Part shown: positions 1 to 64,000 of the stretch, in pieces
How the letters are laid out: every line of letters begins with the position of its first letter
Numbering within the stretch: the stretch's first letter is position 1
From: Longimicrobium sp.
GTDB lineage: Bacteria > Gemmatimonadota > Gemmatimonadetes > Longimicrobiales > Longimicrobiaceae
Assembly (NCBI RefSeq): GCF_035474595.1
Contig: NZ_DATIND010000155.1
Span: 124,001 to 188,000 of the forward strand
Direction: 5' to 3'
Length of the DNA stretch: 64,000 nt
Position numbers and translations under genes: made by a program
The notes under the pieces: model-generated
The model's database searches: none
Told to the model about the DNA's origin: nothing
What the model saw: the letters and a program-made list of their open reading frames with translations, nothing else

Positions 1-1214
1 AGGTCGACAAGCTGGGGGTGAGCTACCAGGGCGACCCCAGCAGCGCGCTGCTGGAGGTGCTGGACCCGGCGCAGAACCACGAGTTCACCGACCACTACCT
101 GGGCGTGCCGTTCGACCTGAGCGAGGTGCTGTTCATCGCCACGGCCAACTACGCGCAGAACATCCCGGCGCCGCTGTACGACCGCATGGAGGCGGTGGAG
201 TTCCGCGGCTACACCGAGATGGAGAAGAAGCAGATCGCGCTGCGCTACCTCATCCCCCGCCAGCTGCACGAGGCCGGGCTGGCCGAGGGCGAGCTGGAGG
301 TGAGCGACGAGGCGCTGCAGGCGGTGATCAGCGAGTACACCCGCGAGGCCGGCGTGCGCCAGCTGGAGCGCGAGGTGGGCAAGCTGGCCCGCAAGGCCGC
401 CCGGCGCATCGCCAGCGGCACGGTGGAGCAGGTGAAGGTGGACGGCGAGGTGGTGAAGGAGCTGCTGGGGCGCACCCGCGTGCACCCCGAGCGGGCGAAC
501 GGCGAGGACCAGGTGGGCGTGGCCACGGGGATGTACTACACCCCCACCGGCGGCGACATCATGTTCATCGAGGTGTCGGCGCAGCAGCGGACGATGCAGA
601 GCGCATCGGCCGCGGCGGCCGAGGGCGAGGCGCAGCACGCCGGCTTCGGCAACCTGGTGCTGACCGGGCAGCTGGGCGACGTGATGAAGGAAAGCGCGCG
701 CGCGGCGCTGACCTACGCCCGCGCCAACGCGGTGCGCTACGGGATCGACCCGCGCAAGGCGTGGGGCTCGGAGATCCACATCCACGTTCCCGCGGGCGCC
801 ATTCCCAAGGACGGGCCGAGCGCGGGCGTGGCGCTGAGCACGGCGCTGGTGTCCGTCCTCTCCGGCACCCCGGTGCGGGCCGACGTGTCGATGACCGGCG
901 AGGTGACGCTGACCGGGCGGGTGCTGCCCATCGGCGGGGTGAAGGAGAAGCTGCTGGGCGCGTGGCGCGCCGGGATCCGCACCATCCTTCTCCCGCGGGA
1001 GAACGAGGCGGACCTGGAGGACCTGCCGCGCGAGGTGCTGGACCAGATGGAGATCCACCCGGTGGGCACCATCGACGAGGCGCTGTCGGTGGCGCTGCGC
1101 GGGGCCAGCTTCAGCGAGGGGAAGCTCCGCTTCCCCGAGCTGCCGCTCCCGCCCATCGCCGGGAGCCGCGGGATGGAGGGCGAGGTCCGGATGCACGGCG
1201 GGCGCGAGCGGTGA
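1..1214 (+). CDS. lon: Lon protease, C-terminal part (5' truncated by window edge)
   Basis: This is the C-terminal half of the ATP-dependent cytosolic protease Lon, which degrades misfolded and regulatory proteins. The reading frame is open from base 3 and has no start here because the gene enters from the left. The visible part begins late in the AAA+ module ([16 protein letters not shown], then a sensor-like ATANY), continues through the alpha-helical subdomain, and ends with the S16 proteolytic domain. The catalytic serine lies in [14 protein letters not shown] (codon 819-821) and the catalytic lysine in [10 protein letters not shown] (codon 942-944). Both dyad residues are intact, so the visible part looks functional. 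A terminator hairpin lies about 225 bases downstream. Confidence 0.97.
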
Positions 1215-1438
1215 AGACGGTTCGGTGACGGTCTGGAGACGGTATGGTGACGGATTCGCGCACGCCGGAAGAATGTCGGTCTGGTCCGGATCTCGCCCAC
1301 AACCCGCTGCTGTGGAACGGGATATGCTAAGAGGATGAGGCGGGTGGGTGAGCCTTGATGGGACGGGTTGGATGGACGGGGGAGACGGAGCGTGCTCTGG
1401 GTGGGGGGCGCTCCGGAGATGGGTGAGAGTGGGTGGCG

Positions 1439-1475
1439 AAAGCCCCCGGGAGCGGAAGCTTCCGGGGGCTTTTGC
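1439..1475 (+). terminator. Rho-independent terminator
   Basis: AAAGCCCCCGG (1439-1449) pairs with CCGGGGGCTTT (1462-1472) around a 12-base loop, and a short T-rich stretch follows. It is placed to end lon transcripts; the A-run on the left arm could let it work in the opposite direction too. Confidence 0.75.
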
Positions 1476-1480
1476 TTGGG

Positions 1481-1556
1481 AGTGCGTGAGTGCGTCGGAT
1501 ATTCGCACGAGCGCGGCACCCGCACGAAAGCAAACGCACTTCCGCACTCACGCACT
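1481..1556. repeat. 14-bp inverted repeat with CGCACTTC-type short repeats
   Basis: AGTGCGTGAGTGCG at 1481-1494 is the exact reverse complement of 1543-1556, separated by 48 bases that carry further CGCAC units. Similar short CGCACTY repeats occur at 33374-33428. The role is unknown; it could form a long-range hairpin. Confidence 0.6.
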
Positions 1557-1583
1557 TCCGCACTTTTTCTTGCCCGTCGCAGT

Positions 1584-1604
1584 TGGCAACGGTCGGACCG
1601 TTGC
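1584..1604. promoter_or_regulatory. 21-base perfect odd palindrome, possible protein-binding site
   Basis: GGCAACGGTC (1584-1593) and GACCGTTGCC (1595-1604) are exact reverse complements around one central base. It has no T-tract, so it is a poor terminator and could be a dimeric regulator site for the protease gene 390 bases downstream. No regulator is identified. Confidence 0.35.
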
Positions 1605-1992
1605 CTGCCGCGCGCGCAGCCCCCGCCCGGAGCGCAGTGAAAGGGAGACACCCGACCTCCACCTTTCATCCGTCCGCATAGTTATGCAGATTCGCGGATG
1701 GGAACAAATGTGTTTTCGGGAACAGATAGTTGCTTTGTAAATACCAGCTTGCGCGGATGTGTGCACCAGAAGGGTGCGGCGCGATGTGTTTCAGAGCGGT
1801 GAAAAAAGCTGCTGAAAATTCAGAAATCCAGTGTTCATGCGGGTTTTGTGCCGTGTCGGCGAGTGGCACTGGCGTTGCCTTAAAGGGGGCCGCACTCAAT
1901 CGAACGATCGTCCCCCCGCCCGGAGCGTGCCCCGCACCGTGCACCAGGGCCGCCCCGTTCACGACACCCACCGGATTGCCCCAGGAGAGTCG

Positions 1993-3390
1993 ATGTACCG
2001 CATCCGCAACACGGCCGTCGGCGTGCTCGCCGTCGCCGCGCTGGCCGCCTGCTCCGACACGCCCGCGACTCCGTCGAACCAGACGCTGATCCCGCAGAAC
2101 GCCAACGCCTCGGCGTCGGTGGACCCGGTGGTGCCCGGGCAGGTGCTGGTGAAGTTCAAGGACGGGACGAACACGGTGGCGGCCGCCCGCATGCTGGGCA
2201 CGCCGATCCAGCAGGAGGGCTACAAGCACGCCTTCCAGATCGTGTCGGTCGAGAACGGGCAGGAGCGCGCCGCCGCGGCCCGCCTGGCCGCCGACCCGCA
2301 GGTGGAGTGGGCCGAGCCCAACTACATCCGCCACGTGGACGCCATCGACAGCCGCCTGTGGGCCTTCTTCAACCCGGGCGGGCTGAACATGTCGTTCTAC
2401 AACGACCCGAACGGCAACACCGGCTCCATCCCGGCCAGCTACGCCAGCAAGCTCGACGCCGACATGGACGCCATCGAGGGGATCGCGGCGGGCGGCAGCC
2501 CGGTGGTGATCAGCTCGATCGACACCGGCGTTGACTTCAACCACCCCGAGTTCACCGGCCGCCTGATCGCCGGCTGCGACTGGTACAGCCAGGCCGCGGC
2601 GGGCAACGGCAGCGCCACCTGCAGCGACTTCACGCCGTTCGACACCCCCGACGAGGGCCACGGGACGCACACCACCGGCACCATGGCCGGCACCACGGTG
2701 GGCGTGGCCGGCATCACCGGCGCGGGGCCGAACGTGAAGGTGTACGTGCAGCGCGTCTGCGGCCCCGTGGGCTGCTACAGCTCGTCGATCATCAACGCCA
2801 TCCGCGCCGCGGCCGACCAGCCGAACATGGTGGCGATGAACCTGTCGCTGGGCGGGACCACCGAGAGCCAGGGTGAGAAGAGCGCCATCAGCTACGCCAC
2901 CAGCAAGAACGTCCTGGTGATCGTGGCCGCCGGCAACAGCGGCACCAGCAAGGTGGGCTGCCCGGCCTGCGATGCCAACGCCATCTCGGTGTCGGCCACC
3001 ACCTGGCAGGACGCGCTGGCGGCGTACTCGCAGTACGGCAGCGGGCTGGACATCAGCGCCCCCGGCGGGTACTGCTACAGCAACACCACCGAGGACGGCT
3101 GCATCTTCAGCGCGATCGTGGCGGGCTACCAGGGCGGCCGCACCTACAGCGGCCCGCTGGCCGGCGGCAGCTACGCCTACATGCAGGGCACCTCGATGTC
3201 CACCCCGCAGGTGACGGGTGCCGCCGCCGCGGTCGCCTCGAAGACGGGCCTGCGTGGCAGCGCGCTGCGCACCCGCCTGCAGAGCACCGCCGACGACCTG
3301 GGCACCGCCGGCGTGGACACCAAGTTCGGCAACGGCCGCCTGAACGTGTACCGCGCGGTGACCAACACCACGCTGGGCGCCGGGCTGTAA
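1993..3390 (+). CDS. S8 family subtilisin-like serine protease, lipoprotein
   Basis: A 465-residue exported serine endopeptidase. The N-terminus is a lipoprotein signal (LAVAALAAC, lipobox LAAC), so it is probably tethered to the cell envelope. Residues about 45-110 resemble an I9-type propeptide/inhibitor (PGQVLVKFKDGTN). The subtilase domain has its triad in order: Asp177 in SSIDTGVDFNHPEF, His223 in GHGTHTTGTMAG and Ser401 in GTSMSTPQVTG, with the oxyanion Asn in VAAGNSG. The ATG at 1993 is chosen because AGGAG lies at 1983-1987 and the signal peptide begins there; longer in-frame starts have neither. Several paired cysteines suggest disulfides. It stands alone, followed by a strong terminator at 3451-3492. 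Confidence 0.95.
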   Translation: MYRIRNTAVGVLAVAALAACSDTPATPSNQTLIPQNANASASVDPVVPGQVLVKFKDGTNTVAAARMLGTPIQQEGYKHAFQIVSVENGQERAAAARLAADPQVEWAEPNYIRHVDAIDSRLWAFFNPGGLNMSFYNDPNGNTGSIPASYASKLDADMDAIEGIAAGGSPVVISSIDTGVDFNHPEFTGRLIAGCDWYSQAAAGNGSATCSDFTPFDTPDEGHGTHTTGTMAGTTVGVAGITGAGPNVKVYVQRVCGPVGCYSSSIINAIRAAADQPNMVAMNLSLGGTTESQGEKSAISYATSKNVLVIVAAGNSGTSKVGCPACDANAISVSATTWQDALAAYSQYGSGLDISAPGGYCYSNTTEDGCIFSAIVAGYQGGRTYSGPLAGGSYAYMQGTSMSTPQVTGAAAAVASKTGLRGSALRTRLQSTADDLGTAGVDTKFGNGRLNVYRAVTNTTLGAGL

Positions 3391-3400
3391 GCTTCCGGCT

Positions 3401-3446
3401 CCACGGAGCCACGGAAGTACGAGAGTACGGAAGTACGGAAGTACGA
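3401..3446 (+). repeat. Short tandem repeat, ACGGAAGT units
   Basis: Several imperfect ACGGAAGT/ACGAGAGT units in tandem sit between the protease stop codon and its terminator. This resembles the low-complexity octamer blocks at 1540-1568 and 33374-33428. Confidence 0.6.
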
Positions 3447-3450
3447 TGAA

Positions 3451-3492
3451 CAGCGGTGCCGCGCCCGGTTTCGGGCGCGGCACCGCTGCTTT
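3451..3492 (+). terminator. Strong rho-independent terminator
   Basis: CAGCGGTGCCGCGCCCG (3451-3467) pairs perfectly with 3472-3488 around a GTTT loop, followed by CTTTTG. The 17-base-pair stem ends transcription of the S8 protease gene. Confidence 0.9.
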
Positions 3493-3566
3493 TGTGCGTG
3501 GATGAACACGAGTTGCTGGATGGCGCGAGTACCAATCGGCTTGGCCGTGAGCGCCGGTGCCGCGGC

Positions 3567-3645
3567 GTGAGCGGATGAGCCTCGCGTAGTTTGCGAGGCT
3601 TCCCGTAGTTGTTGCTGCAACTTCAGTCGCCGGTGAGGGGGGCCA
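3567..3645 (+). repeat. Dispersed intergenic repeat, family R2 copy a
   Basis: This contains the hairpin GCCTCGC...GCGAGGC (3579-3599) followed by a segment centred on GCAACTTCAGTCGC. The reverse complement recurs almost intact at 10563-10641, and the palindromic core alone at 9013-9026. Together with family R1 copy a it fills most of the spacer 3493-3898, which has no gene. Confidence 0.75.
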
Positions 3646-3668
3646 GTCCGCTCGGCGCGTCTCCCCGT

Positions 3669-3755
3669 CTCACGTGCCGGCGGGCTATGGATCCTTCGGC
3701 CTGCAAGTTTTTGTGCGGATTCGGGTTGCGGCGTGGTCGGCCTCAGGATGACGTC
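3669..3755 (+). repeat. Dispersed intergenic repeat, family R1 copy a
   Basis: The unit reads TCACGTGC, then GGATCCTTCGGCCTGCAA, a variable middle, then a GCGGCGTGG block and CCTCAGGATGACGTC. The ends form imperfect inverted repeats sharing ATCCT--GGCC. Other copies are at 10248-10334, 10471-10545, 13810-13896 and 13938-14023, with a truncated one at 25560-25604. Confidence 0.8.
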
Positions 3756-3898
3756 CCTGGCTTCGGTGCATCGAACAAGAAGGGGTTGGAGATGGGGAGA
3801 TGCGGGCGGGAGGCACCGCGCTTGCACCCCCACCTGATCGCCGCGCCCGCCTGTCCGCGGGCGCGGCGATTCGGACTTTCGGAGCAGGAGATCCGCTG

Positions 3899-5512
3899 TT
3901 GACCGTCTTCCGTCCATCGACGCTGCTCGCCGTGCTGGCGCTCGCGGCCGCCTGCAAGCCTACGCCACCCGCCACGGGGCCGGCGCCCTCGGGGCCGCCC
4001 GCGCCGCTTCCGTACGTGCCGCTGACCTCCGGGCTGCCGCCGATCCCCGCGGTCGACGCGCCGCTCGCCATCCGCCTCATCGCGCCGGAGTCGGGGCAGG
4101 CCAGGCCGCGGCGAGACTCGACCTTCCTGTACGGCACGGTGGGGACGGGGGGCGCGGCGCTGGCGATCAACGGCGCGCAGGTGCCGGTGGCGCCGAACGG
4201 GGCGTTCCTGGCCTACCTCCCCGTTCCCGCGGACGGACGCTGGACGCTCTCCGCGTTCCGCAACGGCCAGCGCGCGGACGCCGTCTACCAGTACCGCCTG
4301 GCCGCGGCCGCGCCGCGCGCCACCTCCGACACCGCCACCGAGGCGGGGCCGGCCACGGACTCGGCCGCCGCGCGCCCTGCCGCGCCGGCCGAGTCGGAGG
4401 TGTTCGCCACGCCGCGCACCGGTACGGTCGCCCGCGGCGGCGACACGCTGGCGACGGGTTCGGACGCGGTGTACGCGCGGCCGACGCCGGCGGGGACGTA
4501 CCGCTGGTTCTTCCCGCGGGGGACGCGGCTGCAGCTGCTGGAGCGGCGGCGCGCGCAGTACCGCGTGCGGCTGGACACCACCGTCGCCTGGATCGACACG
4601 GTGAACGTCCGCCCGTCCGCCGACGCGGCGCGGGTCCCGGCGATCGGAGGGCCGATCACGCTGGCGGCCGGGGCAGCGCCGGAGCTGCGCATCCCCGCCG
4701 CCTTCGCGCCCTTCCTGGTGACGACGGACAGCGCGGGCGTGCACGTGACCGTCTACGGCCAGCCGGGCGCGGCGGAGCTGCGGGTGGCGACGGACGACTT
4801 CGTGGCGGGCGCCACGCAGGACGCCTCCGCGCCGGGAGAGCTGCGGGTGGACGTGGCGCTGTCGCGCTGGCTGTGGGGGTACAAGGCGTTCTACGACCGC
4901 GACGGCACGCTGGTGGTGCGCATCCGCCGCCCGCCGCGCATCGACGCGGCCAACCCGCTGCGCGGCATCCACATCGTCGTCGACCCCGGGCATCCGCCCG
5001 CGGGCACCATCGGGCCGACGGGGTTCATGGAGAAGGATGCGAACCTGGCCATCGGCCTCCGTCTGGCGGAGCGGCTGCGGGCGGCGGGGGCCGTCGTGAG
5101 CCTGACGCGCACGGCGGACGTGTCGGTGGACCTCGCGGCGCGGCCGGAGCAGGCGGTGCGGGAGAACGCGGATCTCCTCCTCTCCGTGCACAACAACGCG
5201 TTCGGGGAAGAGGCGAACCCGTTCCGCGACCACGGGACCAGCACCTACTGGTTCCAGCCCAACTCGGCCGGCCTCGCGAGCACGCTGGACCGCCGGATCG
5301 CGGCGGTGACGATGATCCCCGACCTGGGCGCCAAGTGGGGTAACCTGGCGCTGGTGCGGCCCACGTGGATGCCGAGCTGCCTGACGGAGTCGCTGTACAT
5401 GCCGATCCCCGAGCAGGAGGCGGCGCTGCGCGACCCCGGCTTCCTGGACCGCCTCGCCGAGGCGCACATCGAGGGCATCGCCGACTTCCTCCGCCTTCGC
5501 GCGGACCGATAG
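3899..5512 (+). CDS. N-acetylmuramoyl-L-alanine amidase (Amidase_3), lipoprotein
   Basis: A zinc amidase that cleaves the bond between muramic acid and the stem peptide of peptidoglycan in the periplasm. The chosen start is TTG at 3899 with AGGAG at 3886-3890; it begins directly with a lipoprotein signal ending LALAAAC. An in-frame ATG at 3800 would precede that signal and is less likely. The first 350 residues are a Pro/Ala-rich linker and beta-rich segments, including an SH3-like stretch near 210. The catalytic domain starts near residue 358: His365 in DPGHPP, Glu378 in MEKDANLAIG, His431 in LLSVHNNA and a C-terminal Glu in CLTESLYMPIPEQE. The length of 537 residues is longer than a lone catalytic domain. 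It converges on the next gene. Confidence 0.9.
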   Translation: MTVFRPSTLLAVLALAAACKPTPPATGPAPSGPPAPLPYVPLTSGLPPIPAVDAPLAIRLIAPESGQARPRRDSTFLYGTVGTGGAALAINGAQVPVAPNGAFLAYLPVPADGRWTLSAFRNGQRADAVYQYRLAAAAPRATSDTATEAGPATDSAAARPAAPAESEVFATPRTGTVARGGDTLATGSDAVYARPTPAGTYRWFFPRGTRLQLLERRRAQYRVRLDTTVAWIDTVNVRPSADAARVPAIGGPITLAAGAAPELRIPAAFAPFLVTTDSAGVHVTVYGQPGAAELRVATDDFVAGATQDASAPGELRVDVALSRWLWGYKAFYDRDGTLVVRIRRPPRIDAANPLRGIHIVVDPGHPPAGTIGPTGFMEKDANLAIGLRLAERLRAAGAVVSLTRTADVSVDLAARPEQAVRENADLLLSVHNNAFGEEANPFRDHGTSTYWFQPNSAGLASTLDRRIAAVTMIPDLGAKWGNLALVRPTWMPSCLTESLYMPIPEQEAALRDPGFLDRLAEAHIEGIADFLRLRADR

Positions 5513-5524
5513 AAAAGAGGGATT

Positions 5525-5573
5525 CACACGGAGGCACGGAGATGCAGACTCTGCGTCTCCGTGCCTCCGTGTG
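5525..5573. terminator. Bidirectional hairpin between convergent genes
   Basis: CACACGGAGGCACGGAGA (5525-5542) pairs with 5556-5573, and the inner GCAGA/TCTGC (5544-5548, 5550-5554) nearly continues the stem. It lies between the amidase and propeller stop codons and probably insulates both. There is no T-tract, so it may be a repeat element rather than an intrinsic terminator; compare 33290-33358. Confidence 0.6.
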
Positions 5574-5598
5574 TGATGCCTGCCGTTGGCGATGCCGG

Positions 5599-8500
5599 CT
5601 ACCCCTCGTCCTCGTCCTCCTCCTCGCCGCGATTGGGCGCCGGTGGAGGCGTGGGAGCCGGGCGCTGCGGCTCGGGGCGGACTTCGGGGAGACGCCGGGC
5701 GCGGAGGAGCGCGTTCAGGCGCGGCAGGTCGCTGGCGACGACGGCGTTCAGCGCGGCCAGCTGCGCGTCGATGCGGCGCGACAGGTCATCGAACACCGTG
5801 TACGTCTGCCGCGTCGGCGCGCTCTCGGCGCTCTCGATCACGCCCAGCAGCGCGGCCATCTTGTTGTTCAGCCGGATCGGGTAGTTCAGCGGGTCCTGGC
5901 TGCTGCGCAGGCGCGGGTTGTACAGCGAGTCCTCGATCGCCGCGAGCTTGCCGAGCAGCGAGTCCGCCGCGGCGCGGACGGCGGCGTCCTGCGTGTGCGC
6001 CAGCCGCTCGTTCACCTGGTCGCGGATGCCGCGCACCAGCAGCACGCCGCGGTTGGCGTCCGTGGTCCGGTCGCGCACCCGCATCGCCAGCGCGAACTGC
6101 GCCTGCTGGTCGGCCGGGGTCACGCGGACGCGCGGGTCGGTGACCACGGTGAAGCTTTCCGTCCCCACCTCGCGCCCGTCCACCGTCAGCCGTGCGCGGT
6201 AGGCGCCGGGCGTGGCGCGCGGGCCGACCAGCCGCGCCGACCAGAGGATGAGCCCGGGGAAGTCCTCGGCGCCCGGGTAGCGCAGGTCCCAGGTGAAGCG
6301 GTTCAGCCCCGCCTTCACCGCCAGCTTGGGCTCCGGCGGCCGCGCGGGCGCCTCGTCGTCGTCATCGTCCTCGCGCGGGCCGCCGGGGGGGCGGGCGGCG
6401 CGCGCGCTGTCGGCCGGGGTGCCGCTGAAGCTGCGGATCACCCGCCCCTGCGCGTCCAGGAAGTCCAGCGTCACCCGCTCGGCGCGGCGCGGAAGGGCGT
6501 AGTAGACCACCAGCCCGCGCCCGGTGCGCACCGCGTCCGCCGGGCGGAAGAGGCGCGGCGTCGACGGCGCGTCCGGCGACACGGCCTGCCGCAGCGGCGA
6601 GATGTCGTCCATCACGTAGAACGAGCGCCCGTGCGTGGCCAGCACCAGGTCGTTGTCGCGCACGGTGAGGTCGGCCACCTGCACGTCCGGCAGCCCCTGC
6701 CGCAGCGTGCGCCAGTGCGCGCCGTCGTCCCACGACACGTACACGCCGTGCTCCGTCCCCGCGAACAGCAGCCCCGGGCGCCGCGGGTCCTCGCGCACCG
6801 CACGCAGGAAGTCGCCATTCGCGATCCCCGTCGTGATCTTCGTCCACGTGCGCCCGAAGTCCTCGGTCCGGTACGCGTACGGCGCCAGGTCGTCCATCTG
6901 GTAGCGGTTGGCGGCCACGTACGCCTTTCCCGCGGCGTGCGGGCTGGCCTCGACCAGCGAGATGCGCGCGAAGTCGCCCAGCCCCGGCGGCGTCACGTCG
7001 GTCCACGTGGCCCCGCCGTCGCGTGTCACCTGCACCCTGCCGTCATCACTCCCCGTCCAGATCACCATCGAGTCGCGGGGGGACGGGGCGATGGTGAAGA
7101 TCGTGGCGTACGTCTCCACCCCGGTCTGGTCCAGGGTGATGGGGCCGCCGCTGGGGCCCAGCGTCTCGGGCGCGTGGCGGGTCAGGTCGGGGGAGATGCG
7201 GGTCCAGCTCTGCCCCTCGTCCGCCGAGCGCCACAGGTGCTGGCTGCCGGCGTAGAGCACGCGCGGGTTCCGGGGCGCGAGGACGATGGGAAAAGTCCAC
7301 TGGAAGCGCTCGCGGATGTCGCCCGACGAGTACCCCATCGGGTTCTCGGGCCAGATGTTGATGGCCCGCCGCTCGCCCGTGCGCCGGTCGAAGCGCGTCA
7401 TCAGCCCGCCATAGCTCCCGGCGTAGAACACGTCCGGCTGGTCCGGCCGCGCGGCGATGTAGCCGCTCTCGCCGCCGCCCACCGCGTAGAACTCGCGCCC
7501 GGTGCCGTTGCTGGGCACGCACACGGTGGTGTTGTCCTGCTGCGCGCCGCAGACGTGATACGGGTAGTGGCCCGTGGTGACGACGTGGTAGAGCTGCGCG
7601 GTGGGATAGTCCTGCTCGGTCCACGTCTCGCCGCCGTTCCAGCTCACGTTGGCGCCGCCGTCGTTCCCCTCGATCATCCGGCGTGGGTCGTCGGGCGCGA
7701 CCCACAGGTCGTGGTTGTCGCCGTGCGGCACCTTCACCGGGCGGAAGGTCTTCCCTCCGTCGGTGGACTTCTGGAAGCCGACGTTCAGCACGTACACGGT
7801 GGCCGTGTCGCGCGGGTCGGCGTAGATGCGGGTGTAGTAAAAGGCGCGCTGGCGCAGCTTCCGCTCGTCGTTCACCCGCGTCCACGTGGCGCCCGCGTCG
7901 TCGCTGCGGAAGACGCCGCCGTCCTGCGCCTCCACGATCGCCCACACGCGCTCCGGCCGCGCGCCGCTCACCGCGACGCCGATCTTGCCCACGGTGCCGG
8001 CGGGGAGGCCGGCATTGCGCGTGATCTCCGTCCACGTCGCCCCGCCGTCGGTCGAGCGGAAGAGGCCGCTCCCGGGGCCGCCGCTGGAGAGCGACCACGA
8101 GGTGCGGCTCACCTCCCAGAGCGCGGCGAACATCGTGTCCGGCCGGCCGGGGGTGAGGACGAGGTCCACGGCGCCCGACCGATCGTTGCGGAAGAGCGTC
8201 TTCGCCCACGTCCGCCCGCCGTCCGCGGTGCGGTAGACGCCGCGCTCGGGGTTCGGCGCGTACGGATGCCCCAGCGCGGCCACCCAGGCGCGGTCGCAGT
8301 CGGTGGGGTGGATGCGGATGCGGGCGATGGCCTGCGTCTGCTCGAGCCCCACGTGCGTCCACGTCTTCCCGCCGTCCGTCGTCTTCCACACCCCATCGCC
8401 CTGCATGATGTTGCCGCGCAGCTCCGTCTCGCCCATCCCCACGTAGACCACGTCGGGGTTGGCCTCGCAGACGGCGACGGCGCCGACCGACGAGCTGGCG

Positions 8501-8835
8501 AGCGCGCGGTCGGTCATCGGCTTCCACGTGGTGCCGCCGTCGGTGGTCTTCCACACCCCGCCGCCGGTGGCGCCGAACCAGTACTCCAGCGGCCGCGCGC
8601 GGCTCCCGGCCACGGCCTGCGTCCGCCCGCCGCGGTCCGGGCCGATGTTGCGCCAGCGCAGCGCCGCGAAGGTGGTCGTATCCGCCGCTGGCTGGGGATT
8701 CGGTGACGCGGGGAGCTGCGGCACCTCGCCCGGCCGCGGCGACGCGCTGGCGGAGTCGCGCTGCGCGGCCGCGGGCCCGGCGGCGAGCGCGGCGGCAAGG
8801 GTGACGAGGGCGATGCGCGGGCGGAGCGTGCGCAC
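5599..8835 (-). CDS. Exported BNR/VPS10-type beta-propeller protein
   Basis: A 1078-residue secreted protein with a cleavable signal (ALAAGPAAAQ). The body carries about eleven BNR/Asp-box repeats of the S-x-D-G-G-x-T-W type, for example TTDGGTTWKPM, KTTDGGKTWTHVG, FRSTDGGATWTEI, RTEDFGRTWTKI and WDDGAHWRTL, covering roughly residues 55-690. This is the sortilin/VPS10-like propeller fold, often annotated as a glycosyl hydrolase although no sialidase catalytic set is evident. The C-terminal third is a beta-sandwich-like segment and then a helical region; the tail is Pro-rich and ends GEEEDEDEG. The function is unknown; extracellular ligand or polymer binding is plausible. It is transcribed alone. 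Confidence 0.88.
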   Translation of the reverse strand: MRTLRPRIALVTLAAALAAGPAAAQRDSASASPRPGEVPQLPASPNPQPAADTTTFAALRWRNIGPDRGGRTQAVAGSRARPLEYWFGATGGGVWKTTDGGTTWKPMTDRALASSSVGAVAVCEANPDVVYVGMGETELRGNIMQGDGVWKTTDGGKTWTHVGLEQTQAIARIRIHPTDCDRAWVAALGHPYAPNPERGVYRTADGGRTWAKTLFRNDRSGAVDLVLTPGRPDTMFAALWEVSRTSWSLSSGGPGSGLFRSTDGGATWTEITRNAGLPAGTVGKIGVAVSGARPERVWAIVEAQDGGVFRSDDAGATWTRVNDERKLRQRAFYYTRIYADPRDTATVYVLNVGFQKSTDGGKTFRPVKVPHGDNHDLWVAPDDPRRMIEGNDGGANVSWNGGETWTEQDYPTAQLYHVVTTGHYPYHVCGAQQDNTTVCVPSNGTGREFYAVGGGESGYIAARPDQPDVFYAGSYGGLMTRFDRRTGERRAINIWPENPMGYSSGDIRERFQWTFPIVLAPRNPRVLYAGSQHLWRSADEGQSWTRISPDLTRHAPETLGPSGGPITLDQTGVETYATIFTIAPSPRDSMVIWTGSDDGRVQVTRDGGATWTDVTPPGLGDFARISLVEASPHAAGKAYVAANRYQMDDLAPYAYRTEDFGRTWTKITTGIANGDFLRAVREDPRRPGLLFAGTEHGVYVSWDDGAHWRTLRQGLPDVQVADLTVRDNDLVLATHGRSFYVMDDISPLRQAVSPDAPSTPRLFRPADAVRTGRGLVVYYALPRRAERVTLDFLDAQGRVIRSFSGTPADSARAARPPGGPREDDDDDEAPARPPEPKLAVKAGLNRFTWDLRYPGAEDFPGLILWSARLVGPRATPGAYRARLTVDGREVGTESFTVVTDPRVRVTPADQQAQFALAMRVRDRTTDANRGVLLVRGIRDQVNERLAHTQDAAVRAAADSLLGKLAAIEDSLYNPRLRSSQDPLNYPIRLNNKMAALLGVIESAESAPTRQTYTVFDDLSRRIDAQLAALNAVVASDLPRLNALLRARRLPEVRPEPQRPAPTPPPAPNRGEEEDEDEG

Positions 8836-9293
8836 GGGTCCATCCTCCGGGCGAGCGGGAGCAGGGCGAGTGATGGGCGATTCATCCCCATCACCCGGTG
8901 AATCGTATACAGTATGCGGATGAGGATGGGCGCCCTTCCGCGCGGGCGCAAGCGGCGACCGGTCATACGACGATCCGAAGTCCGCGTAGGCGGAATGCGC
9001 GCCGTTGTAGCCGCGACTTCAGTCGCATTTTTCGTGTGAGAGCCCGGGTCTTGCGGCTCCTGCGGCAACCGGGTGTGACGTCGTAGCAGGCACCGGCGTG
9101 GAACCGTCCGAAGTGTTCATCGCCCGTGACGATTGGGACAGAAGGTTGCTATTCCGGTGCGTTGCCGCGAGATTGAAGGCTGGGAGCCGGCCTCTTTTCC
9201 CGGCCCGGTCCGGCGACGTCGCAACGCCCCCGCACCCTGCCTGCCGTCGCCCTCCACCCGAACGGGTCCCCCACCGGACCCCGAGGAGGAGCC
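8836..9293. other. Divergent spacer, promoter region without clear boxes
   Basis: This 458-base spacer between two divergent genes encodes no recognisable protein. A near-palindrome CGTATACAGTATGCG lies around 8904-8918, close to the propeller start, and could be an operator or contain a -10 element. The short palindrome of family R2 is at 9013-9026. The downstream gene has a strong ribosome site, GAGGAGGAG, just before 9294. Confidence 0.5.
9013..9026. repeat. Family R2 palindromic core
   Basis: GCGACTTCAGTCGC is a perfect 6-base-pair stem with a TC loop. It is the core motif of the longer R2 repeats at 3567-3645 and 10563-10641. Confidence 0.6.
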
Positions 9294-10139
9294 ATGAACC
9301 GAAAATCCCTCCCGGTCGCCCTCGCGGCGGCCACTCTCGCGCTCGGCGCTCAAGCCGCCTCCGGGCAGCAGCGCGCCCAGCCGACCGCCTCCATCGTCTC
9401 CAACCGTACCGCCGCTTCACCGCGCGTGGCCTACCGCATCGGCGCGGCCGGCTCGGTGGACGCACGCGCGGCCGACGCGCAGCGCAACGGGCGCGGCGCC
9501 GAGGCGCGCGCCATCCTGGCCGAGGGCATCCGCACCGCGCCCACCGCCGACGCGCGGCTGCAGCTGATGGACGCCATGGCCGTGAGCTGGCTGTACGACG
9601 GCGACGAACGCAACGCCGGGCTGGCCATGCGGGCGCTGATGGACGAGGCCGCCCGCGCCGGCCGCCCCGACCTGGCCGCGGCGATGCACCTGCGCATGGC
9701 GCTGGCCGCCGGCGCGCTGGGCCACTCGCGCGAGATCAGCGGCAACCTGGGCGACCCCGCGCTGGCTTCGCCGTACGGCAACGCGTCGGCCTCGATGGCG
9801 TGGTCGATGGCGGGGAAGGCGGACTCGGCGGTGTACTACGCCGGCCTGTTCGAGCAGGCGGCGCGGCGTGACGGCGGCGCGGAGATGCTGGCCGACATGC
9901 ACGTGGTGAACGGATACGCGCTCCTGTCCGGCGGCCGCTGCGCCCAGGCGCTCACCGACCTCAGCGCGGCAGACCAGGAGTCGGCGATGGTGCTGAGCGG
10001 GCTGGCGCAGTGCTACGCGGCGGTCGGCGACCGCGCGCAGGCGCGGGAGATCCGCGCCCGCGTGATGGCGCGCCCCAGCCTGAACCTGTACGACGACTGG
10101 GAGGCGCTCACCCGCTGGCAGCTGCGCACCATTCGCTGA
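9294..10139 (+). CDS. Exported helical-repeat (TPR-like) protein, unknown function
   Basis: A 281-residue protein with a signal peptide ending near AASGQQ. The mature part is almost all alpha-helical, with repeated Ala-rich pairs (AEARAILAEGIRTAP, AQALTDLSAADQ, YAAVGDRAQAREIRARV) spaced like tetratricopeptide repeats but too degenerate for certainty. No catalytic motif is visible. The start is supported by GAGGAGGAG immediately upstream. It is followed by a strong terminator, so the transcript is probably monocistronic. A periplasmic scaffold or adaptor role is only a guess from the fold. Confidence 0.75.
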   Translation: MNRKSLPVALAAATLALGAQAASGQQRAQPTASIVSNRTAASPRVAYRIGAAGSVDARAADAQRNGRGAEARAILAEGIRTAPTADARLQLMDAMAVSWLYDGDERNAGLAMRALMDEAARAGRPDLAAAMHLRMALAAGALGHSREISGNLGDPALASPYGNASASMAWSMAGKADSAVYYAGLFEQAARRDGGAEMLADMHVVNGYALLSGGRCAQALTDLSAADQESAMVLSGLAQCYAAVGDRAQAREIRARVMARPSLNLYDDWEALTRWQLRTIR

Positions 10140-10160
10140 CCGGGGGATGATCGCAACGAG

Positions 10161-10200
10161 AAACCGCAGCCCGCCGGAGACGGCGGGCTGCGGTTTTCTG
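10161..10200 (+). terminator. Rho-independent terminator, first of a duplicated pair
   Basis: AAACCGCAGCCCGCCG (10161-10176) pairs perfectly with 10181-10196 around GAGA and is followed by TCTG. A near-copy of this hairpin lies at 10371-10420. Confidence 0.9.
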
Positions 10201-10247
10201 CGTCCTGAGATCGGGCGTTCACCTGTGTCTCAGGAACCACGCACAAA

Positions 10248-10334
10248 GACGTCATCCTGAGGCCGACCACGCTGCAAGCTGCATCCACGCAGGCGGTTGC
10301 AGGCCGAAGGATCCATAGCATGATCGCACGTGAG
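10248..10334 (-). repeat. Dispersed intergenic repeat, family R1 copy b
   Basis: This reads, in reverse orientation, GACGTCATCCTGAGG through GGCCGAAGGATCC to CACGTGAG. It lies between the two duplicated terminators and faces copy c as an inverted pair. Confidence 0.8.
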
Positions 10335-10370
10335 CCGGGGATGCGCGCCGGGCATTCGGTTGATGCCAAA

Positions 10371-10420
10371 GACGAAACCGCAGCCTGCCGGAGATGGCGG
10401 CTGCGGTTTCGTCGTTTTTT
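10371..10420 (+). terminator. Second copy of the duplicated terminator
   Basis: GACGAAACCGCAGCC (10371-10385) pairs with 10399-10413 and is followed by GTTTTTT. Sequence and loop resemble the hairpin at 10161-10196, so the pair probably arose by duplication with R1 copy b between them. Confidence 0.85.
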
Positions 10421-10470
10421 GTCATCGTCCGAACGGATCGGGTAAGAGACTCGCGGCGAACTCATGCTGA

Positions 10471-10545
10471 CGTGCTGGACGGGCTATGGATCCTTCGGCC
10501 TGCAACCGCTTGTGTCGATTCGGGTTGCGGCGTGGCCGGCCTGAA
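10471..10545 (+). repeat. Dispersed intergenic repeat, family R1 copy c
   Basis: GGCTATGGATCCTTCGGCCTGCAA is present, followed by TTCGGGTTGCGGCGTGG. The right end has lost the CAGGATGACGTC part, so this copy is decayed. Confidence 0.75.
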
Positions 10546-10562
10546 TGGAAAGTTCGCGGGCT

Positions 10563-10641
10563 GGCCCCCTCACCGGCGACTAAAGTCGCAGCAACAACCA
10601 CGGGAAGCCTCGCAAACTGCGCGAGGCTGTTCGGCTCATTC
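10563..10641 (-). repeat. Dispersed intergenic repeat, family R2 copy b
   Basis: This is the reverse complement of the repeat at 3567-3645, including GCGACTAAAGTCGC and the GCCTCGC...GCGAGGC hairpin. The two loops have changed while both stems are kept, which suggests selection for hairpin structure. Confidence 0.75.
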
Positions 10642-10749
10642 CGCGGCATCGACCTCACGACCGAGTCTCCTTTCATCCTCCCTGGACGCGCGCAGCGCGG
10701 GGACGACTCAGGATGACGTCAGCGGGGATTTGGACGTGAATCTCCGTCA

Positions 10750-13641
10750 CTATGGCCGATAGCCGATCGTGGCGTAGAGGCGGAGCTTGTGGCGGTCGGG
10801 GGCGTCGAGCGGGTAGCCGGCGCCCGCCATCAGCCGCACGGAGGGGATGCGGAGCACGTTCAGCGGCGGCGTGTCGAACGCGGCCTCGGCGCCGGCGACG
10901 CGGTACCAGCCGTCCCACCATCCCCCGCCCGCGCCCACGCCGGCCAGGTACGGCGTCAGCAGGCCGAGATCGGTGCTCACCCGGAACATCCGCATCTCCC
11001 TTCCCTGAACGATGCCGAAGCGCGCGGCGGGGAGCGGGATGCGCTGTGACAGGATGGCCTCGTCGAAGAGCTGCCCGCGCGCGCCGCCGGCCACGAACCG
11101 CTCCCACGCCGGCGCATCGCCCGACACGCGCCCGTAGGTCAGCTGCCCGCGCGCGTTCAGCCCGAAGAGCCCCACCCCTGCCGCGACGGAGCCCAGCCCG
11201 CGCGCCCACGACTCGCCGCCCGTGCGCCCCACCGTGCCGTTCATCGCGGCGGAGAGGGAGAGCGCCTGCGCGCCGCGCGACTGCGTGAGCCCGCCCTGCG
11301 CCTCCGCGAAGGCCAGCGTTCGCGCGGACGTCCCCCCGCCGCGCAGGTCCAGCGCCCCCGCGGATACGCCGCCGCGCAGCCGCCGCCGCAGCGCCGACCC
11401 GCCCCACGGCTGCTCGGCGAACAGCGTCGCCCCGGCGTAGTCCGCGTCCAGCGAATCCGCGGCGGAGACGAGCGACCTGCGGAGCTGCGACGGGCGATGC
11501 CGCATCCCGAACAGGTCCAGCCCGACGGACGGAATCCAGCGGCGGTAGACGAGATTGAGCGCCGCGCCCCGCGGCATCCCCGCGTCCCCGCCGGCGGCGC
11601 GGAGGAGGGCGCTCAGGCGGCCGACGGGATCGGCGTTCAGCAGCACCAGCCCCGCCGATCCGCCGTCCGCATCCACCACCGCAGTGGGAAACAGCCGGTT
11701 GCGCCGCGGCCCCAGCCCGTATGCGTGCGATGGCGGCAGCGGTCCGCGCCCGAGCGTGTCAGGCTCGCTGACGGCGACGCGCGGCGCGGCGGGGACCAGC
11801 GTGGTGTCCAGCGCGACCAGCGGCCCCGCCGCGGCGCCCGCCAGCGGGATGCGCATCAGGTCCATCCCCCGCGCGTGCAGGGCGAGGTAGAAGACGCGGC
11901 CGCTGTCCTGCGGCTCCGGCGCCGCCGCCGCGCCGGTGACGCGGGTGAGCGTGCGCGTCTCCCCCGTCGCCAGGTCCAGCGTCTCCACGTTGGCGATCCC
12001 GCCACGCTCGGAGACCTCGACCAGCGCGCGGCCGCCGGGGAGGAAGGCGGCGTCGTAGCGGCTGGCGCCGTCGTCGGGGCCGATGCGGCGCTCGGCGCCG
12101 GTCGCGGCGTCCACCATCACCATCGCCCAGCGCCGCCCCTCCTGCACGGCCACGGCGATGCCGCGCCCGTCCGGCGACCAGCGCGGGCGGTAGTAGACGC
12201 GGTTCGGCCGCGCGGCCACCAGGGTGCGGACCGCGCCGGTGGCCAGGTCCACCGTCACCACGCCGCAGATGCCGCCCGTGCACTGGACGGCGGCGGCCGT
12301 GCGCCCATCCGGCGCCGGGTCCGGCCAGCGCAGCGACGCGCCGCGGGTGACGCGGCGCAGCGTCTTCCTTCGCCAGTCCCACACGAACAGGTCCGGGCGG
12401 ACGGCGCCGTCGCCAAGCGGCTCGTTGCGGGTGAGCAGGATGCCGCTGCCGTCGGGGAGGAAGCGCGGCGCGTCGTGCGGGCGGCCGTTCACGGGAAAGA
12501 GCGTGGCCAGCGCGCGCTTCCCCGGGTGGCGGCCCGGGATGTCCGGCACGTCCTCGGGGTCGTGCGCCAGGAGCGCGCTGTCCGCCCGCGCCTGCGCCGC
12601 CGAGTCTACGCGCGCGTCCGCGGTGCTCCAGACGACCACGCGCGACGCGGCCGGCGTGGCGCCGCGGAGGACGATGGCCATGAACCGCCCGTCGCGCGAA
12701 ACGGCGGGGTCGCCCGTTCCCCAGTTCAGCCGCTGCACGGTGTCGCCGACGGCGAGGCCGGCGGTGCGAAGCGCGTTGCGGGCCTGCAGCGCGCGCTCGG
12801 TCACGTCCACGGTGAAGCGGCCGTACATCTCCGCCGGGGTGCCGCCGTACACGCCCGCGAACGCCGCGTCGAAGGTCCGGTCGCGCCGCGCGCTCATCCG
12901 CCGCCACAGGTTGGGCAGGCTGGGCTCGCCGCGCTGCTGGACGAGCCACTCCAGGAACGCCGACCCGGCCAGGTACGCCATCGACCCGCCGTAGTACCCC
13001 TGCGCGGCGCTCAGCTGCTCGTAGCGCGGCAGCTTTCCCTCCAGCGCCCACTGCCGCAGCACGGCCGCGCGGACCACGCTGTACGGCCGCCCGCTCCCGG
13101 TCAGCTTTCCCTCCACGTACGTTGCGTATCCCTCGCTCAGCCAGCGCGGCGCCTTCACGGCCAGGGGCCCCAGCTTCACCGGCGCCAGGCGGACGAACAG
13201 GCGCTGGCGCGGGTTGCGCGGCGGGCGGGCGAGGTGGGCGATGTGGGCGAACTCGTGCACCGCCAGCTGCTCGGCCGGGTCGCGGGTGCTGCCGAGGGCC
13301 GAGCGCGGGTCCGCCGGTGTGGGCCACAGGGCGATGGCCGGCTCGTCCAGGAAGGGGAAGGCGAAGCCGTTGGCCGCGGCGGAGGGGTCCTCGACGACGA
13401 TGGTGACGCGCGCGGCGGGCGCGTAGCCCACCATCGCGGCGACCTCGGCGTGGATGGCCTCGAGGCGCGGCACCAGGTCCAGCGTCCACGCCTCCATCTC
13501 CACCGGGTAGTGCACGGTGAAGTGTTCCGTGCGCACCGTCCGCCAGTCCAGGTGCGGCCGCGTGACGATCTGCGCGCGCGCGGCCGGCGCGCCGCATGCC
13601 AGGGCGAGCGCCAGGATTCCGGCGATGATCCGCTTGTGCAT
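10750..13641 (-). CDS. Exported HExxH metalloprotease-like protein with propeller and C-terminal beta-barrel
   Basis: A 963-residue protein. The start at 13641 gives a clean signal peptide (GILALALACGAPAARAQ); longer in-frame starts read into an intergenic repeat. Residues about 25-240 look like a peptidase-MA zinc metalloprotease, with the HExxH motif as HEFAH at 129-133. Residues about 320-650 contain PD40/TolB-type blades (SRDGRFMAIV, DPAPDGRTAAAV, RWSPDGRGIAV). The last 250 or so residues are Gly-rich alternating strands ending LRLYATIGYRP, like an outer-membrane barrel. The combination suggests a surface-anchored protease, which is inference. It is separated by repeats from neighbours on both sides. 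Confidence 0.82.
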   Translation of the reverse strand: MHKRIIAGILALALACGAPAARAQIVTRPHLDWRTVRTEHFTVHYPVEMEAWTLDLVPRLEAIHAEVAAMVGYAPAARVTIVVEDPSAAANGFAFPFLDEPAIALWPTPADPRSALGSTRDPAEQLAVHEFAHIAHLARPPRNPRQRLFVRLAPVKLGPLAVKAPRWLSEGYATYVEGKLTGSGRPYSVVRAAVLRQWALEGKLPRYEQLSAAQGYYGGSMAYLAGSAFLEWLVQQRGEPSLPNLWRRMSARRDRTFDAAFAGVYGGTPAEMYGRFTVDVTERALQARNALRTAGLAVGDTVQRLNWGTGDPAVSRDGRFMAIVLRGATPAASRVVVWSTADARVDSAAQARADSALLAHDPEDVPDIPGRHPGKRALATLFPVNGRPHDAPRFLPDGSGILLTRNEPLGDGAVRPDLFVWDWRRKTLRRVTRGASLRWPDPAPDGRTAAAVQCTGGICGVVTVDLATGAVRTLVAARPNRVYYRPRWSPDGRGIAVAVQEGRRWAMVMVDAATGAERRIGPDDGASRYDAAFLPGGRALVEVSERGGIANVETLDLATGETRTLTRVTGAAAAPEPQDSGRVFYLALHARGMDLMRIPLAGAAAGPLVALDTTLVPAAPRVAVSEPDTLGRGPLPPSHAYGLGPRRNRLFPTAVVDADGGSAGLVLLNADPVGRLSALLRAAGGDAGMPRGAALNLVYRRWIPSVGLDLFGMRHRPSQLRRSLVSAADSLDADYAGATLFAEQPWGGSALRRRLRGGVSAGALDLRGGGTSARTLAFAEAQGGLTQSRGAQALSLSAAMNGTVGRTGGESWARGLGSVAAGVGLFGLNARGQLTYGRVSGDAPAWERFVAGGARGQLFDEAILSQRIPLPAARFGIVQGREMRMFRVSTDLGLLTPYLAGVGAGGGWWDGWYRVAGAEAAFDTPPLNVLRIPSVRLMAGAGYPLDAPDRHKLRLYATIGYRP

Positions 13642-13809
13642 CAGGGCCACGGCTGTGCGGGAACGGACGGCTGCGAGCCGGGGATGATGCCGACGGTTTT
13701 GCGGCGCCGCAATGCGGAAGGGCGGGTGAAGACGGAAAGGCTGCTGCGCAGGCTGCGAGTCGCTGCCATCCTGCATCGGCGCGGCACTGGCATCAAATCG
13801 TACACAAAA

Positions 13810-13896
13810 GACGTCATCCTGAGGCGGCCACACTATCATCCGAGTCCACACAAGCATTTGCAGGCCGAAGGATCCATAGCCGGTGTCGCACGTGAG
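13810..13896 (-). repeat. Dispersed intergenic repeat, family R1 copy d
   Basis: This runs from GACGTCATCCTGAGG through GCAGGCCGAAGGATCC to CGCACGTGAG, in reverse orientation. It is inverted relative to copy e 41 bases away, so the pair could form a large stem-loop. Confidence 0.8.
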
Positions 13897-13937
13897 TCGG
13901 GGGAGACGCATCCGAGCCCTGGGTGCGTCTTACCGGC

Positions 13938-14023
13938 TCACGTGCAGGGCGATTATCGATCCTTCGGCCTGCAACTTATTGTGTGTACGCAGGTTGCGGC
14001 GTGGCCGGCCTCAGGATGACGTC
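13938..14023 (+). repeat. Dispersed intergenic repeat, family R1 copy e
   Basis: TCACGTGC, ATCGATCCTTCGGCCTGCAA, a variable centre, then GCGGCGTGGCCGGCC and TCAGGATGACGTC. This is one of the fullest copies in the window. Confidence 0.8.
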
Positions 14024-14089
14024 CGTTTCTTGCTGCCTCGATTCGGCCCGTTCTCCTGGCATCGCTGGATTTCGGTAGAAGAGGGAGAC

Positions 14090-15508
14090 TCAGGGAGGCG
14101 GGAGCGCGACGAGGATCGCCGTCACGAGGACGACGAGGAGGCCGGCGGCGAGCTCCGCCCCGGCCGTGCGCCGCAGCCGCGAGGGCGATTCGGAGGCTTG
14201 CAGCGTGGGGAGGACGAAGCGCCAGTTGTAGAAGCCGATCGCGCCGACGATGGCCAGCAGCGCCAGCTTGGCCAGCAGCATCACCCCGTACCCGGTGCGC
14301 CACAGGTCCGGGATGGCGGTGATGTGGAAGAGCGAGTTGACCACCCCCGTCGCGCCCGCCAGCCCCGCCCCCGCGAGCGCCACCGGCGAGAACACCGCCA
14401 CGATGCGCGCGAAGTCCGCCGTCGCCTTCCCCTCGCCGGCAAAGGCGGCGGCGGGGAGGCCGGCCAGCATTACCGCCGCCAAGGTTCCCAGCCAGACGCC
14501 GGCGCCCAGCACGTGCAGCCAGTCCGACGCGATCGCCAGCGCGGTCAGCCGCTCCTCCGCAGCCGCGTGGCCGCTGAGCGCGGGGACGGCGGCCAGGAGG
14601 AGCGCGGCCACCGCGGAGCCCATCCACCCCACCGATCGCCCGTGCGGCGCCCGCGCCACCATCAATCCCAGGAAGAACGCCACCGTCGCCAGCGCCTGCA
14701 GGATCCACCCGCTCCCCCACACGGTGCCGGTGAGCAGCGCGTTCAGCATCTCCCCGTCGAAGGCGTCGGCGGCGCCGTTCAGGGCCACGCTCTGCAGCCA
14801 GAGCCGCGCGAGCAGCGTCAGCAGCGAGAGCGCGGCGGCGGCGGCGGCCAGGTACCACACGCCGTACTCCGCGCGGTCCGCCACCTTCTCCATCTCCCCG
14901 CCCCGCAGCCGGCGGATGACGAGGAGATGGAAGGACACGGAGCCGATCATCCCCAGCAGCGCCAGGAACTCCATCCACCGCACCGCCACCGGGAGCGGCG
15001 CCGCGGCATCCGAATCCCCCTCGTCCTCCATCGCCCCCGCGTCCGCCGAGGGCTGCCCGTCACCCGGCGCGACGTCGCCCCGCGGCGCGAACCCGGATGC
15101 CGCGGCGATGGCCGGCGCGGGCTCCGCCGCCTCGACCGTGAACGCCAGGGTGCCGCGGACCACGTGCCCGTCCGCCGACGCCGCGCGCCAGCTCGCCACG
15201 TAGCCGCCGGGCGAGAGGCGGCCGGGGAGGGCGAAATCGAGCGCGTTCGCGTCCGCCGGATCGCCGCGCATCGCCCCGCGCGCGACGACCGAATCGCCCA
15301 GCCGCAGCTCCAGCACGGACATCGCCGGGGCGACGGCCTCGCTGAACCGGAGATGGAGAGTGCGCAGCGTGTCGCCCACCGCGGCGTGGTCCGCGGGGCG
15401 GGACGACTGGAGCCGCGTGTGCGCCGCCGCGGGGGCGGGGCGCACCAGCGTGGCGGACAGGAGCGCGGCCGCGGCGGCCGCGCGGAAGGGGGCGAGCGAG
15501 CGGGGCAT
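14090..15508 (-). CDS. CopC-CopD fusion, copper resistance/uptake protein
   Basis: A 472-residue fusion. After a signal peptide the predicted mature N-terminus is His30 (cleavage after PAAA), the position of the Cu(II)-binding N-terminal His in CopC. The CopC domain spans about 30-125 and ends with the family motif SADGHVVRGTLAF. A Pro/Ala/Asp linker follows, then about eight membrane helices of CopD type from about residue 165, the last near the C-terminus. The pair binds copper in the periplasm and is thought to move it across the inner membrane. The ATG overlaps the stop of the preceding His/Met-rich outer-membrane gene (ATGA), so the two are translationally coupled. Confidence 0.9.
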   Translation of the reverse strand: MPRSLAPFRAAAAAALLSATLVRPAPAAAHTRLQSSRPADHAAVGDTLRTLHLRFSEAVAPAMSVLELRLGDSVVARGAMRGDPADANALDFALPGRLSPGGYVASWRAASADGHVVRGTLAFTVEAAEPAPAIAAASGFAPRGDVAPGDGQPSADAGAMEDEGDSDAAAPLPVAVRWMEFLALLGMIGSVSFHLLVIRRLRGGEMEKVADRAEYGVWYLAAAAAALSLLTLLARLWLQSVALNGAADAFDGEMLNALLTGTVWGSGWILQALATVAFFLGLMVARAPHGRSVGWMGSAVAALLLAAVPALSGHAAAEERLTALAIASDWLHVLGAGVWLGTLAAVMLAGLPAAAFAGEGKATADFARIVAVFSPVALAGAGLAGATGVVNSLFHITAIPDLWRTGYGVMLLAKLALLAIVGAIGFYNWRFVLPTLQASESPSRLRRTAGAELAAGLLVVLVTAILVALPPP

Positions 15509-17043
15509 CAGTGCGAGTCGGTCATCCCGGCCATGGAATCCATCCCGCCGAGCGGGTGGTGCATCAGGGTCATGTCGTCCAGCGCGCCGTAGCTCCCCAT
15601 CCGCATGGGCCCGCCGCCGAAGAAGAGGCGGAAGCCGGCGGACACGGCCCAGAAGTCCCCCGGCTCCAGCAGCACCGAGGGGACGGCGCCGCGCTGGCGG
15701 GCCACGTGGTTCCGCTGCACCTCCACGAACGGGCGCGTGGCCACGCCGCCGCCGGACAGGTCGTACTCGTAGCCCAGCGAGCTGATCAGCCAGCGGCTGG
15801 CGCCCACCGGCTCGGTGTCGTGGTCGTAGCGGAAGAACGCGTCCGACCCCACGGCGCCCAGCCGCGCGTACTCCGGCCGCGTGGCCAGCTCCACGCGGTA
15901 GTACGGGCGGTGCCGCGCGATGCGCACCTGCGTCTCGCCCAGCACGGAGAAGAAGCCGCCGCCGTGCGCCGGGTCGCTCACCGACGCCTCGGCCATGGCG
16001 TAGATCCCGCCGAACGAGTGCGACCCGGAGTGGCGGATGCTGGCGTTGTACAGTGCGGTGCGCTCCGTCGTCCCCTCGTGGCTCTCGCCCACGCTGCCGA
16101 ACGACGCGGAGAGCTCCCACGGCGCGGTGGTCCCCGTCCCCCCGAAGCGGCGGGTCACGCGGCCGGAGAACGAGTTGCCGAAGGAGGTGATGTTCCCCAC
16201 GTCCCACGGCCCGTCGGGCTCCTGCCCGCCGAACACGCCCGCCTCCACGCTCCACGGGCCGGAGAGCCACTGGCCGTTCAGTGTCCAGCGCTCCAGGATC
16301 TGCGAAAGGTGGTGGTTGGTGGGATACTTCGCCACCGGGCGCGACATGGGGTCGTCGGTCCCGTACGGCGCGAACCCCTTCCCGGCGGAGAGGGAGAAGG
16401 CGCCGCCCGCGACGTTCCACAGATTGAGGCTCACCATCGCCTCGTGCAGGAAGGTGTGCGGGTGGCGCCGGTCGATGAATCCCTCGCCCCACCCGCCGTA
16501 GGTGATCTCGCCCCGCGGCTGGGTGAGCGCCTCCAGGTTCAGCGTGGTCCGCAGGGCGAGCGTGGCGCCCGGGCTCAGCACGTTCACCATCACCGCGGGC
16601 TGGGTGAGGTACGATTCCGTCTCGTGCAGCGGGCTGTCCGCGTCGCCCGGCGCGGCTCCCGTCGTCATGGCGAACGCCTGCGCCATCCCCAGGAGCTGCC
16701 AGCCGCCGCCCAGCTGCCGCATCAGCATCTCGTGCTTCATCCCCGCGTGGCGGCGGCCGCTCATGGCGTCGTGCAGCCCCGCGTGCTGCATCGGCGTGGG
16801 GAGCGTGTCGCGGGGCATCTGCATCCCCGGCATCGCGCCCATGTCGTGCCCCGCGTGGGCGTTCCCCGCCGCGTGCGTCGTGTCCGCGGGCGCGGGGGGA
16901 TGCATCGCCGCGTGCGCGGTGTCCGCCGGCGGGTGCGCGTGGGCGGCGTGCGACGTGTCCGGCCGCACCTGCGCGGAACTGCGCGCGGGTGCGGCGGCGG
17001 CGGCCCCGAACAGCAGGGCCGCGGCCAGCTTCTCGATCCTCAT
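15508..17043 (-). CDS. His/Met-rich outer-membrane beta-barrel protein, copper associated
   Basis: A 511-residue exported protein. After the signal, residues about 30-110 are very rich in His and Met (HAAHAHPP, HAGHDMGAMPGMQM, HAGMKHEMLM), typical of copper-binding segments. The remainder is alternating aromatic/Gly strands (LALRTTLNLEAL, GNSFSGRVTRRF, YYRVELATRPEY), like an outer-membrane barrel. The start at 17043 gives MRIEKLAAALLFG with a normal signal; an upstream in-frame ATG at 17070 has no better ribosome site. It lies between the small His/Met protein and CopC-CopD, all on the minus strand, so a role in copper binding or passage through the outer membrane is likely. Confidence 0.83.
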   Translation of the reverse strand: MRIEKLAAALLFGAAAAAPARSSAQVRPDTSHAAHAHPPADTAHAAMHPPAPADTTHAAGNAHAGHDMGAMPGMQMPRDTLPTPMQHAGLHDAMSGRRHAGMKHEMLMRQLGGGWQLLGMAQAFAMTTGAAPGDADSPLHETESYLTQPAVMVNVLSPGATLALRTTLNLEALTQPRGEITYGGWGEGFIDRRHPHTFLHEAMVSLNLWNVAGGAFSLSAGKGFAPYGTDDPMSRPVAKYPTNHHLSQILERWTLNGQWLSGPWSVEAGVFGGQEPDGPWDVGNITSFGNSFSGRVTRRFGGTGTTAPWELSASFGSVGESHEGTTERTALYNASIRHSGSHSFGGIYAMAEASVSDPAHGGGFFSVLGETQVRIARHRPYYRVELATRPEYARLGAVGSDAFFRYDHDTEPVGASRWLISSLGYEYDLSGGGVATRPFVEVQRNHVARQRGAVPSVLLEPGDFWAVSAGFRLFFGGGPMRMGSYGALDDMTLMHHPLGGMDSMAGMTDSH

Positions 17044-17100
17044 CTCCACTCTCGTTGGTGCGAAATCCACGGTTTCCGCGCCCGGGTCACGGGCGCACGA

Positions 17101-17466
17101 TCAGGCCGGGATCGCGCCTCGCGGAGGAGGGGAGAGCGTTGCGATGCAGGGAGATGCGTAGAGATCGGACGCCTGGGCGGGCGCCGCGGCCGGGTCGATC
17201 GGGACGGGCGCGTCCACCGTGGTGCCGGACGAGACGGCCGCGAGGCCGCACTGCATCACCACGCCGCAGTCGGCGCGGTGCGCGGGCTCGTCGGAATGAT
17301 GGGACGCGGGGCGATGCGCGGGGCCGTGCATCGCGTCGTGCGCGGCGCCGTGATGCATCGCGCGCTCCGCGCCGTCCGCGGCCGGGGGGGCCATGGGGCA
17401 CTGCGCGGCCGCCGCCCGGGTGAGGGCGAAGGCGAGCAGGAACAGGAGCTGGACGATGCGGCGCAT
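17101..17466 (-). CDS. Small exported His/Met-rich protein
   Basis: A 121-residue protein with an N-terminal signal (LLFLLAFALTRAAAA). The centre is rich in His and Met (AMHHGAAHDAMHGPAHR, SHHSDEPAHRADCGVVMQC) with three cysteines, consistent with a periplasmic copper buffer or sensor; no named family was recognised. It is first in the minus-strand copper cluster, 57 bases before the outer-membrane protein. A -10-like TAGCTT ends 6 bases upstream of its ATG, so the message may be leaderless. Confidence 0.7.
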   Translation of the reverse strand: MRRIVQLLFLLAFALTRAAAAQCPMAPPAADGAERAMHHGAAHDAMHGPAHRPASHHSDEPAHRADCGVVMQCGLAAVSSGTTVDAPVPIDPAAAPAQASDLYASPCIATLSPPPRGAIPA

Positions 17467-17472
17467 GGCCCG

Positions 17473-17502
17473 AAGCTAACCCCCCGCGCGCGCCCGCGGC
17501 AA
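17473..17502 (-). promoter_or_regulatory. Predicted promoter of the copper cluster
   Basis: On the minus strand TTGCCG (17502-17497), an 18-base spacer and TAGCTT (17478-17473) precede the ATG at 17466 by only 6 bases. The -10 matches those of three other promoters in the window. The start of transcription would fall at or next to the ATG. Confidence 0.5.
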
Positions 17503-17595
17503 CCTGTGGGGAGATGCCCCCTCGCGCGCCGCCCGGCCGGGCCGCATCTTCCCCGCGCTCGTGACGCAAGTGCTTCGGGAAGAAAGAGATTGGGG

Positions 17596-18048
17596 ATGAC
17601 GGACAGAGATTCGGGCGGGCGCCTCTCCACCACCGACAGGGTCTACGGCGCCGTCGCGGCGATCGCGATCGTGCTGGCCGTGTTCTTTCTGTTCCGCGGC
17701 GGCGGCGCGGATGCGACCAGGGTCGACCGCGCGCCGCGCATCACCATCGAGGACCCGCGCCCCGGCGCCGACGTGGACCAGCCGATGGTGGTCACCTTCA
17801 ACGCGCGCACCACGCTGCGCCCCGACGGCTCCGACCCCGCTGCCGGCCGCCACGTGCACGCCCGCATCGGCGCCACCGAGCTGATGCCGGGGACCGCGGA
17901 CGTGCAGCCGGCCGGCGGCACGCGCTACCGCTGGACCCTGCCGCGCCTCCCCGCCGGCGCCGCGAACGTCCGCCTCTACTGGTCCGACGCCTCCCACCAG
18001 CCCATCCCCGGCGCCGCCAGCGACTCCGTGCCCGTGACGATCCGGTGA
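17596..18048 (+). CDS. Membrane-anchored Ig-like domain protein near the copper genes
   Basis: A 150-residue protein. It has a hydrophilic start, one membrane helix (about 17-36, AVAAIAIVLAVFFLFRG), then a short beta-rich periplasmic domain (RITIEDPRPGADVDQPMVV ... VRLYWSDASHQPI). The fold resembles the short immunoglobulin-like domains of FixH/YtkA-type or DUF4399 proteins, but no family is certain. It diverges from the copper operon across 129 bases, so shared regulation is possible. The ATG at 17596 follows a GGGGA ribosome site closely. Confidence 0.6.
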   Translation: MTDRDSGGRLSTTDRVYGAVAAIAIVLAVFFLFRGGGADATRVDRAPRITIEDPRPGADVDQPMVVTFNARTTLRPDGSDPAAGRHVHARIGATELMPGTADVQPAGGTRYRWTLPRLPAGAANVRLYWSDASHQPIPGAASDSVPVTIR

Positions 18049-18067
18049 TCGCTGATCTCCCGGGCCG

Positions 18068-18550
18068 CTAGGGTGCCGCGCGGTGGTGCTGCGGCGGGAA
18101 CCAGATCTGAACGGCCCTGGCCAAGCCGATTCCCGCGACCTCCTGCGGCGGTGCCGCGTGGAGGTCGCGCAGCACCCGCTCTGCCCACGGATACGGCCGC
18201 ACCGTCGCATGCGATGGTGCGGCTCGCCGGACGCGAACCTCTCCCGCCGTGACGGCCGTGTCGCCGCCGGCCATCCGCACCATCAGCAGGTTGCGCACAG
18301 CCTCAGAGAGCGTTTCCGCATCGGCCGAACCGGTCAGCAGGATCACGTCCCGCGGGAGCTGGTCCACCCGGCGGATGATGCGAAAACCGGCCGCCGGTGC
18401 GGCGGTGTCCTGAAGCACCACCGTGACGGGTACTCGTGGCCTCCTGCCCTCAGGCGGCGATGCCGCTCCCTGCGCGTTCAGGACAACGCTCGACGCCGCA
18501 AGGAGGAGCATGGCAAATCCAGCCATGACGACGTTTCGGCATTTCTGCAT
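18068..18550 (-). CDS. Exported protein of unknown function
   Basis: A 160-residue protein with a signal peptide (AGFAMLLLAASSVVLNAQ). The start MQKCRNVV at 18550 has GGGGA about nine bases upstream and leaves 26 bases after the preceding gene; a longer start would overlap that gene. The mature part has a conserved-looking core (FRIIRRVDQLPRDVILLTGSA, then an alpha-helix with LSEAVRNLLMVR), with no cysteines and no known catalytic motif. It probably forms a transcript with the gene at 18577-19200. The function is not recognised. Confidence 0.6.
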   Translation of the reverse strand: MQKCRNVVMAGFAMLLLAASSVVLNAQGAASPPEGRRPRVPVTVVLQDTAAPAAGFRIIRRVDQLPRDVILLTGSADAETLSEAVRNLLMVRMAGGDTAVTAGEVRVRRAAPSHATVRPYPWAERVLRDLHAAPPQEVAGIGLARAVQIWFPPQHHRAAP

Positions 18551-18576
18551 TGGCTGATTCCCCGGTCGGCAGGTGG

Positions 18577-19200
18577 TTACTCGCATACTTTTGCCTCTCC
18601 TTCCCACCATGTCTGCCAGGTGATTCCGCCGTCATACGAGATCTCGATGTAGATGTATTCGGTGTGGCAAACTACCCCGCCGCCACTATCTCCCGAGGTT
18701 CCGGCTGAGCCGTCGCACGAGCCTCCGCCGGAGTCGAACGTGCCGTACGGATCATAGCCCGGGTCCATGCCGACGTCGGTGAACCCGGTTCCGCCGGGGC
18801 TGCCTCCGCCGGAGGCGCATTCGGTCACTGTGCCGCTGTATCGGTACGGGTCGAAGTGATACGCGATGATTCTGCCGTCGTTGTAGATCCAGCACTGCAC
18901 CTGGACCTGGGCGTTGGTCCACTTGGCCTTTCCGTCGGTGGAAACGAGGTCGGCCCTGCCGACCGGCGCGTACCACGCAAGTCCGGGGAGCGGCCGTGCC
19001 ATCGAGGTGGCATACCACGCCGTCTCCCATTCGTGGCCCTTGTAGGGCAGATAGGCCCAGAGGTAGAAGGTCCCATTCAGGCCGGAGGGGCAGCTGATGT
19101 AGTATCCCCCCAGTGGCAGCGGGGGCAATCCCTGCGCTGCCGCACTTCCCCAGCATGCGAATAGACCCGTAACAAATGCGAGAAGTCGCGTGCCTCTCAT
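18577..19200 (-). CDS. Exported Trp/Tyr- and Gly-rich protein, unknown function
   Basis: A 207-residue protein with a signal ending SAAAQG. The mature part starts with a compact aromatic-rich domain (SCPSGLNGTFYLWAYLPY, WETAWYATSMARP, WTNAQVQVQCWIYNDG) containing several Cys, then a Gly/Ser/Asp-rich linker (about 130-175), and ends in a strand-rich segment (YIYIEISYDGGITWQTWWEG) that looks like one BNR-type blade. Base composition is less GC-rich than the flanking genes, hinting at later acquisition. It is first of a two-gene minus-strand unit. No family was recognised. Confidence 0.6.
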   Translation of the reverse strand: MRGTRLLAFVTGLFACWGSAAAQGLPPLPLGGYYISCPSGLNGTFYLWAYLPYKGHEWETAWYATSMARPLPGLAWYAPVGRADLVSTDGKAKWTNAQVQVQCWIYNDGRIIAYHFDPYRYSGTVTECASGGGSPGGTGFTDVGMDPGYDPYGTFDSGGGSCDGSAGTSGDSGGGVVCHTEYIYIEISYDGGITWQTWWEGEAKVCE

Positions 19201-19240
19201 AGTTCCTCGCTACGCCGGAGATCAAGTGCTGGACTTCGAA

Positions 19241-19699
19241 TCAATGACGGGCGGTGTCGCGCGCGGCGGCGCGGCGTGCAAGCGCGATCTCGCGTCCGGG
19301 AAACGGGAATGCGTGCTCGGCGAGCTGGGCATCCGTGGCGCCGGCGTGGTCCCACATTGGCGCCCAAACCTCTTCAAGGATCGCCTGCAGCTCGGGATCG
19401 TCGATGCGCATCAGGTAGCCGCGGTCCGGGCGGTCCGGCGGCACCTGGAAGTACGCCAGGATCTCATCGCGCCGCTCCGGAACCACGCTCGCCAGCAGCC
19501 GTTCCAGCGCGGACGCGTCGATTCCCGGCGGCACCTTCGCCCGCGCCGCCGCATCCAGGTGATAGCCCTGCGTCGGCGTCGCGAGCCGCAGTGGCTTCGG
19601 TGGCGGTGCCGTCATCGTGATTCCCCGGCCTGGTTGTTCGCAGCCACTGGCGGCCAGCAGCATCGCCGCGACCAGCAGAGCCCTTCGATGTCGTCCCAT
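19241..19699 (-). CDS. Small lipoprotein, unknown function
   Basis: A 152-residue lipoprotein: LLVAAMLLAASGC gives the lipobox. The rest is mostly helical (ASALERLLASVVPERRDEILAYF), with an acidic stretch and a final Arg/Ala-rich segment. The start at 19699 is chosen because GAGAGG lies 5 bases upstream; an earlier in-frame start at 19723 lacks one. A promoter-like TTGCCT-N16-TAAAGT lies upstream on the minus strand (about 19745-19772). No known family. Confidence 0.6.
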   Translation of the reverse strand: MGRHRRALLVAAMLLAASGCEQPGRGITMTAPPPKPLRLATPTQGYHLDAAARAKVPPGIDASALERLLASVVPERRDEILAYFQVPPDRPDRGYLMRIDDPELQAILEEVWAPMWDHAGATDAQLAEHAFPFPGREIALARRAAARDTARH

Positions 19700-19816
19700 G
19701 TTGCCTCTCAGCGGAAGTATCACGGCGAGAGAGAGCGTCCGTATACTTTAGATCGATTGGCGCGAAAGGCAATATTCCGGTGAGGTGCACTGCCCCACGT
19801 CATCCGTTTCCCGCGC

Positions 19817-19845
19817 TTGACCGGTCCGGAGCGCCTGTCTAGCTT
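19817..19845 (+). promoter_or_regulatory. Predicted sigma-70-type promoter
   Basis: TTGACC (19817-19822), a 17-base spacer, TAGCTT (19840-19845). This leaves a leader of about 45 bases before the ATG at 19898. Spacing and -10 match those at 20811-20839 and 26246-26274. Confidence 0.65.
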
Positions 19846-19897
19846 CCAGAGCCTCTCCGGCGGCGGTTTCGCCCACCCATCCGCGAGTCCCACTTTC

Positions 19898-20746
19898 ATG
19901 GCATTCTCCCAGCTTCGCCCGCTCGGCATCGGCGAGATCCTGGACGGCGCGTTCGGCATCTACCGGCGCAACTTCACCTCGCTCTTCCTGACCGCGCTCC
20001 TCCCGCAACTCCCCATCGTTGCCGTGGTGGGCGCGATGGCGGCGGCGGGCGCGCTCACCGGCGACAACGCGCCCGTTCTCATCCTGGCCGTGCTGGTGCC
20101 GCTGGTCCTGATCAGCCTGGTTGTGATTGTGGGCGGCGTGACCTGGCAGTTCTCGCGCGCCTACACCGGGCAGCCGGTGAGCACCGGCCAGGCGATCCGG
20201 CGCGGGGCCGAGCAGGTGCTTCCGCTGGGCGCGGCCCTCCTGCTCGTCTGGATCCTGGCTTTCCTGGGCTTCTTCGCGTTCATGATCGGGATGATCGTGA
20301 TGCTGGCGTCGCTCTTCGCCGTCATCCCCGCGGTGGTGCTGGAGCGGCGCGGGCCCCTCCAGGCCATCTCCCGCTCCTGGCAGCTGATCTCCGGCGGCTG
20401 GCTGGAGGTGCTGGTGATCGGCTTCGTGGTGTTCATGCTGCAGTCGCTCCCCAGCTACGCCATGTCGATGGGCTTCTCGCTCGGCGCCCTCATCCTGGGC
20501 CCCGAAACCACCGCGGGGAAGGCCGTCTACATCAGCGGGCAGGTGCTGTCCGGGCTGTCCAACACGCTGATCGTGCCCTTCTGGCTGGGGTGCAAGGTGC
20601 TGCTGTACTACGACCGCCGCGTGCGCACCGAAGCGCTCGACGTGCAGATGATGACCGAGGCGCTGAACGCCCTCCCCGGCGCGCCAGTCGAAGACGTCGT
20701 TCCCGCGCCCGTCCCCGCCGGCCGCCCCATCCCCCGCTGGGGGTGA
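19898..20746 (+). CDS. Multi-pass membrane protein (GPDPase membrane-domain-like)
   Basis: A 282-residue inner-membrane protein with about six helices, for example LFLTALLPQLPIVAVVGAM, VLILAVLVPLVLISLVVIV and FMIGMIVMLASLFAVIPAV. The N-terminus (LRPLGIGEILDGAFGIYRRNF) and VLERRGPLQAISRSWQLISGGW are features of the family related to the membrane region of glycerophosphoryl diester phosphodiesterase; the hydrolase domain is absent. Its substrate is unknown. Such genes often sit next to DUF4129 genes, and one follows here in the same direction. The C-terminus is cytoplasmic and Pro-rich. Confidence 0.72.
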   Translation: MAFSQLRPLGIGEILDGAFGIYRRNFTSLFLTALLPQLPIVAVVGAMAAAGALTGDNAPVLILAVLVPLVLISLVVIVGGVTWQFSRAYTGQPVSTGQAIRRGAEQVLPLGAALLLVWILAFLGFFAFMIGMIVMLASLFAVIPAVVLERRGPLQAISRSWQLISGGWLEVLVIGFVVFMLQSLPSYAMSMGFSLGALILGPETTAGKAVYISGQVLSGLSNTLIVPFWLGCKVLLYYDRRVRTEALDVQMMTEALNALPGAPVEDVVPAPVPAGRPIPRWG

Positions 20747-20810
20747 GCCGACGCCATCATCGAGCGGCGGCCGGGCGTCACCATCCTCCGGCCGCTCCTT
20801 TGGATGCGAA

Positions 20811-20839
20811 TTGACACGCTCCGCGCCCCCGCATAGCTT
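20811..20839 (+). promoter_or_regulatory. Predicted promoter of the DUF4129-MoxR-DUF58 operon
   Basis: TTGACA (20811-20816), a 17-base spacer, TAGCTT (20834-20839). The first gene starts at 20996, leaving a leader of about 150 GC-rich bases that is CCG-rich and contains no convincing gene. Confidence 0.65.
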
Positions 20840-20995
20840 CCGCCCCCCCGTGCGCCGCACCGTTCGCGCGCCCGGCCCCCGCGTTCCCGCGCCGTCCGCA
20901 CCGCCACCCGTGACCCCTCGCCGCCGCACCTGCCCGGCCGCCCCCGGCCGCGCCGCGCGCCCCGCCGCGCGCCCCGCCGCGCGGAGGGCGTAGCC

Positions 20996-21613
20996 GTGCC
21001 CGCGCCGCTCCCCACCGCCGCCGACGTGCGGAAGGCGGTCGCCACCGTGTACCAGCGGCCCGAGTTCGAGGAGCGCCACGGCTTCGGCGAGTGGTTCTGG
21101 CAGCAGGTGGGCCGCTTCTTCGAGCGCATCGGCCGGTGGATGGGGTCGGTCGCCAACCTGCGCAACACCTCGCCGCCGCTGTACTGGACCATCGTGGGCG
21201 GGCTCACGCTGGCCGTGGCCGCGGCCATCGCGTACCTGGTGTGGAAGGCCGTCCGCCGCGCCCGCGACGAGGAGCCCGCGGCGAAGAGCGGGAAGCTGTC
21301 GAAGCCGCGCACCGCCACCGACTGGGAGGCCGAGGCCGCGCGCCTGGCCGCCGAGGGAAAGCTGCGCGAGGCCGCCGCCGCGCTCTACCAGGCGCTGCTG
21401 CTGCGGCTTGACGCGCTCAGCGTCGTCCGCTTCGATGCCAGCAAGACGCCGGGCGACTACCGCATCGAGGCGCGCGGCAACGCCCGGGCCTCGCACGCGC
21501 TGGGCACATTCCTGGGCGTGTTCGAGCCGGTGGCCTTCGGCGGGCGCGCGCTGGACATGGACGGGTGGGAGCGGTTGCGCGCCGCCGTGGCCGAGGGAAC
21601 CGCCGGTGAATAG
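20996..21613 (+). CDS. DUF4129-domain membrane protein
   Basis: A 205-residue protein, first of a four-gene operon. It has a hydrophilic N-terminal part with an amphipathic stretch (FGEWFWQQVGRFFERIGRW), one membrane helix (about 61-82, YWTIVGGLTLAVAAAIAYLVW), and a cytoplasmic DUF4129 domain (AARLAAEGKLREAAAALYQALLLRLD). The start is GTG, because an in-frame stop lies just upstream. DUF4129 proteins accompany MoxR/DUF58 genes, and the order here, DUF4129-DUF4350-MoxR-DUF58, is the usual one. The role is probably in assembly or regulation of an envelope complex; this is not established. Confidence 0.85.
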   Translation: MPAPLPTAADVRKAVATVYQRPEFEERHGFGEWFWQQVGRFFERIGRWMGSVANLRNTSPPLYWTIVGGLTLAVAAAIAYLVWKAVRRARDEEPAAKSGKLSKPRTATDWEAEAARLAAEGKLREAAAALYQALLLRLDALSVVRFDASKTPGDYRIEARGNARASHALGTFLGVFEPVAFGGRALDMDGWERLRAAVAEGTAGE

Positions 21614-22763
21614 CCGCCGCGACGTGCTGATCCTCGTCGCCATCCTGGTGGGGGTGGTTCTCCTCACCCTGCTCGCGGGCGGCGGGTCGGGGGCGGGGCC
21701 GGGGGGATCGGACCGCCGCGCCTCCACCTACCTCGCCACGCCCCACGGCACCCGCGCGCTCCGCGACGTGCTGGTGGAGCTGAAGATCCCCTCCGACCGC
21801 CGCCTGCAGGCGTACGTGGACGCCGACTCGCTGGCGGGCCCGCTGGTGCTGCTGGCGCCGTCGGCCAACCCCTCGCCGGGCGAGCTGCACGGGCTGGCGG
21901 CGTGGGTGCGCGGCGGCGGCACGCTCCTCTATGCCGCCGGGATGGGCGAGGACGAGGTGGGCGACTCGCTGGGGATCGCCACCACGTACATCGCGGGCGG
22001 CGTGGCCGGCGAGGGCGCCGTCGCCACCGCCGAGCCGGGGCCGCTGACGGAAGGGGTCACCACGGTGGACGGCTTCCGCTTCGGCTTCGAGAGCGGCACG
22101 CCGGGGATGCGGAACGCGAAGGTGCTGGCCAGCTCCGGCGGGTATCCGGTGGTGATCGACTACCGGCTGGGGCGCGGGCGGGTGATCGCTTGGGCCGACG
22201 CGCTCCCGCTCACCAACACGCGGCTGAAGTCCAGCCACGCAGCCGAGCTCTTCGCGCGCACCGCGGTGGACGCGGCGGGGGGGCGCACCCTCTGGTTCGA
22301 CGAGTACCACCACGGCTTCAAGAGCGGCGGCAGCGTGGTCCGCGGCACCGCGCGCTTCCTGGCCAGCGAGCGTGCCGGGCACGCGGCGCTGCAGGTGATG
22401 GCCGCCATCCTGGGCGTGCTGCTGCTGGTGGGGCGCCGCTTCGGGCGGCCGCTGCCGTCGCCCCCCGCGCGCCGGCGCTCGCCGCTGGAGCACGTGGAGG
22501 CGCTGGCCGGCGCGTACCGGCAGGCGGGCGCCCGCGACACCGCGCGCCGCCTGCTGCTGGCGGGAATGGCGCGGCGGCTGGGCCGGCGCACGCCGCACAC
22601 GCCGGCCGCCGAGGCCGAGCTGCTGCGGCGCCTGTCCAGCCACCCCACGGCGGGCGAGGCGGCGCGGGTGCTGGAGGCGGAGTGGAGGAAGGGGCGGAGC
22701 GCCGACCTGGTGGCGCTTTCCCGCGACGTGGACCGCTACCTGGACGAGGTTTCGCGAACGTGA
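21606..22763 (+). CDS. DUF4350-domain membrane protein
   Basis: A 385-residue protein starting at GTG 21606, overlapping the previous gene by 8 bases with GAGGGA upstream. It has an N-terminal membrane helix (LILVAILVGVVLLTLLAGGG), then an extracytoplasmic domain with the DUF4350 core: YLATPHGTRALRDVL, LVLLAPSANPSPGELHGLAAWVRGGGT split by loops, and TLWFDEYHHGF. A second membrane helix near 258-275 (ALQVMAAILGVLLLVGRRFG) is followed by a cytoplasmic tail. Overlaps on both sides indicate translational coupling within the operon. Confidence 0.86.
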   Translation: MNSRRDVLILVAILVGVVLLTLLAGGGSGAGPGGSDRRASTYLATPHGTRALRDVLVELKIPSDRRLQAYVDADSLAGPLVLLAPSANPSPGELHGLAAWVRGGGTLLYAAGMGEDEVGDSLGIATTYIAGGVAGEGAVATAEPGPLTEGVTTVDGFRFGFESGTPGMRNAKVLASSGGYPVVIDYRLGRGRVIAWADALPLTNTRLKSSHAAELFARTAVDAAGGRTLWFDEYHHGFKSGGSVVRGTARFLASERAGHAALQVMAAILGVLLLVGRRFGRPLPSPPARRRSPLEHVEALAGAYRQAGARDTARRLLLAGMARRLGRRTPHTPAAEAELLRRLSSHPTAGEAARVLEAEWRKGRSADLVALSRDVDRYLDEVSRT

Positions 22764-23764
22764 GCACCCTGATGGGCACCCCCCCGGCCGAGGCGGGCCG
22801 CGCGCACGAGGTGCTGGAGCGGCTGGACGGCGTGGTGCTGGGGCAGTACGCCATGCTGCGGCAGATGATGGTGGCGCTCCTGGCCGGCGGGCACGCGCTG
22901 ATCGAGGGCGTGCCGGGAACGGCCAAGACGCTGGCCATCCGCTCGCTGGCGCTGGCGCTGGACCTGCGCTTCGGGCGCGTGCAGTTCACCCCGGACCTGA
23001 TGCCGACGGACCTGGTGGGCGTGAACGTGCTGGACGAGCTGAAGAAGGAGTTCGTCTACCACCCTGGTCCCATCTTCGCCGACCTGCTGCTGGCGGACGA
23101 GATCAACCGCGCCCCCGCCAAGACGCAGGCCGCGCTCCTCGAGGCCATGCAGGAGCGGCAGGTGACGGTCGACGGGAAGACGCGCCCGCTCCCGGTGGGC
23201 TTTACCGTGTTCGCCTCGCAGAACCCGGTGGAGTACGAGGGCACCTACCCGCTCCCCGAGGCGCAGCTCGACCGCTTCCTGCTGAAGATCACGGTCGACT
23301 ACCCCGCCGCCGACGCCGAGCGCGCCATCCTGGACCGCTACGCCGGCGGCTTCAGCGCCGACCGGCCCGACACCTACGGCGTGCAGCCGGTCCTCTCCTC
23401 GGGCGACCTGGTGCGGCTGCGGCAGTCGGTGGCGGCGGTGCACGTGGAGCCCGTGGTGCGCGACTACATCACCCGCATCGTCCGCGCGACCCGCGAGGAG
23501 CCGAGCTTCGCGCTGGGGGCCAGCCCGCGCGCGGGGGTGGCGCTGTTCCTGGCCGCGCGCGCCGAGGCCCTGCTCTCCGGCCGCGACTTCGTCACCCCGG
23601 ACGACGTGAAGTCGCTGGCCGGCCCGGTGCTGCGCCACCGCGTGGTGCTCACCCCCGAGGCCGAGGTCGAGGGCCAGCGCGTGGACGACCGCCTCCGCGG
23701 CCTCCTCCAGTCCATCCCCGCGCCGCGCCTGGCCACGCAGCAGCCGGGACCGCCGCCGGCGTGA
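22760..23764 (+). CDS. MoxR-family AAA+ ATPase
   Basis: A 334-residue cytoplasmic AAA+ ATPase. Walker A is GVPGTAKT, Walker B is LLLADEINRAPAKTQ, and sensor 1 lies in VFASQNPVEYEGTYPLPEAQLDRF. MoxR proteins act as chaperones that activate or assemble partner complexes, usually with a vWA protein; the DUF58 protein next door is the expected partner. The GTG at 22760 overlaps the DUF4350 stop (GTGA); an ATG four codons later is an alternative. A 225-base gap with repeat R3 separates it from DUF58, unusual for this otherwise tight operon. Confidence 0.95.
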   Translation: MSTLMGTPPAEAGRAHEVLERLDGVVLGQYAMLRQMMVALLAGGHALIEGVPGTAKTLAIRSLALALDLRFGRVQFTPDLMPTDLVGVNVLDELKKEFVYHPGPIFADLLLADEINRAPAKTQAALLEAMQERQVTVDGKTRPLPVGFTVFASQNPVEYEGTYPLPEAQLDRFLLKITVDYPAADAERAILDRYAGGFSADRPDTYGVQPVLSSGDLVRLRQSVAAVHVEPVVRDYITRIVRATREEPSFALGASPRAGVALFLAARAEALLSGRDFVTPDDVKSLAGPVLRHRVVLTPEAEVEGQRVDDRLRGLLQSIPAPRLATQQPGPPPA

Positions 23765-23817
23765 CGGGAGATGGGGATCGGGAGATTCGAATCGACAGCC
23801 GGCGCTAGATTCCACGC

Positions 23818-23883
23818 CGAGTTCTCCCCTCCCCCGCGGAGCGGGCGGAGGGGCCGGGGGAAGAGGCCAGCCAGGCGGGCAGG
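23818..23883 (+). repeat. Dispersed intergenic repeat, family R3 copy a
   Basis: A GC-rich block GTTCTCCCCTCC...GCGGAGCGGGCGGAGG...CCAGCCAGGCGGGCAG. A near-identical block lies at 36935-36997. Here it lies inside the MoxR-DUF58 operon spacer. Confidence 0.8.
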
Positions 23884-23989
23884 ATGCCTCCCCATTGCGT
23901 CGAAGGTTCTCATCGACCGAGTTTTCTCCATCCCCCCGTCCTGAAAGCTTTTCGGTGATCCCGATCCCGATTCCCCGCCGCCGCGCCGC

Positions 23990-25285
23990 GTGTTGAACGT
24001 TCTTCCCTCCCGCCGGTTCCTGCTCCTGCTGGCGCTGCTCTCCCCGCTTTTCCTGGTGGGCGCGGCGGCCGCCTTCGCCGCCGACGCCATGCTGCTGGCG
24101 CTGTTCGCGCTGGACGCGCTGTGGACGCCCGCGGCGCGGCTGCGCATCGAGCGGCGGGCGCCGCAGCGCATCGGGCTGGGCGCCACCGCGCGCGACATGC
24201 TGGTGGTGGAGAACCGCGGCCGGGTTGCCGCGCGCGTCCGCCTGACCGACGACCTTCCCGACATCCTGGTCCGCGAGGGCGACTGGGTGCGCGAGGCCGT
24301 GGTCCGCCCCGGCCGCGACGCGGAGATCGGCTTCCCCGTCCTGGCCGAGCGCCGTGGCGACGTGGAGTACGGCGACGTGCACGTGCGCGTCCTGGGCCCG
24401 CTCGGCCTGGCCTGGCGGCAGCGGCGCGTGGAACGCGCGGACCCGCTGCGGGTGATGCCGGGGATGCTGGAGGTGCGGCGCTACCGTCTGCTGGGGCTGC
24501 ACAACCGCCTGCGCGAGGCCGGCTTCCGCCCCGTGCGTCAGCGCGGCGAGGGCGGCAGCTTCGAGTCGCTGCGCGAGTACTCGCGCGGCGACGATCCGCG
24601 CACCATCGACTGGAAGGCCACGGCGCGGCGCTCCAAGCTGATCGTGCGCCAGTACGAGGTGGAGCGCCGCCAGAACGTGGTGATCCTGGTGGACGCGGGG
24701 CGGCTGATGACGGAGAAGGTGGGCGACCGCGAGCGGCTGGACTACGCGCTGACCGCCGCGCTCCTGCTGGCCGACGTGGCCTCGCTGCACGGCGACCAGG
24801 TGGGGCTGCTGGTGTTCGCCGACCGGGTGCAGCAGTACATCCCGCCGTCGCGCGGCAGCATCAGCACGCTGGCCGAGGCGCTGGGGGGCGTGCACGCGCG
24901 GATGGTGGAGCCCAACTATCCCGCCGCGTTCACCTATCTGGCGAAGCAGCTGAGGCGCAGGTCGCTGCTCGTCGTCTTCACCGACATCATCGACGCGCAG
25001 GCCTCGTCCGCGCTGGTCGCGCACCTGGGGAAGGCGGCCTCGCGCCATCTCCCCATCGCCGTGGCCCTGCGCAACCCGGACCTGGAGGCGACCGCGCAGG
25101 TCCCCGCGCGGAGCGAGGCCGACGTCTACCGCCGCGCCGCCGCGGAGGAGCTGCTGCAGGCCCGCGCCGCCGCGCTCACGTCCATGCAGCGCAGCGGCGT
25201 CCTCATCGCCGACGCCCGCCCGACCGACGCCGTCCCCACCGTCGTGAACCGCTACCTCGACGTGAAGCGCCGCGGGCTGCTGTAA
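23990..25285 (+). CDS. DUF58-domain protein with vWA-like fold
   Basis: A 431-residue protein. Two N-terminal membrane helices (LLLLALLSPLFLVGAAAAF, DAMLLALFALDALW) are followed by a DUF58 core with the hallmark SRGDDPRTIDWKATARRSKL. A vWA-like domain (about 225-360) has VVILVDAGRLM in place of a DxSxS metal site, so the MIDAS is degenerate. Start is GTG or the adjacent TTG; there is no ATG nearby. It is the likely partner of the MoxR ATPase upstream. A very strong two-way terminator follows at 25401-25452. Confidence 0.9.
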   Translation: MLNVLPSRRFLLLLALLSPLFLVGAAAAFAADAMLLALFALDALWTPAARLRIERRAPQRIGLGATARDMLVVENRGRVAARVRLTDDLPDILVREGDWVREAVVRPGRDAEIGFPVLAERRGDVEYGDVHVRVLGPLGLAWRQRRVERADPLRVMPGMLEVRRYRLLGLHNRLREAGFRPVRQRGEGGSFESLREYSRGDDPRTIDWKATARRSKLIVRQYEVERRQNVVILVDAGRLMTEKVGDRERLDYALTAALLLADVASLHGDQVGLLVFADRVQQYIPPSRGSISTLAEALGGVHARMVEPNYPAAFTYLAKQLRRRSLLVVFTDIIDAQASSALVAHLGKAASRHLPIAVALRNPDLEATAQVPARSEADVYRRAAAEELLQARAAALTSMQRSGVLIADARPTDAVPTVVNRYLDVKRRGLL

Positions 25286-25400
25286 AGCCTGATCCGGAGA
25301 TGGGTTCGTGCTTCCGCGCCGCACCCCGCCCAGCGTCATAAAAAGAAGGGCGATCGGAAGACGAGGTGATCGGTGCGGCGCGGCTGTGTGGCCCTCACCC

Positions 25401-25452
25401 GAAAAAAGGAGCGAGCCGAGACAAACCGCCGTCTCGGCTCGCTCCTTTTTTC
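25401..25452. terminator. Bidirectional rho-independent terminator
   Basis: A 22-base perfect stem (25401-25422 with 25431-25452) around AAACCGCC carries six A on one side and six T on the other. It serves the DUF58 operon on the plus strand and the toxin-antitoxin operon on the minus strand. Confidence 0.95.
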
Positions 25453-25559
25453 GACCTCTCCCAAACTGCTGGGAGAGGTGACTGCGACAGCGTCTTGGGA
25501 AAGGTTCACGATCGGACGCGCCGGGGCCACGCAAGCAGAGATGAGCGTGTATCCCGGCG

Positions 25560-25604
25560 GACGTGCGAGCAGAGTATCGATCCTTCGGCCTGCAACCGTC
25601 TGGC
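25560..25604 (+). repeat. Truncated family R1 repeat, copy f
   Basis: ACGTGC, then ATCGATCCTTCGGCCTGCAA and a short remainder; the GCGGCGTGG-CAGGATGACGTC half is missing. The truncation ends near the toxin stop codon, suggesting the toxin-antitoxin insertion or a deletion removed the rest. Confidence 0.65.
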
Positions 25605-25612
25605 CGCGCTCT

Positions 25613-25918
25613 TCAGGCGATCAGATCCTCCGGATCCTGAGCCTGGTGGCGTATGTGGAGCACGTGGACGGTATCTTCCCGGATCGCGAAGAGGATCTTG
25701 TACGAATCGAAGAGTCGCTGACGGATGGTTTCGGCGAAGAACCGGTCTTCGTACGCCAGACCGCACTGCTGGGCCGACACGACAAGATCCCGTATGGCGG
25801 ATCGGATCCCGTAGTACCACTGGTTCGGGTACTCCGAGCCGGGGTTGCGCGAGCGAAGGTTCTGATAGTGCTTCCGGAGATTGTTCTTGGCCTCGACCTC
25901 GATTCTGACCCGGAACAC
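25613..25918 (-). CDS. RelE/ParE-family toxin
   Basis: A 101-residue basic protein with the ParE/RelE layout: an N-terminal strand (FRVRIEVEAKNNL), a helical hairpin, then YKILFAIREDTVHVLHIRHQ, the C-terminal sheet with conserved Arg and His. RelE members cut mRNA at the ribosome and ParE members poison gyrase; the sequence does not decide which. The ATG shares its A with the antitoxin stop codon (ATGA), the normal coupling for such pairs. Lower GC than the flanking genes suggests acquisition by transfer. Confidence 0.88.
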   Translation of the reverse strand: MFRVRIEVEAKNNLRKHYQNLRSRNPGSEYPNQWYYGIRSAIRDLVVSAQQCGLAYEDRFFAETIRQRLFDSYKILFAIREDTVHVLHIRHQAQDPEDLIA

Positions 25919-26211
25919 TACGCCTGCTCCGAGATCCCGAGCTCACGTTCGAGAGAGGCGAACGCATCCTCGGCATCTTCGCCGGTTCCCTCGTACATCC
26001 CCTGCAAACCCCGCTGGATGCCCACGATGGCCGCGGCGTTGGCCGCCAGATCGAGGAGCTTCTGGTACGCGTCGGCGTGCTGGACCACGAGCTCGGCCTG
26101 CCCGTGTACCGTCAAAACCTGGGGACGGCCGGTCACTTTCAGATGCTCCACGTAGCTCCGCGCGTTCCGCTGAAAGTCGGAAAGCGAGTGGATGTCCTTC
26201 AGGTTGATCAC
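25918..26211 (-). CDS. Phd/YefM-family antitoxin
   Basis: A 97-residue antitoxin. The N-terminal half has the Phd/YefM DNA-binding signature (SLSDFQRNARSYVEHLKVTGRPQVLTVHGQ, here in parts: LSDFQRNA and RPQVLTVHG), and the C-terminal half (ALERELGISEQA-like acidic helix) would wrap the toxin. The start codon is GTG at 26211 with GGAG six bases upstream. It neutralises the toxin and, by family precedent, represses its own promoter; a perfect palindrome lies exactly where a repressor would block transcription (26228-26241). Confidence 0.87.
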   Translation of the reverse strand: MINLKDIHSLSDFQRNARSYVEHLKVTGRPQVLTVHGQAELVVQHADAYQKLLDLAANAAAIVGIQRGLQGMYEGTGEDAEDAFASLERELGISEQA

Positions 26212-26227
26212 GTGAGCTCCGGGTGTT

Positions 26228-26241
26228 CATGAAATTTCATG
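26228..26241. promoter_or_regulatory. Operator palindrome of the toxin-antitoxin operon
   Basis: CATGAAATTTCATG is a perfect 14-base palindrome, starting four bases after the -10 box and overlapping the expected start of transcription. It is the likely binding site of the Phd/YefM antitoxin. Confidence 0.75.
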
Positions 26242-26245
26242 TTTG

Positions 26246-26274
26246 AAGCTACCCGGTCCGGCCTCGCGGGTCAA
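26246..26274 (-). promoter_or_regulatory. Predicted promoter of the toxin-antitoxin operon
   Basis: On the minus strand TTGACC (26274-26269), a 17-base spacer, and TAGCTT (26251-26246). The operator palindrome follows directly. Confidence 0.75.
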
Positions 26275-26418
26275 CGGCCTGGCCGGCTACCCGGCGGCTC
26301 GCCACCCGGGCCGGGGGAACGAGCGATCCCGCACACGACAGCCCGAGGGAGGGATTACTGCGGCTGTCGAGACATTTTGACCAGCGGCCTGACACCGGGT
26401 TATCCGGTGAACCCGGGG

Positions 26419-26880
26419 CTACTCCGCCAGCGCGGCGCCCGCGTGGGCGGCGGAGGTGCGCGTCAGCTCGCGGATCAGGCGGAGCGCGCCGTCAGCATCT
26501 TCCGCGGGGAGGGCGGAGAGGAGGGCCTCCGCTTCCCAGACGGCGTCCTGGCGCAGGCGCGCCTCCAGCACGCGGCCGTCGTCCGTCAGCTCCACGCGGA
26601 TGGCGCGGCCGTCGCGGCTGTCGGCCAGGCGCGCGACCAGGCCGCGGTCCTCCAGCAGGCCCACGGTGCGGCAGGCGGTGCTCTTGTCCACGAACAGCTC
26701 GGCCGAGAGCGCGTTCAGCGACAGGGCGCCGCGCTCGGCCAGCACCTCCAGCACGTGCGCGCCGCTCACCGTCACGCCGTACGCGCTGGTCCGGTCGCGC
26801 TCGCGCAGCTGCTGCAGCCGCACCAGCTCGCGCAGCGCCCGGCGCAGCTCGCGGGCGGCATCCATCGTCGTCATCGTCAC
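26419..26880 (-). CDS. MarR-family transcriptional regulator
   Basis: A 153-residue winged-helix regulator. The middle shows the MarR pattern: VSGAHVLEVLAERGALSLN, LFVDKSTACRTVGLLEDRG (recognition helix) and the wing LADSRDGRAIRVELTDDG. The start could be GTG 26880 or ATG at 26874 or 26865, all in frame. MarR proteins act as dimers and usually sense small aromatic or oxidising molecules; the ligand here is unknown. It is on the same strand as the diguanylate cyclase gene (gap about 70 bases) and may share its transcript. Confidence 0.9.
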   Translation of the reverse strand: MTMTTMDAARELRRALRELVRLQQLRERDRTSAYGVTVSGAHVLEVLAERGALSLNALSAELFVDKSTACRTVGLLEDRGLVARLADSRDGRAIRVELTDDGRVLEARLRQDAVWEAEALLSALPAEDADGALRLIRELTRTSAAHAGAALAE

Positions 26881-26950
26881 GGGCGCCGGATCCGCAGGGT
26901 GGGGGAAATCGCGGGAAGAGCGGGGAAGATGGCGATGCGGGCGCCCGGCC

Positions 26951-28189
26951 TCAAGCCGCGTCCGCGGATGGGTGGCGCCGCGCGGCCAGGGCGCCCCGGC
27001 GGCGCGACTTCTCTTCGTACATCGCCGCGTCGGCGCGGCGGATGGCCTCGTCCAGCGCCTCGCCGCCGGCGAACTCGGCCGCGCCCACGCTCATCATCAG
27101 CCGCCGCGGGTCGTCGTCCTCCATCCCCGCGCCGGCGCCCGCCACCGTCTCCTCGATCCTCCGGCGGGCGTCGGCGGCGCGCGAGCCCGCCATCAGCACC
27201 AGGAACTCGTCGCCGCCCCAGCGGAAGAGCCGGTCGGTGGGGCGGATCGCCGCGCGCAGCACCTCGGCGGTGCGGCGCAGCAGCTCGTCGCCCGCGGCGT
27301 GGCCGTGCACGTCGTTCACCGTCTTCAGGTTGTCCAGGTCCAGCATCACCGCCGCGCCGAACGAGGCGCGCACCGCCTCCATCCCCACCCCCTCGCTCCA
27401 CGCGCGGCGGTTCAGCGCGCCGGTGAGCGAGTCGTGCAGCGCCACCCGCTTCAGCTGGTCGTGCGCCACCGCCAGCTCGTGGTGCGCGGCGTCGGTCTCG
27501 CGCCGGGTGTCTTCCATCAGCAGCACCACCATCCCGTACCCCAGCAGCATCTGCAGCAGCAGGTCCAGGTACGAGTTGTAGCGCACGATGAACCCGGCCA
27601 CCCCGCCCAACTCCGCGCCGGAGCTGTCCCAGAACGGGAAGGCGGCCGCGTAGAACGCCCACAGCGCGCTCATCAGCGCGAACACCGTTCCCGTGGCCCG
27701 GCTTCCCAGCGACGAGCGCGAGCGGGGGAGGCGCAGCAGGAGCCACGCGCAGCACCCCAGCACCACCGCGGCCACCGGCCCCTGCAGCGCCACCACGCGG
27801 TTCAGCCCCGACGAGACGAAGACCGACCCCGCCGCGTACGCCAGCGACGCGGGCACGGCCACCCGCAGCACCGCCGCGGGGCGCACGGCGGCGGCGTACG
27901 CCAGCGCGCCGGCCAGCAGCGAGGACAGGAAGAGGAGCTTGGCCAGCTGGTACGCCATCCAGCCGGCGCGCGCGGCCGCGCCCCCGGGCGCCCACCCCAT
28001 GCGGTAGAGGAGGAAGACGGCGAACAGCGCGGCCGACATCCACACCCACGCCAGGCTCCAGGCGCGGAAGTACGGGCGCCGCCGCGCCTGCCCGCGCAGG
28101 AGCAGGAAGAAGGCGGCCAGCAGCACCGACCCGCCCATCTGCGTGACGGCGCCGATGAAGGCCACCAGGCTGCCCACGGATTTGTCCAT
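26951..28189 (-). CDS. Membrane diguanylate cyclase (GGDEF)
   Basis: A 412-residue protein making cyclic-di-GMP from two GTP. Seven to eight N-terminal membrane helices (about 5-235) form a sensor of unknown signal, followed by a coiled stretch (METDAAHHELAVAHDQL-like) and the catalytic domain. The active site is intact: RWGGDEFLVL with GGDEF at 325-329. The product-inhibition site RxxD is present as RPTD, five residues before GGDEF. The start at 28189 (MDKSVGSLVAF) gives a clean first helix; longer in-frame starts add a basic, low-complexity stretch. No EAL domain, so it is a synthase only. Confidence 0.92.
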   Translation of the reverse strand: MDKSVGSLVAFIGAVTQMGGSVLLAAFFLLLRGQARRRPYFRAWSLAWVWMSAALFAVFLLYRMGWAPGGAAARAGWMAYQLAKLLFLSSLLAGALAYAAAVRPAAVLRVAVPASLAYAAGSVFVSSGLNRVVALQGPVAAVVLGCCAWLLLRLPRSRSSLGSRATGTVFALMSALWAFYAAAFPFWDSSGAELGGVAGFIVRYNSYLDLLLQMLLGYGMVVLLMEDTRRETDAAHHELAVAHDQLKRVALHDSLTGALNRRAWSEGVGMEAVRASFGAAVMLDLDNLKTVNDVHGHAAGDELLRRTAEVLRAAIRPTDRLFRWGGDEFLVLMAGSRAADARRRIEETVAGAGAGMEDDDPRRLMMSVGAAEFAGGEALDEAIRRADAAMYEEKSRRRGALAARRHPSADAA

Positions 28190-28798
28190 CGAAAAACGCA
28201 GGAAGAAGACGGGAGACGGGACGCTGCCCGGAGGGAGATGGGAAGCCGCCGCGTGGAGGAGCCGAAGGGCGCGGCGGTGCGATCGGGATCGCGGTGCAAC
28301 GATGCCGCGCCGCATCCGCCGGGGCAAGGGGAGCGGTCGTCGCGGGCGGGCGATTTGCCGTCGTACTCACGCATTCCGTGGCGCCATACGGACGGCTGGA
28401 GACACGCGGTGTCAGTGCGCCTCGCCCCGGGGCGTTCTCGGGAAGGGGTGGAAACACGCACACGCGCCGGCGTTTCCTCCGCCTGAAAAGCGGCGCTGCT
28501 ACGGCTCGCGTAGCACCGGGAAACATGCGTTCATTGCGGCGGGAAGCGGGGGCCGGCAGGCTTGCGCCCTCAACGGGACCGTAACAACTTACGAATCCCA
28601 GACCAGCACAGATCCGGCGACCCGCACCCCGCTTCACCCCGCCGGCCCCACGCTCCGCGATCCGCGGCCGCCCACCGGCGGCTCCGTCCGAACGAACGTC
28701 CACCAGATCGAAGCTCCCGATCACGCCCGGCAAGGAGGGCACCCACCGGCACTCTGTCCGTCCGCAACTCCGAACCCCATTCCAACCGGAGCAGGAGC
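28190..28798. other. Divergent spacer of about 600 bases
   Basis: No gene or clear repeat was found between the diguanylate cyclase and SusC-like genes. A GGAGCAGGAG ribosome site lies immediately before 28799. The sequence is GC-rich, with a slightly AT-richer patch near 28570-28600 (GTAACAACTTACGAATC) that could hold the SusC promoter; no -35/-10 pair could be assigned. Confidence 0.5.
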
Positions 28799-31700
28799 AT
28801 GAGGAAGCGAACGTGGTTGCTCGTTCTCGCCACCGCGCTGGCGCTGCGGGAGAACCCCGCGGCGGCCCAGCAGCAGCGCGAGATCAGCGGTACCGTGGTG
28901 GCCGCGGCCACCGGCACCGGCCTGCAGGGCGCGCGCGTGAACATCGCCGGCACCACGCAGGGGGTGAACACCGGCCCCGGCGGCGCCTTTCGCCTGAGCG
29001 TGCCTGCCGGCGAGGTGCGGCTGCGCGCCTCGCTGATCGGCTACGGCACGCAGGACCTGGTGGTTCCCGCGGCGCAGGCGACCGCCACCTTCCGCCTGGC
29101 CACCGACGTGCTGCGCCTGGACCAGGTGGTGGTCACCGGCCAGGCCACCAGCGTGGCACGGCGCAACCTGGCCAACGCCGTGGCCACCGTGTCGGGGCAG
29201 GACCTGGTGGAGCGCACCCCCGCGCAGACGGTGGACAAGGCGCTGCAGGGAAAGGTGCCCGGCGCGCAGATCGCCACCAACTCCGGCGCCCCCGGCGGCG
29301 GCGTGCAGATCAACATGCGCGGCGTGAACACCATCAACGGCGGATCGACCCCGCTGTGGGTGATCGACGGCGTGGTAGTGAGCGACGTTTCCATCCCCTC
29401 GGGGCAGAACGCCGTCACGCAGGCGCTGCCGGGTGACAGCGCCAGCGTCCAGGACGCGCCCACCAACCGCATCTCGGACCTGAACCCCGAGGACATCGCC
29501 AGCATCGAGATCCTGAAGGGCGCCTCGGCGGCGGCCATCTACGGCTCCAAGGCCAGCAACGGCGTGATCATCGTGACCACGCGCCGCGGCCGCGACGGGC
29601 GCACCTCGGTGTCGTTCTCGCAGCGCTTCGGCGTCAGCACGGTCTCCAACACGCTGGGCTCGCGCTCGTTCACCCGCGACGAGGCGGTGGCGGCCTTCGG
29701 CAACAACGCGGCGGCGTTCTTCAACGCCGACGGCACCCCCATCGCCACCTTCGACCAGGAGCGCCTGCTGGCCGGCCACAAGCCGCTGGGAACCGAGACC
29801 TCGGCCAGCGTGAGCGGCGGCAACGTGAACACGCGCTACTACCTGTCGGGGCTGCTGCAGAACAACCCGGGGATCATCGACAACACCGGGTTCCAGAAGC
29901 AGTCGGTGCGCCTGAACCTGGACCAGGCGCTGGGGCAGCGGCTGCAGGTGTCGCTGAACACCAACCTGCTGCACACCAGCGCCGACCGCGGGCTCACCAA
30001 CAACGACAACGCCGGCGTGAGCTACTACGTGGCGCTCACCGGCACGCCCAACTTCGTGGACCTGCGCCAGGCGGGCGCCACCTTCCCCAACAACCCGTTC
30101 GGCACCAGCAACCCGCTGCAGACGGCGGCGCTGGCGTCGAACGACGAGTCGGTGTGGCGCATGATCACCTCGGGCACGCTGCGCGCCGACCTCACGCGCG
30201 GCGAGCACTCGTCGCTGAAGCTGCTGGGCACCGGCGGGGTGGACTACTTCAACCAGGACAACGGGCTGCTCTTTCCGGTGTCGCTGCAGTTCGAGGCGCG
30301 CGACGCCCAGCCCGGCGCGTCGATCCTGGCCAACAGCCACAACCTGAACCTGAACGGCAACGCCAACCTGGTGCACACCTGGACCCCGCACGCGGGATTC
30401 CAGGTCACCAGCTCGGCCGGCTTCCAGTACGAGGACCGCGACCTGAACACGCACCGCGTGGTCACGCGCGACCTGGTGGCCGGGCAGGGGAACATCAACT
30501 CCGGCCCCAGCTCCAGCATCTTCCAGACGCGCGAGCGGGTGCGCGACTTCGGCGTGTACCTGCAGGAAGAGATGCTGGCGCTGGACAACCGCCTGCTGCT
30601 GACCGGCAGCCTGCGCGCCGACCGCAGCAGCGCCAACGGCGACCCCGGCCACTACTTCACCTACCCCAAGGCCAGCGCCAGCTACCGGTTCCCCAACCTC
30701 ACCGGGTGGATGGACGACCTGAAGCTGCGCGTGGCCTTCGGCGAGAGCGGGAACCAGCCGCTGTACGGCAACAAGTTCACGGTGCTCGACGCCACCACCA
30801 GCATCGGCGGCGCGAACAACAAGGAGATCGGCGGGATCGTGCTGGGCACCACGGCGGGCGACCCCGACATCCGTCCCGAGCGCCAGCGCGAGATCGAGGG
30901 CGGCGTGGACGTGACGCTGCTGGAGGGGCGCGCGCAGCTCGAGGCCACGGTGTACCAGAAGCGCATCACCGACATGCTGCTGCGCCGCACGCTGGCCCCG
31001 TCCACCGGCTTCACCACGCAGATCTTCAACGGCGGCGAGCTGAGCAACCGCGGCCTGGAGCTGGCGCTGAACGCCACGCCCATCGACCGCGGCGGCTTCA
31101 GCTGGAACTCGCGCACCACCTTCTACACCAACAAGAGCACCATCGAGAGCCTGCCGGTGCCGGCCTTCACCACCGGGGCCTTCGGGTCCACCGCGCTGGG
31201 CGTGTTCCGCATCGAGGAGGGGCACTCGGCCACCCAGATCGTGGGGCGCAACGGGCTGGACGAGGACGGCGTGCCCATCGAGGAGCAGCTGGGCGACGCC
31301 ACGCCCAAGTGGCGGATGGGCTTCAGCAACGAGCTGCGCGCCGGCGCCTTCAGCCTGTACGGGCTGCTGGACTGGCAGCACGGGGGGAACGTGATCAACC
31401 TCACCCGCCTGCTGTACGACGCGGTCAGCAACTCGCCGGACTTCGCGCTTCCCGCGGGGGTGTCCACGCCGCGCGCGGTGCCCGACTGCAACCCGCACTG
31501 CTCGGGGCTGGAGCGCATCAGCGGCTTCGGCGTGTACACGCAGCAGTACATCGAGGACGCCAGCTACGTGAAGCTGCGCGAGGTGTCGCTGTCGTGGGAG
31601 CTGCCGGCGTCGGTGCTGGGCCGGATGCCGGGTACCGTGCACAACGCCAGGCTCACGCTCTCGGGCCGCAACCTGGTCACCTGGACCGGCTACTCGGGGC

Positions 31701-31810
31701 TGGACCCCGAGGTCAGCAACTTCGGCAACCAGCAGATCGCGCGCAGCGTGGACGTGGCGCCGTTCCCGCCCAGCCGCAGCTTCTGGCTCACCATCAACCT
31801 GGGGCTCTGA
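28799..31810 (+). CDS. SusC/RagA-family TonB-linked outer-membrane protein
   Basis: A 1003-residue TonB-dependent transporter. After the signal peptide (PAAAQQQ), residues about 28-105 form a carboxypeptidase-regulatory-like domain (ISGTVVAAATGTGLQGARV). The plug follows (LRLDQVVVTGQ, then NMRGVNTINGGSTPLWVIDG and IEILKGASAAAIYGSKASNG, typical of SusC). The remainder is a barrel ending PPSRSFWLTINLGL, with a final aromatic/hydrophobic strand for BAM recognition. It imports bulky nutrients such as glycans or peptides with the SusD partner immediately downstream. No adjacent glycanase or regulator points to the substrate. Confidence 0.95.
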   Translation: MRKRTWLLVLATALALRENPAAAQQQREISGTVVAAATGTGLQGARVNIAGTTQGVNTGPGGAFRLSVPAGEVRLRASLIGYGTQDLVVPAAQATATFRLATDVLRLDQVVVTGQATSVARRNLANAVATVSGQDLVERTPAQTVDKALQGKVPGAQIATNSGAPGGGVQINMRGVNTINGGSTPLWVIDGVVVSDVSIPSGQNAVTQALPGDSASVQDAPTNRISDLNPEDIASIEILKGASAAAIYGSKASNGVIIVTTRRGRDGRTSVSFSQRFGVSTVSNTLGSRSFTRDEAVAAFGNNAAAFFNADGTPIATFDQERLLAGHKPLGTETSASVSGGNVNTRYYLSGLLQNNPGIIDNTGFQKQSVRLNLDQALGQRLQVSLNTNLLHTSADRGLTNNDNAGVSYYVALTGTPNFVDLRQAGATFPNNPFGTSNPLQTAALASNDESVWRMITSGTLRADLTRGEHSSLKLLGTGGVDYFNQDNGLLFPVSLQFEARDAQPGASILANSHNLNLNGNANLVHTWTPHAGFQVTSSAGFQYEDRDLNTHRVVTRDLVAGQGNINSGPSSSIFQTRERVRDFGVYLQEEMLALDNRLLLTGSLRADRSSANGDPGHYFTYPKASASYRFPNLTGWMDDLKLRVAFGESGNQPLYGNKFTVLDATTSIGGANNKEIGGIVLGTTAGDPDIRPERQREIEGGVDVTLLEGRAQLEATVYQKRITDMLLRRTLAPSTGFTTQIFNGGELSNRGLELALNATPIDRGGFSWNSRTTFYTNKSTIESLPVPAFTTGAFGSTALGVFRIEEGHSATQIVGRNGLDEDGVPIEEQLGDATPKWRMGFSNELRAGAFSLYGLLDWQHGGNVINLTRLLYDAVSNSPDFALPAGVSTPRAVPDCNPHCSGLERISGFGVYTQQYIEDASYVKLREVSLSWELPASVLGRMPGTVHNARLTLSGRNLVTWTGYSGLDPEVSNFGNQQIARSVDVAPFPPSRSFWLTINLGL

Positions 31811-31813
31811 GCC

Positions 31814-33193
31814 ATGACCTTCCTGAACTTCCGCGGGCGCGCCGCGGCGGGGGCCGGCCTGCTCGGAGCGGCCCTGGCCCTGGCGGCGTGCAGCGCCAGC
31901 GACCTGGACGTTCCCGAGTACAACAACCCCAGCATCGAGCAGCTGGAGACCAACCCCACCCCGGCCGGGATCAAGGCCGCGGCCGTGGGGATGCTGCTGG
32001 GCGCCAAGTCCGACATGACCGGGCGCACCGGCTACATCTCCATGCTGGGGATCGTGGGGCGCGAGTCGTACACGCTGGACGTGTCGGACCCGCGCTACGT
32101 TTCCGAGCTGCTGGTGGGGCCGGTGACCAACAGCGGCGCGTTCGGCGCCGGGCTGTGGACCGCGCGCTACGCCGACATCCGCCTGGGCAACATCATCCTG
32201 CACGCGCTGGACAAGGTGGAGGGGATGAGCGACGCCGAGAAGGCGGCCGTGCGCGGGTTCGTGAAGACCATGCAGGCGTACGACTTCCTGCTGGTCATCA
32301 ACACCCGTGACGTGAACGGCGCGCCGATCGAGGTGGACCAGCCGCTGGGGAGCGACCTGGCACCCATCGCCAGCAAGAGCGCGGTGTTCGCGCACATCGT
32401 GTCGCTGCTCGACGCGGGGCGCACCGACCTGCAGGCGGGCGGCGCGTCGTTCCCGTTCATCATGAGCTCGGGGTTCGCGCGCTTCTCCACGCCCGCGTCG
32501 TTCATCACCTTCAACCGCGCGCTGAAGGCCCGGGTCGACGTGTACACGCAGCAGTACGCCACCGCGCTCACCGACCTGAACGCGTCGTTCCTGAACACCG
32601 CCGACTCGCTCAGCGTGGGCGCGTACAACACCTACGGGAGCGGCTCCGACGCGCCCAACGACCTGGCGGGGAGCGACGTGATCTTCGCCCATCCGTCGGT
32701 GGTGGCCGACGCCGAGCACAAGCCCGACGCCACGCTCGACAACCGGGTGCTGGCCAAGGTCACCACGGTGGACGAGCGCTCGCTCTCGGGGGTGAAGAGC
32801 GACAAGGCGTTCACCATCTACGCCAGCAACGCCTCGCCGGTGCCCATCATCCGCAACGAGGAGCTGATCCTGCTGCGGGCCGAGGCGCGCTGGTTCACCA
32901 ACGACAAGCCGGGGGCGATGGCGGACCTGAACTTCATCCGCACCACCTCGGGCGGGCTGGCGCCCATCGCCCAGCCGGCGACCGACGCGGCGTTCATCAC
33001 CGAGCTGCTGAAGCAGCGCCGGTACTCGCTGCTGTTCGAGGGCGGGCACCGGTGGATCGACGCGCGGCGCTTCGGGCGTCTGGCGGACCTGCCGCTGGAC
33101 CTGCCCAGCCACATCCGCATCGCGGCCTTCCAGGTGCCGCTGTCGGAGTGCCAGTCGCGGAACCTGCCCTCGCCGTGCGCCGCCACGCCGTGA
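31814..33193 (+). CDS. SusD/RagB-family outer-membrane lipoprotein
   Basis: A 459-residue surface lipoprotein (lipobox ALAAC) that captures ligand and lids the SusC channel. The SusD pattern is clear: DLDVPEYNNPSIEQLETNPTP shortly after the Cys, TPR-like helical pairs, IRNEELILLRAEARWFTND near the C-terminal third, and LLKQRRYSLLFEGGHRWIDARRFGRL near the end. It starts three bases after the SusC stop, so the two are co-transcribed and probably coupled. A hairpin terminator follows at 33222-33264. Confidence 0.95.
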   Translation: MTFLNFRGRAAAGAGLLGAALALAACSASDLDVPEYNNPSIEQLETNPTPAGIKAAAVGMLLGAKSDMTGRTGYISMLGIVGRESYTLDVSDPRYVSELLVGPVTNSGAFGAGLWTARYADIRLGNIILHALDKVEGMSDAEKAAVRGFVKTMQAYDFLLVINTRDVNGAPIEVDQPLGSDLAPIASKSAVFAHIVSLLDAGRTDLQAGGASFPFIMSSGFARFSTPASFITFNRALKARVDVYTQQYATALTDLNASFLNTADSLSVGAYNTYGSGSDAPNDLAGSDVIFAHPSVVADAEHKPDATLDNRVLAKVTTVDERSLSGVKSDKAFTIYASNASPVPIIRNEELILLRAEARWFTNDKPGAMADLNFIRTTSGGLAPIAQPATDAAFITELLKQRRYSLLFEGGHRWIDARRFGRLADLPLDLPSHIRIAAFQVPLSECQSRNLPSPCAATP

Positions 33194-33221
33194 GGCATTT
33201 CGGCTGACGGGTGATGGCGAA

Positions 33222-33264
33222 CGCGGCCGCCGCTCCGGGATCCTCCGGGGCGGCGGCTTCGTTT
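33222..33264 (+). terminator. Rho-independent terminator after susCD
   Basis: GCCGCCGC (33226-33233) pairs with GCGGCGGC (33250-33257), with inner CCGG pairing, followed by TTCGTTT. It ends the SusC/SusD transcript. Confidence 0.75.
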
Positions 33265-33289
33265 CTCCGCGTCCCCGGCATCGCTGGAT

Positions 33290-33358
33290 CTCACGCGGAG
33301 ACGCGGAGACGCGGAGGTCCATGGCCCACATCTCCGCGCCTCCGCGGCTCCGCGTGAG
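33290..33358. repeat. Long imperfect hairpin of GCGGAGAC units
   Basis: CTCACGCGGAG and two further ACGCGGAG units face TCTCCGCG, CCTCCGCG and GCTCCGCGTGAG on the other arm around a TCCATGGCCCACA loop. The layout matches the hairpin at 5525-5573, built from CACGGAG units, so both may belong to one repeat type. Confidence 0.65.
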
Positions 33359-33373
33359 CCCGTCTTTCTCCTT

Positions 33374-33428
33374 TCACTCTCGCACCTTCGCACTCTCGCA
33401 CTTTCGCACCTTCCATCCTCGCGCCTTA
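33374..33428 (+). repeat. Short tandem repeat, CGCACTYT units
   Basis: Five or so imperfect CTCGCACTT/TTCGCACCT units in a row. Similar units occur at 1540-1568 and, as ACGGAAGT, at 3401-3446. It lies about 50 bases before the amidohydrolase gene. Confidence 0.6.
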
Positions 33429-33478
33429 GAATTGCAGACGCCGGAGCGCACAGGACGACACGAAAACGGGACGGGTGG

Positions 33479-34837
33479 ATGCCGGAGCGAGTGACGATCT
33501 ACCGGGCGGCGTGGGTGCTTCCCGTGGCCACGGAGCCGGTGCGCGACGGGGCGGTGATGGTGGGGACGGACGGCCGCATCGCCGCCGTGGGCCCGCGCGC
33601 GGCCATCGAGCCGCCCGACGGCGCGGAGATCGTGGAGCTGGGGGATGCGGCGCTCCTCCCCGGGCTGGTGAACGTGCACGCCCACCCCGAGCTCGCCCTC
33701 TTCCGCGGCGCGCTGGAGGACCTGCGCTTCCGCGACTGGATCCTGCGGCTGGTGGGGACCAAGCGCGCGGCGCTGGAGGATGGGGATTACGACGTAGCCG
33801 CGCGGTGGACGATGGTGGAGTGCCTGCGCGCGGGGATGACCACGCTGGCGGCGACGGAATCGTCCGCCGCGTCGGTGGGCGCGCTGAAGGAGGCGGGGAT
33901 GCGCGGCGTCGTCTACCGCGAGGTCTTCGGCCCCGATCCGCGGGTCTGCGACGAGTCGATGGCCGATCTCCGCATGGCCGTCGATCGCCTGCGCGGAGAG
34001 GAGACGGAGCTGGTGCGGATCGGCATCTCCCCGCACGCGCCCTACACCGTCTCCGACGCGCTCTTCGCCGCCGCGGGGAGATACGCGCTCGACGAACGTC
34101 TCCCCATCGCCATCCACGCCGGCGAGTCCATCCCCGAGCGCGAGCTGGTGACGCGCGGCGAGGGCGACTTCGCGCCGGGGCTGCGCGCGCGGGAGATCGC
34201 CACGCCCCCGCGCGGGCGGACCACGGTGGAGATGCTGGACCGGCTGGGCGTCCTGGCCGCGCGCCCGCTCCTCATCCACTGCGTGCTGCTGGAGTTCGAC
34301 GACGTGGTGCGGCTGGTGGACAACGACTGCGCCGTCGCGCACTGCCCGGTGGCGAACGCGAAGCTGGGCCACGGCATCGCCCCCTATCCCGAGCTGCGCG
34401 AGGCCGGCGTACGCGTGGGGCTGGGGACGGATTCCGTCGGCAGCAACAACCGGCTGGACCTGCTGGAGGAGGCCCGCATCGCCTCGCTCCTGCACCGCGG
34501 ACGGCTGGCTTCGTACGACTTCCTCTCCCCCGCGGACCTGCTGCGGCTGGTGACGATCGACGGCGCGCGGGCGCTGGGGATGGAGGAGCGGATCGGCACG
34601 CTGGAGCCGGGGAAGGACGCCGACCTCTGCGCCGTCTCGCTCGCGGCGCCGCACGTGCGGCCGGTGCACGACCCCGTGGCGGCGCTTTTCCACGCCGCGC
34701 GGGGTACGGACGTGGTGATGACGGCGGTGCGCGGCCGCGTGCTCTACCGCGACGGCCGCGTGCTGACGCTGGACGAGGCGGCGCTGGGCGAGGCGATGGA
34801 GGAGCCCGCGCGGCGCGTGCGCGAGGCGCTGGCGTGA
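33479..34837 (+). CDS. Amidohydrolase of the chlorohydrolase/aminodeoxyfutalosine deaminase group
   Basis: A 452-residue metal-dependent amidohydrolase. It has the composite beta-sandwich at both ends and a TIM barrel between them: metal ligands in LLPGLVNVHAHPE, ISPHAPYTVSD, AIHAGE and VGLGTDSVGSNN; the C-terminal GTLEPGKDADLCAV closes the sandwich. The group includes deaminases of chlorinated triazines, cytosine, S-adenosylhomocysteine and aminodeoxyfutalosine (menaquinone synthesis); the sequence alone does not choose among them. The next gene starts inside its stop codon, so the two are co-translated. Confidence 0.85.
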   Translation: MPERVTIYRAAWVLPVATEPVRDGAVMVGTDGRIAAVGPRAAIEPPDGAEIVELGDAALLPGLVNVHAHPELALFRGALEDLRFRDWILRLVGTKRAALEDGDYDVAARWTMVECLRAGMTTLAATESSAASVGALKEAGMRGVVYREVFGPDPRVCDESMADLRMAVDRLRGEETELVRIGISPHAPYTVSDALFAAAGRYALDERLPIAIHAGESIPERELVTRGEGDFAPGLRAREIATPPRGRTTVEMLDRLGVLAARPLLIHCVLLEFDDVVRLVDNDCAVAHCPVANAKLGHGIAPYPELREAGVRVGLGTDSVGSNNRLDLLEEARIASLLHRGRLASYDFLSPADLLRLVTIDGARALGMEERIGTLEPGKDADLCAVSLAAPHVRPVHDPVAALFHAARGTDVVMTAVRGRVLYRDGRVLTLDEAALGEAMEEPARRVREALA

Positions 34838-35544
34838 GCGCGCTGCCGCGGATGGCGGGCGCGGAGCTGATGGACGAGCCCGCGCAGGACCACACCGAGC
34901 TGTCGAAGTCCTTGGAGGACCTGCGGCGGGTGAACCGCTGGCTCGGCGGCACGCGCGTCGTTCTCCATCACCTCGGCGATCTCGTCCGCCGCCACCCGCG
35001 CGCCGGGTACCGCATCCTCGACGTGGCCACCGGCTCCGGCGACATCCCGCTGGAGATCGCGAAGTGGGCACGCGCGGAGGATGTCGCGGTGCGCATCGTG
35101 GCCACGGACAACCACGCGACCACGCTGGAGATGGCGCGCGCGCACACCGCCGCCGAGCCCGCCGTCACGGTGGAGACGGCGGACGCGCTGAAGCTGCCGT
35201 ACGCGGACGACTCGTTCGACGTCGCGCTGATCTCCACCGCGCTGCACCACTTCGACGACGAGCGCGACTGCGTGCGCGTGCTGCGGGAGATGCATCGCGT
35301 GTCGCGCATCGGCCTGGTGGTGAACGACCTGGCCCGCTCGCGGACGGCATTGCTTGGGGCGAGACTGCTGGCGGCCACGGTCTGGCGCACGCACCCGGTC
35401 ACGCGCCACGACGGCCCGCTCTCCGTCCGCCGCTCCTTCACCCCGGACGAGCTGCGCGCGCTGGCGGCCCGCGCGGGTTTCGCGAAGGCGATGGTCCACG
35501 CGCACTTCCCGTTTCGTGTCGCGCTGGTGGTGGAGAAGGAGTAG
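34834..35544 (+). CDS. Class I SAM-dependent methyltransferase
   Basis: A 236-residue methyltransferase. The SAM site is ILDVATGSGDIPLEIAKWA, with the acidic IVATDNHATTLEMARA and the post-motif FDVALISTALHHFDD. The N-terminus (LRRVNRWLGGTRVVLHHL) resembles methyltransferases found beside flavoprotein hydroxylases in type III polyketide clusters. The GTG at 34834 overlaps the amidohydrolase stop (GTGA); ATG at 34852 is an alternative. Followed after 93 bases by a flavoprotein, but no polyketide synthase is in the window. Confidence 0.85.
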   Translation: MSALPRMAGAELMDEPAQDHTELSKSLEDLRRVNRWLGGTRVVLHHLGDLVRRHPRAGYRILDVATGSGDIPLEIAKWARAEDVAVRIVATDNHATTLEMARAHTAAEPAVTVETADALKLPYADDSFDVALISTALHHFDDERDCVRVLREMHRVSRIGLVVNDLARSRTALLGARLLAATVWRTHPVTRHDGPLSVRRSFTPDELRALAARAGFAKAMVHAHFPFRVALVVEKE

Positions 35545-35637
35545 GGGGCGGATAGTCGAGAATGGCGCGAGGCCGCGGCTTAGCCGCCCTTGGATTTGCG
35601 GCGGAGCGATCCAGCCGATGGACGAACGAAGGGGGAG

Positions 35638-36831
35638 ATGAGCATTCCGCGCGAAGCACGCGAGGTCGTGGTGGTGGGCGGCGGGCCGGCGGGATCGGCG
35701 ACGGCCGCGTGGCTGGCGAGTGCCGGCCACGACGTGCTGGTGCTGGACCGCGCCCGCTTCCCGCGCCGCAAGCCGTGCGCGGAGTGCGTGAACCCCGCCG
35801 GCGTCGCCGCGCTCCGCCGCCTGGGCGCCTGGGACGCGGTACGGGCCGCCGGCCCCGCGCGGCTGGACGGCTGGCGCATCGGAGCGCTCGGCGGCCGCTC
35901 GTTCGACGGGTGCTTCCCCGGCGCGGTGCACGGCGTCGGCATCCCGCGCGAGGTGCTGGACGACATCCTCCTGCGCCACGCCGAATCGCGCGGCGCCGAG
36001 GCGCGCACCGGCCTGCGCGTCACCGGCCTCCTGCGCGACGCGCACGGCCGCGTCACCGGCGTCCGCGCGCACGGAGACGGTGGCGAGTGGGAGATCGCCG
36101 CGCGCCTCGTCGTCGGCGCGGACGGGCTGCGCTCCGTCGTCCTCCGCCGCCTGGGTCTGCTCGCCCGCCGCCCGAAGCTGCGCAAGCTGGCGCTCACCGC
36201 GCACGTGGCGGGCTTCGACGGCGCCCCCGCGCGCGGTGAGGTGCACGTGAGCGGTCGCGGCGCCTGCCTCGGCATCGCCCCCGTCGGTGGCGGCTTGGCG
36301 AACGTGACGGTCGTGGTCCCGGAGGAGCGGTCGAAAGAGGTCGCCGGCGATCCGGGCGGCTACTTCGACGCGGCGCTCGTTCGATACGGCTTTCCGCAGC
36401 TGCGCAGGGTCGACGAGGTGATCGCCACGGGCCCGTTCGACTGCCCCATCCGCAGCGCCGTGGCGGATGGCGCGCTGCTGGTGGGCGACGCGGCCGGATA
36501 CTACGATCCGTTCACCGGCCAGGGCATCTACCGCGCCCTCCGCGGCGGAGAGCTGGCCGCCGACGCCGCGCACGCCGCCCTCCGCGCGGGCGACACTTCG
36601 GCGTCCGCGCTGGCGCCGTACGAGCGCGCCCGCCGCGCCGCGTTCGGCCCCGGCGAGCGGATGCAGCGCATCGTCGAGGCGTTCGTCTCGCGCCCGCGGC
36701 TGCTGGGCGCCGTGGCCCGCCGCTTCACCGCCCGCCCCGCCCTCGCCGACGCCGTCATCCGCGTCACCGGCGACGTGAGCCCCGTCGGCTCGCTGTTCAC
36801 CCCGCGCGTGCTGGCCGGGCTGGTGTGGTGA
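35638..36831 (+). CDS. FAD-dependent oxidoreductase (geranylgeranyl-reductase/aromatic hydroxylase type)
   Basis: A 397-residue flavoprotein. The N-terminal dinucleotide motif is VVVVGGGPAGSATAAWLA, with VLVLDRARFPRRKPCAECVNP typical of geranylgeranyl-reductase-like enzymes. The second FAD motif is GALLVGDAAGYYDPFTGQGI. The substrate is unknown; together with the methyltransferase it resembles SrsB/SrsC-type tailoring pairs that modify alkyl-resorcinols, or quinone-modifying enzymes. The AGGGGGAG ribosome site lies just before the ATG. Conserved Cys residues in CAEC suggest a reductase rather than a classical hydroxylase, but this is not certain. Confidence 0.85.
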   Translation: MSIPREAREVVVVGGGPAGSATAAWLASAGHDVLVLDRARFPRRKPCAECVNPAGVAALRRLGAWDAVRAAGPARLDGWRIGALGGRSFDGCFPGAVHGVGIPREVLDDILLRHAESRGAEARTGLRVTGLLRDAHGRVTGVRAHGDGGEWEIAARLVVGADGLRSVVLRRLGLLARRPKLRKLALTAHVAGFDGAPARGEVHVSGRGACLGIAPVGGGLANVTVVVPEERSKEVAGDPGGYFDAALVRYGFPQLRRVDEVIATGPFDCPIRSAVADGALLVGDAAGYYDPFTGQGIYRALRGGELAADAAHAALRAGDTSASALAPYERARRAAFGPGERMQRIVEAFVSRPRLLGAVARRFTARPALADAVIRVTGDVSPVGSLFTPRVLAGLVW

Positions 36832-36843
36832 TGGCCGGAGGCA

Positions 36844-36892
36844 CCGGGAATGGAATTCCCGGGCAACAAAAGCACGAAGTCCCTCCGGGACT
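36844..36892 (+). repeat. Pair of small hairpins downstream of the flavoprotein gene
   Basis: CCGGGAAT-GGA-ATTCCCGG (36844-36862) and AGTCCC-TCC-GGGACT (36878-36892) follow the stop codon by 12 bases. There is no T-tract. The pattern looks like a REP-type element and could stabilise the 3' end of the transcript. Confidence 0.55.
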
Positions 36893-36934
36893 GCCACCTC
36901 GCTTCCCGGCGCGCCGAAGGCATCTCTCCGCAAT

Positions 36935-36997
36935 GAGTTCTCCCCTCCCCGCGGAGCGGGCGGAGGGGCCGGGGAGGGGGCCCAGCCAGGCGGGCAG
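36935..36997 (+). repeat. Dispersed intergenic repeat, family R3 copy b
   Basis: It is nearly identical to 23818-23883, with one internal length change in the G-rich centre. Both copies are on the plus strand in spacers of about 200 bases. Confidence 0.8.
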
Positions 36998-37039
36998 AGC
37001 GCTTCTTTTGTGCTACGATCCAGCCTCACGATTCGGTAG

Positions 37040-37657
37040 ATGCAGATCCACGACGTGACCCGCCCGGTGCGCGCGGGGATGCCGGTGTGGCCGGGCGATC
37101 CGCCGTGCCGCGTGGAATGGGCGGCGCGGGTGGCGGACGATGGCGCCAACGTCGCCGAGCTGTGCCTGAGCGCGCACACCGGCACCCACGCCGACGGCCC
37201 GTACCACGTGCTCGAGGACGGCGCGCGCATCGGCGAGGTGCCGCTGGACGCGTTCATCGGCCCCGCGCACGTGCTCGACGCGTCCGCCGCCGGCGCGATC
37301 GGAGCGGAGTGGATCGAGGCGCAGCTCCCCAGCGACTGCGAGCGGTTGCTGCTGCGGACGGGCGCGTGGGGCGATCCGGACGCGTTCCCGTCGTCGTGGC
37401 CCGCGCTGACGGAGGATGCGGCGCGGCTCCTCGTCGATCGCGGCGTGCGGCTGGTGGGGACGGACGCACCCTCACCCGATCTGGTGAACGCGCACGACCT
37501 GCCGGTGCATCGCGTCCTCCTCGGCGCGGGCGTCGCCATCATCGAAAACCTGCTGCTGGACGATGTAGATCCGGGGGAGTACGAACTCGTCGCGCTGCCG
37601 CTGCGCTTCATGGAGGCGGACGCATCCCCCGTCCGCGCGATCCTGGTGCGGCGATGA
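37040..37657 (+). CDS. Cyclase/kynurenine formamidase-like metal hydrolase
   Basis: A 205-residue enzyme of the KynB/cyclase family. The metal and catalytic residues lie in LSAHTGTHADGPYHV (His46, His50, Asp52, matching HxxxHxD). KynB hydrolyses N-formylkynurenine in tryptophan breakdown; other family members act on cyclic or aryl amides and other substrates. The length suits KynB. No tryptophan dioxygenase or kynureninase is nearby, so the specific substrate is uncertain. The next gene overlaps its stop (ATGA). Confidence 0.82.
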   Translation: MQIHDVTRPVRAGMPVWPGDPPCRVEWAARVADDGANVAELCLSAHTGTHADGPYHVLEDGARIGEVPLDAFIGPAHVLDASAAGAIGAEWIEAQLPSDCERLLLRTGAWGDPDAFPSSWPALTEDAARLLVDRGVRLVGTDAPSPDLVNAHDLPVHRVLLGAGVAIIENLLLDDVDPGEYELVALPLRFMEADASPVRAILVRR

Positions 37658-38460
37658 CGGCGGCGATCCGCAGCCTGCTCGCTCCCAATCCCGGCGCGAT
37701 GACGCTGGATGGGACGCGCACCTACATCGTCGGCCGCGATCGCCCCGCGGTGATCGACCCCGGCCCGGACGATCCCGCCCATCTCCGCGCCATCCTGGAC
37801 GCGCTGGGCGGCGCATCTCCCACCGCCATCCTCCTCACCCACTCGCATTCCGACCACACCGCGGCGGCCCCCGCGCTGGCCGCGGCAACGGGCGCGCCGG
37901 TGATGATCGCGCGCGGGTCGCATCTCAACCCGGAGGGCGATCTCATCTCCCGCTGGCTGGAAGAGGGCGATGAGATCGAGACGGACGCGGGCGCGCTCCA
38001 CGTCGTCCCCACGCCGGGGCACGCGCCGGAGCACGTCGCTTTCCATCACTCCGGATCGGGCGCGCTCTTCGTCGGCGACACCTTCATGGGCGGGCTGGAC
38101 ACCACGCTCGTCTCGCCACCGGAGGGCGATCTGGCCGCGTACCTCCGCTCGCTGGAGCGCATCGCCTCCCTTGCTCCCTCCATCCTCCATCCCGCCCACG
38201 GGCCGGACATCGCCGACCCGGCGGAGGCGGTCGCGCGCTACCGGCGCCACCGCGAGGAGCGGATCGCGCAGGTGGTCCGCGCATTGCGGGCCGCGGGCCC
38301 GTCGCGCACCGGTGACCTGATCGACGCGGTGTACGGCGCGGAACTGGACCCGCGGCTGCGGCTGGCGGCGGAGGGGTCGCTCACCGCGATCCTCGGCTAC
38401 CTGGCGGCGGAGGGCCGCGCCCGCGCGCTCCCCGGCGGCCTCTTTCATCTATTGGACTGA
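37654..38460 (+). CDS. Metallo-beta-lactamase-fold hydrolase (LACTB2-like)
   Basis: A 268-residue hydrolase. The binuclear zinc motif is THSHSDHTAAAPAL (HxHxDH), followed by TPGHAPEHVAF and LFVGDTFMGGLD, and a final His in LHPAHG. The C-terminal 70 residues form a small winged-helix-like cap (REERIAQVVRALRAAG), the layout of LACTB2-type thioester or RNA hydrolases. ATGA overlap with the KynB-like gene and only 6 bases to the next gene place it in a three-gene unit. It is cytoplasmic, as there is no signal peptide. Confidence 0.85.
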   Translation: MTAAIRSLLAPNPGAMTLDGTRTYIVGRDRPAVIDPGPDDPAHLRAILDALGGASPTAILLTHSHSDHTAAAPALAAATGAPVMIARGSHLNPEGDLISRWLEEGDEIETDAGALHVVPTPGHAPEHVAFHHSGSGALFVGDTFMGGLDTTLVSPPEGDLAAYLRSLERIASLAPSILHPAHGPDIADPAEAVARYRRHREERIAQVVRALRAAGPSRTGDLIDAVYGAELDPRLRLAAEGSLTAILGYLAAEGRARALPGGLFHLLD

Positions 38461-38466
38461 CGACCG

Positions 38467-40035
38467 ATGACCGATCCCAACGACGCCGCGCTCCGGGCCG
38501 CCCTCGGCGCGCTCCGCGAGAAGGCGGTGGACGCGCACCTCCGCTTCCTCTCGCACCCGCTGCTCGAGGGGCGCGCCCCCGGCACGCGCGGCGGCACGCT
38601 GGCCATGGAGTACATCGCGGCGCAGCTGGAGCGGATGGGGTGCGAGCCCGTCAATCACTCGTGGCTGCAGCCCGTGCCGATGGTGGGGATGGACCCGCAT
38701 CCCCATCTCACCCTCGATACCCCCGCTGGCCCCATCGACCCGGCGTACAGGGACGATTACGTGCTGGAGGCGGGCATCCCCCAGCCCGAAGTCGGCGTCG
38801 ACGCGGAGCTGGTGTGGGTGGGATACGGGATCACCGCGCCGGAGTACGGGTGGGACGACTTCAAGGACGTGGACGTGCGCGGCAAGGTGCTGCTGGTGCG
38901 CGTGAACGATCCGGGTACCGAGGCCACGCCCGGTTTCTTCGGCGGGAAGGCGCTGACGTATTACGGGCGGTGGACGTACAAGTACGAGGAGGCGTCGCGG
39001 CGCGGGGCGGCCGGGGTGCTGCTGGTGCACACCGACGAGTCCGCCGGCTACGGCTGGAACGTGGTGCGCACCTCCAACACCGGCGAGCAGTTCGACCTGG
39101 CCGGCGACCCCGAGTTCCCGCTGGGCGTGCGCGGATGGATCTCGCAGCCGGCCATCCGCCGCGCGCTGCAGGCGGCCGATAAGGATCTGGACGCGCTCGT
39201 CGCCGCGTCCGAGCGAAAGGACTTCCGCCCGGTGCCGACGGGGATCCGCGTCCGCGCCCGCGTCGCCAGCGACCTGCGCGAGGTGGCGACGGCGAACGTG
39301 GTCGGCTTCATCCCCGGAAGCGACGCGGCGCGGCTGAACGAGGTGGTGATCCTCTCCGCGCACTACGACCACCTGGGCGTCCGCACCGGCGATGGTGGCG
39401 AGCGGCTGGTGTACCACGGCGCCTACGACAACGCGAGCGGCGTGGCGCTCCTGCTGGCCGTGGCCGAGGCGCTGGCGTCCGCGCCGGAGCGGCCGCCGCG
39501 CCCGTTCCTGGTCGTGAGCACCACCGCCGAGGAGAGCGGGCTGCTGGGGGCCGAATGGTACGTGCGGCATCCGCTCTATCCGCTGGGCACCACCGCGGCC
39601 GTGCTGAACGTGGACGGCGCCAACCTGTGGGGGCCGACGGAGGACATCGCGCCGCTCGGCACCGACCGCAGCGACCTGGGCGCCCTGGTGCGCGCCGCCG
39701 CCGCGGCGGAGGGGATGGAGGTGGCGCCCGAGCAGCACCCCGAGCAGGGGATGTTCTTCCGGCAGGACCACTTCCCGTTCGCCCGCTCCGGCGTTCCCGC
39801 GCTGGCGATGGACCACGGGCTGCGCTACGTCGGCCGCCCGGAGGGGTGGGGGATGGAGCGCTACGACGAGTTCAACACGCAGCACTACCACCAGCCCAGC
39901 GACGCCTACCGTCCGGACTTCGACTATGCCGGCGCGGTGCAGCAGGGGCGGGTGATGTTGCGCACCGCGTGGGCCGCCGCCTCGGCGCCCGGCCTGCCGC
40001 AGTGGGCGCCCGGAAGCGAGTTCAAGCGAGTGTGA
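38467..40035 (+). CDS. M28-family zinc peptidase
   Basis: A 522-residue aminopeptidase-like protein. An N-terminal part precedes a PA-like insert (about 110-245; VWVGYGITAPEYGWDDF), then the M28 catalytic domain: His299 in LSAHYDHLGV, bridging Asp321 in GAYDNASGVALLL, general base Glu355 with Glu356 in TTAEESGLLGAEW, Asp in AVLNVDGANL and His near FNTQHYHQPSD. Unlike most relatives in such genomes it has no visible signal peptide, so it is probably cytosolic, or an upstream start was missed. It follows the MBL gene by 6 bases. Confidence 0.9.
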   Translation: MTDPNDAALRAALGALREKAVDAHLRFLSHPLLEGRAPGTRGGTLAMEYIAAQLERMGCEPVNHSWLQPVPMVGMDPHPHLTLDTPAGPIDPAYRDDYVLEAGIPQPEVGVDAELVWVGYGITAPEYGWDDFKDVDVRGKVLLVRVNDPGTEATPGFFGGKALTYYGRWTYKYEEASRRGAAGVLLVHTDESAGYGWNVVRTSNTGEQFDLAGDPEFPLGVRGWISQPAIRRALQAADKDLDALVAASERKDFRPVPTGIRVRARVASDLREVATANVVGFIPGSDAARLNEVVILSAHYDHLGVRTGDGGERLVYHGAYDNASGVALLLAVAEALASAPERPPRPFLVVSTTAEESGLLGAEWYVRHPLYPLGTTAAVLNVDGANLWGPTEDIAPLGTDRSDLGALVRAAAAAEGMEVAPEQHPEQGMFFRQDHFPFARSGVPALAMDHGLRYVGRPEGWGMERYDEFNTQHYHQPSDAYRPDFDYAGAVQQGRVMLRTAWAAASAPGLPQWAPGSEFKRV

Positions 40036-40172
40036 TCTCCGTCCGATGTGTTCCGCCGCTGGCGGCGTAGTCGCGCGTGAAAGCGGCCACTGGTGGACAT
40101 TGTGCACGGACGCGGATCCGTTTACCTTTCCCGCATCGAAATCGCAGCGGCGGACAGGATGCGGGGAGGTGG

Positions 40173-40880
40173 ATGATGCGGTTCAACACGGGGATCTACA
40201 CGCCGCCCGAAGCCGCGGCGCTCCTGCACGAGAAGCCGGAGACGGTGCGCCGCTGGGCCTTCGGGTACACGCGGCAGCGCACGGGCGGAAAGACCGGCCA
40301 TCCTCCGCTCATCCGCACCGAGCTGCCGGTGGTCGAGGGCGAGCGGACGCTCACCTTCGTGGAACTGGTCGAGCTGCTGTACGTCCGCGCGTTCCATGAC
40401 GCGCGGGTGGGCTGGAGCACGATCAGGGAGGCGGCGAGTGTCGCCGCGCGGCTGTTCGCGACCGACCATCCGTTCGCGCTGCGGCAGGTGTACCTCGACC
40501 CTGGCAGCTTCCTGTACGCCGCCGTCGAGGAGGCGGACGGGACGGAGGCGCTGATCGAGCTGCGCGGGCATGGGCAGCACGCCATCCCGCAGCTCGTGAA
40601 GCCGTACCTGGACCAGCTCGAGTTCGGCACCGACGACGTGGCGTCGCGCTGGTGGCCGATGGGACGCCGCGGCGGCGTCGTGGTCGACCCGCGCATCGGC
40701 TTCGGCGCGCCGGTGATCGAGGACACGGGCATCCGCACGGGGACGCTCTGCGACGCTTTCACCGCGGAGCGGGCCACGCACGGCAAGATGGCGCTGGAAC
40801 GCGTGGCGTGGCTCTACGAGCTGAAGCCCGCGCAGGTCGAAGACGCGCTCCGGTTCCACCGGTGGCTGAAGGCGGCGTAG
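40173..40880 (+). CDS. DUF433-domain protein, probable VapB45-type antitoxin
   Basis: A 235-residue protein. The N-terminus looks like a MerR/helix-turn-helix reader (TPPEAAALLHEKPETVRRWAF); the C-terminal 80 residues form a DUF433 domain (VVVDPRIGFGAPVIEDTGIRTGTL, ALERVAWLYELKPAQVEDALRFH). DUF433 proteins pair with PIN-like DUF5615 toxins, and one overlaps the end of this gene. Start is ATG 40173 or the adjacent ATG 40176, with GGGGAGG upstream. It would neutralise the toxin and bind DNA; this role is inferred from family and position. Confidence 0.8.
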   Translation: MMRFNTGIYTPPEAAALLHEKPETVRRWAFGYTRQRTGGKTGHPPLIRTELPVVEGERTLTFVELVELLYVRAFHDARVGWSTIREAASVAARLFATDHPFALRQVYLDPGSFLYAAVEEADGTEALIELRGHGQHAIPQLVKPYLDQLEFGTDDVASRWWPMGRRGGVVVDPRIGFGAPVIEDTGIRTGTLCDAFTAERATHGKMALERVAWLYELKPAQVEDALRFHRWLKAA

Positions 40881-41272
40881 TCCTGCTCTTCGACGAGAAC
40901 ATGCCCCAGCGCCTGGCGCGCGCACTGCGCCAGGAGTTGGGGGAGAACGCGTTCCACGTCTGCGATGTGCTGGACCGCGGAACGCCGGACGAGGCCGTGC
41001 TCAGGCACGCGGGCGAGCGCGGCTGGTGCTATCTGGGGTCCGACCGTAAGATCCTGAAGCGGCCGCACGAGCGCGCGGTGATCGCCCAGCTGGGGATGGG
41101 CACGTTCTTTCTGAACGACACCATCCAGGGCTCCTGCAAGATCATCTCGACGGTGGTGCGGCACTGGCCCGCGCTGAAGCGTCTCGCGCAGACGCAGCCC
41201 AGGCCCTTCCTCTACCTCGTACGCGAAACCCGGGTGCTCCCGCTCCGGCGGAGGCACCTGGGTTCTTCGTGA
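40862..41272 (+). CDS. DUF5615 PIN-like protein, probable VapC45-type toxin
   Basis: A 136-residue protein beginning at GTG 40862, 19 bases inside the previous gene. The PIN-like core is LLFDENMPQRLARALRQ, with the acidic pair DEN at the start of the active site and LGSDRKILKRPHERAVI later, as in DUF5615. Family members are likely ribonucleases. The C-terminal part (WPALKRLAQTQPRPFLYLVR) is basic. The tight overlap with the DUF433 gene is characteristic of toxin-antitoxin pairs. Confidence 0.8.
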   Translation: MAEGGVVLLFDENMPQRLARALRQELGENAFHVCDVLDRGTPDEAVLRHAGERGWCYLGSDRKILKRPHERAVIAQLGMGTFFLNDTIQGSCKIISTVVRHWPALKRLAQTQPRPFLYLVRETRVLPLRRRHLGSS

Positions 41273-41315
41273 TGGACGACGTTCCATCATGAAACCGGCC
41301 GATCGAGCGTAATTC

Positions 41316-43376
41316 TCACACTCCCGCCGGCTTGCGGCGCTTGCCGGCGCGGCGGACGGCGGATTTCGCGCGGGCGGCGGAGGCGGCGAGCTCGGCGCGC
41401 GCGGTGTCGTCCGCCTGCTCGCCGAAGCGGGCGCGGAGATACAGGTCCACCGCGCGGGCGGCATCGTCCGCGCCCGGCGCCTCCTCGCGCGCCAGCGTCC
41501 GGGCGAAGGCGAGCGGCCCATCTCCCGTCTCCCCGATCCACCCCGCCCGCGCGTACGCCCGGCGCAGGGCCAGATAGGTGCGCGACTCGGGCGCGAGGCG
41601 GCGGCGGCGCCGGCCCCGGGCGCGCAGCAGGAGGACGAGCACGCCCGCGCCCGCGATCACCAGCACCCACCGTCCGGAGATCCGGATCGGCGCACGGCGC
41701 CCGGGGGCGGTGGCCGGGCGGTCGTCGCGCGAGAACATGGACCCGATGCCGCGGAAGACGGAAATCTGGCGCTCCATGTTGTAGTCGATCACCCACTTGT
41801 ACCAGCGGTACTCCATCCCGTCCATCCACAGCCGCGCGGGCCACAGCCACGACCCCTCCGTTCCCCGCGCCACCAGCTCGCCGCGGTCCGGCGGGGTGGC
41901 GTCGAACGGCACCCATCCCCACTCCGGGAACCAGACCTCCACCCACGAGTGCGCGTGGTTTCCGGTGACCGCAAGGTAGCGCCCGTTCTGGTTCCACTCG
42001 CCGCCCAGGAAGCCGTTCACGTTGCGCGCGGGGATCCCGCGCGTCCGCAGCAGCACCGCCAGCGCGGTGGAGAAGTACTCGCAGTGCCCGGCCCGCCGCC
42101 GGAAGAGGAAGCCCTCGATCGACGCGTCCGACGCGGACGAGGGCAGGTCGAGCGTGTAGCGGAAGGTGTCGTGCAGCCACGCTTCGATCGCGCGCACCTG
42201 GTCGATGCGCGCCGTCCGCCCCGCCGCCAGCGAGTCCGCCAGCCGCCGGACGCGCGGATCGAGCGCGGGAAGCTGGAGATACGGGCGCAGCATCGGCCCG
42301 TCGGGCTCCGTCGCCATCCGCAGCTCCTCGTCCGTGGGCCGCGCGGCGGTGGTGGTGACGGTGTAGACGGGGTTGTCGGAGCCGGAGAAGAAGACGTCGT
42401 TCGCCCCGCCGCGGTAGACGTGGATGGCCGAGCGCGGGGCGACGCCCAGGACCGGCTGGGGCCCGAAAAGGACGTCGGCGCCCGGCGGCCCGCCGAAGAT
42501 GCGCATCCGCCGGAACGGCCCGCCCCAGCGCCGCGCGTACTCCATCGGCGGCATGTCCGACGCGAAGAAGCCGGCGGAGCGCGACCAGGTGTTCCCGTCG
42601 AAGGCGTTGAAGGAGCGGCCGCGCCAGTGGATCCCTCCGGCGTCGGCCGGCGGTCGGTCGGGGAACTCCACGCGGAACATCACCTCGGGGTTGCTGGCGA
42701 TGCGGCCGCCGAACTCGCCGATGGAGACGCGGTCGCTGAAGCCCGCCATCTCCCCCGCGCCCGCGCCGCGCCGCCCCTGCACGTTCCAGGTGCGCGGCAG
42801 GCGGGGGAAGAGGACGAACACCGAGGCGCTCATCGCCAGCGTAACCCCCGAGAGCGCCGCGGTGGTCCACAGGAAGCCGCGTCCCACCCGCACCGGCGCG
42901 CCGCCGCGGAAGCGCTCGGACTCGCGGCGGAGGTGGCCCACCATCATCGCCAGCACCGAAAGCGCCACGTAGGCCACGAACCCCGCGCCGAAACCCAGCC
43001 CCGGGTAGTACGCGGTCGCGGCGATCAGCAGGGCGAAGGTGAGCGAGTACAGGCGCATGTCGTTGTGCGCCTCCAGCGGCCGCAGCGCCTCGCCGCCGAT
43101 CAGGAACAGCAGCATGGCGATGACGCCCGGCATGAAGTCCAGCCGCAGCACGAAGGCGCCGTAGACGAGCCAAGCGAAGAGGAGCAGGATGCCAGCGCGC
43201 GTGGCCCGCTCGATCCACGCGCCGGCGCGCGGTCCCGGCAGCCACGCGAACGAGATGGCCAGCGCCGCGGCCGCCGCCGCGACGGAAAGGGTGACGCTGC
43301 CGCCCGCCGCGTACGCCGCGAGCGAGGCCAGCGCCATGGCGCTCACCAGCCGCCGGTGCAGCCGCGCCAGCTTCAC
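41316..43376 (-). CDS. Transglutaminase-like membrane protein (TgpA type, DUF3488)
   Basis: A 686-residue membrane enzyme. About six N-terminal helices (1-190) are followed by a periplasmic transglutaminase-like domain and a C-terminal helix (near 570) with a cytoplasmic DUF4129-like tail. The catalytic triad is visible: Cys432 in RAGHCEYFSTAL, His476 in NHAHSWVEVW and Asp492 in PFDATPP. Relatives are essential in Pseudomonas (TgpA), but the substrate is not settled. Start GTG overlaps the DUF58 stop (GTGA), so the two are coupled. It is the last gene of the second MoxR-DUF58 module. Confidence 0.9.
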   Translation of the reverse strand: MKLARLHRRLVSAMALASLAAYAAGGSVTLSVAAAAAALAISFAWLPGPRAGAWIERATRAGILLLFAWLVYGAFVLRLDFMPGVIAMLLFLIGGEALRPLEAHNDMRLYSLTFALLIAATAYYPGLGFGAGFVAYVALSVLAMMVGHLRRESERFRGGAPVRVGRGFLWTTAALSGVTLAMSASVFVLFPRLPRTWNVQGRRGAGAGEMAGFSDRVSIGEFGGRIASNPEVMFRVEFPDRPPADAGGIHWRGRSFNAFDGNTWSRSAGFFASDMPPMEYARRWGGPFRRMRIFGGPPGADVLFGPQPVLGVAPRSAIHVYRGGANDVFFSGSDNPVYTVTTTAARPTDEELRMATEPDGPMLRPYLQLPALDPRVRRLADSLAAGRTARIDQVRAIEAWLHDTFRYTLDLPSSASDASIEGFLFRRRAGHCEYFSTALAVLLRTRGIPARNVNGFLGGEWNQNGRYLAVTGNHAHSWVEVWFPEWGWVPFDATPPDRGELVARGTEGSWLWPARLWMDGMEYRWYKWVIDYNMERQISVFRGIGSMFSRDDRPATAPGRRAPIRISGRWVLVIAGAGVLVLLLRARGRRRRRLAPESRTYLALRRAYARAGWIGETGDGPLAFARTLAREEAPGADDAARAVDLYLRARFGEQADDTARAELAASAARAKSAVRRAGKRRKPAGV

Positions 43377-44461
43377 CGCCCCTCCCGCTCGGCCGCGTAC
43401 ACGTCGCCCCAGCGCCCGCGGCCGCCCGCCCGCGCGGTCACCAGCACGCATTCGCCCGCGGGGACGGGCGGGTTCGGCGCGGGCGCGTCCGCGCGGATGC
43501 GGGCGCGGGCCAGCGCGTCCAGCACGCGCTCCAGCTGCGCCGCGCCGGTCCCCGGGCTCACGCGCGCATCCGCCGTCGCCAGCGCGAACGGCTCGCCACG
43601 GCGCGACGCCGCGCCCGCCAGCGAGGCGGCGATCTCCACCGCGCTTTCGGCCAGCCCGCCCGGCTCGGCGCGCAGGTCCAGGCAGATCCAGAGCGCGCGC
43701 GAGCGGTCGCGCTCGTACTCGCGGATCACCGGCTCGCCACGCCGCGCCGTCGTCCGCCAGTGCACGTCGCGCGGGTCGTCGCCGGCGCGATAGGGGCGCA
43801 GCCCGCGGTACTCGCCGCGCGCCCCCGCCGCCCCGGCGAAGCTCTCGCCCGCGCGGCGCACCCGCTCGCCCGCGGGGCGCGGCTCGCGCACGGGCAGGTC
43901 GTGGCGCGGCCAGACCACGGCCTCGCCGGGGATCTCCACGTCGCGCTCCTTGCGGAACAGCCCGAAGGGGAACGACGTCGCCAGCGTCACCGTCTCCAGC
44001 GGGAACACGCCGCGCGTGGTGAAGACGACTTCCGCGCGCGCGACCGCCGTGGCCCCCGGCTCCACCGACGGCACCCAAGCGCGCCCGGGGAGCGCGGCTT
44101 CCCCGACTTCGACCGCGAGCGAGGGGAGGCGCCGCTTGTCGTTGCGCACCTCGTAGGCGATGCGCGCGGGGTGCCCGGCGGTGAGCCCGCGCGGCGGCCG
44201 GCGGCGCACCTCCACGCGGCGGATCATCTGCTCGCTCAGCCACCCGCTCAGGGTGATGAAGCCGAGCATCGCCCCGAGGACGAGGTAGAGCAGGTTGTTG
44301 CCGGTGCCGACGGCCGCGAAGCCCAGCAGCAGCGTGCCGCAGGTGAACACCCCGCCCGCGCGCGAAAAGCGCAGCCGCCGCGGCGGCCGGAACCACCGGC
44401 GGATGCTCTCCGCCTGGCGCGAGAAGCGCTGTCGCGACGAGGCACTGGTGAGAGACTCCAT
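43373..44461 (-). CDS. DUF58-domain membrane protein (second copy)
   Basis: A 362-residue protein. Two N-terminal helices (GGVFTCGTLLLGFAAVGTG, NLLYLVLGAMLGFITLSGW) precede an Ig-like region and the DUF58 core (LRPYRAGDDPRDVHWRTTARRGEP). The vWA part is shorter than in the first copy (ALWICLDLRAEPG), again lacking a full MIDAS. It pairs with the transglutaminase gene downstream and, by genome precedent, with the MoxR gene at 45165-46139, but a plus-strand gene now separates it from that ATPase. Confidence 0.9.
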   Translation of the reverse strand: MESLTSASSRQRFSRQAESIRRWFRPPRRLRFSRAGGVFTCGTLLLGFAAVGTGNNLLYLVLGAMLGFITLSGWLSEQMIRRVEVRRRPPRGLTAGHPARIAYEVRNDKRRLPSLAVEVGEAALPGRAWVPSVEPGATAVARAEVVFTTRGVFPLETVTLATSFPFGLFRKERDVEIPGEAVVWPRHDLPVREPRPAGERVRRAGESFAGAAGARGEYRGLRPYRAGDDPRDVHWRTTARRGEPVIREYERDRSRALWICLDLRAEPGGLAESAVEIAASLAGAASRRGEPFALATADARVSPGTGAAQLERVLDALARARIRADAPAPNPPVPAGECVLVTARAGGRGRWGDVYAAEREGR

Positions 44462-44578
44462 CAGATCTCTACTATGCGGTCGCCGGGTGCACCGTTCGGC
44501 CGCTCGCGTCGTCGGTCGGCGCCCGCGCTGGAATCCATCCGTTCGGCATCTCCATCCCCATTCTTCATTCCTGGAGCC

Positions 44579-45193
44579 ATGATGCGACCCGTCCCCCTGA
44601 TCGCCTTCGCGGTGCTCGCCGCCTGCGCACGCGTTCCCGAAGTCGGCGGCGCGCCGGACCGCGCACCGTCTCCCCCCGCCGCTGCGTCTCCTCTCGCCGA
44701 CTCCGTCGTCCGCGCGACCCGGCTCCCCGACGGCTATTTCACCGTGTTCGACAGCATCACCGTGGACGTGGACGGCGACGGTGTGGCCGAGCGGGTGGAG
44801 TTGAGCGCCGACGTGGGGCTGGACGAACACGGCCACGTGGACTGGGACATCGATCCACCCGAGTGGCGGGTGGTGGTACGCGACGGCGCCGAGAGCTATG
44901 CGCTCTTTCGGAGCAACCAGCCGGCAGCAGCCGCGTTCTGGATCGTGCGCGAGGATTCCACTCGCCCGCCCGCCATCCTGGTGCAGGCCAGCACGCTGTA
45001 CGTCGGCGGCGGCGGAACGCAGCTGTCGCGCTTCGTGTTCGACCGGTCGCGCGGCGGCTACGTGCTGGAAGGAAAGGTCGGCGCGCGCGGCCCTCGCGCC
45101 TGGTACCGCGGCCCGCGGGAAATGGAGGACCTGCTGCCGCCCACCTCCTGGCGCGGCGAGCCCGCTACAGCGGAACCGGCAGCGCGTCCATGA
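44579..45193 (+). CDS. Lipoprotein with VCBS/EF-hand-like motif, unknown function
   Basis: A 204-residue lipoprotein (LIAFAVLAAC lipobox). A Pro/Ala-rich stretch follows, then a beta-rich domain with VDVDGDGVAERVEL, which resembles a calcium-binding loop (DxDxDG) as seen in FG-GAP/VCBS repeats. No catalytic motif. It lies on the plus strand inside an otherwise minus-strand MoxR-DUF58-transglutaminase cluster, and its last 29 bases overlap the end of the MoxR gene tail-to-tail. The start is supported by GGAG just before two adjacent ATGs. Confidence 0.7.
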   Translation: MMRPVPLIAFAVLAACARVPEVGGAPDRAPSPPAAASPLADSVVRATRLPDGYFTVFDSITVDVDGDGVAERVELSADVGLDEHGHVDWDIDPPEWRVVVRDGAESYALFRSNQPAAAAFWIVREDSTRPPAILVQASTLYVGGGGTQLSRFVFDRSRGGYVLEGKVGARGPRAWYRGPREMEDLLPPTSWRGEPATAEPAARP

Positions 45194-46139
45194 TCGCCTC
45201 CAGCACCGCCACCGCCTCGTCGTACGCCTCGCCCGTGGGGCTCGACGCGCCGACGGGAAGGAGGCGGTGCGCCAGGCAGGGCACCACCAGCCGCCGCACG
45301 TCGTCGGGCGCCAGGAAGTCGCGTCCGTCCACCAGCGCGTAGCCGCGCGCCGCGCGGAACAGGCCGATGGCCGCGCGGGTGCTGGCGCCCGCGCGCAGCC
45401 GCGGCTCGGCGCGGGTGGCGTGCACGATGGCCATCAGGTCGTCCACGATGCTGGCGTCGGCGTGCACCCGCTCCACCCGCGCCTGCAGCGCCAGCACCAT
45501 CCCCGCGTCCAGAACGGGCCGCACCCGCTCCACGGGATCATCGATGCCCACCGACTGCAGCAGCACGCTCCGCTCCTCGTCCGCATCCGGATAGCCGATG
45601 GAGATCCGCATCAGGAAGCGGTCGAGCTGGCTCTCGGGAAGGGGATAGGTGCCGTGCTGCTCCAGCGGGTTCTGCGTGGCCATCACCAGGAACGGGCGGG
45701 GAAGGTCGTAGCTCCGCTCGTCGATGGTCACGCGCCCCTCCTGCATGGCCTCGAGCAGTCCGCTCTGCGTGCGCGGCGGCGCGCGGTTGATCTCGTCCGC
45801 CAGCACCACGTGGGTGAAGATGGGCCCGGGGCGCGTCTCGAACTCGTGCGTGCGCGGGTTGTAGATCGACACGCCCAGCACGTCCGACGGCAGCAGGTCG
45901 CTGGTGAACTGCACGCGGCGGAACTCCAGCCCCAGCGCGGCGGTCAGCGCGCGTGCCAGCGTCGTCTTCCCCACGCCGGGGATGTCCTCGAACAGGAGGT
46001 GCCCGCGCGCCAGCAGCGCCGCCAGCGACAGGCGCACCGTCTCGCGCTTGCCGCGGAACACGGTCTCGACCTCGTGGATCAGCGCGTCCAGCAGGCGAAG
46101 GTCGACCGCCTCCGCCTCCTTCGGAAGAGCGTTCAGCAT
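45165..46139 (-). CDS. MoxR-family AAA+ ATPase (second copy)
   Basis: A 324-residue AAA+ ATPase. Walker A is DIPGVGKTTLARAL, Walker B is HVVLADEINRAPPRTQ and the sensor region is VMATQNPLEQHGTYPLPESQLDRF. It differs clearly from the first copy (for example GVPGTAKT there), so the two are old paralogues. The start at 46139 is the first Met giving a normal MoxR N-terminus; an upstream extension is proline- and arginine-rich. Expected partners are the DUF58 and transglutaminase proteins downstream on the same strand. Confidence 0.94.
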   Translation of the reverse strand: MLNALPKEAEAVDLRLLDALIHEVETVFRGKRETVRLSLAALLARGHLLFEDIPGVGKTTLARALTAALGLEFRRVQFTSDLLPSDVLGVSIYNPRTHEFETRPGPIFTHVVLADEINRAPPRTQSGLLEAMQEGRVTIDERSYDLPRPFLVMATQNPLEQHGTYPLPESQLDRFLMRISIGYPDADEERSVLLQSVGIDDPVERVRPVLDAGMVLALQARVERVHADASIVDDLMAIVHATRAEPRLRAGASTRAAIGLFRAARGYALVDGRDFLAPDDVRRLVVPCLAHRLLPVGASSPTGEAYDEAVAVLEAIMDALPVPL

Positions 46140-46311
46140 CGGGACCGGAGATGGGGTCTGTAGATGGAGATCCCGCAATACTACCGCGCGCCGCCGGTTT
46201 GTTCCAGTGCGGGGATGCCCTGCCACATCCCCGTTTCTCTCCCGGGGCCGCCCATCCCGCGACCAGGCTCGCGCCATCCCGTGCCTGCTTGCCCCCTCTG
46301 CTCCTGTGACC

Positions 46312-47366
46312 CTACACGTCCGGTCGCCGTCGCCTTGCACGCTTCGAAACGCCTTCGAGCGCGGCGATATTCGCGCGCGCACCCTCGTCCTCCAGCAGCA
46401 AACGCCGTTTTGCGGCGGATTCTTCGTATTCCCTCGCCGCACGCTCGTCCGCTTCGGCTTTGCTCACTGCTCCTGCGTTCTCAAGCACGTCACGGTCGTT
46501 GAACCGGAGAAAATCGTCCAGCCGCGTTTCCCAGTCGCGCAGGAAAACCTGGCGCCGCCGCCGTGCCTGGTCCTCGGCAAAGTCGAGCCACATCACCACG
46601 ATGCGGTTCAACTCGCCGATCTCATCTTCGTCCAGATAGTTCTTGGCGACCGTTACGTCAGCCTTGCGTAAGACGTCGCCCTTCCATGTCGTGAGCCCCA
46701 TGTTGGGCTGCGTGTGGTCGGCTCGTTCCGCGATCAGCTCCGCCGCCGTCTTGCCCGTTGCCGCCTAGTGGAGCTTGTTCTGGATCACCTGAAAGAACTG
46801 CGTGGTTTCGGGTCGTGAGGGTTCGTAGTCGGCAGCCAGCGCGAAGATGTCTCGGACCCGCAGGTACAGCCTGCGCTCGCTCGCGCGTATGTCGCGAATG
46901 CGATCGAGTAGCTCGTCGAAGTAGTCGAGTGTCGCAAATCCTTCAACGGGCGGATTCTTCAACCGCTCGTCGTCCATGGTGAAGCCCTTCACCAGATATT
47001 CGCGCAGTCGTTCCGTGGCCCACCGGCGGAACTGGACATCCCGCGACGAGCGTACGCGGATCCCACCGCCAGGATAGCATCCAGGTTGTAGTGCTTGATG
47101 GTCCGGGTAACCTGCCGGGTCCCCTCGAATTGAACTTGTAAGTATTCCTTACGAGTTGCCGATTCGACGATTTCACCGGCGGCATACAGGCTTCTCAAGT
47201 GGATGTTTATGTTTTGTGGCGAGGTCTGGTGCAACTCGGCCATGGCGGCCTGGCTCAGCCACAATGACTCGCCATCCAGGTGACACTCGACGCGACTCCT
47301 GCCGTCCTCGGTCTGGTAGAGGATCAATTCGCCGCGAGAGGGCCCGTCATCTTTCGGAAACGTCAT
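46312..47366 (-). pseudogene. rhuM: RhuM-family virulence protein, broken by frameshift and stop
   Basis: A RhuM-like reading of about 350 codons on the minus strand with two lesions. The N-terminal part (LSQAAMAELHQTSPQNINIHL, KHYNLDAILAVG) runs to about 47060, where one base is missing; shifting the frame restores VRSSRDVQFRRWATERLRE and then the middle part to FFQVIQNKLH. There an in-frame TAG (46767-46765) interrupts; after it the same frame resumes with AATGKTAAELIAERAD and MGLTTWKGDVLRKAD to the C-terminus. RhuM proteins are often carried on mobile islands and the GC content here is lower than its surroundings, so this is probably a decaying acquired gene. Confidence 0.88.
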
Positions 47367-47496
47367 ACCGCCAGACTCCTCTTAAGCCGGGATTGAAGAA
47401 GAAAGGTATACAGAGGTACGAACTTCGAGCCAGAGTTGATGGCCGACCTCGCTCCGCCGATGTGCGCGGCGCCGGGCGCAGGGTTACTCTCATGCC

Positions 47497-49425
47497 ATGG
47501 CAGAGAGAATGATGCGCGGCCGGCGCCCCCGCTCGCCGATGGAGAAGGGGCCCACCTGGCGCGAGCGCCTGCGGGTCACCCGCAACCTTCCGCCGTTCCT
47601 GCGGATGGTGTGGCGCACGCACCGGGGGATGGTGGTGGGGATCTGCGCGCTGCGGCTGCTGCGCGCCTTCGTTCCCATCGCCACGCTCTGGGTGGGCAAG
47701 CTGATCGTCGACACCGTGGTGGCCGCGACGCGCATCGGACAGCCGCAGTGGGGGCACGTGGCCACGCTGCTGGGGCTGGAGTTCGGCATCGTCGCGCTGG
47801 GCGAGGTCGCCGCGCGCACCGGCACGCTGCTGGAGTCGCTGCTCGGCGACCTGTTCAGCAACCGCCTGAGCGTGCGGCTGATGGAGCACGCCGCCGAGCT
47901 GGACCTGCAGCACTTCGAGGATCCCGACTTCTACGACCGGCTGGAGCGCGCGCGCCGGCAGACAGTGGGCCGCATCGCCCTGCTGAACCAGCTCCTGAGC
48001 CTGGCGCAGGACGCGGTAACGCTGCTCACGCTCACCGGCACGCTGCTGGCCTTCTCCCCCCTCCTGTTCGGGCTGCTCATCATCGCCGTGCTCCCGTCGT
48101 TCCTGGGCGAGACGCACTTCGCCGCGCTGGGCTACTCGCTGCTGTACCAGTGGACGCCCGAGCGCCGCAAGCTGGACTACTACCGCTTCGTGGCGGCCAC
48201 CGACAGCACCGCCAAGGAGGTGAAGCTCTTCGGCCTCAGCGGCTGGCTGATCGAGCAGTACCGCGACCTTTCCGACCGCTTCTACGAGGCCAACCGCAGG
48301 CTGGCCATCCGCCGCAACTTGGCCAGCACCGGGCTTTCGCTCGTCTCCACGCTGGGCTACTACGCGGCGTACGCGGCCATCGTCGTCCGCACCATCCAGC
48401 GCCGCATCACCCTGGGCGAATTGACGCTGCTTTCCGGCTCGTTCTCGCGCTCGCGCGACGTCATCCAGCGCATGCTCCTGTCCTTCAGCGACCTCTACGA
48501 GCAGGCGCTGTATCTGGACGACCTGTTCGTCTTCTTCGGGATGCGCCCCACCATCGCCCGCCCGGCCGACGCGCTCCCCTTCCCGCGCCCCATCCGCCAG
48601 GGATTCGAGTTCCGCGACGTGTGGTTCCGCTACCCCGCCAGGGCCGCGGAGATGAACGGGAGCGATGGAGATGGCGCCGCTCAGGAGCCGCCGCCGGAGG
48701 ACGATCCGTCGTGGGTGCTGCGGGGAATCAGCTTCCGCGTGGCGCCAAGGGAGCGGCTGGCGCTCGTCGGGGAGAACGGCGCCGGGAAGACGACGCTCAC
48801 CAAGCTCCTCACCCGCCTGTACGACCCCACGCGCGGCGAGATCCTGCTCGACGGGCGCCCGCTGGCGGCGTACGACCCCCGCGAGCTGCACGACCAGGTG
48901 GGCGTCATCTTCCAGGACTTCGTGCGCTACGACATGGTGGCCGAGGAGAACATTGCCGTGGGCCGCATCGCCGCGCTGGAGCGCGACGGCGGCCGCGTGC
49001 GCGAGCGCATCGAGGAGGCGGCGCGGCGCTCGCTGGCGGCCGACGTGATCGAGGACCTGCCGCTGCGCTACCAGACCATGCTGGGCCGCCGCTTCGAGGG
49101 CGGCGTGGACCTTTCCGGCGGGCAGTGGCAGAAGGTGGCGCTCGGCCGCGCCTACATGCGCGACGCGCAGCTGCTGATCCTGGACGAGCCCACCGCCGCC
49201 CTCGACGCCCGCGCCGAGTTCGAGGTGTTCAACCGCTTCTCCGAGCTGACCGAGGGGAAGATGGCCATCCTCATCTCCCACCGCTTCAGCACGGTGCGCA
49301 TGGCCGACCGCATCCTGGTGCTGGAGCACGGCCGCGTGGTGGAGCGCGGCACGCACGAGGAGCTGGTGGCGCTGGGCGGCCGCTACGCCGAGCTCTTCGC
49401 CCTGCAGGCAGCGGGTTACCGGTGA
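47497..49425 (+). CDS. ABC exporter, fused permease and ATPase
   Basis: A 642-residue half-transporter. A cytoplasmic N-terminus and six membrane helices (about 30-330) are followed by an ATPase domain: Walker A GENGAGKTTL, signature LSGGQWQKVALGRA, Walker B LLILDEPTAALD and switch His in LISHRFSTVRM. It belongs to the MsbA/lipid or peptide exporter group and would act as a homodimer. The exported substrate is not indicated. An acidic insert (NGSDGDGAAQEPPPEDDP, about 387-404) lies just before the Walker A region. The gene stands alone. Confidence 0.92.
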   Translation: MAERMMRGRRPRSPMEKGPTWRERLRVTRNLPPFLRMVWRTHRGMVVGICALRLLRAFVPIATLWVGKLIVDTVVAATRIGQPQWGHVATLLGLEFGIVALGEVAARTGTLLESLLGDLFSNRLSVRLMEHAAELDLQHFEDPDFYDRLERARRQTVGRIALLNQLLSLAQDAVTLLTLTGTLLAFSPLLFGLLIIAVLPSFLGETHFAALGYSLLYQWTPERRKLDYYRFVAATDSTAKEVKLFGLSGWLIEQYRDLSDRFYEANRRLAIRRNLASTGLSLVSTLGYYAAYAAIVVRTIQRRITLGELTLLSGSFSRSRDVIQRMLLSFSDLYEQALYLDDLFVFFGMRPTIARPADALPFPRPIRQGFEFRDVWFRYPARAAEMNGSDGDGAAQEPPPEDDPSWVLRGISFRVAPRERLALVGENGAGKTTLTKLLTRLYDPTRGEILLDGRPLAAYDPRELHDQVGVIFQDFVRYDMVAEENIAVGRIAALERDGGRVRERIEEAARRSLAADVIEDLPLRYQTMLGRRFEGGVDLSGGQWQKVALGRAYMRDAQLLILDEPTAALDARAEFEVFNRFSELTEGKMAILISHRFSTVRMADRILVLEHGRVVERGTHEELVALGGRYAELFALQAAGYR

Positions 49426-49521
49426 CGTAAAGAACCCGCGTGAAAGCCGCCACCGCTGTCACTTCCGTTCGGATTGCAGCCGACGCAGATTGTTGGGCCT
49501 CCGCCACCGCGCCGTCCGCGG

Positions 49522-49551
49522 TTGACAAACCCAACAGTTCGGTTGCATACT
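49522..49551 (+). promoter_or_regulatory. Predicted promoter of the DUF4160/DUF2442 pair
   Basis: TTGACA (49522-49527), an 18-base spacer, CATACT (49546-49551). The ATG at 49555 follows by three bases, so the message is likely leaderless or starts within the first codons. Confidence 0.6.
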
Positions 49552-49554
49552 CCC

Positions 49555-49818
49555 ATGCCTGTAATCCTGCGAGTAGACGGCTTTTCGTTTGGATTCTACG
49601 CGGCCGAGCATGACCCGCCCCACGTCCACGTGGCGTACTCGGGAGCCTATGTAATCGTGAACATCGGGAGCGGCAACGTGCGAAAAAACTGCGGGATGAA
49701 GCGCCCGGACATGCTCCGGGCGGTAAGGCTCGTGCAGACACACCAGGACCAGCTTCTCGCGTCCTGGGTGGCGTTCGACCAGAAGCGGAAGAAGACGAAT
49801 GGGGTGGCATCTCACTGA
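49555..49818 (+). CDS. DUF4160-family protein
   Basis: An 87-residue protein with the DUF4160 pattern: PVILRVDGFSFGFYAAEHDPPHVHVAY, where the conserved His-His and acidic residues lie. The last residues overlap the next gene by 20 bases. DUF4160 commonly precedes DUF2442 in bacteria and the pair has been proposed as a toxin-antitoxin-like unit, though the biochemical function is not established. It has a strong-looking promoter directly before the ATG. Confidence 0.8.
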   Translation: MPVILRVDGFSFGFYAAEHDPPHVHVAYSGAYVIVNIGSGNVRKNCGMKRPDMLRAVRLVQTHQDQLLASWVAFDQKRKKTNGVASH

Positions 49819-50263
49819 CGAAGAGATCCTCGCGCAGTACGAGGAGGCAACGGCTCGCGGCGAACACGAGGACCGCGTCGAGCCGCGCGCGGTGAAGGCG
49901 TGGTACGATGCCGAGCGCAAGCTGGTGATGTTCGAGTTGAAGAACGGCTGCGTCTTCGGCTTTCCGCAGCACTTCGGGCAGGGCATCGAGGAAGCCAGCC
50001 CCGAGCAGCTCGCTGAGGTCGACCCCGCCTTCTGGCATGGTGAAGCTCTCCGTTGGGAAGAGCTCAACGCCGACATCTCCGTTCCCGGGCTGCTGTACTA
50101 CCTGCTGAACGTAAAGGAGTGGTACGCCAAATGGCTGGGGAGCGCGAAGAGCGAGGCCAAGGCCGCCGCGGCGCGCGAAAACGGGAAAAAGGGCGGGCGC
50201 CCGCGGAAGTCCACCGCGGCCGAGCGCCCGGCGCGCCGCAAGACGGCACGATCGGGGGATTGA
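49799..50263 (+). CDS. DUF2442-family protein with basic tail
   Basis: A 154-residue protein. The N-terminal 80 residues carry the DUF2442 core (KAWYDAERKLVMFELKNGCVFGFP, SPEQLAEVDPAFWHGEALRWEEL). A Lys/Arg-rich C-terminal tail (GKKGGRPRKS, RRKTARSGD), of AT-hook-like composition, could bind DNA. It overlaps DUF4160 by 20 bases, so the two are co-translated. The DNA-binding role is inference from charge; the family function is not known. Confidence 0.75.
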   Translation: MGWHLTDEEILAQYEEATARGEHEDRVEPRAVKAWYDAERKLVMFELKNGCVFGFPQHFGQGIEEASPEQLAEVDPAFWHGEALRWEELNADISVPGLLYYLLNVKEWYAKWLGSAKSEAKAAAARENGKKGGRPRKSTAAERPARRKTARSGD

Positions 50264-50264
50264 G

Positions 50265-50681
50265 ATGGGGTGGATGATCTTCCTGGCGATCGGGCTGGGA
50301 GCGGGCGTGCTCTCCGGGCTGTTCGGCATCGGGGGCGGGGTGGTGATCGTGCCGGCGCTCATCTTCCTGGCGCGGATGCAGCCGCAGACCGCCACGGGAA
50401 CGTCGCTCGCCGCGCTGCTCCTGCCGGTCGGCGCGCTGGGCGCGTGGGAGTACTACAAGACGGGGAACCTGAACGTCACCGCCGCGCTGCTGATCTCGCT
50501 CGGGCTGTTCGTCGGCGCGGGGTTCGGCGCGCGGCTCTCGCTGACGATGTCGACGATGGCGCTCAGGCGCGCGTTCGCCATCTTTCTCGCGCTGATCGCC
50601 GTGCGCATGTGGTTCTCGCAGCCGAAGGTGCGCGGCGCGTCCCACGCGAAGCCCGCCGCGGCCGAGTCCCCCGCGCGCTGA
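50265..50681 (+). CDS. Small TauE/SafE-family permease
   Basis: A 138-residue membrane protein with four helices (MIFLAIGLGAGVLSGLFGIGGG, VVIVPALIFLA, ALLISLGLFVGAGFGARL, RRAFAIFLALIAVRMWF). The GLFGIGGGVVIVPALI motif is the TauE/SafE sulfite-exporter signature. It is about half the length of the usual two-repeat permease, so it may act as a homodimer, or be a remnant. It starts one base after DUF2442 stops, perhaps in the same transcript. The substrate is unknown. Confidence 0.8.
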   Translation: MGWMIFLAIGLGAGVLSGLFGIGGGVVIVPALIFLARMQPQTATGTSLAALLLPVGALGAWEYYKTGNLNVTAALLISLGLFVGAGFGARLSLTMSTMALRRAFAIFLALIAVRMWFSQPKVRGASHAKPAAAESPAR

Positions 50682-50712
50682 GCCGTCCCGGTCACGAGCG
50701 CGACCCATCTGC

Positions 50713-50759
50713 CGAAAACGCGCCGCCGTCCCCCCGCGGGGATGGCGGCGCGTTTCGCG
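50713..50759 (+). terminator. Terminator-like hairpin
   Basis: CGAAAACGCGCCGCC (50713-50727) pairs with 50744-50757 and an inner CCCCGCGGGG. The downstream T-run is only TTT within the stem, so it may depend on secondary structure rather than a U-tract. Confidence 0.6.
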
Positions 50760-50808
50760 TTGCCGGCGGGGGGGCGATCCCGATCCGCATGTTTTGCGAC
50801 GCCGATCC

Positions 50809-50837
50809 TTGACTCTGCCTCGCACGAGGTCTATCCT
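50809..50837 (+). promoter_or_regulatory. Predicted promoter of the lipoyl/octanoyl transferase gene
   Basis: TTGACT (50809-50814), a 17-base spacer, TATCCT (50832-50837), and ATG at 50846 only eight bases after the -10. A leaderless transcript is expected; no ribosome site is present. Confidence 0.7.
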
Positions 50838-50845
50838 CGCACTCC

Positions 50846-51655
50846 ATGCACCCCCATGGAAGCGACGCTCCCGCCGTGCGGTGGCGGCTGCTCGACACCC
50901 CGCCTGCGGCCGGCGCGTGGAACATGGCGGTCGACGAGGCGCTGGCGCACTCGGTGGCCGAGGGAGGCGCGCCGGTGCTGCGCTTCTACCGCTGGTCGCC
51001 CGCCTGCCTGTCGCTGGGGCGCAACCAGCCGGCGCGCGGCCGCTACGACCTGGACGCGCTCGCCGTACGGGGGATCGACGTGGTGCGGCGGCCCACCGGC
51101 GGCCGCGCGGTGCTGCACGACCGCGAGCTGACCTACTCCGTCGCCGCGCCCGAGGCGCTGCTGGGCGGGCCGAAGCGCGCCTACCACGCCATCAACCGCG
51201 CGCTGGTCGCCGGGCTGCGCCGCCTGGGAGTGGCCGCCGCGCTACAGCCCGTCACGGCCGAGCGCGCGCCCGCTCCCTCGCTGGCGCCTTGCTTCGACCA
51301 GCCGGTGGAGGGCGAGGTGGTGGCCGCCGGGCGGAAGCTGGTCGGCAGCGCGCAGCGGCGGCTGGGAACGGTGATCCTGCAGCACGGCTCGCTTCCCATC
51401 GAAGACGACCAGTCCACCGTCGCCACCCTGCTGCTCGACACGGCCGACCGCGACGACGCGGGGCCGCCGGCGACGCTCGCGGAGGTGCTGGGGCGAGTTC
51501 CGGACTGGGATGAGCTCACCGCGGCGCTCGCGGCGGGGTGGACGGAGACGTTCGGCGGTGAGCTCGCCGCGAGCGCGCTGACCGGCGGCGAGCGCGTCCG
51601 CGCGGAGGACGCCGCCCGGCGGTACGCGGGTGCGGCATGGACTTGGCATCAGTAG
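50846..51655 (+). CDS. Octanoyltransferase/lipoate-protein ligase (LipM-like)
   Basis: A 269-residue enzyme of the BPL_LplA_LipB fold that attaches octanoyl or lipoyl groups to carrier proteins such as GcvH. The core motifs are WNMAVDEALA, RRPTGGRAVLHD and GRKLVGSAQRR, with Lys164 likely in the acyl site. The Cys149 in PCFDQPVEG matches the catalytic Cys of LipM/LipL-type enzymes rather than true lipoate ligases. The first codons are leaderless relative to the promoter. The following transporter operon begins 63 bases later, and its promoter is not otherwise visible, so the two may be linked. Confidence 0.85.
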   Translation: MHPHGSDAPAVRWRLLDTPPAAGAWNMAVDEALAHSVAEGGAPVLRFYRWSPACLSLGRNQPARGRYDLDALAVRGIDVVRRPTGGRAVLHDRELTYSVAAPEALLGGPKRAYHAINRALVAGLRRLGVAAALQPVTAERAPAPSLAPCFDQPVEGEVVAAGRKLVGSAQRRLGTVILQHGSLPIEDDQSTVATLLLDTADRDDAGPPATLAEVLGRVPDWDELTAALAAGWTETFGGELAASALTGGERVRAEDAARRYAGAAWTWHQ

Positions 51656-51718
51656 GCGCCGCTTGCACGGGCGGCATCGGTGCCGCCGGACGAACGGGAA
51701 CGGGACGGGGGAGCGGAG

Positions 51719-53350
51719 ATGCCCGCACGGAATGCGTGGAGGTGCGTCGCGGCCGCGCTGCTGCTGGCCGGTTGCGGCGGCGGGGGCGACGCGGGTGGAG
51801 GAAAGGCGGGGGAGAACGCCGGCCCGCCGCAGACCGGGGGGATGGCCGTGGTCGCCGTCACCAGCGACTTCCAGGCCTTCAACCCGGTGGTGAACACGCA
51901 CTCCACCACCGACGACGTGATCCGCTTCATGCTGTTCACGCCGCTCATCCAGTACGACGCGAAGCTGGCCCCGCAGCCCTGGCTGGCGCAGAGCTGGGAG
52001 CTCAGCGACACCGCGGTCGTCTTCCACCTCCGCAACGACGTGAAGTGGCACGACGGCCAGCCGGTGACCGCCGAGGACGTGAAGTTCACCTTCGACCTGG
52101 CCAAGGACACCACCACCGCCTCGCTCATCGGCTCCGCGTACCTCGGGCTGGTGAAGAGCGCGACCGTGGTCGACCCCTACACCGTCCGCTTCACCTTCAC
52201 CGCCCCGCACGCCCAGGCGCTGGACGACTTCTGGTGGGCGCCGGTGCCGAAGCATCTGTTGAAGGACATCCCCCCGGCGCAACTGGGTCAGGCTGCCTAC
52301 AACCGGGCGCCGGTGGGGAGCGGACCCTTCAAGTTCGGCGCGTGGAAGGCCAACGAGACGCTCACGCTCGAGGCCAATCCCGCCTTCCCGGCGGCGCTGG
52401 GCGGCAGGCCGAAGCTGGACCGCGTCATCTTCCGCATCATCCCCGAGCCGACCACCATGGTCACCGAGCTGGTGAACGGGAACAGCGACGTCATCGGGTG
52501 GACGCTGCAGCCCGACCAGGCGGTGCAGGTGCAGGGGCAGCAGGGGCTCACGCTGAAGCACTTCCCCTCGCGCGAGTTCACCTACGTGGCGTGGAACGGC
52601 ACCCGCGCGCCCTTCAACGACCCCGCGGTGCGCAGGGCCATGGGGATGGCGATCGACCGCGCCAGCATCATCAAGGGGCTGATGCGCGGCTTCGCGGTCC
52701 CCGCGGTGGGGATGGTGCCCTCGTGGAGCCCCATGTACAGCGAGATCCCCGCACTCCCGTTCGACCCCAACCAGGCGAAGGCCGCGCTGGCACAGGCCGG
52801 GTGGCACGACACGAACGGCGACGGGATCGTGGAGAAGGACGGGAAGCCGCTGCGCTTCGTGCTGATGGTGAACAGCGCCAACCGGCTGCACCAGGACATG
52901 GCGCAGGTGATCCAGCAGGCGATGAAGGCGGTGGGCGCGCAGGTGGAGGTGCGCGCGCAGGAGTTCCAGACCATGCTGCGCCAGTACAAGGCGCGCGACT
53001 ACGACGCGGTGATCGCCAACTGGTCGCTCGACACCTTCAAGGTGGACCCCACGCCGCTCTTCTCCTGCGCGCAGGCGCGGGTGCCCAACTCCAGCAACCG
53101 CACCGGCTACTGCAACCCGCAGGCGGACGCGCTGATGGAGCGGGGGCTGAGGTCGACCGACCCGGCGCAGGCGAAGCAGACCTGGCAGCAGTATTTCCAG
53201 CTCATCCAGCAGGACCAGCCGCTGACGTTCCTGTTCTGGAGCGAGGACATGGCCGGAGTGGGGCCGCGGGTGCAGGGGGTGACCATGGACGCGCGCAGCA
53301 AGCTGGCCAACGTGAAGGACTGGTGGATCCCCGCCGACCGCCGCCGCTGA
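51719..53350 (+). CDS. Peptide ABC transporter substrate-binding lipoprotein 1
   Basis: A 543-residue binding protein of the DppA/OppA (SBP_bac_5) family. Lipobox LLLAGC, then a Gly-rich linker, then the family pattern: LFTPLIQYDAKLAPQPWLAQSWEL, FHLRNDVKWHDGQPVTAEDV and IDRASIIKGLMRGFAVPA. It would capture peptides or related solutes in the periplasm for the permeases 4-7 kb downstream. The start is ATG 51719 with GGAG just upstream. Its relation to the next two genes is paralogous, all three lying in tandem. Confidence 0.92.
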   Translation: MPARNAWRCVAAALLLAGCGGGGDAGGGKAGENAGPPQTGGMAVVAVTSDFQAFNPVVNTHSTTDDVIRFMLFTPLIQYDAKLAPQPWLAQSWELSDTAVVFHLRNDVKWHDGQPVTAEDVKFTFDLAKDTTTASLIGSAYLGLVKSATVVDPYTVRFTFTAPHAQALDDFWWAPVPKHLLKDIPPAQLGQAAYNRAPVGSGPFKFGAWKANETLTLEANPAFPAALGGRPKLDRVIFRIIPEPTTMVTELVNGNSDVIGWTLQPDQAVQVQGQQGLTLKHFPSREFTYVAWNGTRAPFNDPAVRRAMGMAIDRASIIKGLMRGFAVPAVGMVPSWSPMYSEIPALPFDPNQAKAALAQAGWHDTNGDGIVEKDGKPLRFVLMVNSANRLHQDMAQVIQQAMKAVGAQVEVRAQEFQTMLRQYKARDYDAVIANWSLDTFKVDPTPLFSCAQARVPNSSNRTGYCNPQADALMERGLRSTDPAQAKQTWQQYFQLIQQDQPLTFLFWSEDMAGVGPRVQGVTMDARSKLANVKDWWIPADRRR

Positions 53351-53388
53351 TGCCCGGAACTCCAAGCAGGAAAGGCAAGTAGCACGTT

Positions 53389-53408
53389 CGGGCCCCGTGC
53401 GGGGCCCG
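53389..53408 (+). other. Intercistronic hairpin
   Basis: CGGGCCCC-GTGC-GGGGCCCG forms an 8-base-pair stem without a T-tract between binding-protein genes 1 and 2. It may stabilise the first message so that binding protein 1 is made in excess over the permeases, as in other solute-binding operons; this role is inferred. Confidence 0.5.
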
Positions 53409-53454
53409 TCCCCCCTCAAGGGCGCGGGACGGACCGAGGCAGGGAAAGACTTCG

Positions 53455-55134
53455 ATGCCGATGAACGTGTACAGGCGCGCCGCCGGCGCGCTGGCGGTGG
53501 GGCTGCTGGCGGCGTGCGGCGGGGGTGGCCAGGACGCGGGCAGCGGCGCGGCGAAAGGCGGCGCCGCGGACCGCGACGCGCAGGTCCCCGAGGCCCAGCG
53601 CCGCGGGGGAACCATCGTGGTGGCCGCGATCGGCGAGATCCCCGACATGAACCCGCTGACGGCCACCGACCAGACGTCGGACAACGTCCGGCAGTTCGTG
53701 CTCTTCACCCCGCTCATCACCTACAACGAGAAGCTGGAGCCGGTGCCGTACCTGGCGCGGAGCTGGGAGGTGAACGCCGACACCACCGAGCTCACCTTCC
53801 ACCTGCGCAACGACATCTACTGGCAGGACGGGGTGAAGACCACCGCGTACGACGTGAAGTTCTCGTACGACCTGGCCCGCAACCCCGACACCGGCTTCCC
53901 CAACCTGGCGTTCTGGACGCACTACGGCGACGCGACGGTGCCGGACTCGTTCACCTTCAAGGTGAAGATGACCCCGCACGCCGACTTCATGGACCCGTGG
54001 CGCTCGTTCGCCCCGGCGCCGCAGCACATCCTGAAGGGGGTCGCGCCGGCGCAGATGCGCAACCAGCCCTTCTCCACCCGCGCCGTCGTCGGCAACGGGC
54101 CCTTCCGGTTCGTCTCGCACACCGAGGGGCAGAGCTGGGTGTTCGAGGCCAACGACCGCTGGCCGGCCGAGCTGGGCGGGCGCCCGTATGCCGACCGCAT
54201 CGTCTTCCGCCCGATCCCCGAGCCCACCACGCTGCTCACCGAGCTGCTGAACGGGAACATCGACTACTACATCGCCCCCACGAGCGACCAGGCGGGGCAG
54301 ATCGAGCAGAACCCCAACACGCGCCTGGCCACCTTCCCCGACCGGCAGTTCGCGGTGATCTCTTGGAACGAGCGCAAGCCGCTGTTCAGGGACGTGAACG
54401 TCCGCCGCGCGCTGACCATGGCCATCGACCGCGAGTCGATCGTGCAGGGGGTGCGCCGGGGATACGGGCAGCTGGCCAACAGCACCGTCCCCCCGTTCTA
54501 CTGGAACTACGATCCCCAGGCGGGGGCGGACCTGAAGTACGACCCCGAGGGGGCGAAGCGCCTGCTCGCCGAGGCGGGATGGCGCGACACGAACGGCGAC
54601 GGGATCCTGGACAAGGACGGGAAGCCGTTCTCCTTCACGCTCTATACCAACAGCGGCAACCGCGAGCGGCAGGACATCACCGAGATCGTGCAGTCGCAGC
54701 TGAAGGCGGTGGGGATCGCGGTGCAGCCTCGCCTCGCGGAGTGGGGGTCGCTGCTCGACCGGCTGCAGCGCGAGCCGCGCGACTACGACGCCGCGGTGGT
54801 GGGGTGGGTGACCGAGTTCCGTATCGACGACTCGGACCTGTTCTCGTGCAGGAAGATGAAGGAGCCGTTCCAGTGGGTGGGGTACTGCGACCCGCAGACC
54901 GACCGCTACCTGGACACGCTGCCCAAGATCGCCGACCGCGCGGCGGCCAGGCCGCTGTGGATCGAGTATCAGCGCAAGATCTCGCACGACCAGCCGTTCA
55001 CCTTCCTGTTCTTCACGCGGCGTCTGGAGGGGGTGCACGAGCGGCTGCGCAACGTACATCCCGACGCCCGCGGCGACTGGGTGGGCGCGGCACGGTGGTA
55101 CCTGGACCCGCGGATGCGGCGCCCGGGACGGTAG
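53455..55134 (+). CDS. Peptide ABC transporter substrate-binding lipoprotein 2
   Basis: A 559-residue SBP_bac_5 protein. Lipobox GLLAAC, then a Gly-rich linker. Family motifs: LFTPLITYNEKLEPVPYLARSW, FHLRNDIYWQDGVKTTAYDV and IDRESIVQGVRRGYGQLANS. ATG 53455 has AGGGAAAG upstream; ATG 53461 is also possible. It is more like binding protein 1 than 3. Three tandem receptors for one set of permeases suggest different ligand specificities. Confidence 0.92.
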   Translation: MPMNVYRRAAGALAVGLLAACGGGGQDAGSGAAKGGAADRDAQVPEAQRRGGTIVVAAIGEIPDMNPLTATDQTSDNVRQFVLFTPLITYNEKLEPVPYLARSWEVNADTTELTFHLRNDIYWQDGVKTTAYDVKFSYDLARNPDTGFPNLAFWTHYGDATVPDSFTFKVKMTPHADFMDPWRSFAPAPQHILKGVAPAQMRNQPFSTRAVVGNGPFRFVSHTEGQSWVFEANDRWPAELGGRPYADRIVFRPIPEPTTLLTELLNGNIDYYIAPTSDQAGQIEQNPNTRLATFPDRQFAVISWNERKPLFRDVNVRRALTMAIDRESIVQGVRRGYGQLANSTVPPFYWNYDPQAGADLKYDPEGAKRLLAEAGWRDTNGDGILDKDGKPFSFTLYTNSGNRERQDITEIVQSQLKAVGIAVQPRLAEWGSLLDRLQREPRDYDAAVVGWVTEFRIDDSDLFSCRKMKEPFQWVGYCDPQTDRYLDTLPKIADRAAARPLWIEYQRKISHDQPFTFLFFTRRLEGVHERLRNVHPDARGDWVGAARWYLDPRMRRPGR

Positions 55135-55170
55135 GGCCCGAACCGACACACACACCACCCCCACACGACC

Positions 55171-56931
55171 ATGCGGAACACCCCAGGCGGGTCCCTCCTC
55201 ACTACGCGCGCCGCCACGCTCCTCCTGGCGGCGCTCGCCGCGGCCTGCGGCGGTGACCGTTCCGGCGGCGGCGGCACCGCCCAGCGCGACACCACGCAGG
55301 AGCCCGGCGGCACCCCCGAGCGCGGCGGCACCGCCGTGCTGGTCGAGGCAGCCGACATGGAGAAGCCCATGCCGCTGGTCTGGCAGACGTCGCTGGACAG
55401 CGACCTGATGGACGTGATGTACATGGGGCTCACCCGCCCCGAGTGGCGCGACGGGAGACTCCAGTACCTCACCAGCAACGACAACCCCATGGCGGCGGCG
55501 TACCACTGGGAGTACACCGGCCCGGACTCCACCGCCATGCGCTTCCGCCTGCGCTCGGGGCTGAAGTGGAGCGACGGCCAGCCGCTGACGGCGGCCGACG
55601 TCGTGTACACCTACCAGATGATGGGCAACCCCGCCGTGGCGTCGCCGCGCCAGGGCGACGTGGAGCAGATCGACTCGGTGACGGCCGAGAACGACAGCAC
55701 CGTGGTGATCCACTACAAGCGCCGCTACGCCGACATGATGTTCTCCACCGCGTCCAACATCGTCCCCCGGCACGTGTACCAGGACGCGGCGCCGGGAAGC
55801 ATCCGCACGCACCCGGCGCTGAACGATCCGGCCAACCGGCTGGTGGTGAGCGGACCGTTCAAGGTGGGCGCGTGGCGGCGCGGCGAGAGCATCACCCTGG
55901 TTCCCAACCCGTACTTCCCGGTGCAGCCCCGGCTGGACCGCATCGTCATCCGCATCATCGGCGAGCCCACCACGCGCCTGGTGGAGCTGCGCAACGGCAC
56001 CGCCGACATGGTGCGCGGGATCAGCTTCGACCAGGTGCCGCAGATCCGCGCGGGCGACCCGCAGCACCAGATCCGGATCGAGCGCGAGCAGGGGCGCTTC
56101 TGGGAATACATCGCCTACCTCCCCAGCGCGCACCCCGCCTTCGCCGACCCCGCGGTGCGGCGCGCGCTGGGTTTGGCCATCGACGTGCCGGGGATCATCC
56201 GGGCGCTGCAGATGCAGGACTGGACCACGCCGGCCGCCGGGCCCTACTCGCCCATCTTCAAGGGGCTGGGCGACAACCCGGCGGTGCGCCCGCTCCCGTA
56301 CGACACCGCGCGCGCCGACAGCATCCTGGACGCGCGGGGGTGGAAGGACACCAACGGCGACGGCATCCGCGACAGGGACGGACGCGCACTTTCCTTTACC
56401 CTGCAGACCAACTCGGGGAACGCGCGCCGCGCCGACGTCACCCAGATCGTGCAGCAGCAGTGGAAGAAGGTGGGCGTCGACGCGCAGCTCCGCGCGCTGG
56501 AGTTCAACACCTTCCAGAACTCGCTCTCGGAGCACAGGTACCAGGCGGCGCTGGGGAGCTGGGGCGTGCAGCTCTCGCCCGACATCACCCCCGAGTTCAT
56601 GCCGGGGGCGCAGTTCAACATCGTGCAGTACAACAACCCCGAGGTGGTGCGGCTGATGCAGGAGGCGCTGGCCAGGCCCACCTACGAGCAGTCGTACCCG
56701 CTCTGGCGGGCCGCCGCGGAGCGAATCGTGCAGGATCAGCCGTATACCTGGCTGTATTACTACGACGCCATCTCGGCGGTGCGGAACCGGCTCCGCGGGG
56801 TGCGGATCAACACCTACGGGGCGTACCAGAACGTGTGGGAGTGGTGGATCCCGCGCAGCCTGCAGGGCCCGGCGCGGGGCGGAGCGGCGCCCGCGGGCGG
56901 CGGAAACGACACGGCAAAGGGAAAGCGGTGA
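55171..56931 (+). CDS. Peptide ABC transporter substrate-binding lipoprotein 3
   Basis: A 586-residue SBP_bac_5 protein. Lipobox LAALAAAC, then a long Gly/Thr-rich linker. It lacks the usual LFTPLI opening but has FRLRSGLKWSDGQPLTAADV, RIIGEPTTRLVELRNGTADM and IDVPGIIRALQMQDWTTPA. The C-terminus has an extra low-complexity stretch (GPARGGAAPAGGGNDTAKGKR). No good ribosome site precedes its ATG, so it may be translated by coupling or at lower rate. The divergent sequence suggests a ligand class different from the other two. Confidence 0.9.
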   Translation: MRNTPGGSLLTTRAATLLLAALAAACGGDRSGGGGTAQRDTTQEPGGTPERGGTAVLVEAADMEKPMPLVWQTSLDSDLMDVMYMGLTRPEWRDGRLQYLTSNDNPMAAAYHWEYTGPDSTAMRFRLRSGLKWSDGQPLTAADVVYTYQMMGNPAVASPRQGDVEQIDSVTAENDSTVVIHYKRRYADMMFSTASNIVPRHVYQDAAPGSIRTHPALNDPANRLVVSGPFKVGAWRRGESITLVPNPYFPVQPRLDRIVIRIIGEPTTRLVELRNGTADMVRGISFDQVPQIRAGDPQHQIRIEREQGRFWEYIAYLPSAHPAFADPAVRRALGLAIDVPGIIRALQMQDWTTPAAGPYSPIFKGLGDNPAVRPLPYDTARADSILDARGWKDTNGDGIRDRDGRALSFTLQTNSGNARRADVTQIVQQQWKKVGVDAQLRALEFNTFQNSLSEHRYQAALGSWGVQLSPDITPEFMPGAQFNIVQYNNPEVVRLMQEALARPTYEQSYPLWRAAAERIVQDQPYTWLYYYDAISAVRNRLRGVRINTYGAYQNVWEWWIPRSLQGPARGGAAPAGGGNDTAKGKR

Positions 56932-56935
56932 AGGA

Positions 56936-57949
56936 ATGATCGGGTACCTGCTGCGCCGGATCCTGGGGGCCATCCCGCTGCTGCTGGGGATCCTCACGCT
57001 GATCTTCTTCATCATCCACATCGCCCCGGGCGACCCGACGGCCAGGTTCGTGAACCCGAACGTGAGCCCGCGGGTGATCGAGCAGATGCGGCACAACCTG
57101 GGGCTCGACCAGCCGCTCCACATCCAGTACCTGAAGTGGATGTGGAGCTTCCTGCGCGGCAACTTCGGCTACTCGTTCGGGCAGCAGCAGCCCATCAGCC
57201 AGATCCTGCCGGGGGTGCTGTGGAACACGCTGCAGCTGACCCTGCTGTCGCTGGTGCTGATCTTCGTGGTGGGGATGCTGATCGGGATCGTGCAGGCGGT
57301 GCGGCAGTACTCGGTGGCCGACAACGTGCTCTCGTTCCTGGCGCTCTTCTTCTATTCGATGCCCTCGTTCTGGTTCGCGCTGATGCTGATCCTGCTCTTC
57401 TCGATGAAGGCCAACCAGATCCTGGGCGCGCACCCCGGGTGGGCGCCGTACTTCGGGTGGCTGCAGTTTCCCGCCAGCGGGATGACCAGCGTGGGATACG
57501 AGTACATGAGCGCCGGCGGCAAGTTCGCCGACCGCTTCAAGCACCTCTTCCTTCCCGCGCTGGCGCTGGGGATCGGGAACGCGGCCGGCGTCGCCCGCTA
57601 CATGCGCGGCTCCATGCTCGAGGTCATCCACCAGGACTTCATCCGCACCGCGCGGGCGAAGGGGCTCTCCGAGCGCACGGTCATCTTCAAGCACGCGCTC
57701 AGGAACGCGCTGATCCCCATCATCACCCTGCTGGGGCTGTACCTTCCCTTCCTCCTTTCCGGCGCGGTGCTGGTGGAGACGATCTTCGGGTGGCCGGGGA
57801 TGGGGCGCGCCATCGTCGACGCCATCCTGCAGCGCGACTACCCCATGGTGATGGCCACGAGCTTCGTGATCGCGGCGATGGTGGTGCTGGGGAACCTGGT
57901 CTCCGACGTCCTCTACGCGGTGGTCGACCCCCGCATCCGCGCGGAGTAG
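56936..57949 (+). CDS. dppB: Peptide ABC transporter permease, DppB type
   Basis: A 337-residue inner-membrane permease with six helices. Typical DppB/OppB features: LLRRILGAIPLLLGILTLIFF at the start, HIAPGDPTARF, and the cytoplasmic coupling motif (EAA loop) around RTARAKGLSERTVIFKHALRNALIP. It pairs with the DppC-type gene starting 4 bases later. Five bases separate it from binding protein 3. Confidence 0.94.
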   Translation: MIGYLLRRILGAIPLLLGILTLIFFIIHIAPGDPTARFVNPNVSPRVIEQMRHNLGLDQPLHIQYLKWMWSFLRGNFGYSFGQQQPISQILPGVLWNTLQLTLLSLVLIFVVGMLIGIVQAVRQYSVADNVLSFLALFFYSMPSFWFALMLILLFSMKANQILGAHPGWAPYFGWLQFPASGMTSVGYEYMSAGGKFADRFKHLFLPALALGIGNAAGVARYMRGSMLEVIHQDFIRTARAKGLSERTVIFKHALRNALIPIITLLGLYLPFLLSGAVLVETIFGWPGMGRAIVDAILQRDYPMVMATSFVIAAMVVLGNLVSDVLYAVVDPRIRAE

Positions 57950-57953
57950 CCCC

Positions 57954-59168
57954 ATGCCGGCGACCGTGACTCCCGAGCAGATGCCGCCCGAGCCCATCGC
58001 GCAGACGGCCACCCCCGCCGCCGGGCGCACCGGGCGCGTGCCCGCCACCCCCGCGCAGGTGGCCATGTCGGTCGTCCCCGGGCTGGGGCACTTCGCCCGC
58101 GGCGAGTGGATCGCCGGGATGACGCTGTTCTTCGCCTGGGCCTTCACGCTCTCGCTGGCCTACCTGGCGCGCGGCAAGATCGCCGCGGTGTTCACCGGCC
58201 GCCGCATGCCGGTGGACGGCGTGGTGGCCATCGTGGCGCTGGTGGCGCTGGGCGCGGCGGTGTGGGGATGGGCCTTCTACGACCTGGCGGTGCGCTCGCG
58301 CAAGCAGCGGCGGCTGCACGGCGACGGGCAGTGGTCCATCGCCGCGCGCCACTTCAGGAAGAACCGTTTGGCGATGGCGGGGCTGGCGGTGATGGTCCTG
58401 CTGTACGTCATCACCCTCATCACCCCGCTGATCGCGCCGTACGATCCGGCCGAGCAGGGGAACATCATCCTGTCGCGCTACCTGGCCCCGTCGCTCGAGC
58501 ACCTGATGGGCACCGACAAGTTCGGGCGCGACATCTTCTCGCGGGTGCTGTACGGGTCGCGGATCTCGCTCTCCATCGGCTTCATCGCCGTCGCCATCAG
58601 CATCACCCTGGGAACGCTGATCGGCGCCTTCGCCGGGTACTTCGGCGGGATCGTGGACAGCATCCTCATGCGCTTCACCGACATGATGCTGTCGTTCCCG
58701 CGACTAGTGCTGCTGATCGTGGTGATCGCGCTCTTCGAGCCCAACATCTACCTGGTGGTCATCGTCCTGGGGCTGACGGGGTGGATGGGAACGGCGCGTC
58801 TGGTTCGAGGGGAAGTGCTGTCGCTGCGAGAACGGGAGTTCGTGCAGGCCGCGCGGGCGCTGGGGATGGGCGACTGGCGCATCATCTTCCGGCACGTGAT
58901 CCCCAACACCATGGCGCCGGTGATCGTGTCGGCCACGCTGGGGATCGGGCAGACGATTTTGACCGAGGCGTCGCTGTCGTTCCTGGGGCTGGGCGTGCAG
59001 CCGCCCACGCCCAGCTGGGGGAACATGGTCAGCGACGGGCGCGACGCGCTGATCAACGCGTGGTGGATCGCCACCTTCCCCGGCATCGCCATCGTGGTGA
59101 CGGTGGTCGCCTTCAACCTGCTGGGCGACGGCCTCCGCGACGCCCTGGACCCGCGGCTGAGGACGTGA
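57954..59168 (+). CDS. dppC: Peptide ABC transporter permease, DppC type, with N-terminal extension
   Basis: A 404-residue permease. The last 290 or so residues are the normal DppC (FRKNRLAMAGLAVMVLLYV, GTDKFGRDIFSRVLYGSRISL, coupling loop around AARALGMGDWRIIFRHVIPNT). The first 110 residues are an added domain with VVPGLGHFARGEWIAG and two extra helices, the PGLGH-type motif seen in small membrane domains such as DUF5683. This is unusual for DppC (normally about 300 residues). The 3' end and stop codon are duplicated at 60671-60735. Confidence 0.92.
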   Translation: MPATVTPEQMPPEPIAQTATPAAGRTGRVPATPAQVAMSVVPGLGHFARGEWIAGMTLFFAWAFTLSLAYLARGKIAAVFTGRRMPVDGVVAIVALVALGAAVWGWAFYDLAVRSRKQRRLHGDGQWSIAARHFRKNRLAMAGLAVMVLLYVITLITPLIAPYDPAEQGNIILSRYLAPSLEHLMGTDKFGRDIFSRVLYGSRISLSIGFIAVAISITLGTLIGAFAGYFGGIVDSILMRFTDMMLSFPRLVLLIVVIALFEPNIYLVVIVLGLTGWMGTARLVRGEVLSLREREFVQAARALGMGDWRIIFRHVIPNTMAPVIVSATLGIGQTILTEASLSFLGLGVQPPTPSWGNMVSDGRDALINAWWIATFPGIAIVVTVVAFNLLGDGLRDALDPRLRT

Positions 59169-59256
59169 CGGCGAACGAGGTGGGTGGATTGGAAGCAGCC
59201 GCGGCGCTCGATGCCGAGGCCATGGACACGATCGATCGCACGAACAGGAAGCGGCC

Positions 59257-59862
59257 ATGAGCCTGCCTGCGCTGCAGTACCCGAACGGCATCTCGTACGA
59301 GGACTTCCTCGCAACGGTGGACGAGGGGACGCATGCGGAATGGGTGGACGGGCAGGTGGTGCCGGTGACTCCGCCGTCGAAGGAGCATCTGACGATCACG
59401 GCATTCCTTCTCGCCGCGCTCCGGGGGTACGCGAACCGGAAGCGGCTGGGCGGGATCGTGCTGCACGCCCCCGCGCAGATGAAGCTGGCGCGCAGCGGGC
59501 GCGAGCCCGACGTGATCTACCTGAGCCCGGCGACGATGGCGCGGTGGGGCGAGCGCTACGTGGAAGGGCCCGCCGACCTGGTGATCGAGGTGGTGAGCCC
59601 GGAGAGCCGCACGCGCGACCGCCGGGAGAAGTTCCGCGAGTACGAGGCCGCGGGGGTGCGGGAGTACTGGCTGATCGACCCGGCGCAGAGGACGGCGGAC
59701 GTGTACGCGCTCTCGCCGGGCGGCGTGTACGAGCGAGTGGATCCGGGCGATCCTCCCCGCCTGAACAGCGTGGTGCTGCCCGGGCTGTGGATCGATCCCG
59801 CGTGGTTGTGGTCGGAGGCGCCCGACGAGTGGGCGGCCTTTGAGGAGTGGGGGCTGATCTGA
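59257..59862 (+). CDS. Uma2-family (DUF820) protein, copy A
   Basis: A 201-residue protein with a PD-(D/E)xK nuclease-like fold. The full family pattern is present: [23 protein letters not shown] at the N-terminus, EPDVIYLSPATM, ADLVIEVVSPES and REKFREYEAAGVREYWLIDP. The cellular function of Uma2 proteins is unknown; nuclease activity is inferred from fold. It sits between dppC and dppD, which is not usual for this transporter. The ATG at 59257 is preceded by GGAAGCGG. Its 5' leader is almost identical to that of copy C. Confidence 0.85.
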   Translation: MSLPALQYPNGISYEDFLATVDEGTHAEWVDGQVVPVTPPSKEHLTITAFLLAALRGYANRKRLGGIVLHAPAQMKLARSGREPDVIYLSPATMARWGERYVEGPADLVIEVVSPESRTRDRREKFREYEAAGVREYWLIDPAQRTADVYALSPGGVYERVDPGDPPRLNSVVLPGLWIDPAWLWSEAPDEWAAFEEWGLI

Positions 59863-60386
59863 CGCAGGCCGGAGACGCGGAGGGCGCGGTTGCGGCGCTA
59901 GAGGAGGAGCGAGCGCGCATCACCGCCTTCCTCGCGGCGGCGCTGCGCGGCTGGATCAACCACCAGAAGCTGGGAGGGGTGCTGCTCCACGCGCCGGAAC
60001 CGATGCAGCGGGAAGGCGGCCGCCGCGAGCCCGACGTGGTCTACCTGGGCCCCGCGACCGTGCAGCACTGGGGCGTGCGGTTCGAGCACGGGCCGGCCGA
60101 CCTGGTGGTGGAGGTGGTGGGCCCCGGGAGCCAGGCCGGAGACAGGCAGGAGAAGCTCCGCGAGTACGCGCTGGAAGAGGTGGCCGAGTGCTGGTGGGTG
60201 GACCCGGCGCGGCGCACGGCGGAGGTCCACACTCTGGCGGCCAGCGGCGCGTACGAGCCCGTGCCCGCGGGCGACCCGCCTCGCATGCGCAGCGTGGTTC
60301 TTCCCGGCATCTGGATCGATCCCGCGTGGCTGTGGGCGGAGCTGCCGGACGAAGCGAAGGCATTCGAGGCGTGGGGGCTGGCTTGA
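59847..60386 (+). CDS. Uma2-family protein, copy B, N-terminally truncated
   Basis: A 179-residue reading that overlaps the end of copy A by 16 bases. It keeps the C-terminal two-thirds (TAFLAAALRGWINHQKLGG, EPDVVYLGPATVQHWG, ADLVVEVVGPGSQAGDRQEKLREY, WIDPAWLWAELPDE), but the first 50 or so residues of the family, including HAEWVDGQ, are missing, replaced by a segment that matches the start of dppD (GADLTQ). The VSPES motif has become VGPGS. It is probably a degenerating paralogue that may or may not be translated. Confidence 0.6.
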   Translation: MGADLTQAGDAEGAVAALEEERARITAFLAAALRGWINHQKLGGVLLHAPEPMQREGGRREPDVVYLGPATVQHWGVRFEHGPADLVVEVVGPGSQAGDRQEKLREYALEEVAECWWVDPARRTAEVHTLAASGAYEPVPAGDPPRMRSVVLPGIWIDPAWLWAELPDEAKAFEAWGLA

Positions 60387-60439
60387 TGCCGTATCCGGGG
60401 GGTGCACCGTGGACGTCCGCGCCGCGGCTTCCGGATCCG

Positions 60440-60504
60440 CGTGGCGCGGCTCTGGCGACAGGGCTCCGATGAATGGGGCGCGTTCAAAGCGTGGGGGCTG
60501 ATTT
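60440..60504 (+). pseudogene. Uma2 C-terminal remnant
   Basis: A fragment encoding a Uma2-like end (SDEWGAFKAWGLI, then stop) lies after copy B, preceded by degraded sequence from about 60387. It shows a further, mostly deleted, Uma2 copy. Confidence 0.65.
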
Positions 60505-60654
60505 GACGCAGATCGGCGAAGCGCGGGTGGCGCGGCGCCCGGGCGGGGGCGGGGCCGATCCTGAAGGTGGAGAACCTGCGGCCCTGGTTCACGACCGACG
60601 CCGGGCTGGCGCGCGCGGTGGACGGGGTGAGCTTCCACGCGAACCCCGGCGAGA
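60491..60654 (+). pseudogene. Partial duplicate of the dppD 5' end
   Basis: This closely matches the start of dppD (61418 onward): GTGGGGGCTGATTTGACGCA, then GGGGCCGATCCTG, GGTGGAGAACCTGCGG and GGACGGGGTGAGCTTCCA. It keeps the frame for about 55 codons and then runs into a stop. It directly abuts the dppC remnant, so it is half of a duplication junction. Confidence 0.85.
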
Positions 60655-60670
60655 TGGCAGAGTGGTAACG

Positions 60671-60735
60671 CTGGTCGCCTTTACCTGCTGGGCGACGGTC
60701 TCCGCGATGCCCTGGACCCGCGGCTCAGGACGTGA
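60671..60735 (+). pseudogene. Partial duplicate of the dppC 3' end
   Basis: This matches 59103-59168 (TGGTCGCCTT, CCTGCTGGGCGACGG, GCCCTGGACCCGCGGCT) with a one-base deletion and a few changes, including the dppC stop codon. Upstream of copy C, the identity continues as a 76-base exact match (60728-60803 with 59161-59236). Confidence 0.85.
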
Positions 60736-60824
60736 CGGCGAACGAGGTGGGTGGATTGGAAGCAGCCGCGGCGCTCGATGCCGAGGCCATGGACACGATC
60801 GATCTGCACGAACGGGAGGCGGCC

Positions 60825-61433
60825 ATGAGCCTGCCTGCGATGGAGCATCCGGGAAGCATCTCATTCGAGGATTTCCTCGCCACGCTCGACGAGGATACGC
60901 ATGCGGAATGGGTGGATGGGCAGGTGGTGCCGATGAGCCCCGTCTCCGAGCGGCACGACGCGGTCTCGGGGTTCATCTACGCGGTCCTCCGCGGCTTTCT
61001 GCGCCGCAGGAAGATCGGCGGCCGCGTGTTCCACGGCGAGTTCCAGATGAAGCTCGGGCCCGGAATGTCCAGCCGCGTGCCCGACGTGGCGTACGTGGCA
61101 CCGGAGCACATCTCCCGGATCCAGGGGACGTTTCTGAATGGACCCGCCGATCTCGCCGTCGAGGTCGTGAGCCCCGAGAGCCGCGCGCGTGATCGCATCG
61201 AGAAGCTGCGGGAGTACGAGCGGGCGGGTGTTCGCGACTACTGGCTGCTCGACCCGGTGCTGCGCACGGCCGAAGCGTACCGCCTGTCGGCCGGGGCGTA
61301 CGAGCCGGTGGAGCCCGGATCGCCGGCGCGGCTTACGTGCGAGGCAATTCCCGGGTTCTGGATCGAGGTCGCCTGGCTCTGGCTTGCCGAGCCCGATGAA
61401 TGGATGGCGTATGAAGCGTGGGGGCTGATTTGA
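60825..61433 (+). CDS. Uma2-family (DUF820) protein, copy C
   Basis: A 202-residue complete Uma2 protein: [52 protein letters not shown] and [20 protein letters not shown]. Its leader is nearly identical to copy A, but the proteins have diverged by about a third, so the duplication is not recent or the copies are under different selection. Its stop codon lies inside the start region of dppD. ATG 60825 has GGGAGG upstream. Confidence 0.85.
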
Positions 61434-62578
61434 CGCAGATCGACGAAGCGCGGGTGGTGCGGCCGGCCGGGGCGGGGGCGGGGCCGATCCTGCAGGTGGA
61501 GAACCTGCGGACCTGGTTCAAGACCGACGCCGGGCTGGCGCGCGCGGTGGACGGGGTGAGCTTCCACGTCAATCCGGGCGAGACGCTGGGGATCGTGGGC
61601 GAGAGCGGGAGCGGCAAGTCCGTGACCTCGCTCTCCGTCATGCGCCTGATCCCGCAGCCGCCGGGGCAGATCCAGCCGGATTCGCGCATCCTCTTCCGCA
61701 ACGAGGCGGGAGAGATGGAGGACCTGGTGAAGGCCCCGGAGCGGCGGATGCGCCAGATCCGCGGCAACGACATCGCCATGATCTTCCAGGAGCCCATGAC
61801 CTCGCTGAACCCCGTGTTCAAGGTGGGCGAGCAGATCGTGGAGTCGCTCCGGCTGCACCAGAACCTGAACAAGCGCGACGCGCGCGACCGCGCCATCGAG
61901 ATGCTGCAGCTGGTGGGGATCCCCATCCCGCACCAGCGGGTGGACGAGTACCCGCACCAGCTCTCGGGCGGGATGCGGCAGCGGGTGATGATCGCCATGG
62001 CGCTGGCATGCAACCCCAAGCTGCTGATCGCCGACGAGCCGACGACCGCGCTGGACGTGACCATCCAGGCGCAGATCCTGGAGCTGCTGAACCGGCTGCA
62101 GGAAGAGCTGGGGATGAGCATCATCCTGATCACCCACGACCTGGGCGTGGTGGCCGAGACCTGCGACCGGGTGATCGTGATGTACGCCGGCCAGGTGTTC
62201 GAGGAGGGGCCGGTGGACGACGTCTTCCACGACCCCCAGAACCCCTACACCGAGGGGCTGCTGCGCTCCATGCCCAAGCTGGGCGAGGAGGTGGAGCGGC
62301 TGGCGGTGATCCCGGGCGTGGTGCCGTCGCCGACGAACTGGCCGGCGGGGTGCCGCTTCCGCGACCGCTGCCCGTACGGGTGGGAGAAGACGGAGCGCGA
62401 GGAGCCGCCGCTGTTCGAGATCGGCCCCGGGCGACGCAACAAGTGCTGGCTGGTGAAGTATCCCGAGAGGCGCGAGGAGGTACGGCGCGCGGGCGGCGGC
62501 TTCACCCCCGCGGGCGCGGTGACGGGGACCGGCGCCGACACGCCCGTGGCGGGCGAAGCCGGGGAGGTGGGCTCGTGA
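61418..62578 (+). CDS. dppD: Peptide ABC transporter ATPase, DppD type
   Basis: A 386-residue ATPase. Walker A is [12 protein letters not shown], signature [14 protein letters not shown], Walker [13 protein letters not shown], and the C-terminal oligopeptide-transporter extension has the cysteine pattern [11 protein letters not shown] ... CWL, which in relatives binds an iron-sulfur cluster or metal. The start is uncertain: GTG 61418 overlaps the Uma2 stop by 16 bases, or TTG 61430 gives a 4-base TTGA overlap. It works as a heterodimer with DppF to drive DppBC. Confidence 0.93.
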
Positions 62579-63873
62579 GCACGCCCGAGGGACGCACCCC
62601 CGCCGGCGGCGCGGGCGCGGGCGACGGCAACCGCGGCCCCGGCGGCGACCCGCCGGTGGGCCGCCCGCCCGCCGAGGGGCTGGTGGGCGAGGGCGTCACG
62701 CATCCGCACACGGCCGAGGCGCACACCCGCCAGGGCGACGGCATCGACCTGGTTCCCGAGCGGCCGGAGCGGCGCGAGCTGCCGCCGGCCAAGGGCGACA
62801 GCGACCTGCGCGGCCAGACGCCCGACGAGATGGAGCCGCCGCCCGACGCGCTCCTGGTCGTGCGCCGGCTGAAGAAGTACTTCCCCATCCGCAAGGGTTT
62901 GTTCAACCGCCACGTGGGCGACGTGAAGGCCGTGGACGGCGTCTCCTTCTTCCTGCGCAAGGGCGAGACGCTGGGGATGGTGGGCGAGTCGGGGTGCGGC
63001 AAGAGCACCACCGGGCGCACCATCCTGAAGCTGATCGAGCCGACGGAGGGCGAGGCGAGCTTCGGGGGGAAGAACATCTACCAGATGGACCGCGGCGAGC
63101 TGCGGCGGCTGCGGCGCAAGGCGCAGATCGTCTTCCAGGACCCGTACAGCTCGCTGAACCCGCGGATGACGGTGGGCGACATGATCCGCGAGGTGCTGGC
63201 CATCCACAACCTGGCGAAGGGGCAGAAGGCGGCCGACCGCGTGGCCGAGCTGCTGCGGGTGGTGGGCCTGAGGCCGGAGCACGCGGTGCGCTACCCGCAC
63301 GAGTTCTCGGGCGGGCAGCGGCAGCGGCTGGGGATCGCGCGGGCGCTGGCGGTGGAGCCGGAGCTGATCGTGTGCGACGAGCCGGTGTCGGCGCTGGACG
63401 TGTCGGTGCAGGCGCAGGTGATCAACCTGCTGCAGGACCTGCAGGACCAGTTCGGCCTCAGCTACCTGTTCATCGCCCACGACCTGAGCGTGGTGGAGCA
63501 CATCGCCGACCGGGTGGCGGTGATGTACCTGGGGCGCATCGTGGAGCTGTGCGACAGCGACGAGCTGTACCGCAACCCGCTGATGCCGTACACGCAGGCG
63601 CTCCTTTCCGCGGTGCCGATCCCCGACCCGCGGGCCAAGCGCAGCCGCATCGTGCTGGAGGGTGACGTTCCCTCGCCGGCGAACCCGCCCAGCGGGTGCC
63701 CCTTCCACCCGCGCTGCCAGCACCCGCTGAAGGACCAGGACTGCGCGGAGATCGTTCCGCCGCTGGCCGACAAGGGCGGCGGCCACTTCGTCGCCTGCAT
63801 CAAGGTGCCGCTGGGCGCCGGCCACTCCGGCGGCGGCAACGGCAACGGGAAGGCGCTGCCGGTGATGCAGTAG
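62575..63873 (+). CDS. dppF: Peptide ABC transporter ATPase, DppF type, with long N-terminal extension
   Basis: A 432-residue ATPase. About 95 Pro/Gly/Asp-rich residues precede the normal DppF ([16 protein letters not shown], Walker [14 protein letters not shown], signature [14 protein letters not shown], Walker [14 protein letters not shown]-terminal [10 protein letters not shown] with cysteines). The extension has low complexity and no known domain. The GTG at 62575 overlaps the dppD stop (GTGA). The operon ends here, followed by a terminator. Confidence 0.92.
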
Positions 63874-63901
63874 CGGCATCGCCCGGCGCAGCGATCGACA
63901 G

Positions 63902-63935
63902 GGCGCGGCACCCCGGCGGGGTGCCGCGCCTCTCT
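63902..63935 (+). terminator. Rho-independent terminator after the dpp operon
   Basis: GGCGCGGCACCCC (63902-63914) pairs with 63918-63930 around GGC, followed by TCTCTGCTTC. It ends the transporter operon. Confidence 0.8.
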
Positions 63936-64000
63936 GCTTCTCACTGTTCGGCATCGCGGACGACGTGCCGGCTGGCCCGTGCTTCACCGGGGCGCGGGTT

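Follow-up and report, generated by a model that had tools for sequence, protein, structure and literature searches.

A CutF-like leader ORF ahead of an unnamed outer-membrane barrel and a CopC-CopD fusion: a likely copper-controlled operon in Gemmatimonadota

We analysed a stretch of 64,000 nucleotides from Longimicrobium sp. (the window) and consider it likely that the genes on its minus strand between 14090 and 17466 form a copper-controlled operon, in which a CutF-like sensor comes first and would switch the expression of an unnamed outer-membrane barrel and a CopC-CopD fusion. According to this analysis, a role as a built-in copper sensor acting during its own synthesis is more likely for the small exported protein encoded by the first gene than one as a copper-binding layer of the envelope.

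The locus and its gene order

Gene calling placed four genes at 14090-18048, where a previous sequence-only reading had located them. The calls were made with our own codon-usage script trained on the genes of the window; the script missed loci of low G+C content, which were re-called by longest ORF.

14090..15508, minus strand: CopC-CopD fusion of 472 aa, whose start overlaps the stop codon of the barrel (TGATG, 15506-15510)
15508..17043, minus strand: unnamed outer-membrane barrel of 511 aa, subfamily A, with 16 strands in the predicted structure and without a Pfam or NCBIfam match
17101..17466, minus strand: CutF-like leader ORF of 121 aa, with a hydrophobic signal at about residues 1-21, C67-x5-C73 and PPPR at 113-116 (16-sequence alignment)
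17596..18048, plus strand: divergent gene for a single-helix beta-sandwich (Ig-like) protein, probably outside the copper unit, judging from neighbour frequency

The sequence-only reading described three His/Met-rich layers translated as a unit, and each half of this description holds for two of the three genes. The leader (10.7% His+Met) and the barrel (10.2%) rank as the top two among the 50 called genes of the window, for which the median is 3.9%, whereas the CopC-CopD fusion, with 4.4%, is ordinary. Similarly, the only stop/start overlap within the locus is that between the barrel and CopC-CopD, whereas the stop codon of the leader ORF is separated from the barrel ATG (17041-17043) by 57 bases on the same strand. 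The identification of the fusion itself was correct: both domains exceed their Pfam cut-offs (59.5 vs 23.3 bits for CopC, 67.2 vs 32.1 bits for CopD). It differs from the known CopC and CopD in that the two are fused here and score below the NCBIfam equivalog cut-offs (69 vs 95 and 113 vs 195, respectively). The assignment of the locus to copper also stands, given the presence of CopC-CopD and the location of barrel relatives near genes for CopA-type ATPases, CsoR and DUF305 proteins. The gene order is conserved in part: leader and barrel occur as a pair in 27 of the 32 loci of subfamily A, whereas the linkage of the barrel with CopC-CopD is limited to the window's own family (5/7 type-A genomes there), and only 5/30 type-A genomes have CopD at no more than 3 kb from the barrel.

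The last gene, previously described as coding for a membrane-anchored Ig-like protein, is divergent, and its product has one N-terminal helix and a beta-sandwich. Its proposed membership in a copper-transferring chain was abandoned, and we rejected it as a core part of the locus, on the basis of its distribution: a homologue is present in 17/21 genomes of the family, and this barrel in only 7/21. A fold search with its model returned generic Ig/FnIII-like matches only. It is probably a frequent neighbour rather than a part of the copper unit.

The outer-membrane barrel

Three regions of the barrel are referred to below:

16735..16968, minus strand: His/Met-rich tail, residues 26-103, with 11 His and 8 Met, predicted to be disordered
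16441..16512, minus strand: conserved loop GEITYGGWGEGFIDRRHPHTFLHE, residues 178-201, with invariant positions common to subfamilies A and B
16288..16374, minus strand: conserved loop around FAPYGTDDPMSRP..KYPTNHHLSQILER, residues 224-252, also kept in subfamily B

The earlier judgement that this is not a standard CopB is borne out by the absence of any Pfam or NCBIfam family match at E up to 1 and by the predicted structure, which exhibits 16 strands. A phmmer search against PDB sequences yielded one chance match only. TonB-dependent receptor barrels have 22 strands; we rejected this class for the window barrel, which has no Plug or TonB_dep_Rec match and lacks a plug in the model. The "plug-like" N-terminus of the previous description did not survive modelling either, as residues 1-103 are predicted to be disordered (pLDDT of about 31). 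Membership in the CopB/PcoB family was rejected in view of the lack of a family match and of the number of strands, which is 12 in PcoB, according to part of PMC9210255, and PcoB is absent among the fold-search matches listed. PcoB/CopB do resemble the window protein at the N-terminus, where a His/Met-rich tail is disordered and shows little conservation (PMC12509749).

Homologues of the barrel were found in 24 loci, mostly with 48-63% identity, one of which (L025) was matched through the His/Met tail alone; homologues occur also in Pseudomonadota and Bacteroidota, and none was found in plasmids. Some of the relatives have as a neighbour a P-type ATPase for copper, a copper-binding protein of four helices or a DUF305 protein, and two barrel loci (L004 and L075) have cupredoxin, ATPase and CsoR-like genes nearby, of which CsoR was confirmed. 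Conserved His residues of the barrel were discarded as proof of copper binding, as they are common to subfamily B, for which almost no linkage to copper genes was seen in the loci examined.

It is conceivable, albeit rather unlikely, that the barrel is a general porin without a role in copper handling and that its His/Met tail is incidental. The best fold matches are indeed general and phosphate porins (OprP/OprO with Z of about 25, OmpF with Z of about 23), and subfamily B, which keeps the conserved loops, sits beside LVIVD lipoproteins and sdh genes. However, His/Met-rich tails are found in most members of subfamilies A and C, and relatives of the barrel reside inside copper gene clusters, which speaks against this reading.

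The leader and the start of the barrel gene

The elements on which the predicted switch would depend are the following:

17248..17268, minus strand: codons of the Cys pair C67-x5-C73, a putative copper site (motif conservation)
17119..17130, minus strand: codons of PPPR, which lies five residues ahead of the stop codon and may slow the ribosome (compare the GPPPRL end of Rhodobacter capsulatus CutF, PMC8456105)
17020..17160, minus strand: mRNA segment in which the leader end is predicted to pair with the ribosome-binding site of the barrel, enclosing a G+C-rich hairpin at about 17078-17096 (z -0.86 when the window is taken by itself)
17044..17053, minus strand: putative Shine-Dalgarno zone, GAGAGTGGAG, immediately 5' of the barrel ATG (17041-17043)

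The published filters for CutF-like proteins (PMC9973294) call for fewer than 150 residues, PP in the last 15 residues, an N-terminal signal peptide and, no more than 1,000 nt away, a following gene of the same orientation. The window leader agrees with all four, having 121 residues, a C-terminal end SPPPRGAIPA, a signal predicted from hydropathy alone, and the next gene at 57 nt. The closest known counterpart is CutF from the R. capsulatus cutFOG locus, a protein of 118 aa with C69xxxC73 and the end GPPPRL (PMC8456105). The window leader is of similar size and likewise has an export signal, a Cys pair, PPPR near its end and a short gap to the next gene, together with, at the family level, a predicted pairing over the ribosome-binding site of that gene; the distance from Cys to Arg is 44 residues in CutF and 43 in the window leader. 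On the other hand, CutF has the CxxxC copper motif and is followed by a multicopper oxidase, whereas the window leader lacks CxxxC, has C67-x5-C73 instead and is followed by the barrel. Because CX5C replaces CxxxC, we term it "CutF-like" rather than CutF.

In an alignment of 16 leader sequences, C23, C67, C73 and PPPR are invariant, and the His-rich stretch varies in both length and sequence. PP[RK] occurs within the last 15 residues in 27/27 leaders as compared to 6/705 background genes, CX5C in 26/27 leader homologues, and the second Cys precedes the final Arg/Lys by 42-44 residues in all 26 measurable leaders, which range from 106 to 181 residues; since the leader filter itself selects for two Cys and for PP among the final 15 residues, only the Arg/Lys, the CX5C pattern and the spacing are independent of the selection. 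As to known families, the window leader is below the cut-offs both of DUF2946 (PF11162; 13.8 vs 23.7 bits) and of the NCBIfam CopL family (NF033807; 13.1 vs 40 bits). Among eight leader homologues, three match DUF2946 at E up to 1 and five match CopL (best E 0.00045).

Where the CutF-like ORF is missing directly upstream of the subfamily-A barrel, three of the five loci begin at a contig end, and the other two (L075 and L076) lack it although their upstream DNA is intact. The same filter flags one of 32 loci in the sister subfamily B; this ORF was judged spurious because the PP[RK] end is missing. In 13 of 20 other places that were fetched (hand-picked from a longer listing and mostly high-scoring), the leader heads an OEP-HlyD_D23-ACR_tran (CusCBA-type efflux) operon. 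Such operons of sister Gemmatimonadota share with the window the kind of leader in front and differ from it in encoding a tripartite pump instead of the barrel and CopC-CopD.

The gap between leader and barrel is 53-71 nt in most loci. Because it aligned poorly in one step, pairing was assessed for each locus, with permutations and gene pairs as controls. The ribosome-binding zone is paired with the leader end at a level of 0.56 (n=24, after removal of three of the 27 loci in which the start was unclear; barrel start codons were set by hand), as compared to 0.18 in 83 control gene pairs (p=1.9e-9; p=1.5e-6 with one locus per lineage). Duplexes between each leader end and its own ribosome-binding site exceed all 20,000 permuted pairings among 13 lineages, grouped by eye. 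Predicted pairing over the Shine-Dalgarno sequence of the next gene is significant at the family level; the hairpin of the window alone is unremarkable, and pairing of its ribosome-binding zone amounts to 0.34 for the short zone and 0.54 for the long zone, a level reached by 17/83 controls. A structured RNA of a known family was dismissed, with no Rfam match in the window.

A switch of the opposite sign deserves consideration, in which copper would relieve stalling and turn the downstream genes off, the locus then serving copper acquisition. CopD-type proteins are associated with copper import, and in two genomes (G701 and G180, with Pfam support only for the former) CopC-CopD lies beside the Ig-like gene and is followed by a TonB-dependent receptor. 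The precedent is CruR (DUF2946) of Bordetella pertussis, where a TonB-dependent copper importer is shut off by copper; CruR is likewise an exported leader with copper genes downstream and a Cys pair about 45 residues ahead of a terminal Pro motif (PMC9426467), and the sub-threshold DUF2946 match of the window leader points in the same direction. Nonetheless, we regard this scenario as improbable: CruR has RAPP, CXXC, a gap of 162 nt and Rho-dependent termination, whereas the PPPR tail, the short gap and the occluded ribosome-binding site suit CutF, and the leader heads efflux operons. Finally, the export signal and the 8 His, 5 Met and 4 Cys of the leader would fit the original proposal of a stable exported copper-binder, a third envelope layer passing copper between the barrel and CopC-CopD, but we find this very hard to reconcile with a variable His-rich stretch beside three invariant Cys and PPPR, with the fixed Cys-to-Arg spacing in proteins of such different length, with the same leader preceding unrelated RND operons, and with the reports that CutF is undetected in cells (PMC9973294) and that CruR is thought to be short-lived (PMC9426467).

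Proposed mechanism and implications

By analogy to CutF, we propose that the Cys pair of the leader would arrive at the translocon at the moment when the ribosome translates Pro-Pro-Pro-Arg close to the leader end. Copper bound by this pair would hold the ribosome there, the held ribosome would open the hairpin over the ribosome-binding site of the barrel, and the barrel would be translated from the freed site, followed by CopC-CopD via the overlapping stop and start codons. With copper, the operon would thus be on. As suggested by PcoB and by CopC and CopD, the barrel, carrying a His/Met tail that is predicted to be disordered, may act in the outer membrane as a channel for copper or as a docking platform, and periplasmic copper may be handled by CopC-CopD. 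The Pro motif of CutF alone gave no stalling in the tested fusions (PMC9973294), which speaks against a part of this scheme.

Several observations were counted against a copper switch, namely the z-score of the window hairpin, the two leaderless loci, CX5C in place of CxxxC, the rarity of CopD near the barrel, and the conserved barrel His shared with subfamily B, which is nearly devoid of copper linkage.

It is tempting to go further, if only tentatively, and to consider one CutF-like leader, with CX5C and a near-fixed ruler of 42-45 residues to PPPR, as an interchangeable copper switch of Gemmatimonadota for varied cargo, be it CusCBA pumps or the unnamed barrel of 16 strands, the latter either alone or together with CopC-CopD. 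The barrel would then represent a new class of outer-membrane copper channel, neither CusC nor CopB/PcoB nor TonB-dependent.

If the copper-controlled operon proposed here is real, nascent-chain copper sensing would reach a phylum that neither of the two founding papers names in its main text. Gemmatimonadota go unmentioned in the main text of the study of CutF-like proteins (PMC9973294). The leader variants of fixed spacing would provide a natural set for the mechanism by which the ribosome is held, the orphan family of outer-membrane barrels would be a candidate copper channel, and what has been annotated as a "metal-binding layer" may instead be a regulator.

Gene order around the leader and barrel

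The locus lies in the window (G000:C155:124001-188000; source draft genome of 6.57 Mb), its first three genes listed in transcription order:

17101-17466, minus strand: exported small protein (leader), 121 residues, first
15508-17043, minus strand: barrel, 511 residues, second
14090-15508, minus strand: CopC-CopD fusion, 472 residues, third
17596-18048, plus strand: Ig-like protein, 150 residues, divergent

The barrel stop and the CopC-CopD start have one base in common (TGATG). Of the three His/Met-rich layers proposed by the sequence-only reading, the small protein and the barrel stand, with 10.7% and 10.2% His+Met, the top two values among 50 called window genes (median 3.9%); the content is unexceptional in CopC-CopD (4.4%) and in the divergent Ig-like protein (4.0%), leaving two such products rather than three.

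The same reading had proposed a search for the same gene order, which showed conserved linkage for leader and barrel: an exported small ORF lies immediately 5' of the barrel in 27 of 32 loci of subfamily A, the window's barrel type. Among the five exceptions, loci L069, L071 and L077 start at a contig end, and L075 and L076 genuinely lack the leader. In G224, the genome of L071, a leader-like match sits at the end of a different contig, adjoining an Ig-like homologue, which suggests that a contig break accounts for the absence. The leader filter, which requires two Cys and a PP close to the C-terminus but not PP[RK], C-x5-C or their spacing, flagged one of 32 loci of the sister subfamily B (judged spurious) and five of 13 loci of the more distant type C. 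No published description of this pairing was found in the main-text literature searched (CutF-like, DUF2946, CruR and Gemmatimonad copper), and no Gemmatimonad appears in the main text of the founding papers on CutF and CruR (PMC9973294 and PMC9426467).

Within the window's family, Longimicrobiaceae, CopC-CopD lies directly 3' of the barrel in five of seven subfamily-A genomes (G000, the window's own, G379, G032, G224 and G696). Only these five, out of 30 subfamily-A genomes, have CopD at most 3 kb from the barrel, compared to none of 29 in subfamily B, where genome G040 carries it at a distance of about 5 kb. CsoR is found within 6 kb in two of the 30 and none of the 29. Homologues of the Ig-like gene occur in 17 of 21 genomes of the family, and in G286, G701 and G180 this gene is directly divergent from CopC-CopD, with neither leader nor barrel; thus, leader and barrel behave as a cassette that some genomes have between these two genes and others lack.

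In two genomes without the cassette a TonB-dependent receptor follows CopC-CopD (L159 5258-7291 and L160 3352-5421; called by Pfam on the L159 gene only), possibly as a replacement outer-membrane partner. A gene of the PCYCGC/CYCXC (seleno)protein family (search run on the L070 gene only) lies directly 3' of the barrel in L070 (6404-6829) and L073 (8467-8853). Elsewhere in the window, a large exported protein 3' of CopC-CopD (10750-13650) has weak Peptidase MA and beta-propeller (PD40/TolB-like) matches, and neighbouring genes at 59257-61433 have near-repeated N-termini (SLPALQYPNGISYEDFLATVDEGTHAEW and similar).

The leader and its predicted pairing with the barrel ribosome-binding site

PP[RK] is found within the last 15 residues of all 27 subfamily-A leaders versus 6 of 705 other called genes. 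C-x5-C is present in 26 of the 27, and in 26 of 26 the second Cys lies 42-44 residues from the final Arg/Lys. An alignment of 16 leaders reveals invariant C23, C67, C73 and PPPR and a variable His-rich stretch; the five type-C leaders have CxxC 38-40 residues ahead of the last PP. Rhodobacter capsulatus CutF, as described in PMC8456105, is 118 residues long, contains C69xxxC73 and terminates in P109EPEGPPPRL118; its C73-R117 spacing is 44 residues, against 43 for C73-R116 in the window's leader.

The mRNA around the leader stop codon is predicted to pair with the barrel ribosome-binding zone (24 loci in which the barrel start could be assigned, 13 lineages; 83 control gene pairs). Own pairings were better than all 20,000 permuted ones across the 13 lineages, an advantage absent in the 60 control pairs sampled from the 83, for which 3,010 of 5,000 permutations were as low. 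Pairing of the ribosome-binding zone with the leader end reaches 0.56, compared with 0.18 for the 83 controls (p=1.9e-9, or p=1.5e-6 when each lineage counts once); a longer leader zone gives 0.52 versus 0.21 (p=4.8e-6, or p=9e-4 when each lineage counts once). The window by itself shows weak pairing, with 0.34 for the short zone, 0.54 for the long one (a value that 17 of 83 controls attain) and a folding z of -0.86, so the hairpin is a claim about the family.

The barrel and its relatives

The barrel, present in a single copy in the window's genome, gave no family match in Pfam or NCBIfam. Its AlphaFold2 model (input of 19 sequences) has 16 strands over residues 115-475 and most resembles general and phosphate porins, with identities near 10% (OprP and OprO, Z 25; OmpF, Z 23). 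The model leaves residues 1-103 disordered (pLDDT about 31); hence the His/Met tail is not the plug that had been suggested.

In a profile search the family was present in 127 of 395 Gemmatimonadota genomes. Subfamily A scores at least 480 bits in 29 genomes, all within the window's own order; full-length subfamily-B matches score about 200-310 bits, typically have no His/Met-rich tail and often precede a choice-of-anchor-B/LVIVD lipoprotein. Among loci L084-L115 this barrel and lipoprotein form an apparent uncharacterised two-gene unit, and several have succinate dehydrogenase-like genes upstream of the barrel. The invariant H194, H196, H200, H244 and H245 are common to A and B and therefore by themselves provide no argument for copper. 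Type C, with His/Met-rich N-terminal tails, was found in 10 of 299 genomes from the phylum to which the Caulobacter genome of locus L025 belongs, and some of its neighbours are copper genes. On a Pontibacter plasmid these encode a P-type ATPase for copper and a four-helix copper-binding protein; on a Sphingobium plasmid the adjoining gene is a DUF305 gene, and a P-type ATPase lies no more than about 3 kb off.

A putative copper switch and its cargo

Gene order, overlap, motifs, spacing and family-level pairing can be read directly from the DNA; the mechanism is proposed by analogy. Copper-bound CutF, according to PMC9973294, delays its own completion, whereby the stem-loop that covers the ribosome-binding site of the following gene opens and CutO is switched on. 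Likewise, copper bound by the leader's Cys pair during synthesis would slow release at PPPR, and the slowed ribosome would open the hairpin, allowing translation of the barrel and, along with it, CopC-CopD. PMC12509749 describes the disordered His/Met N-terminal domain of PcoB as critical for function in Caulobacter, and the barrel tail may similarly collect periplasmic copper for a channel.

The leader profile matches 81 of 395 Gemmatimonadota genomes (E at most 0.01). Twenty places outside subfamily-A loci were fetched, and in 13 of them (within L192-L205) OEP/HlyD_D23/ACR_tran (CusCBA-type) operons lie downstream (Pfam run at two loci, the remainder matched by tblastn). CX5C stands 43-45 residues from the final Arg/Lys in 19 of the 20. 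The leader precedes a fragmentary subfamily-A barrel in L198 and a barrel resembling type C by eye in L208; the third gene of the L211 operon is a CopC-CopD fusion.

A CruR-like switch, in which copper turns the downstream genes off, is less favoured, as the gap is short, the leader ends in PPPR and the same leader heads efflux operons; for these reasons we favour the on-with-copper direction. The recurrence of the leader ahead of CusCBA-type operons argues for its role as a putative copper switch placed before efflux or defence functions.
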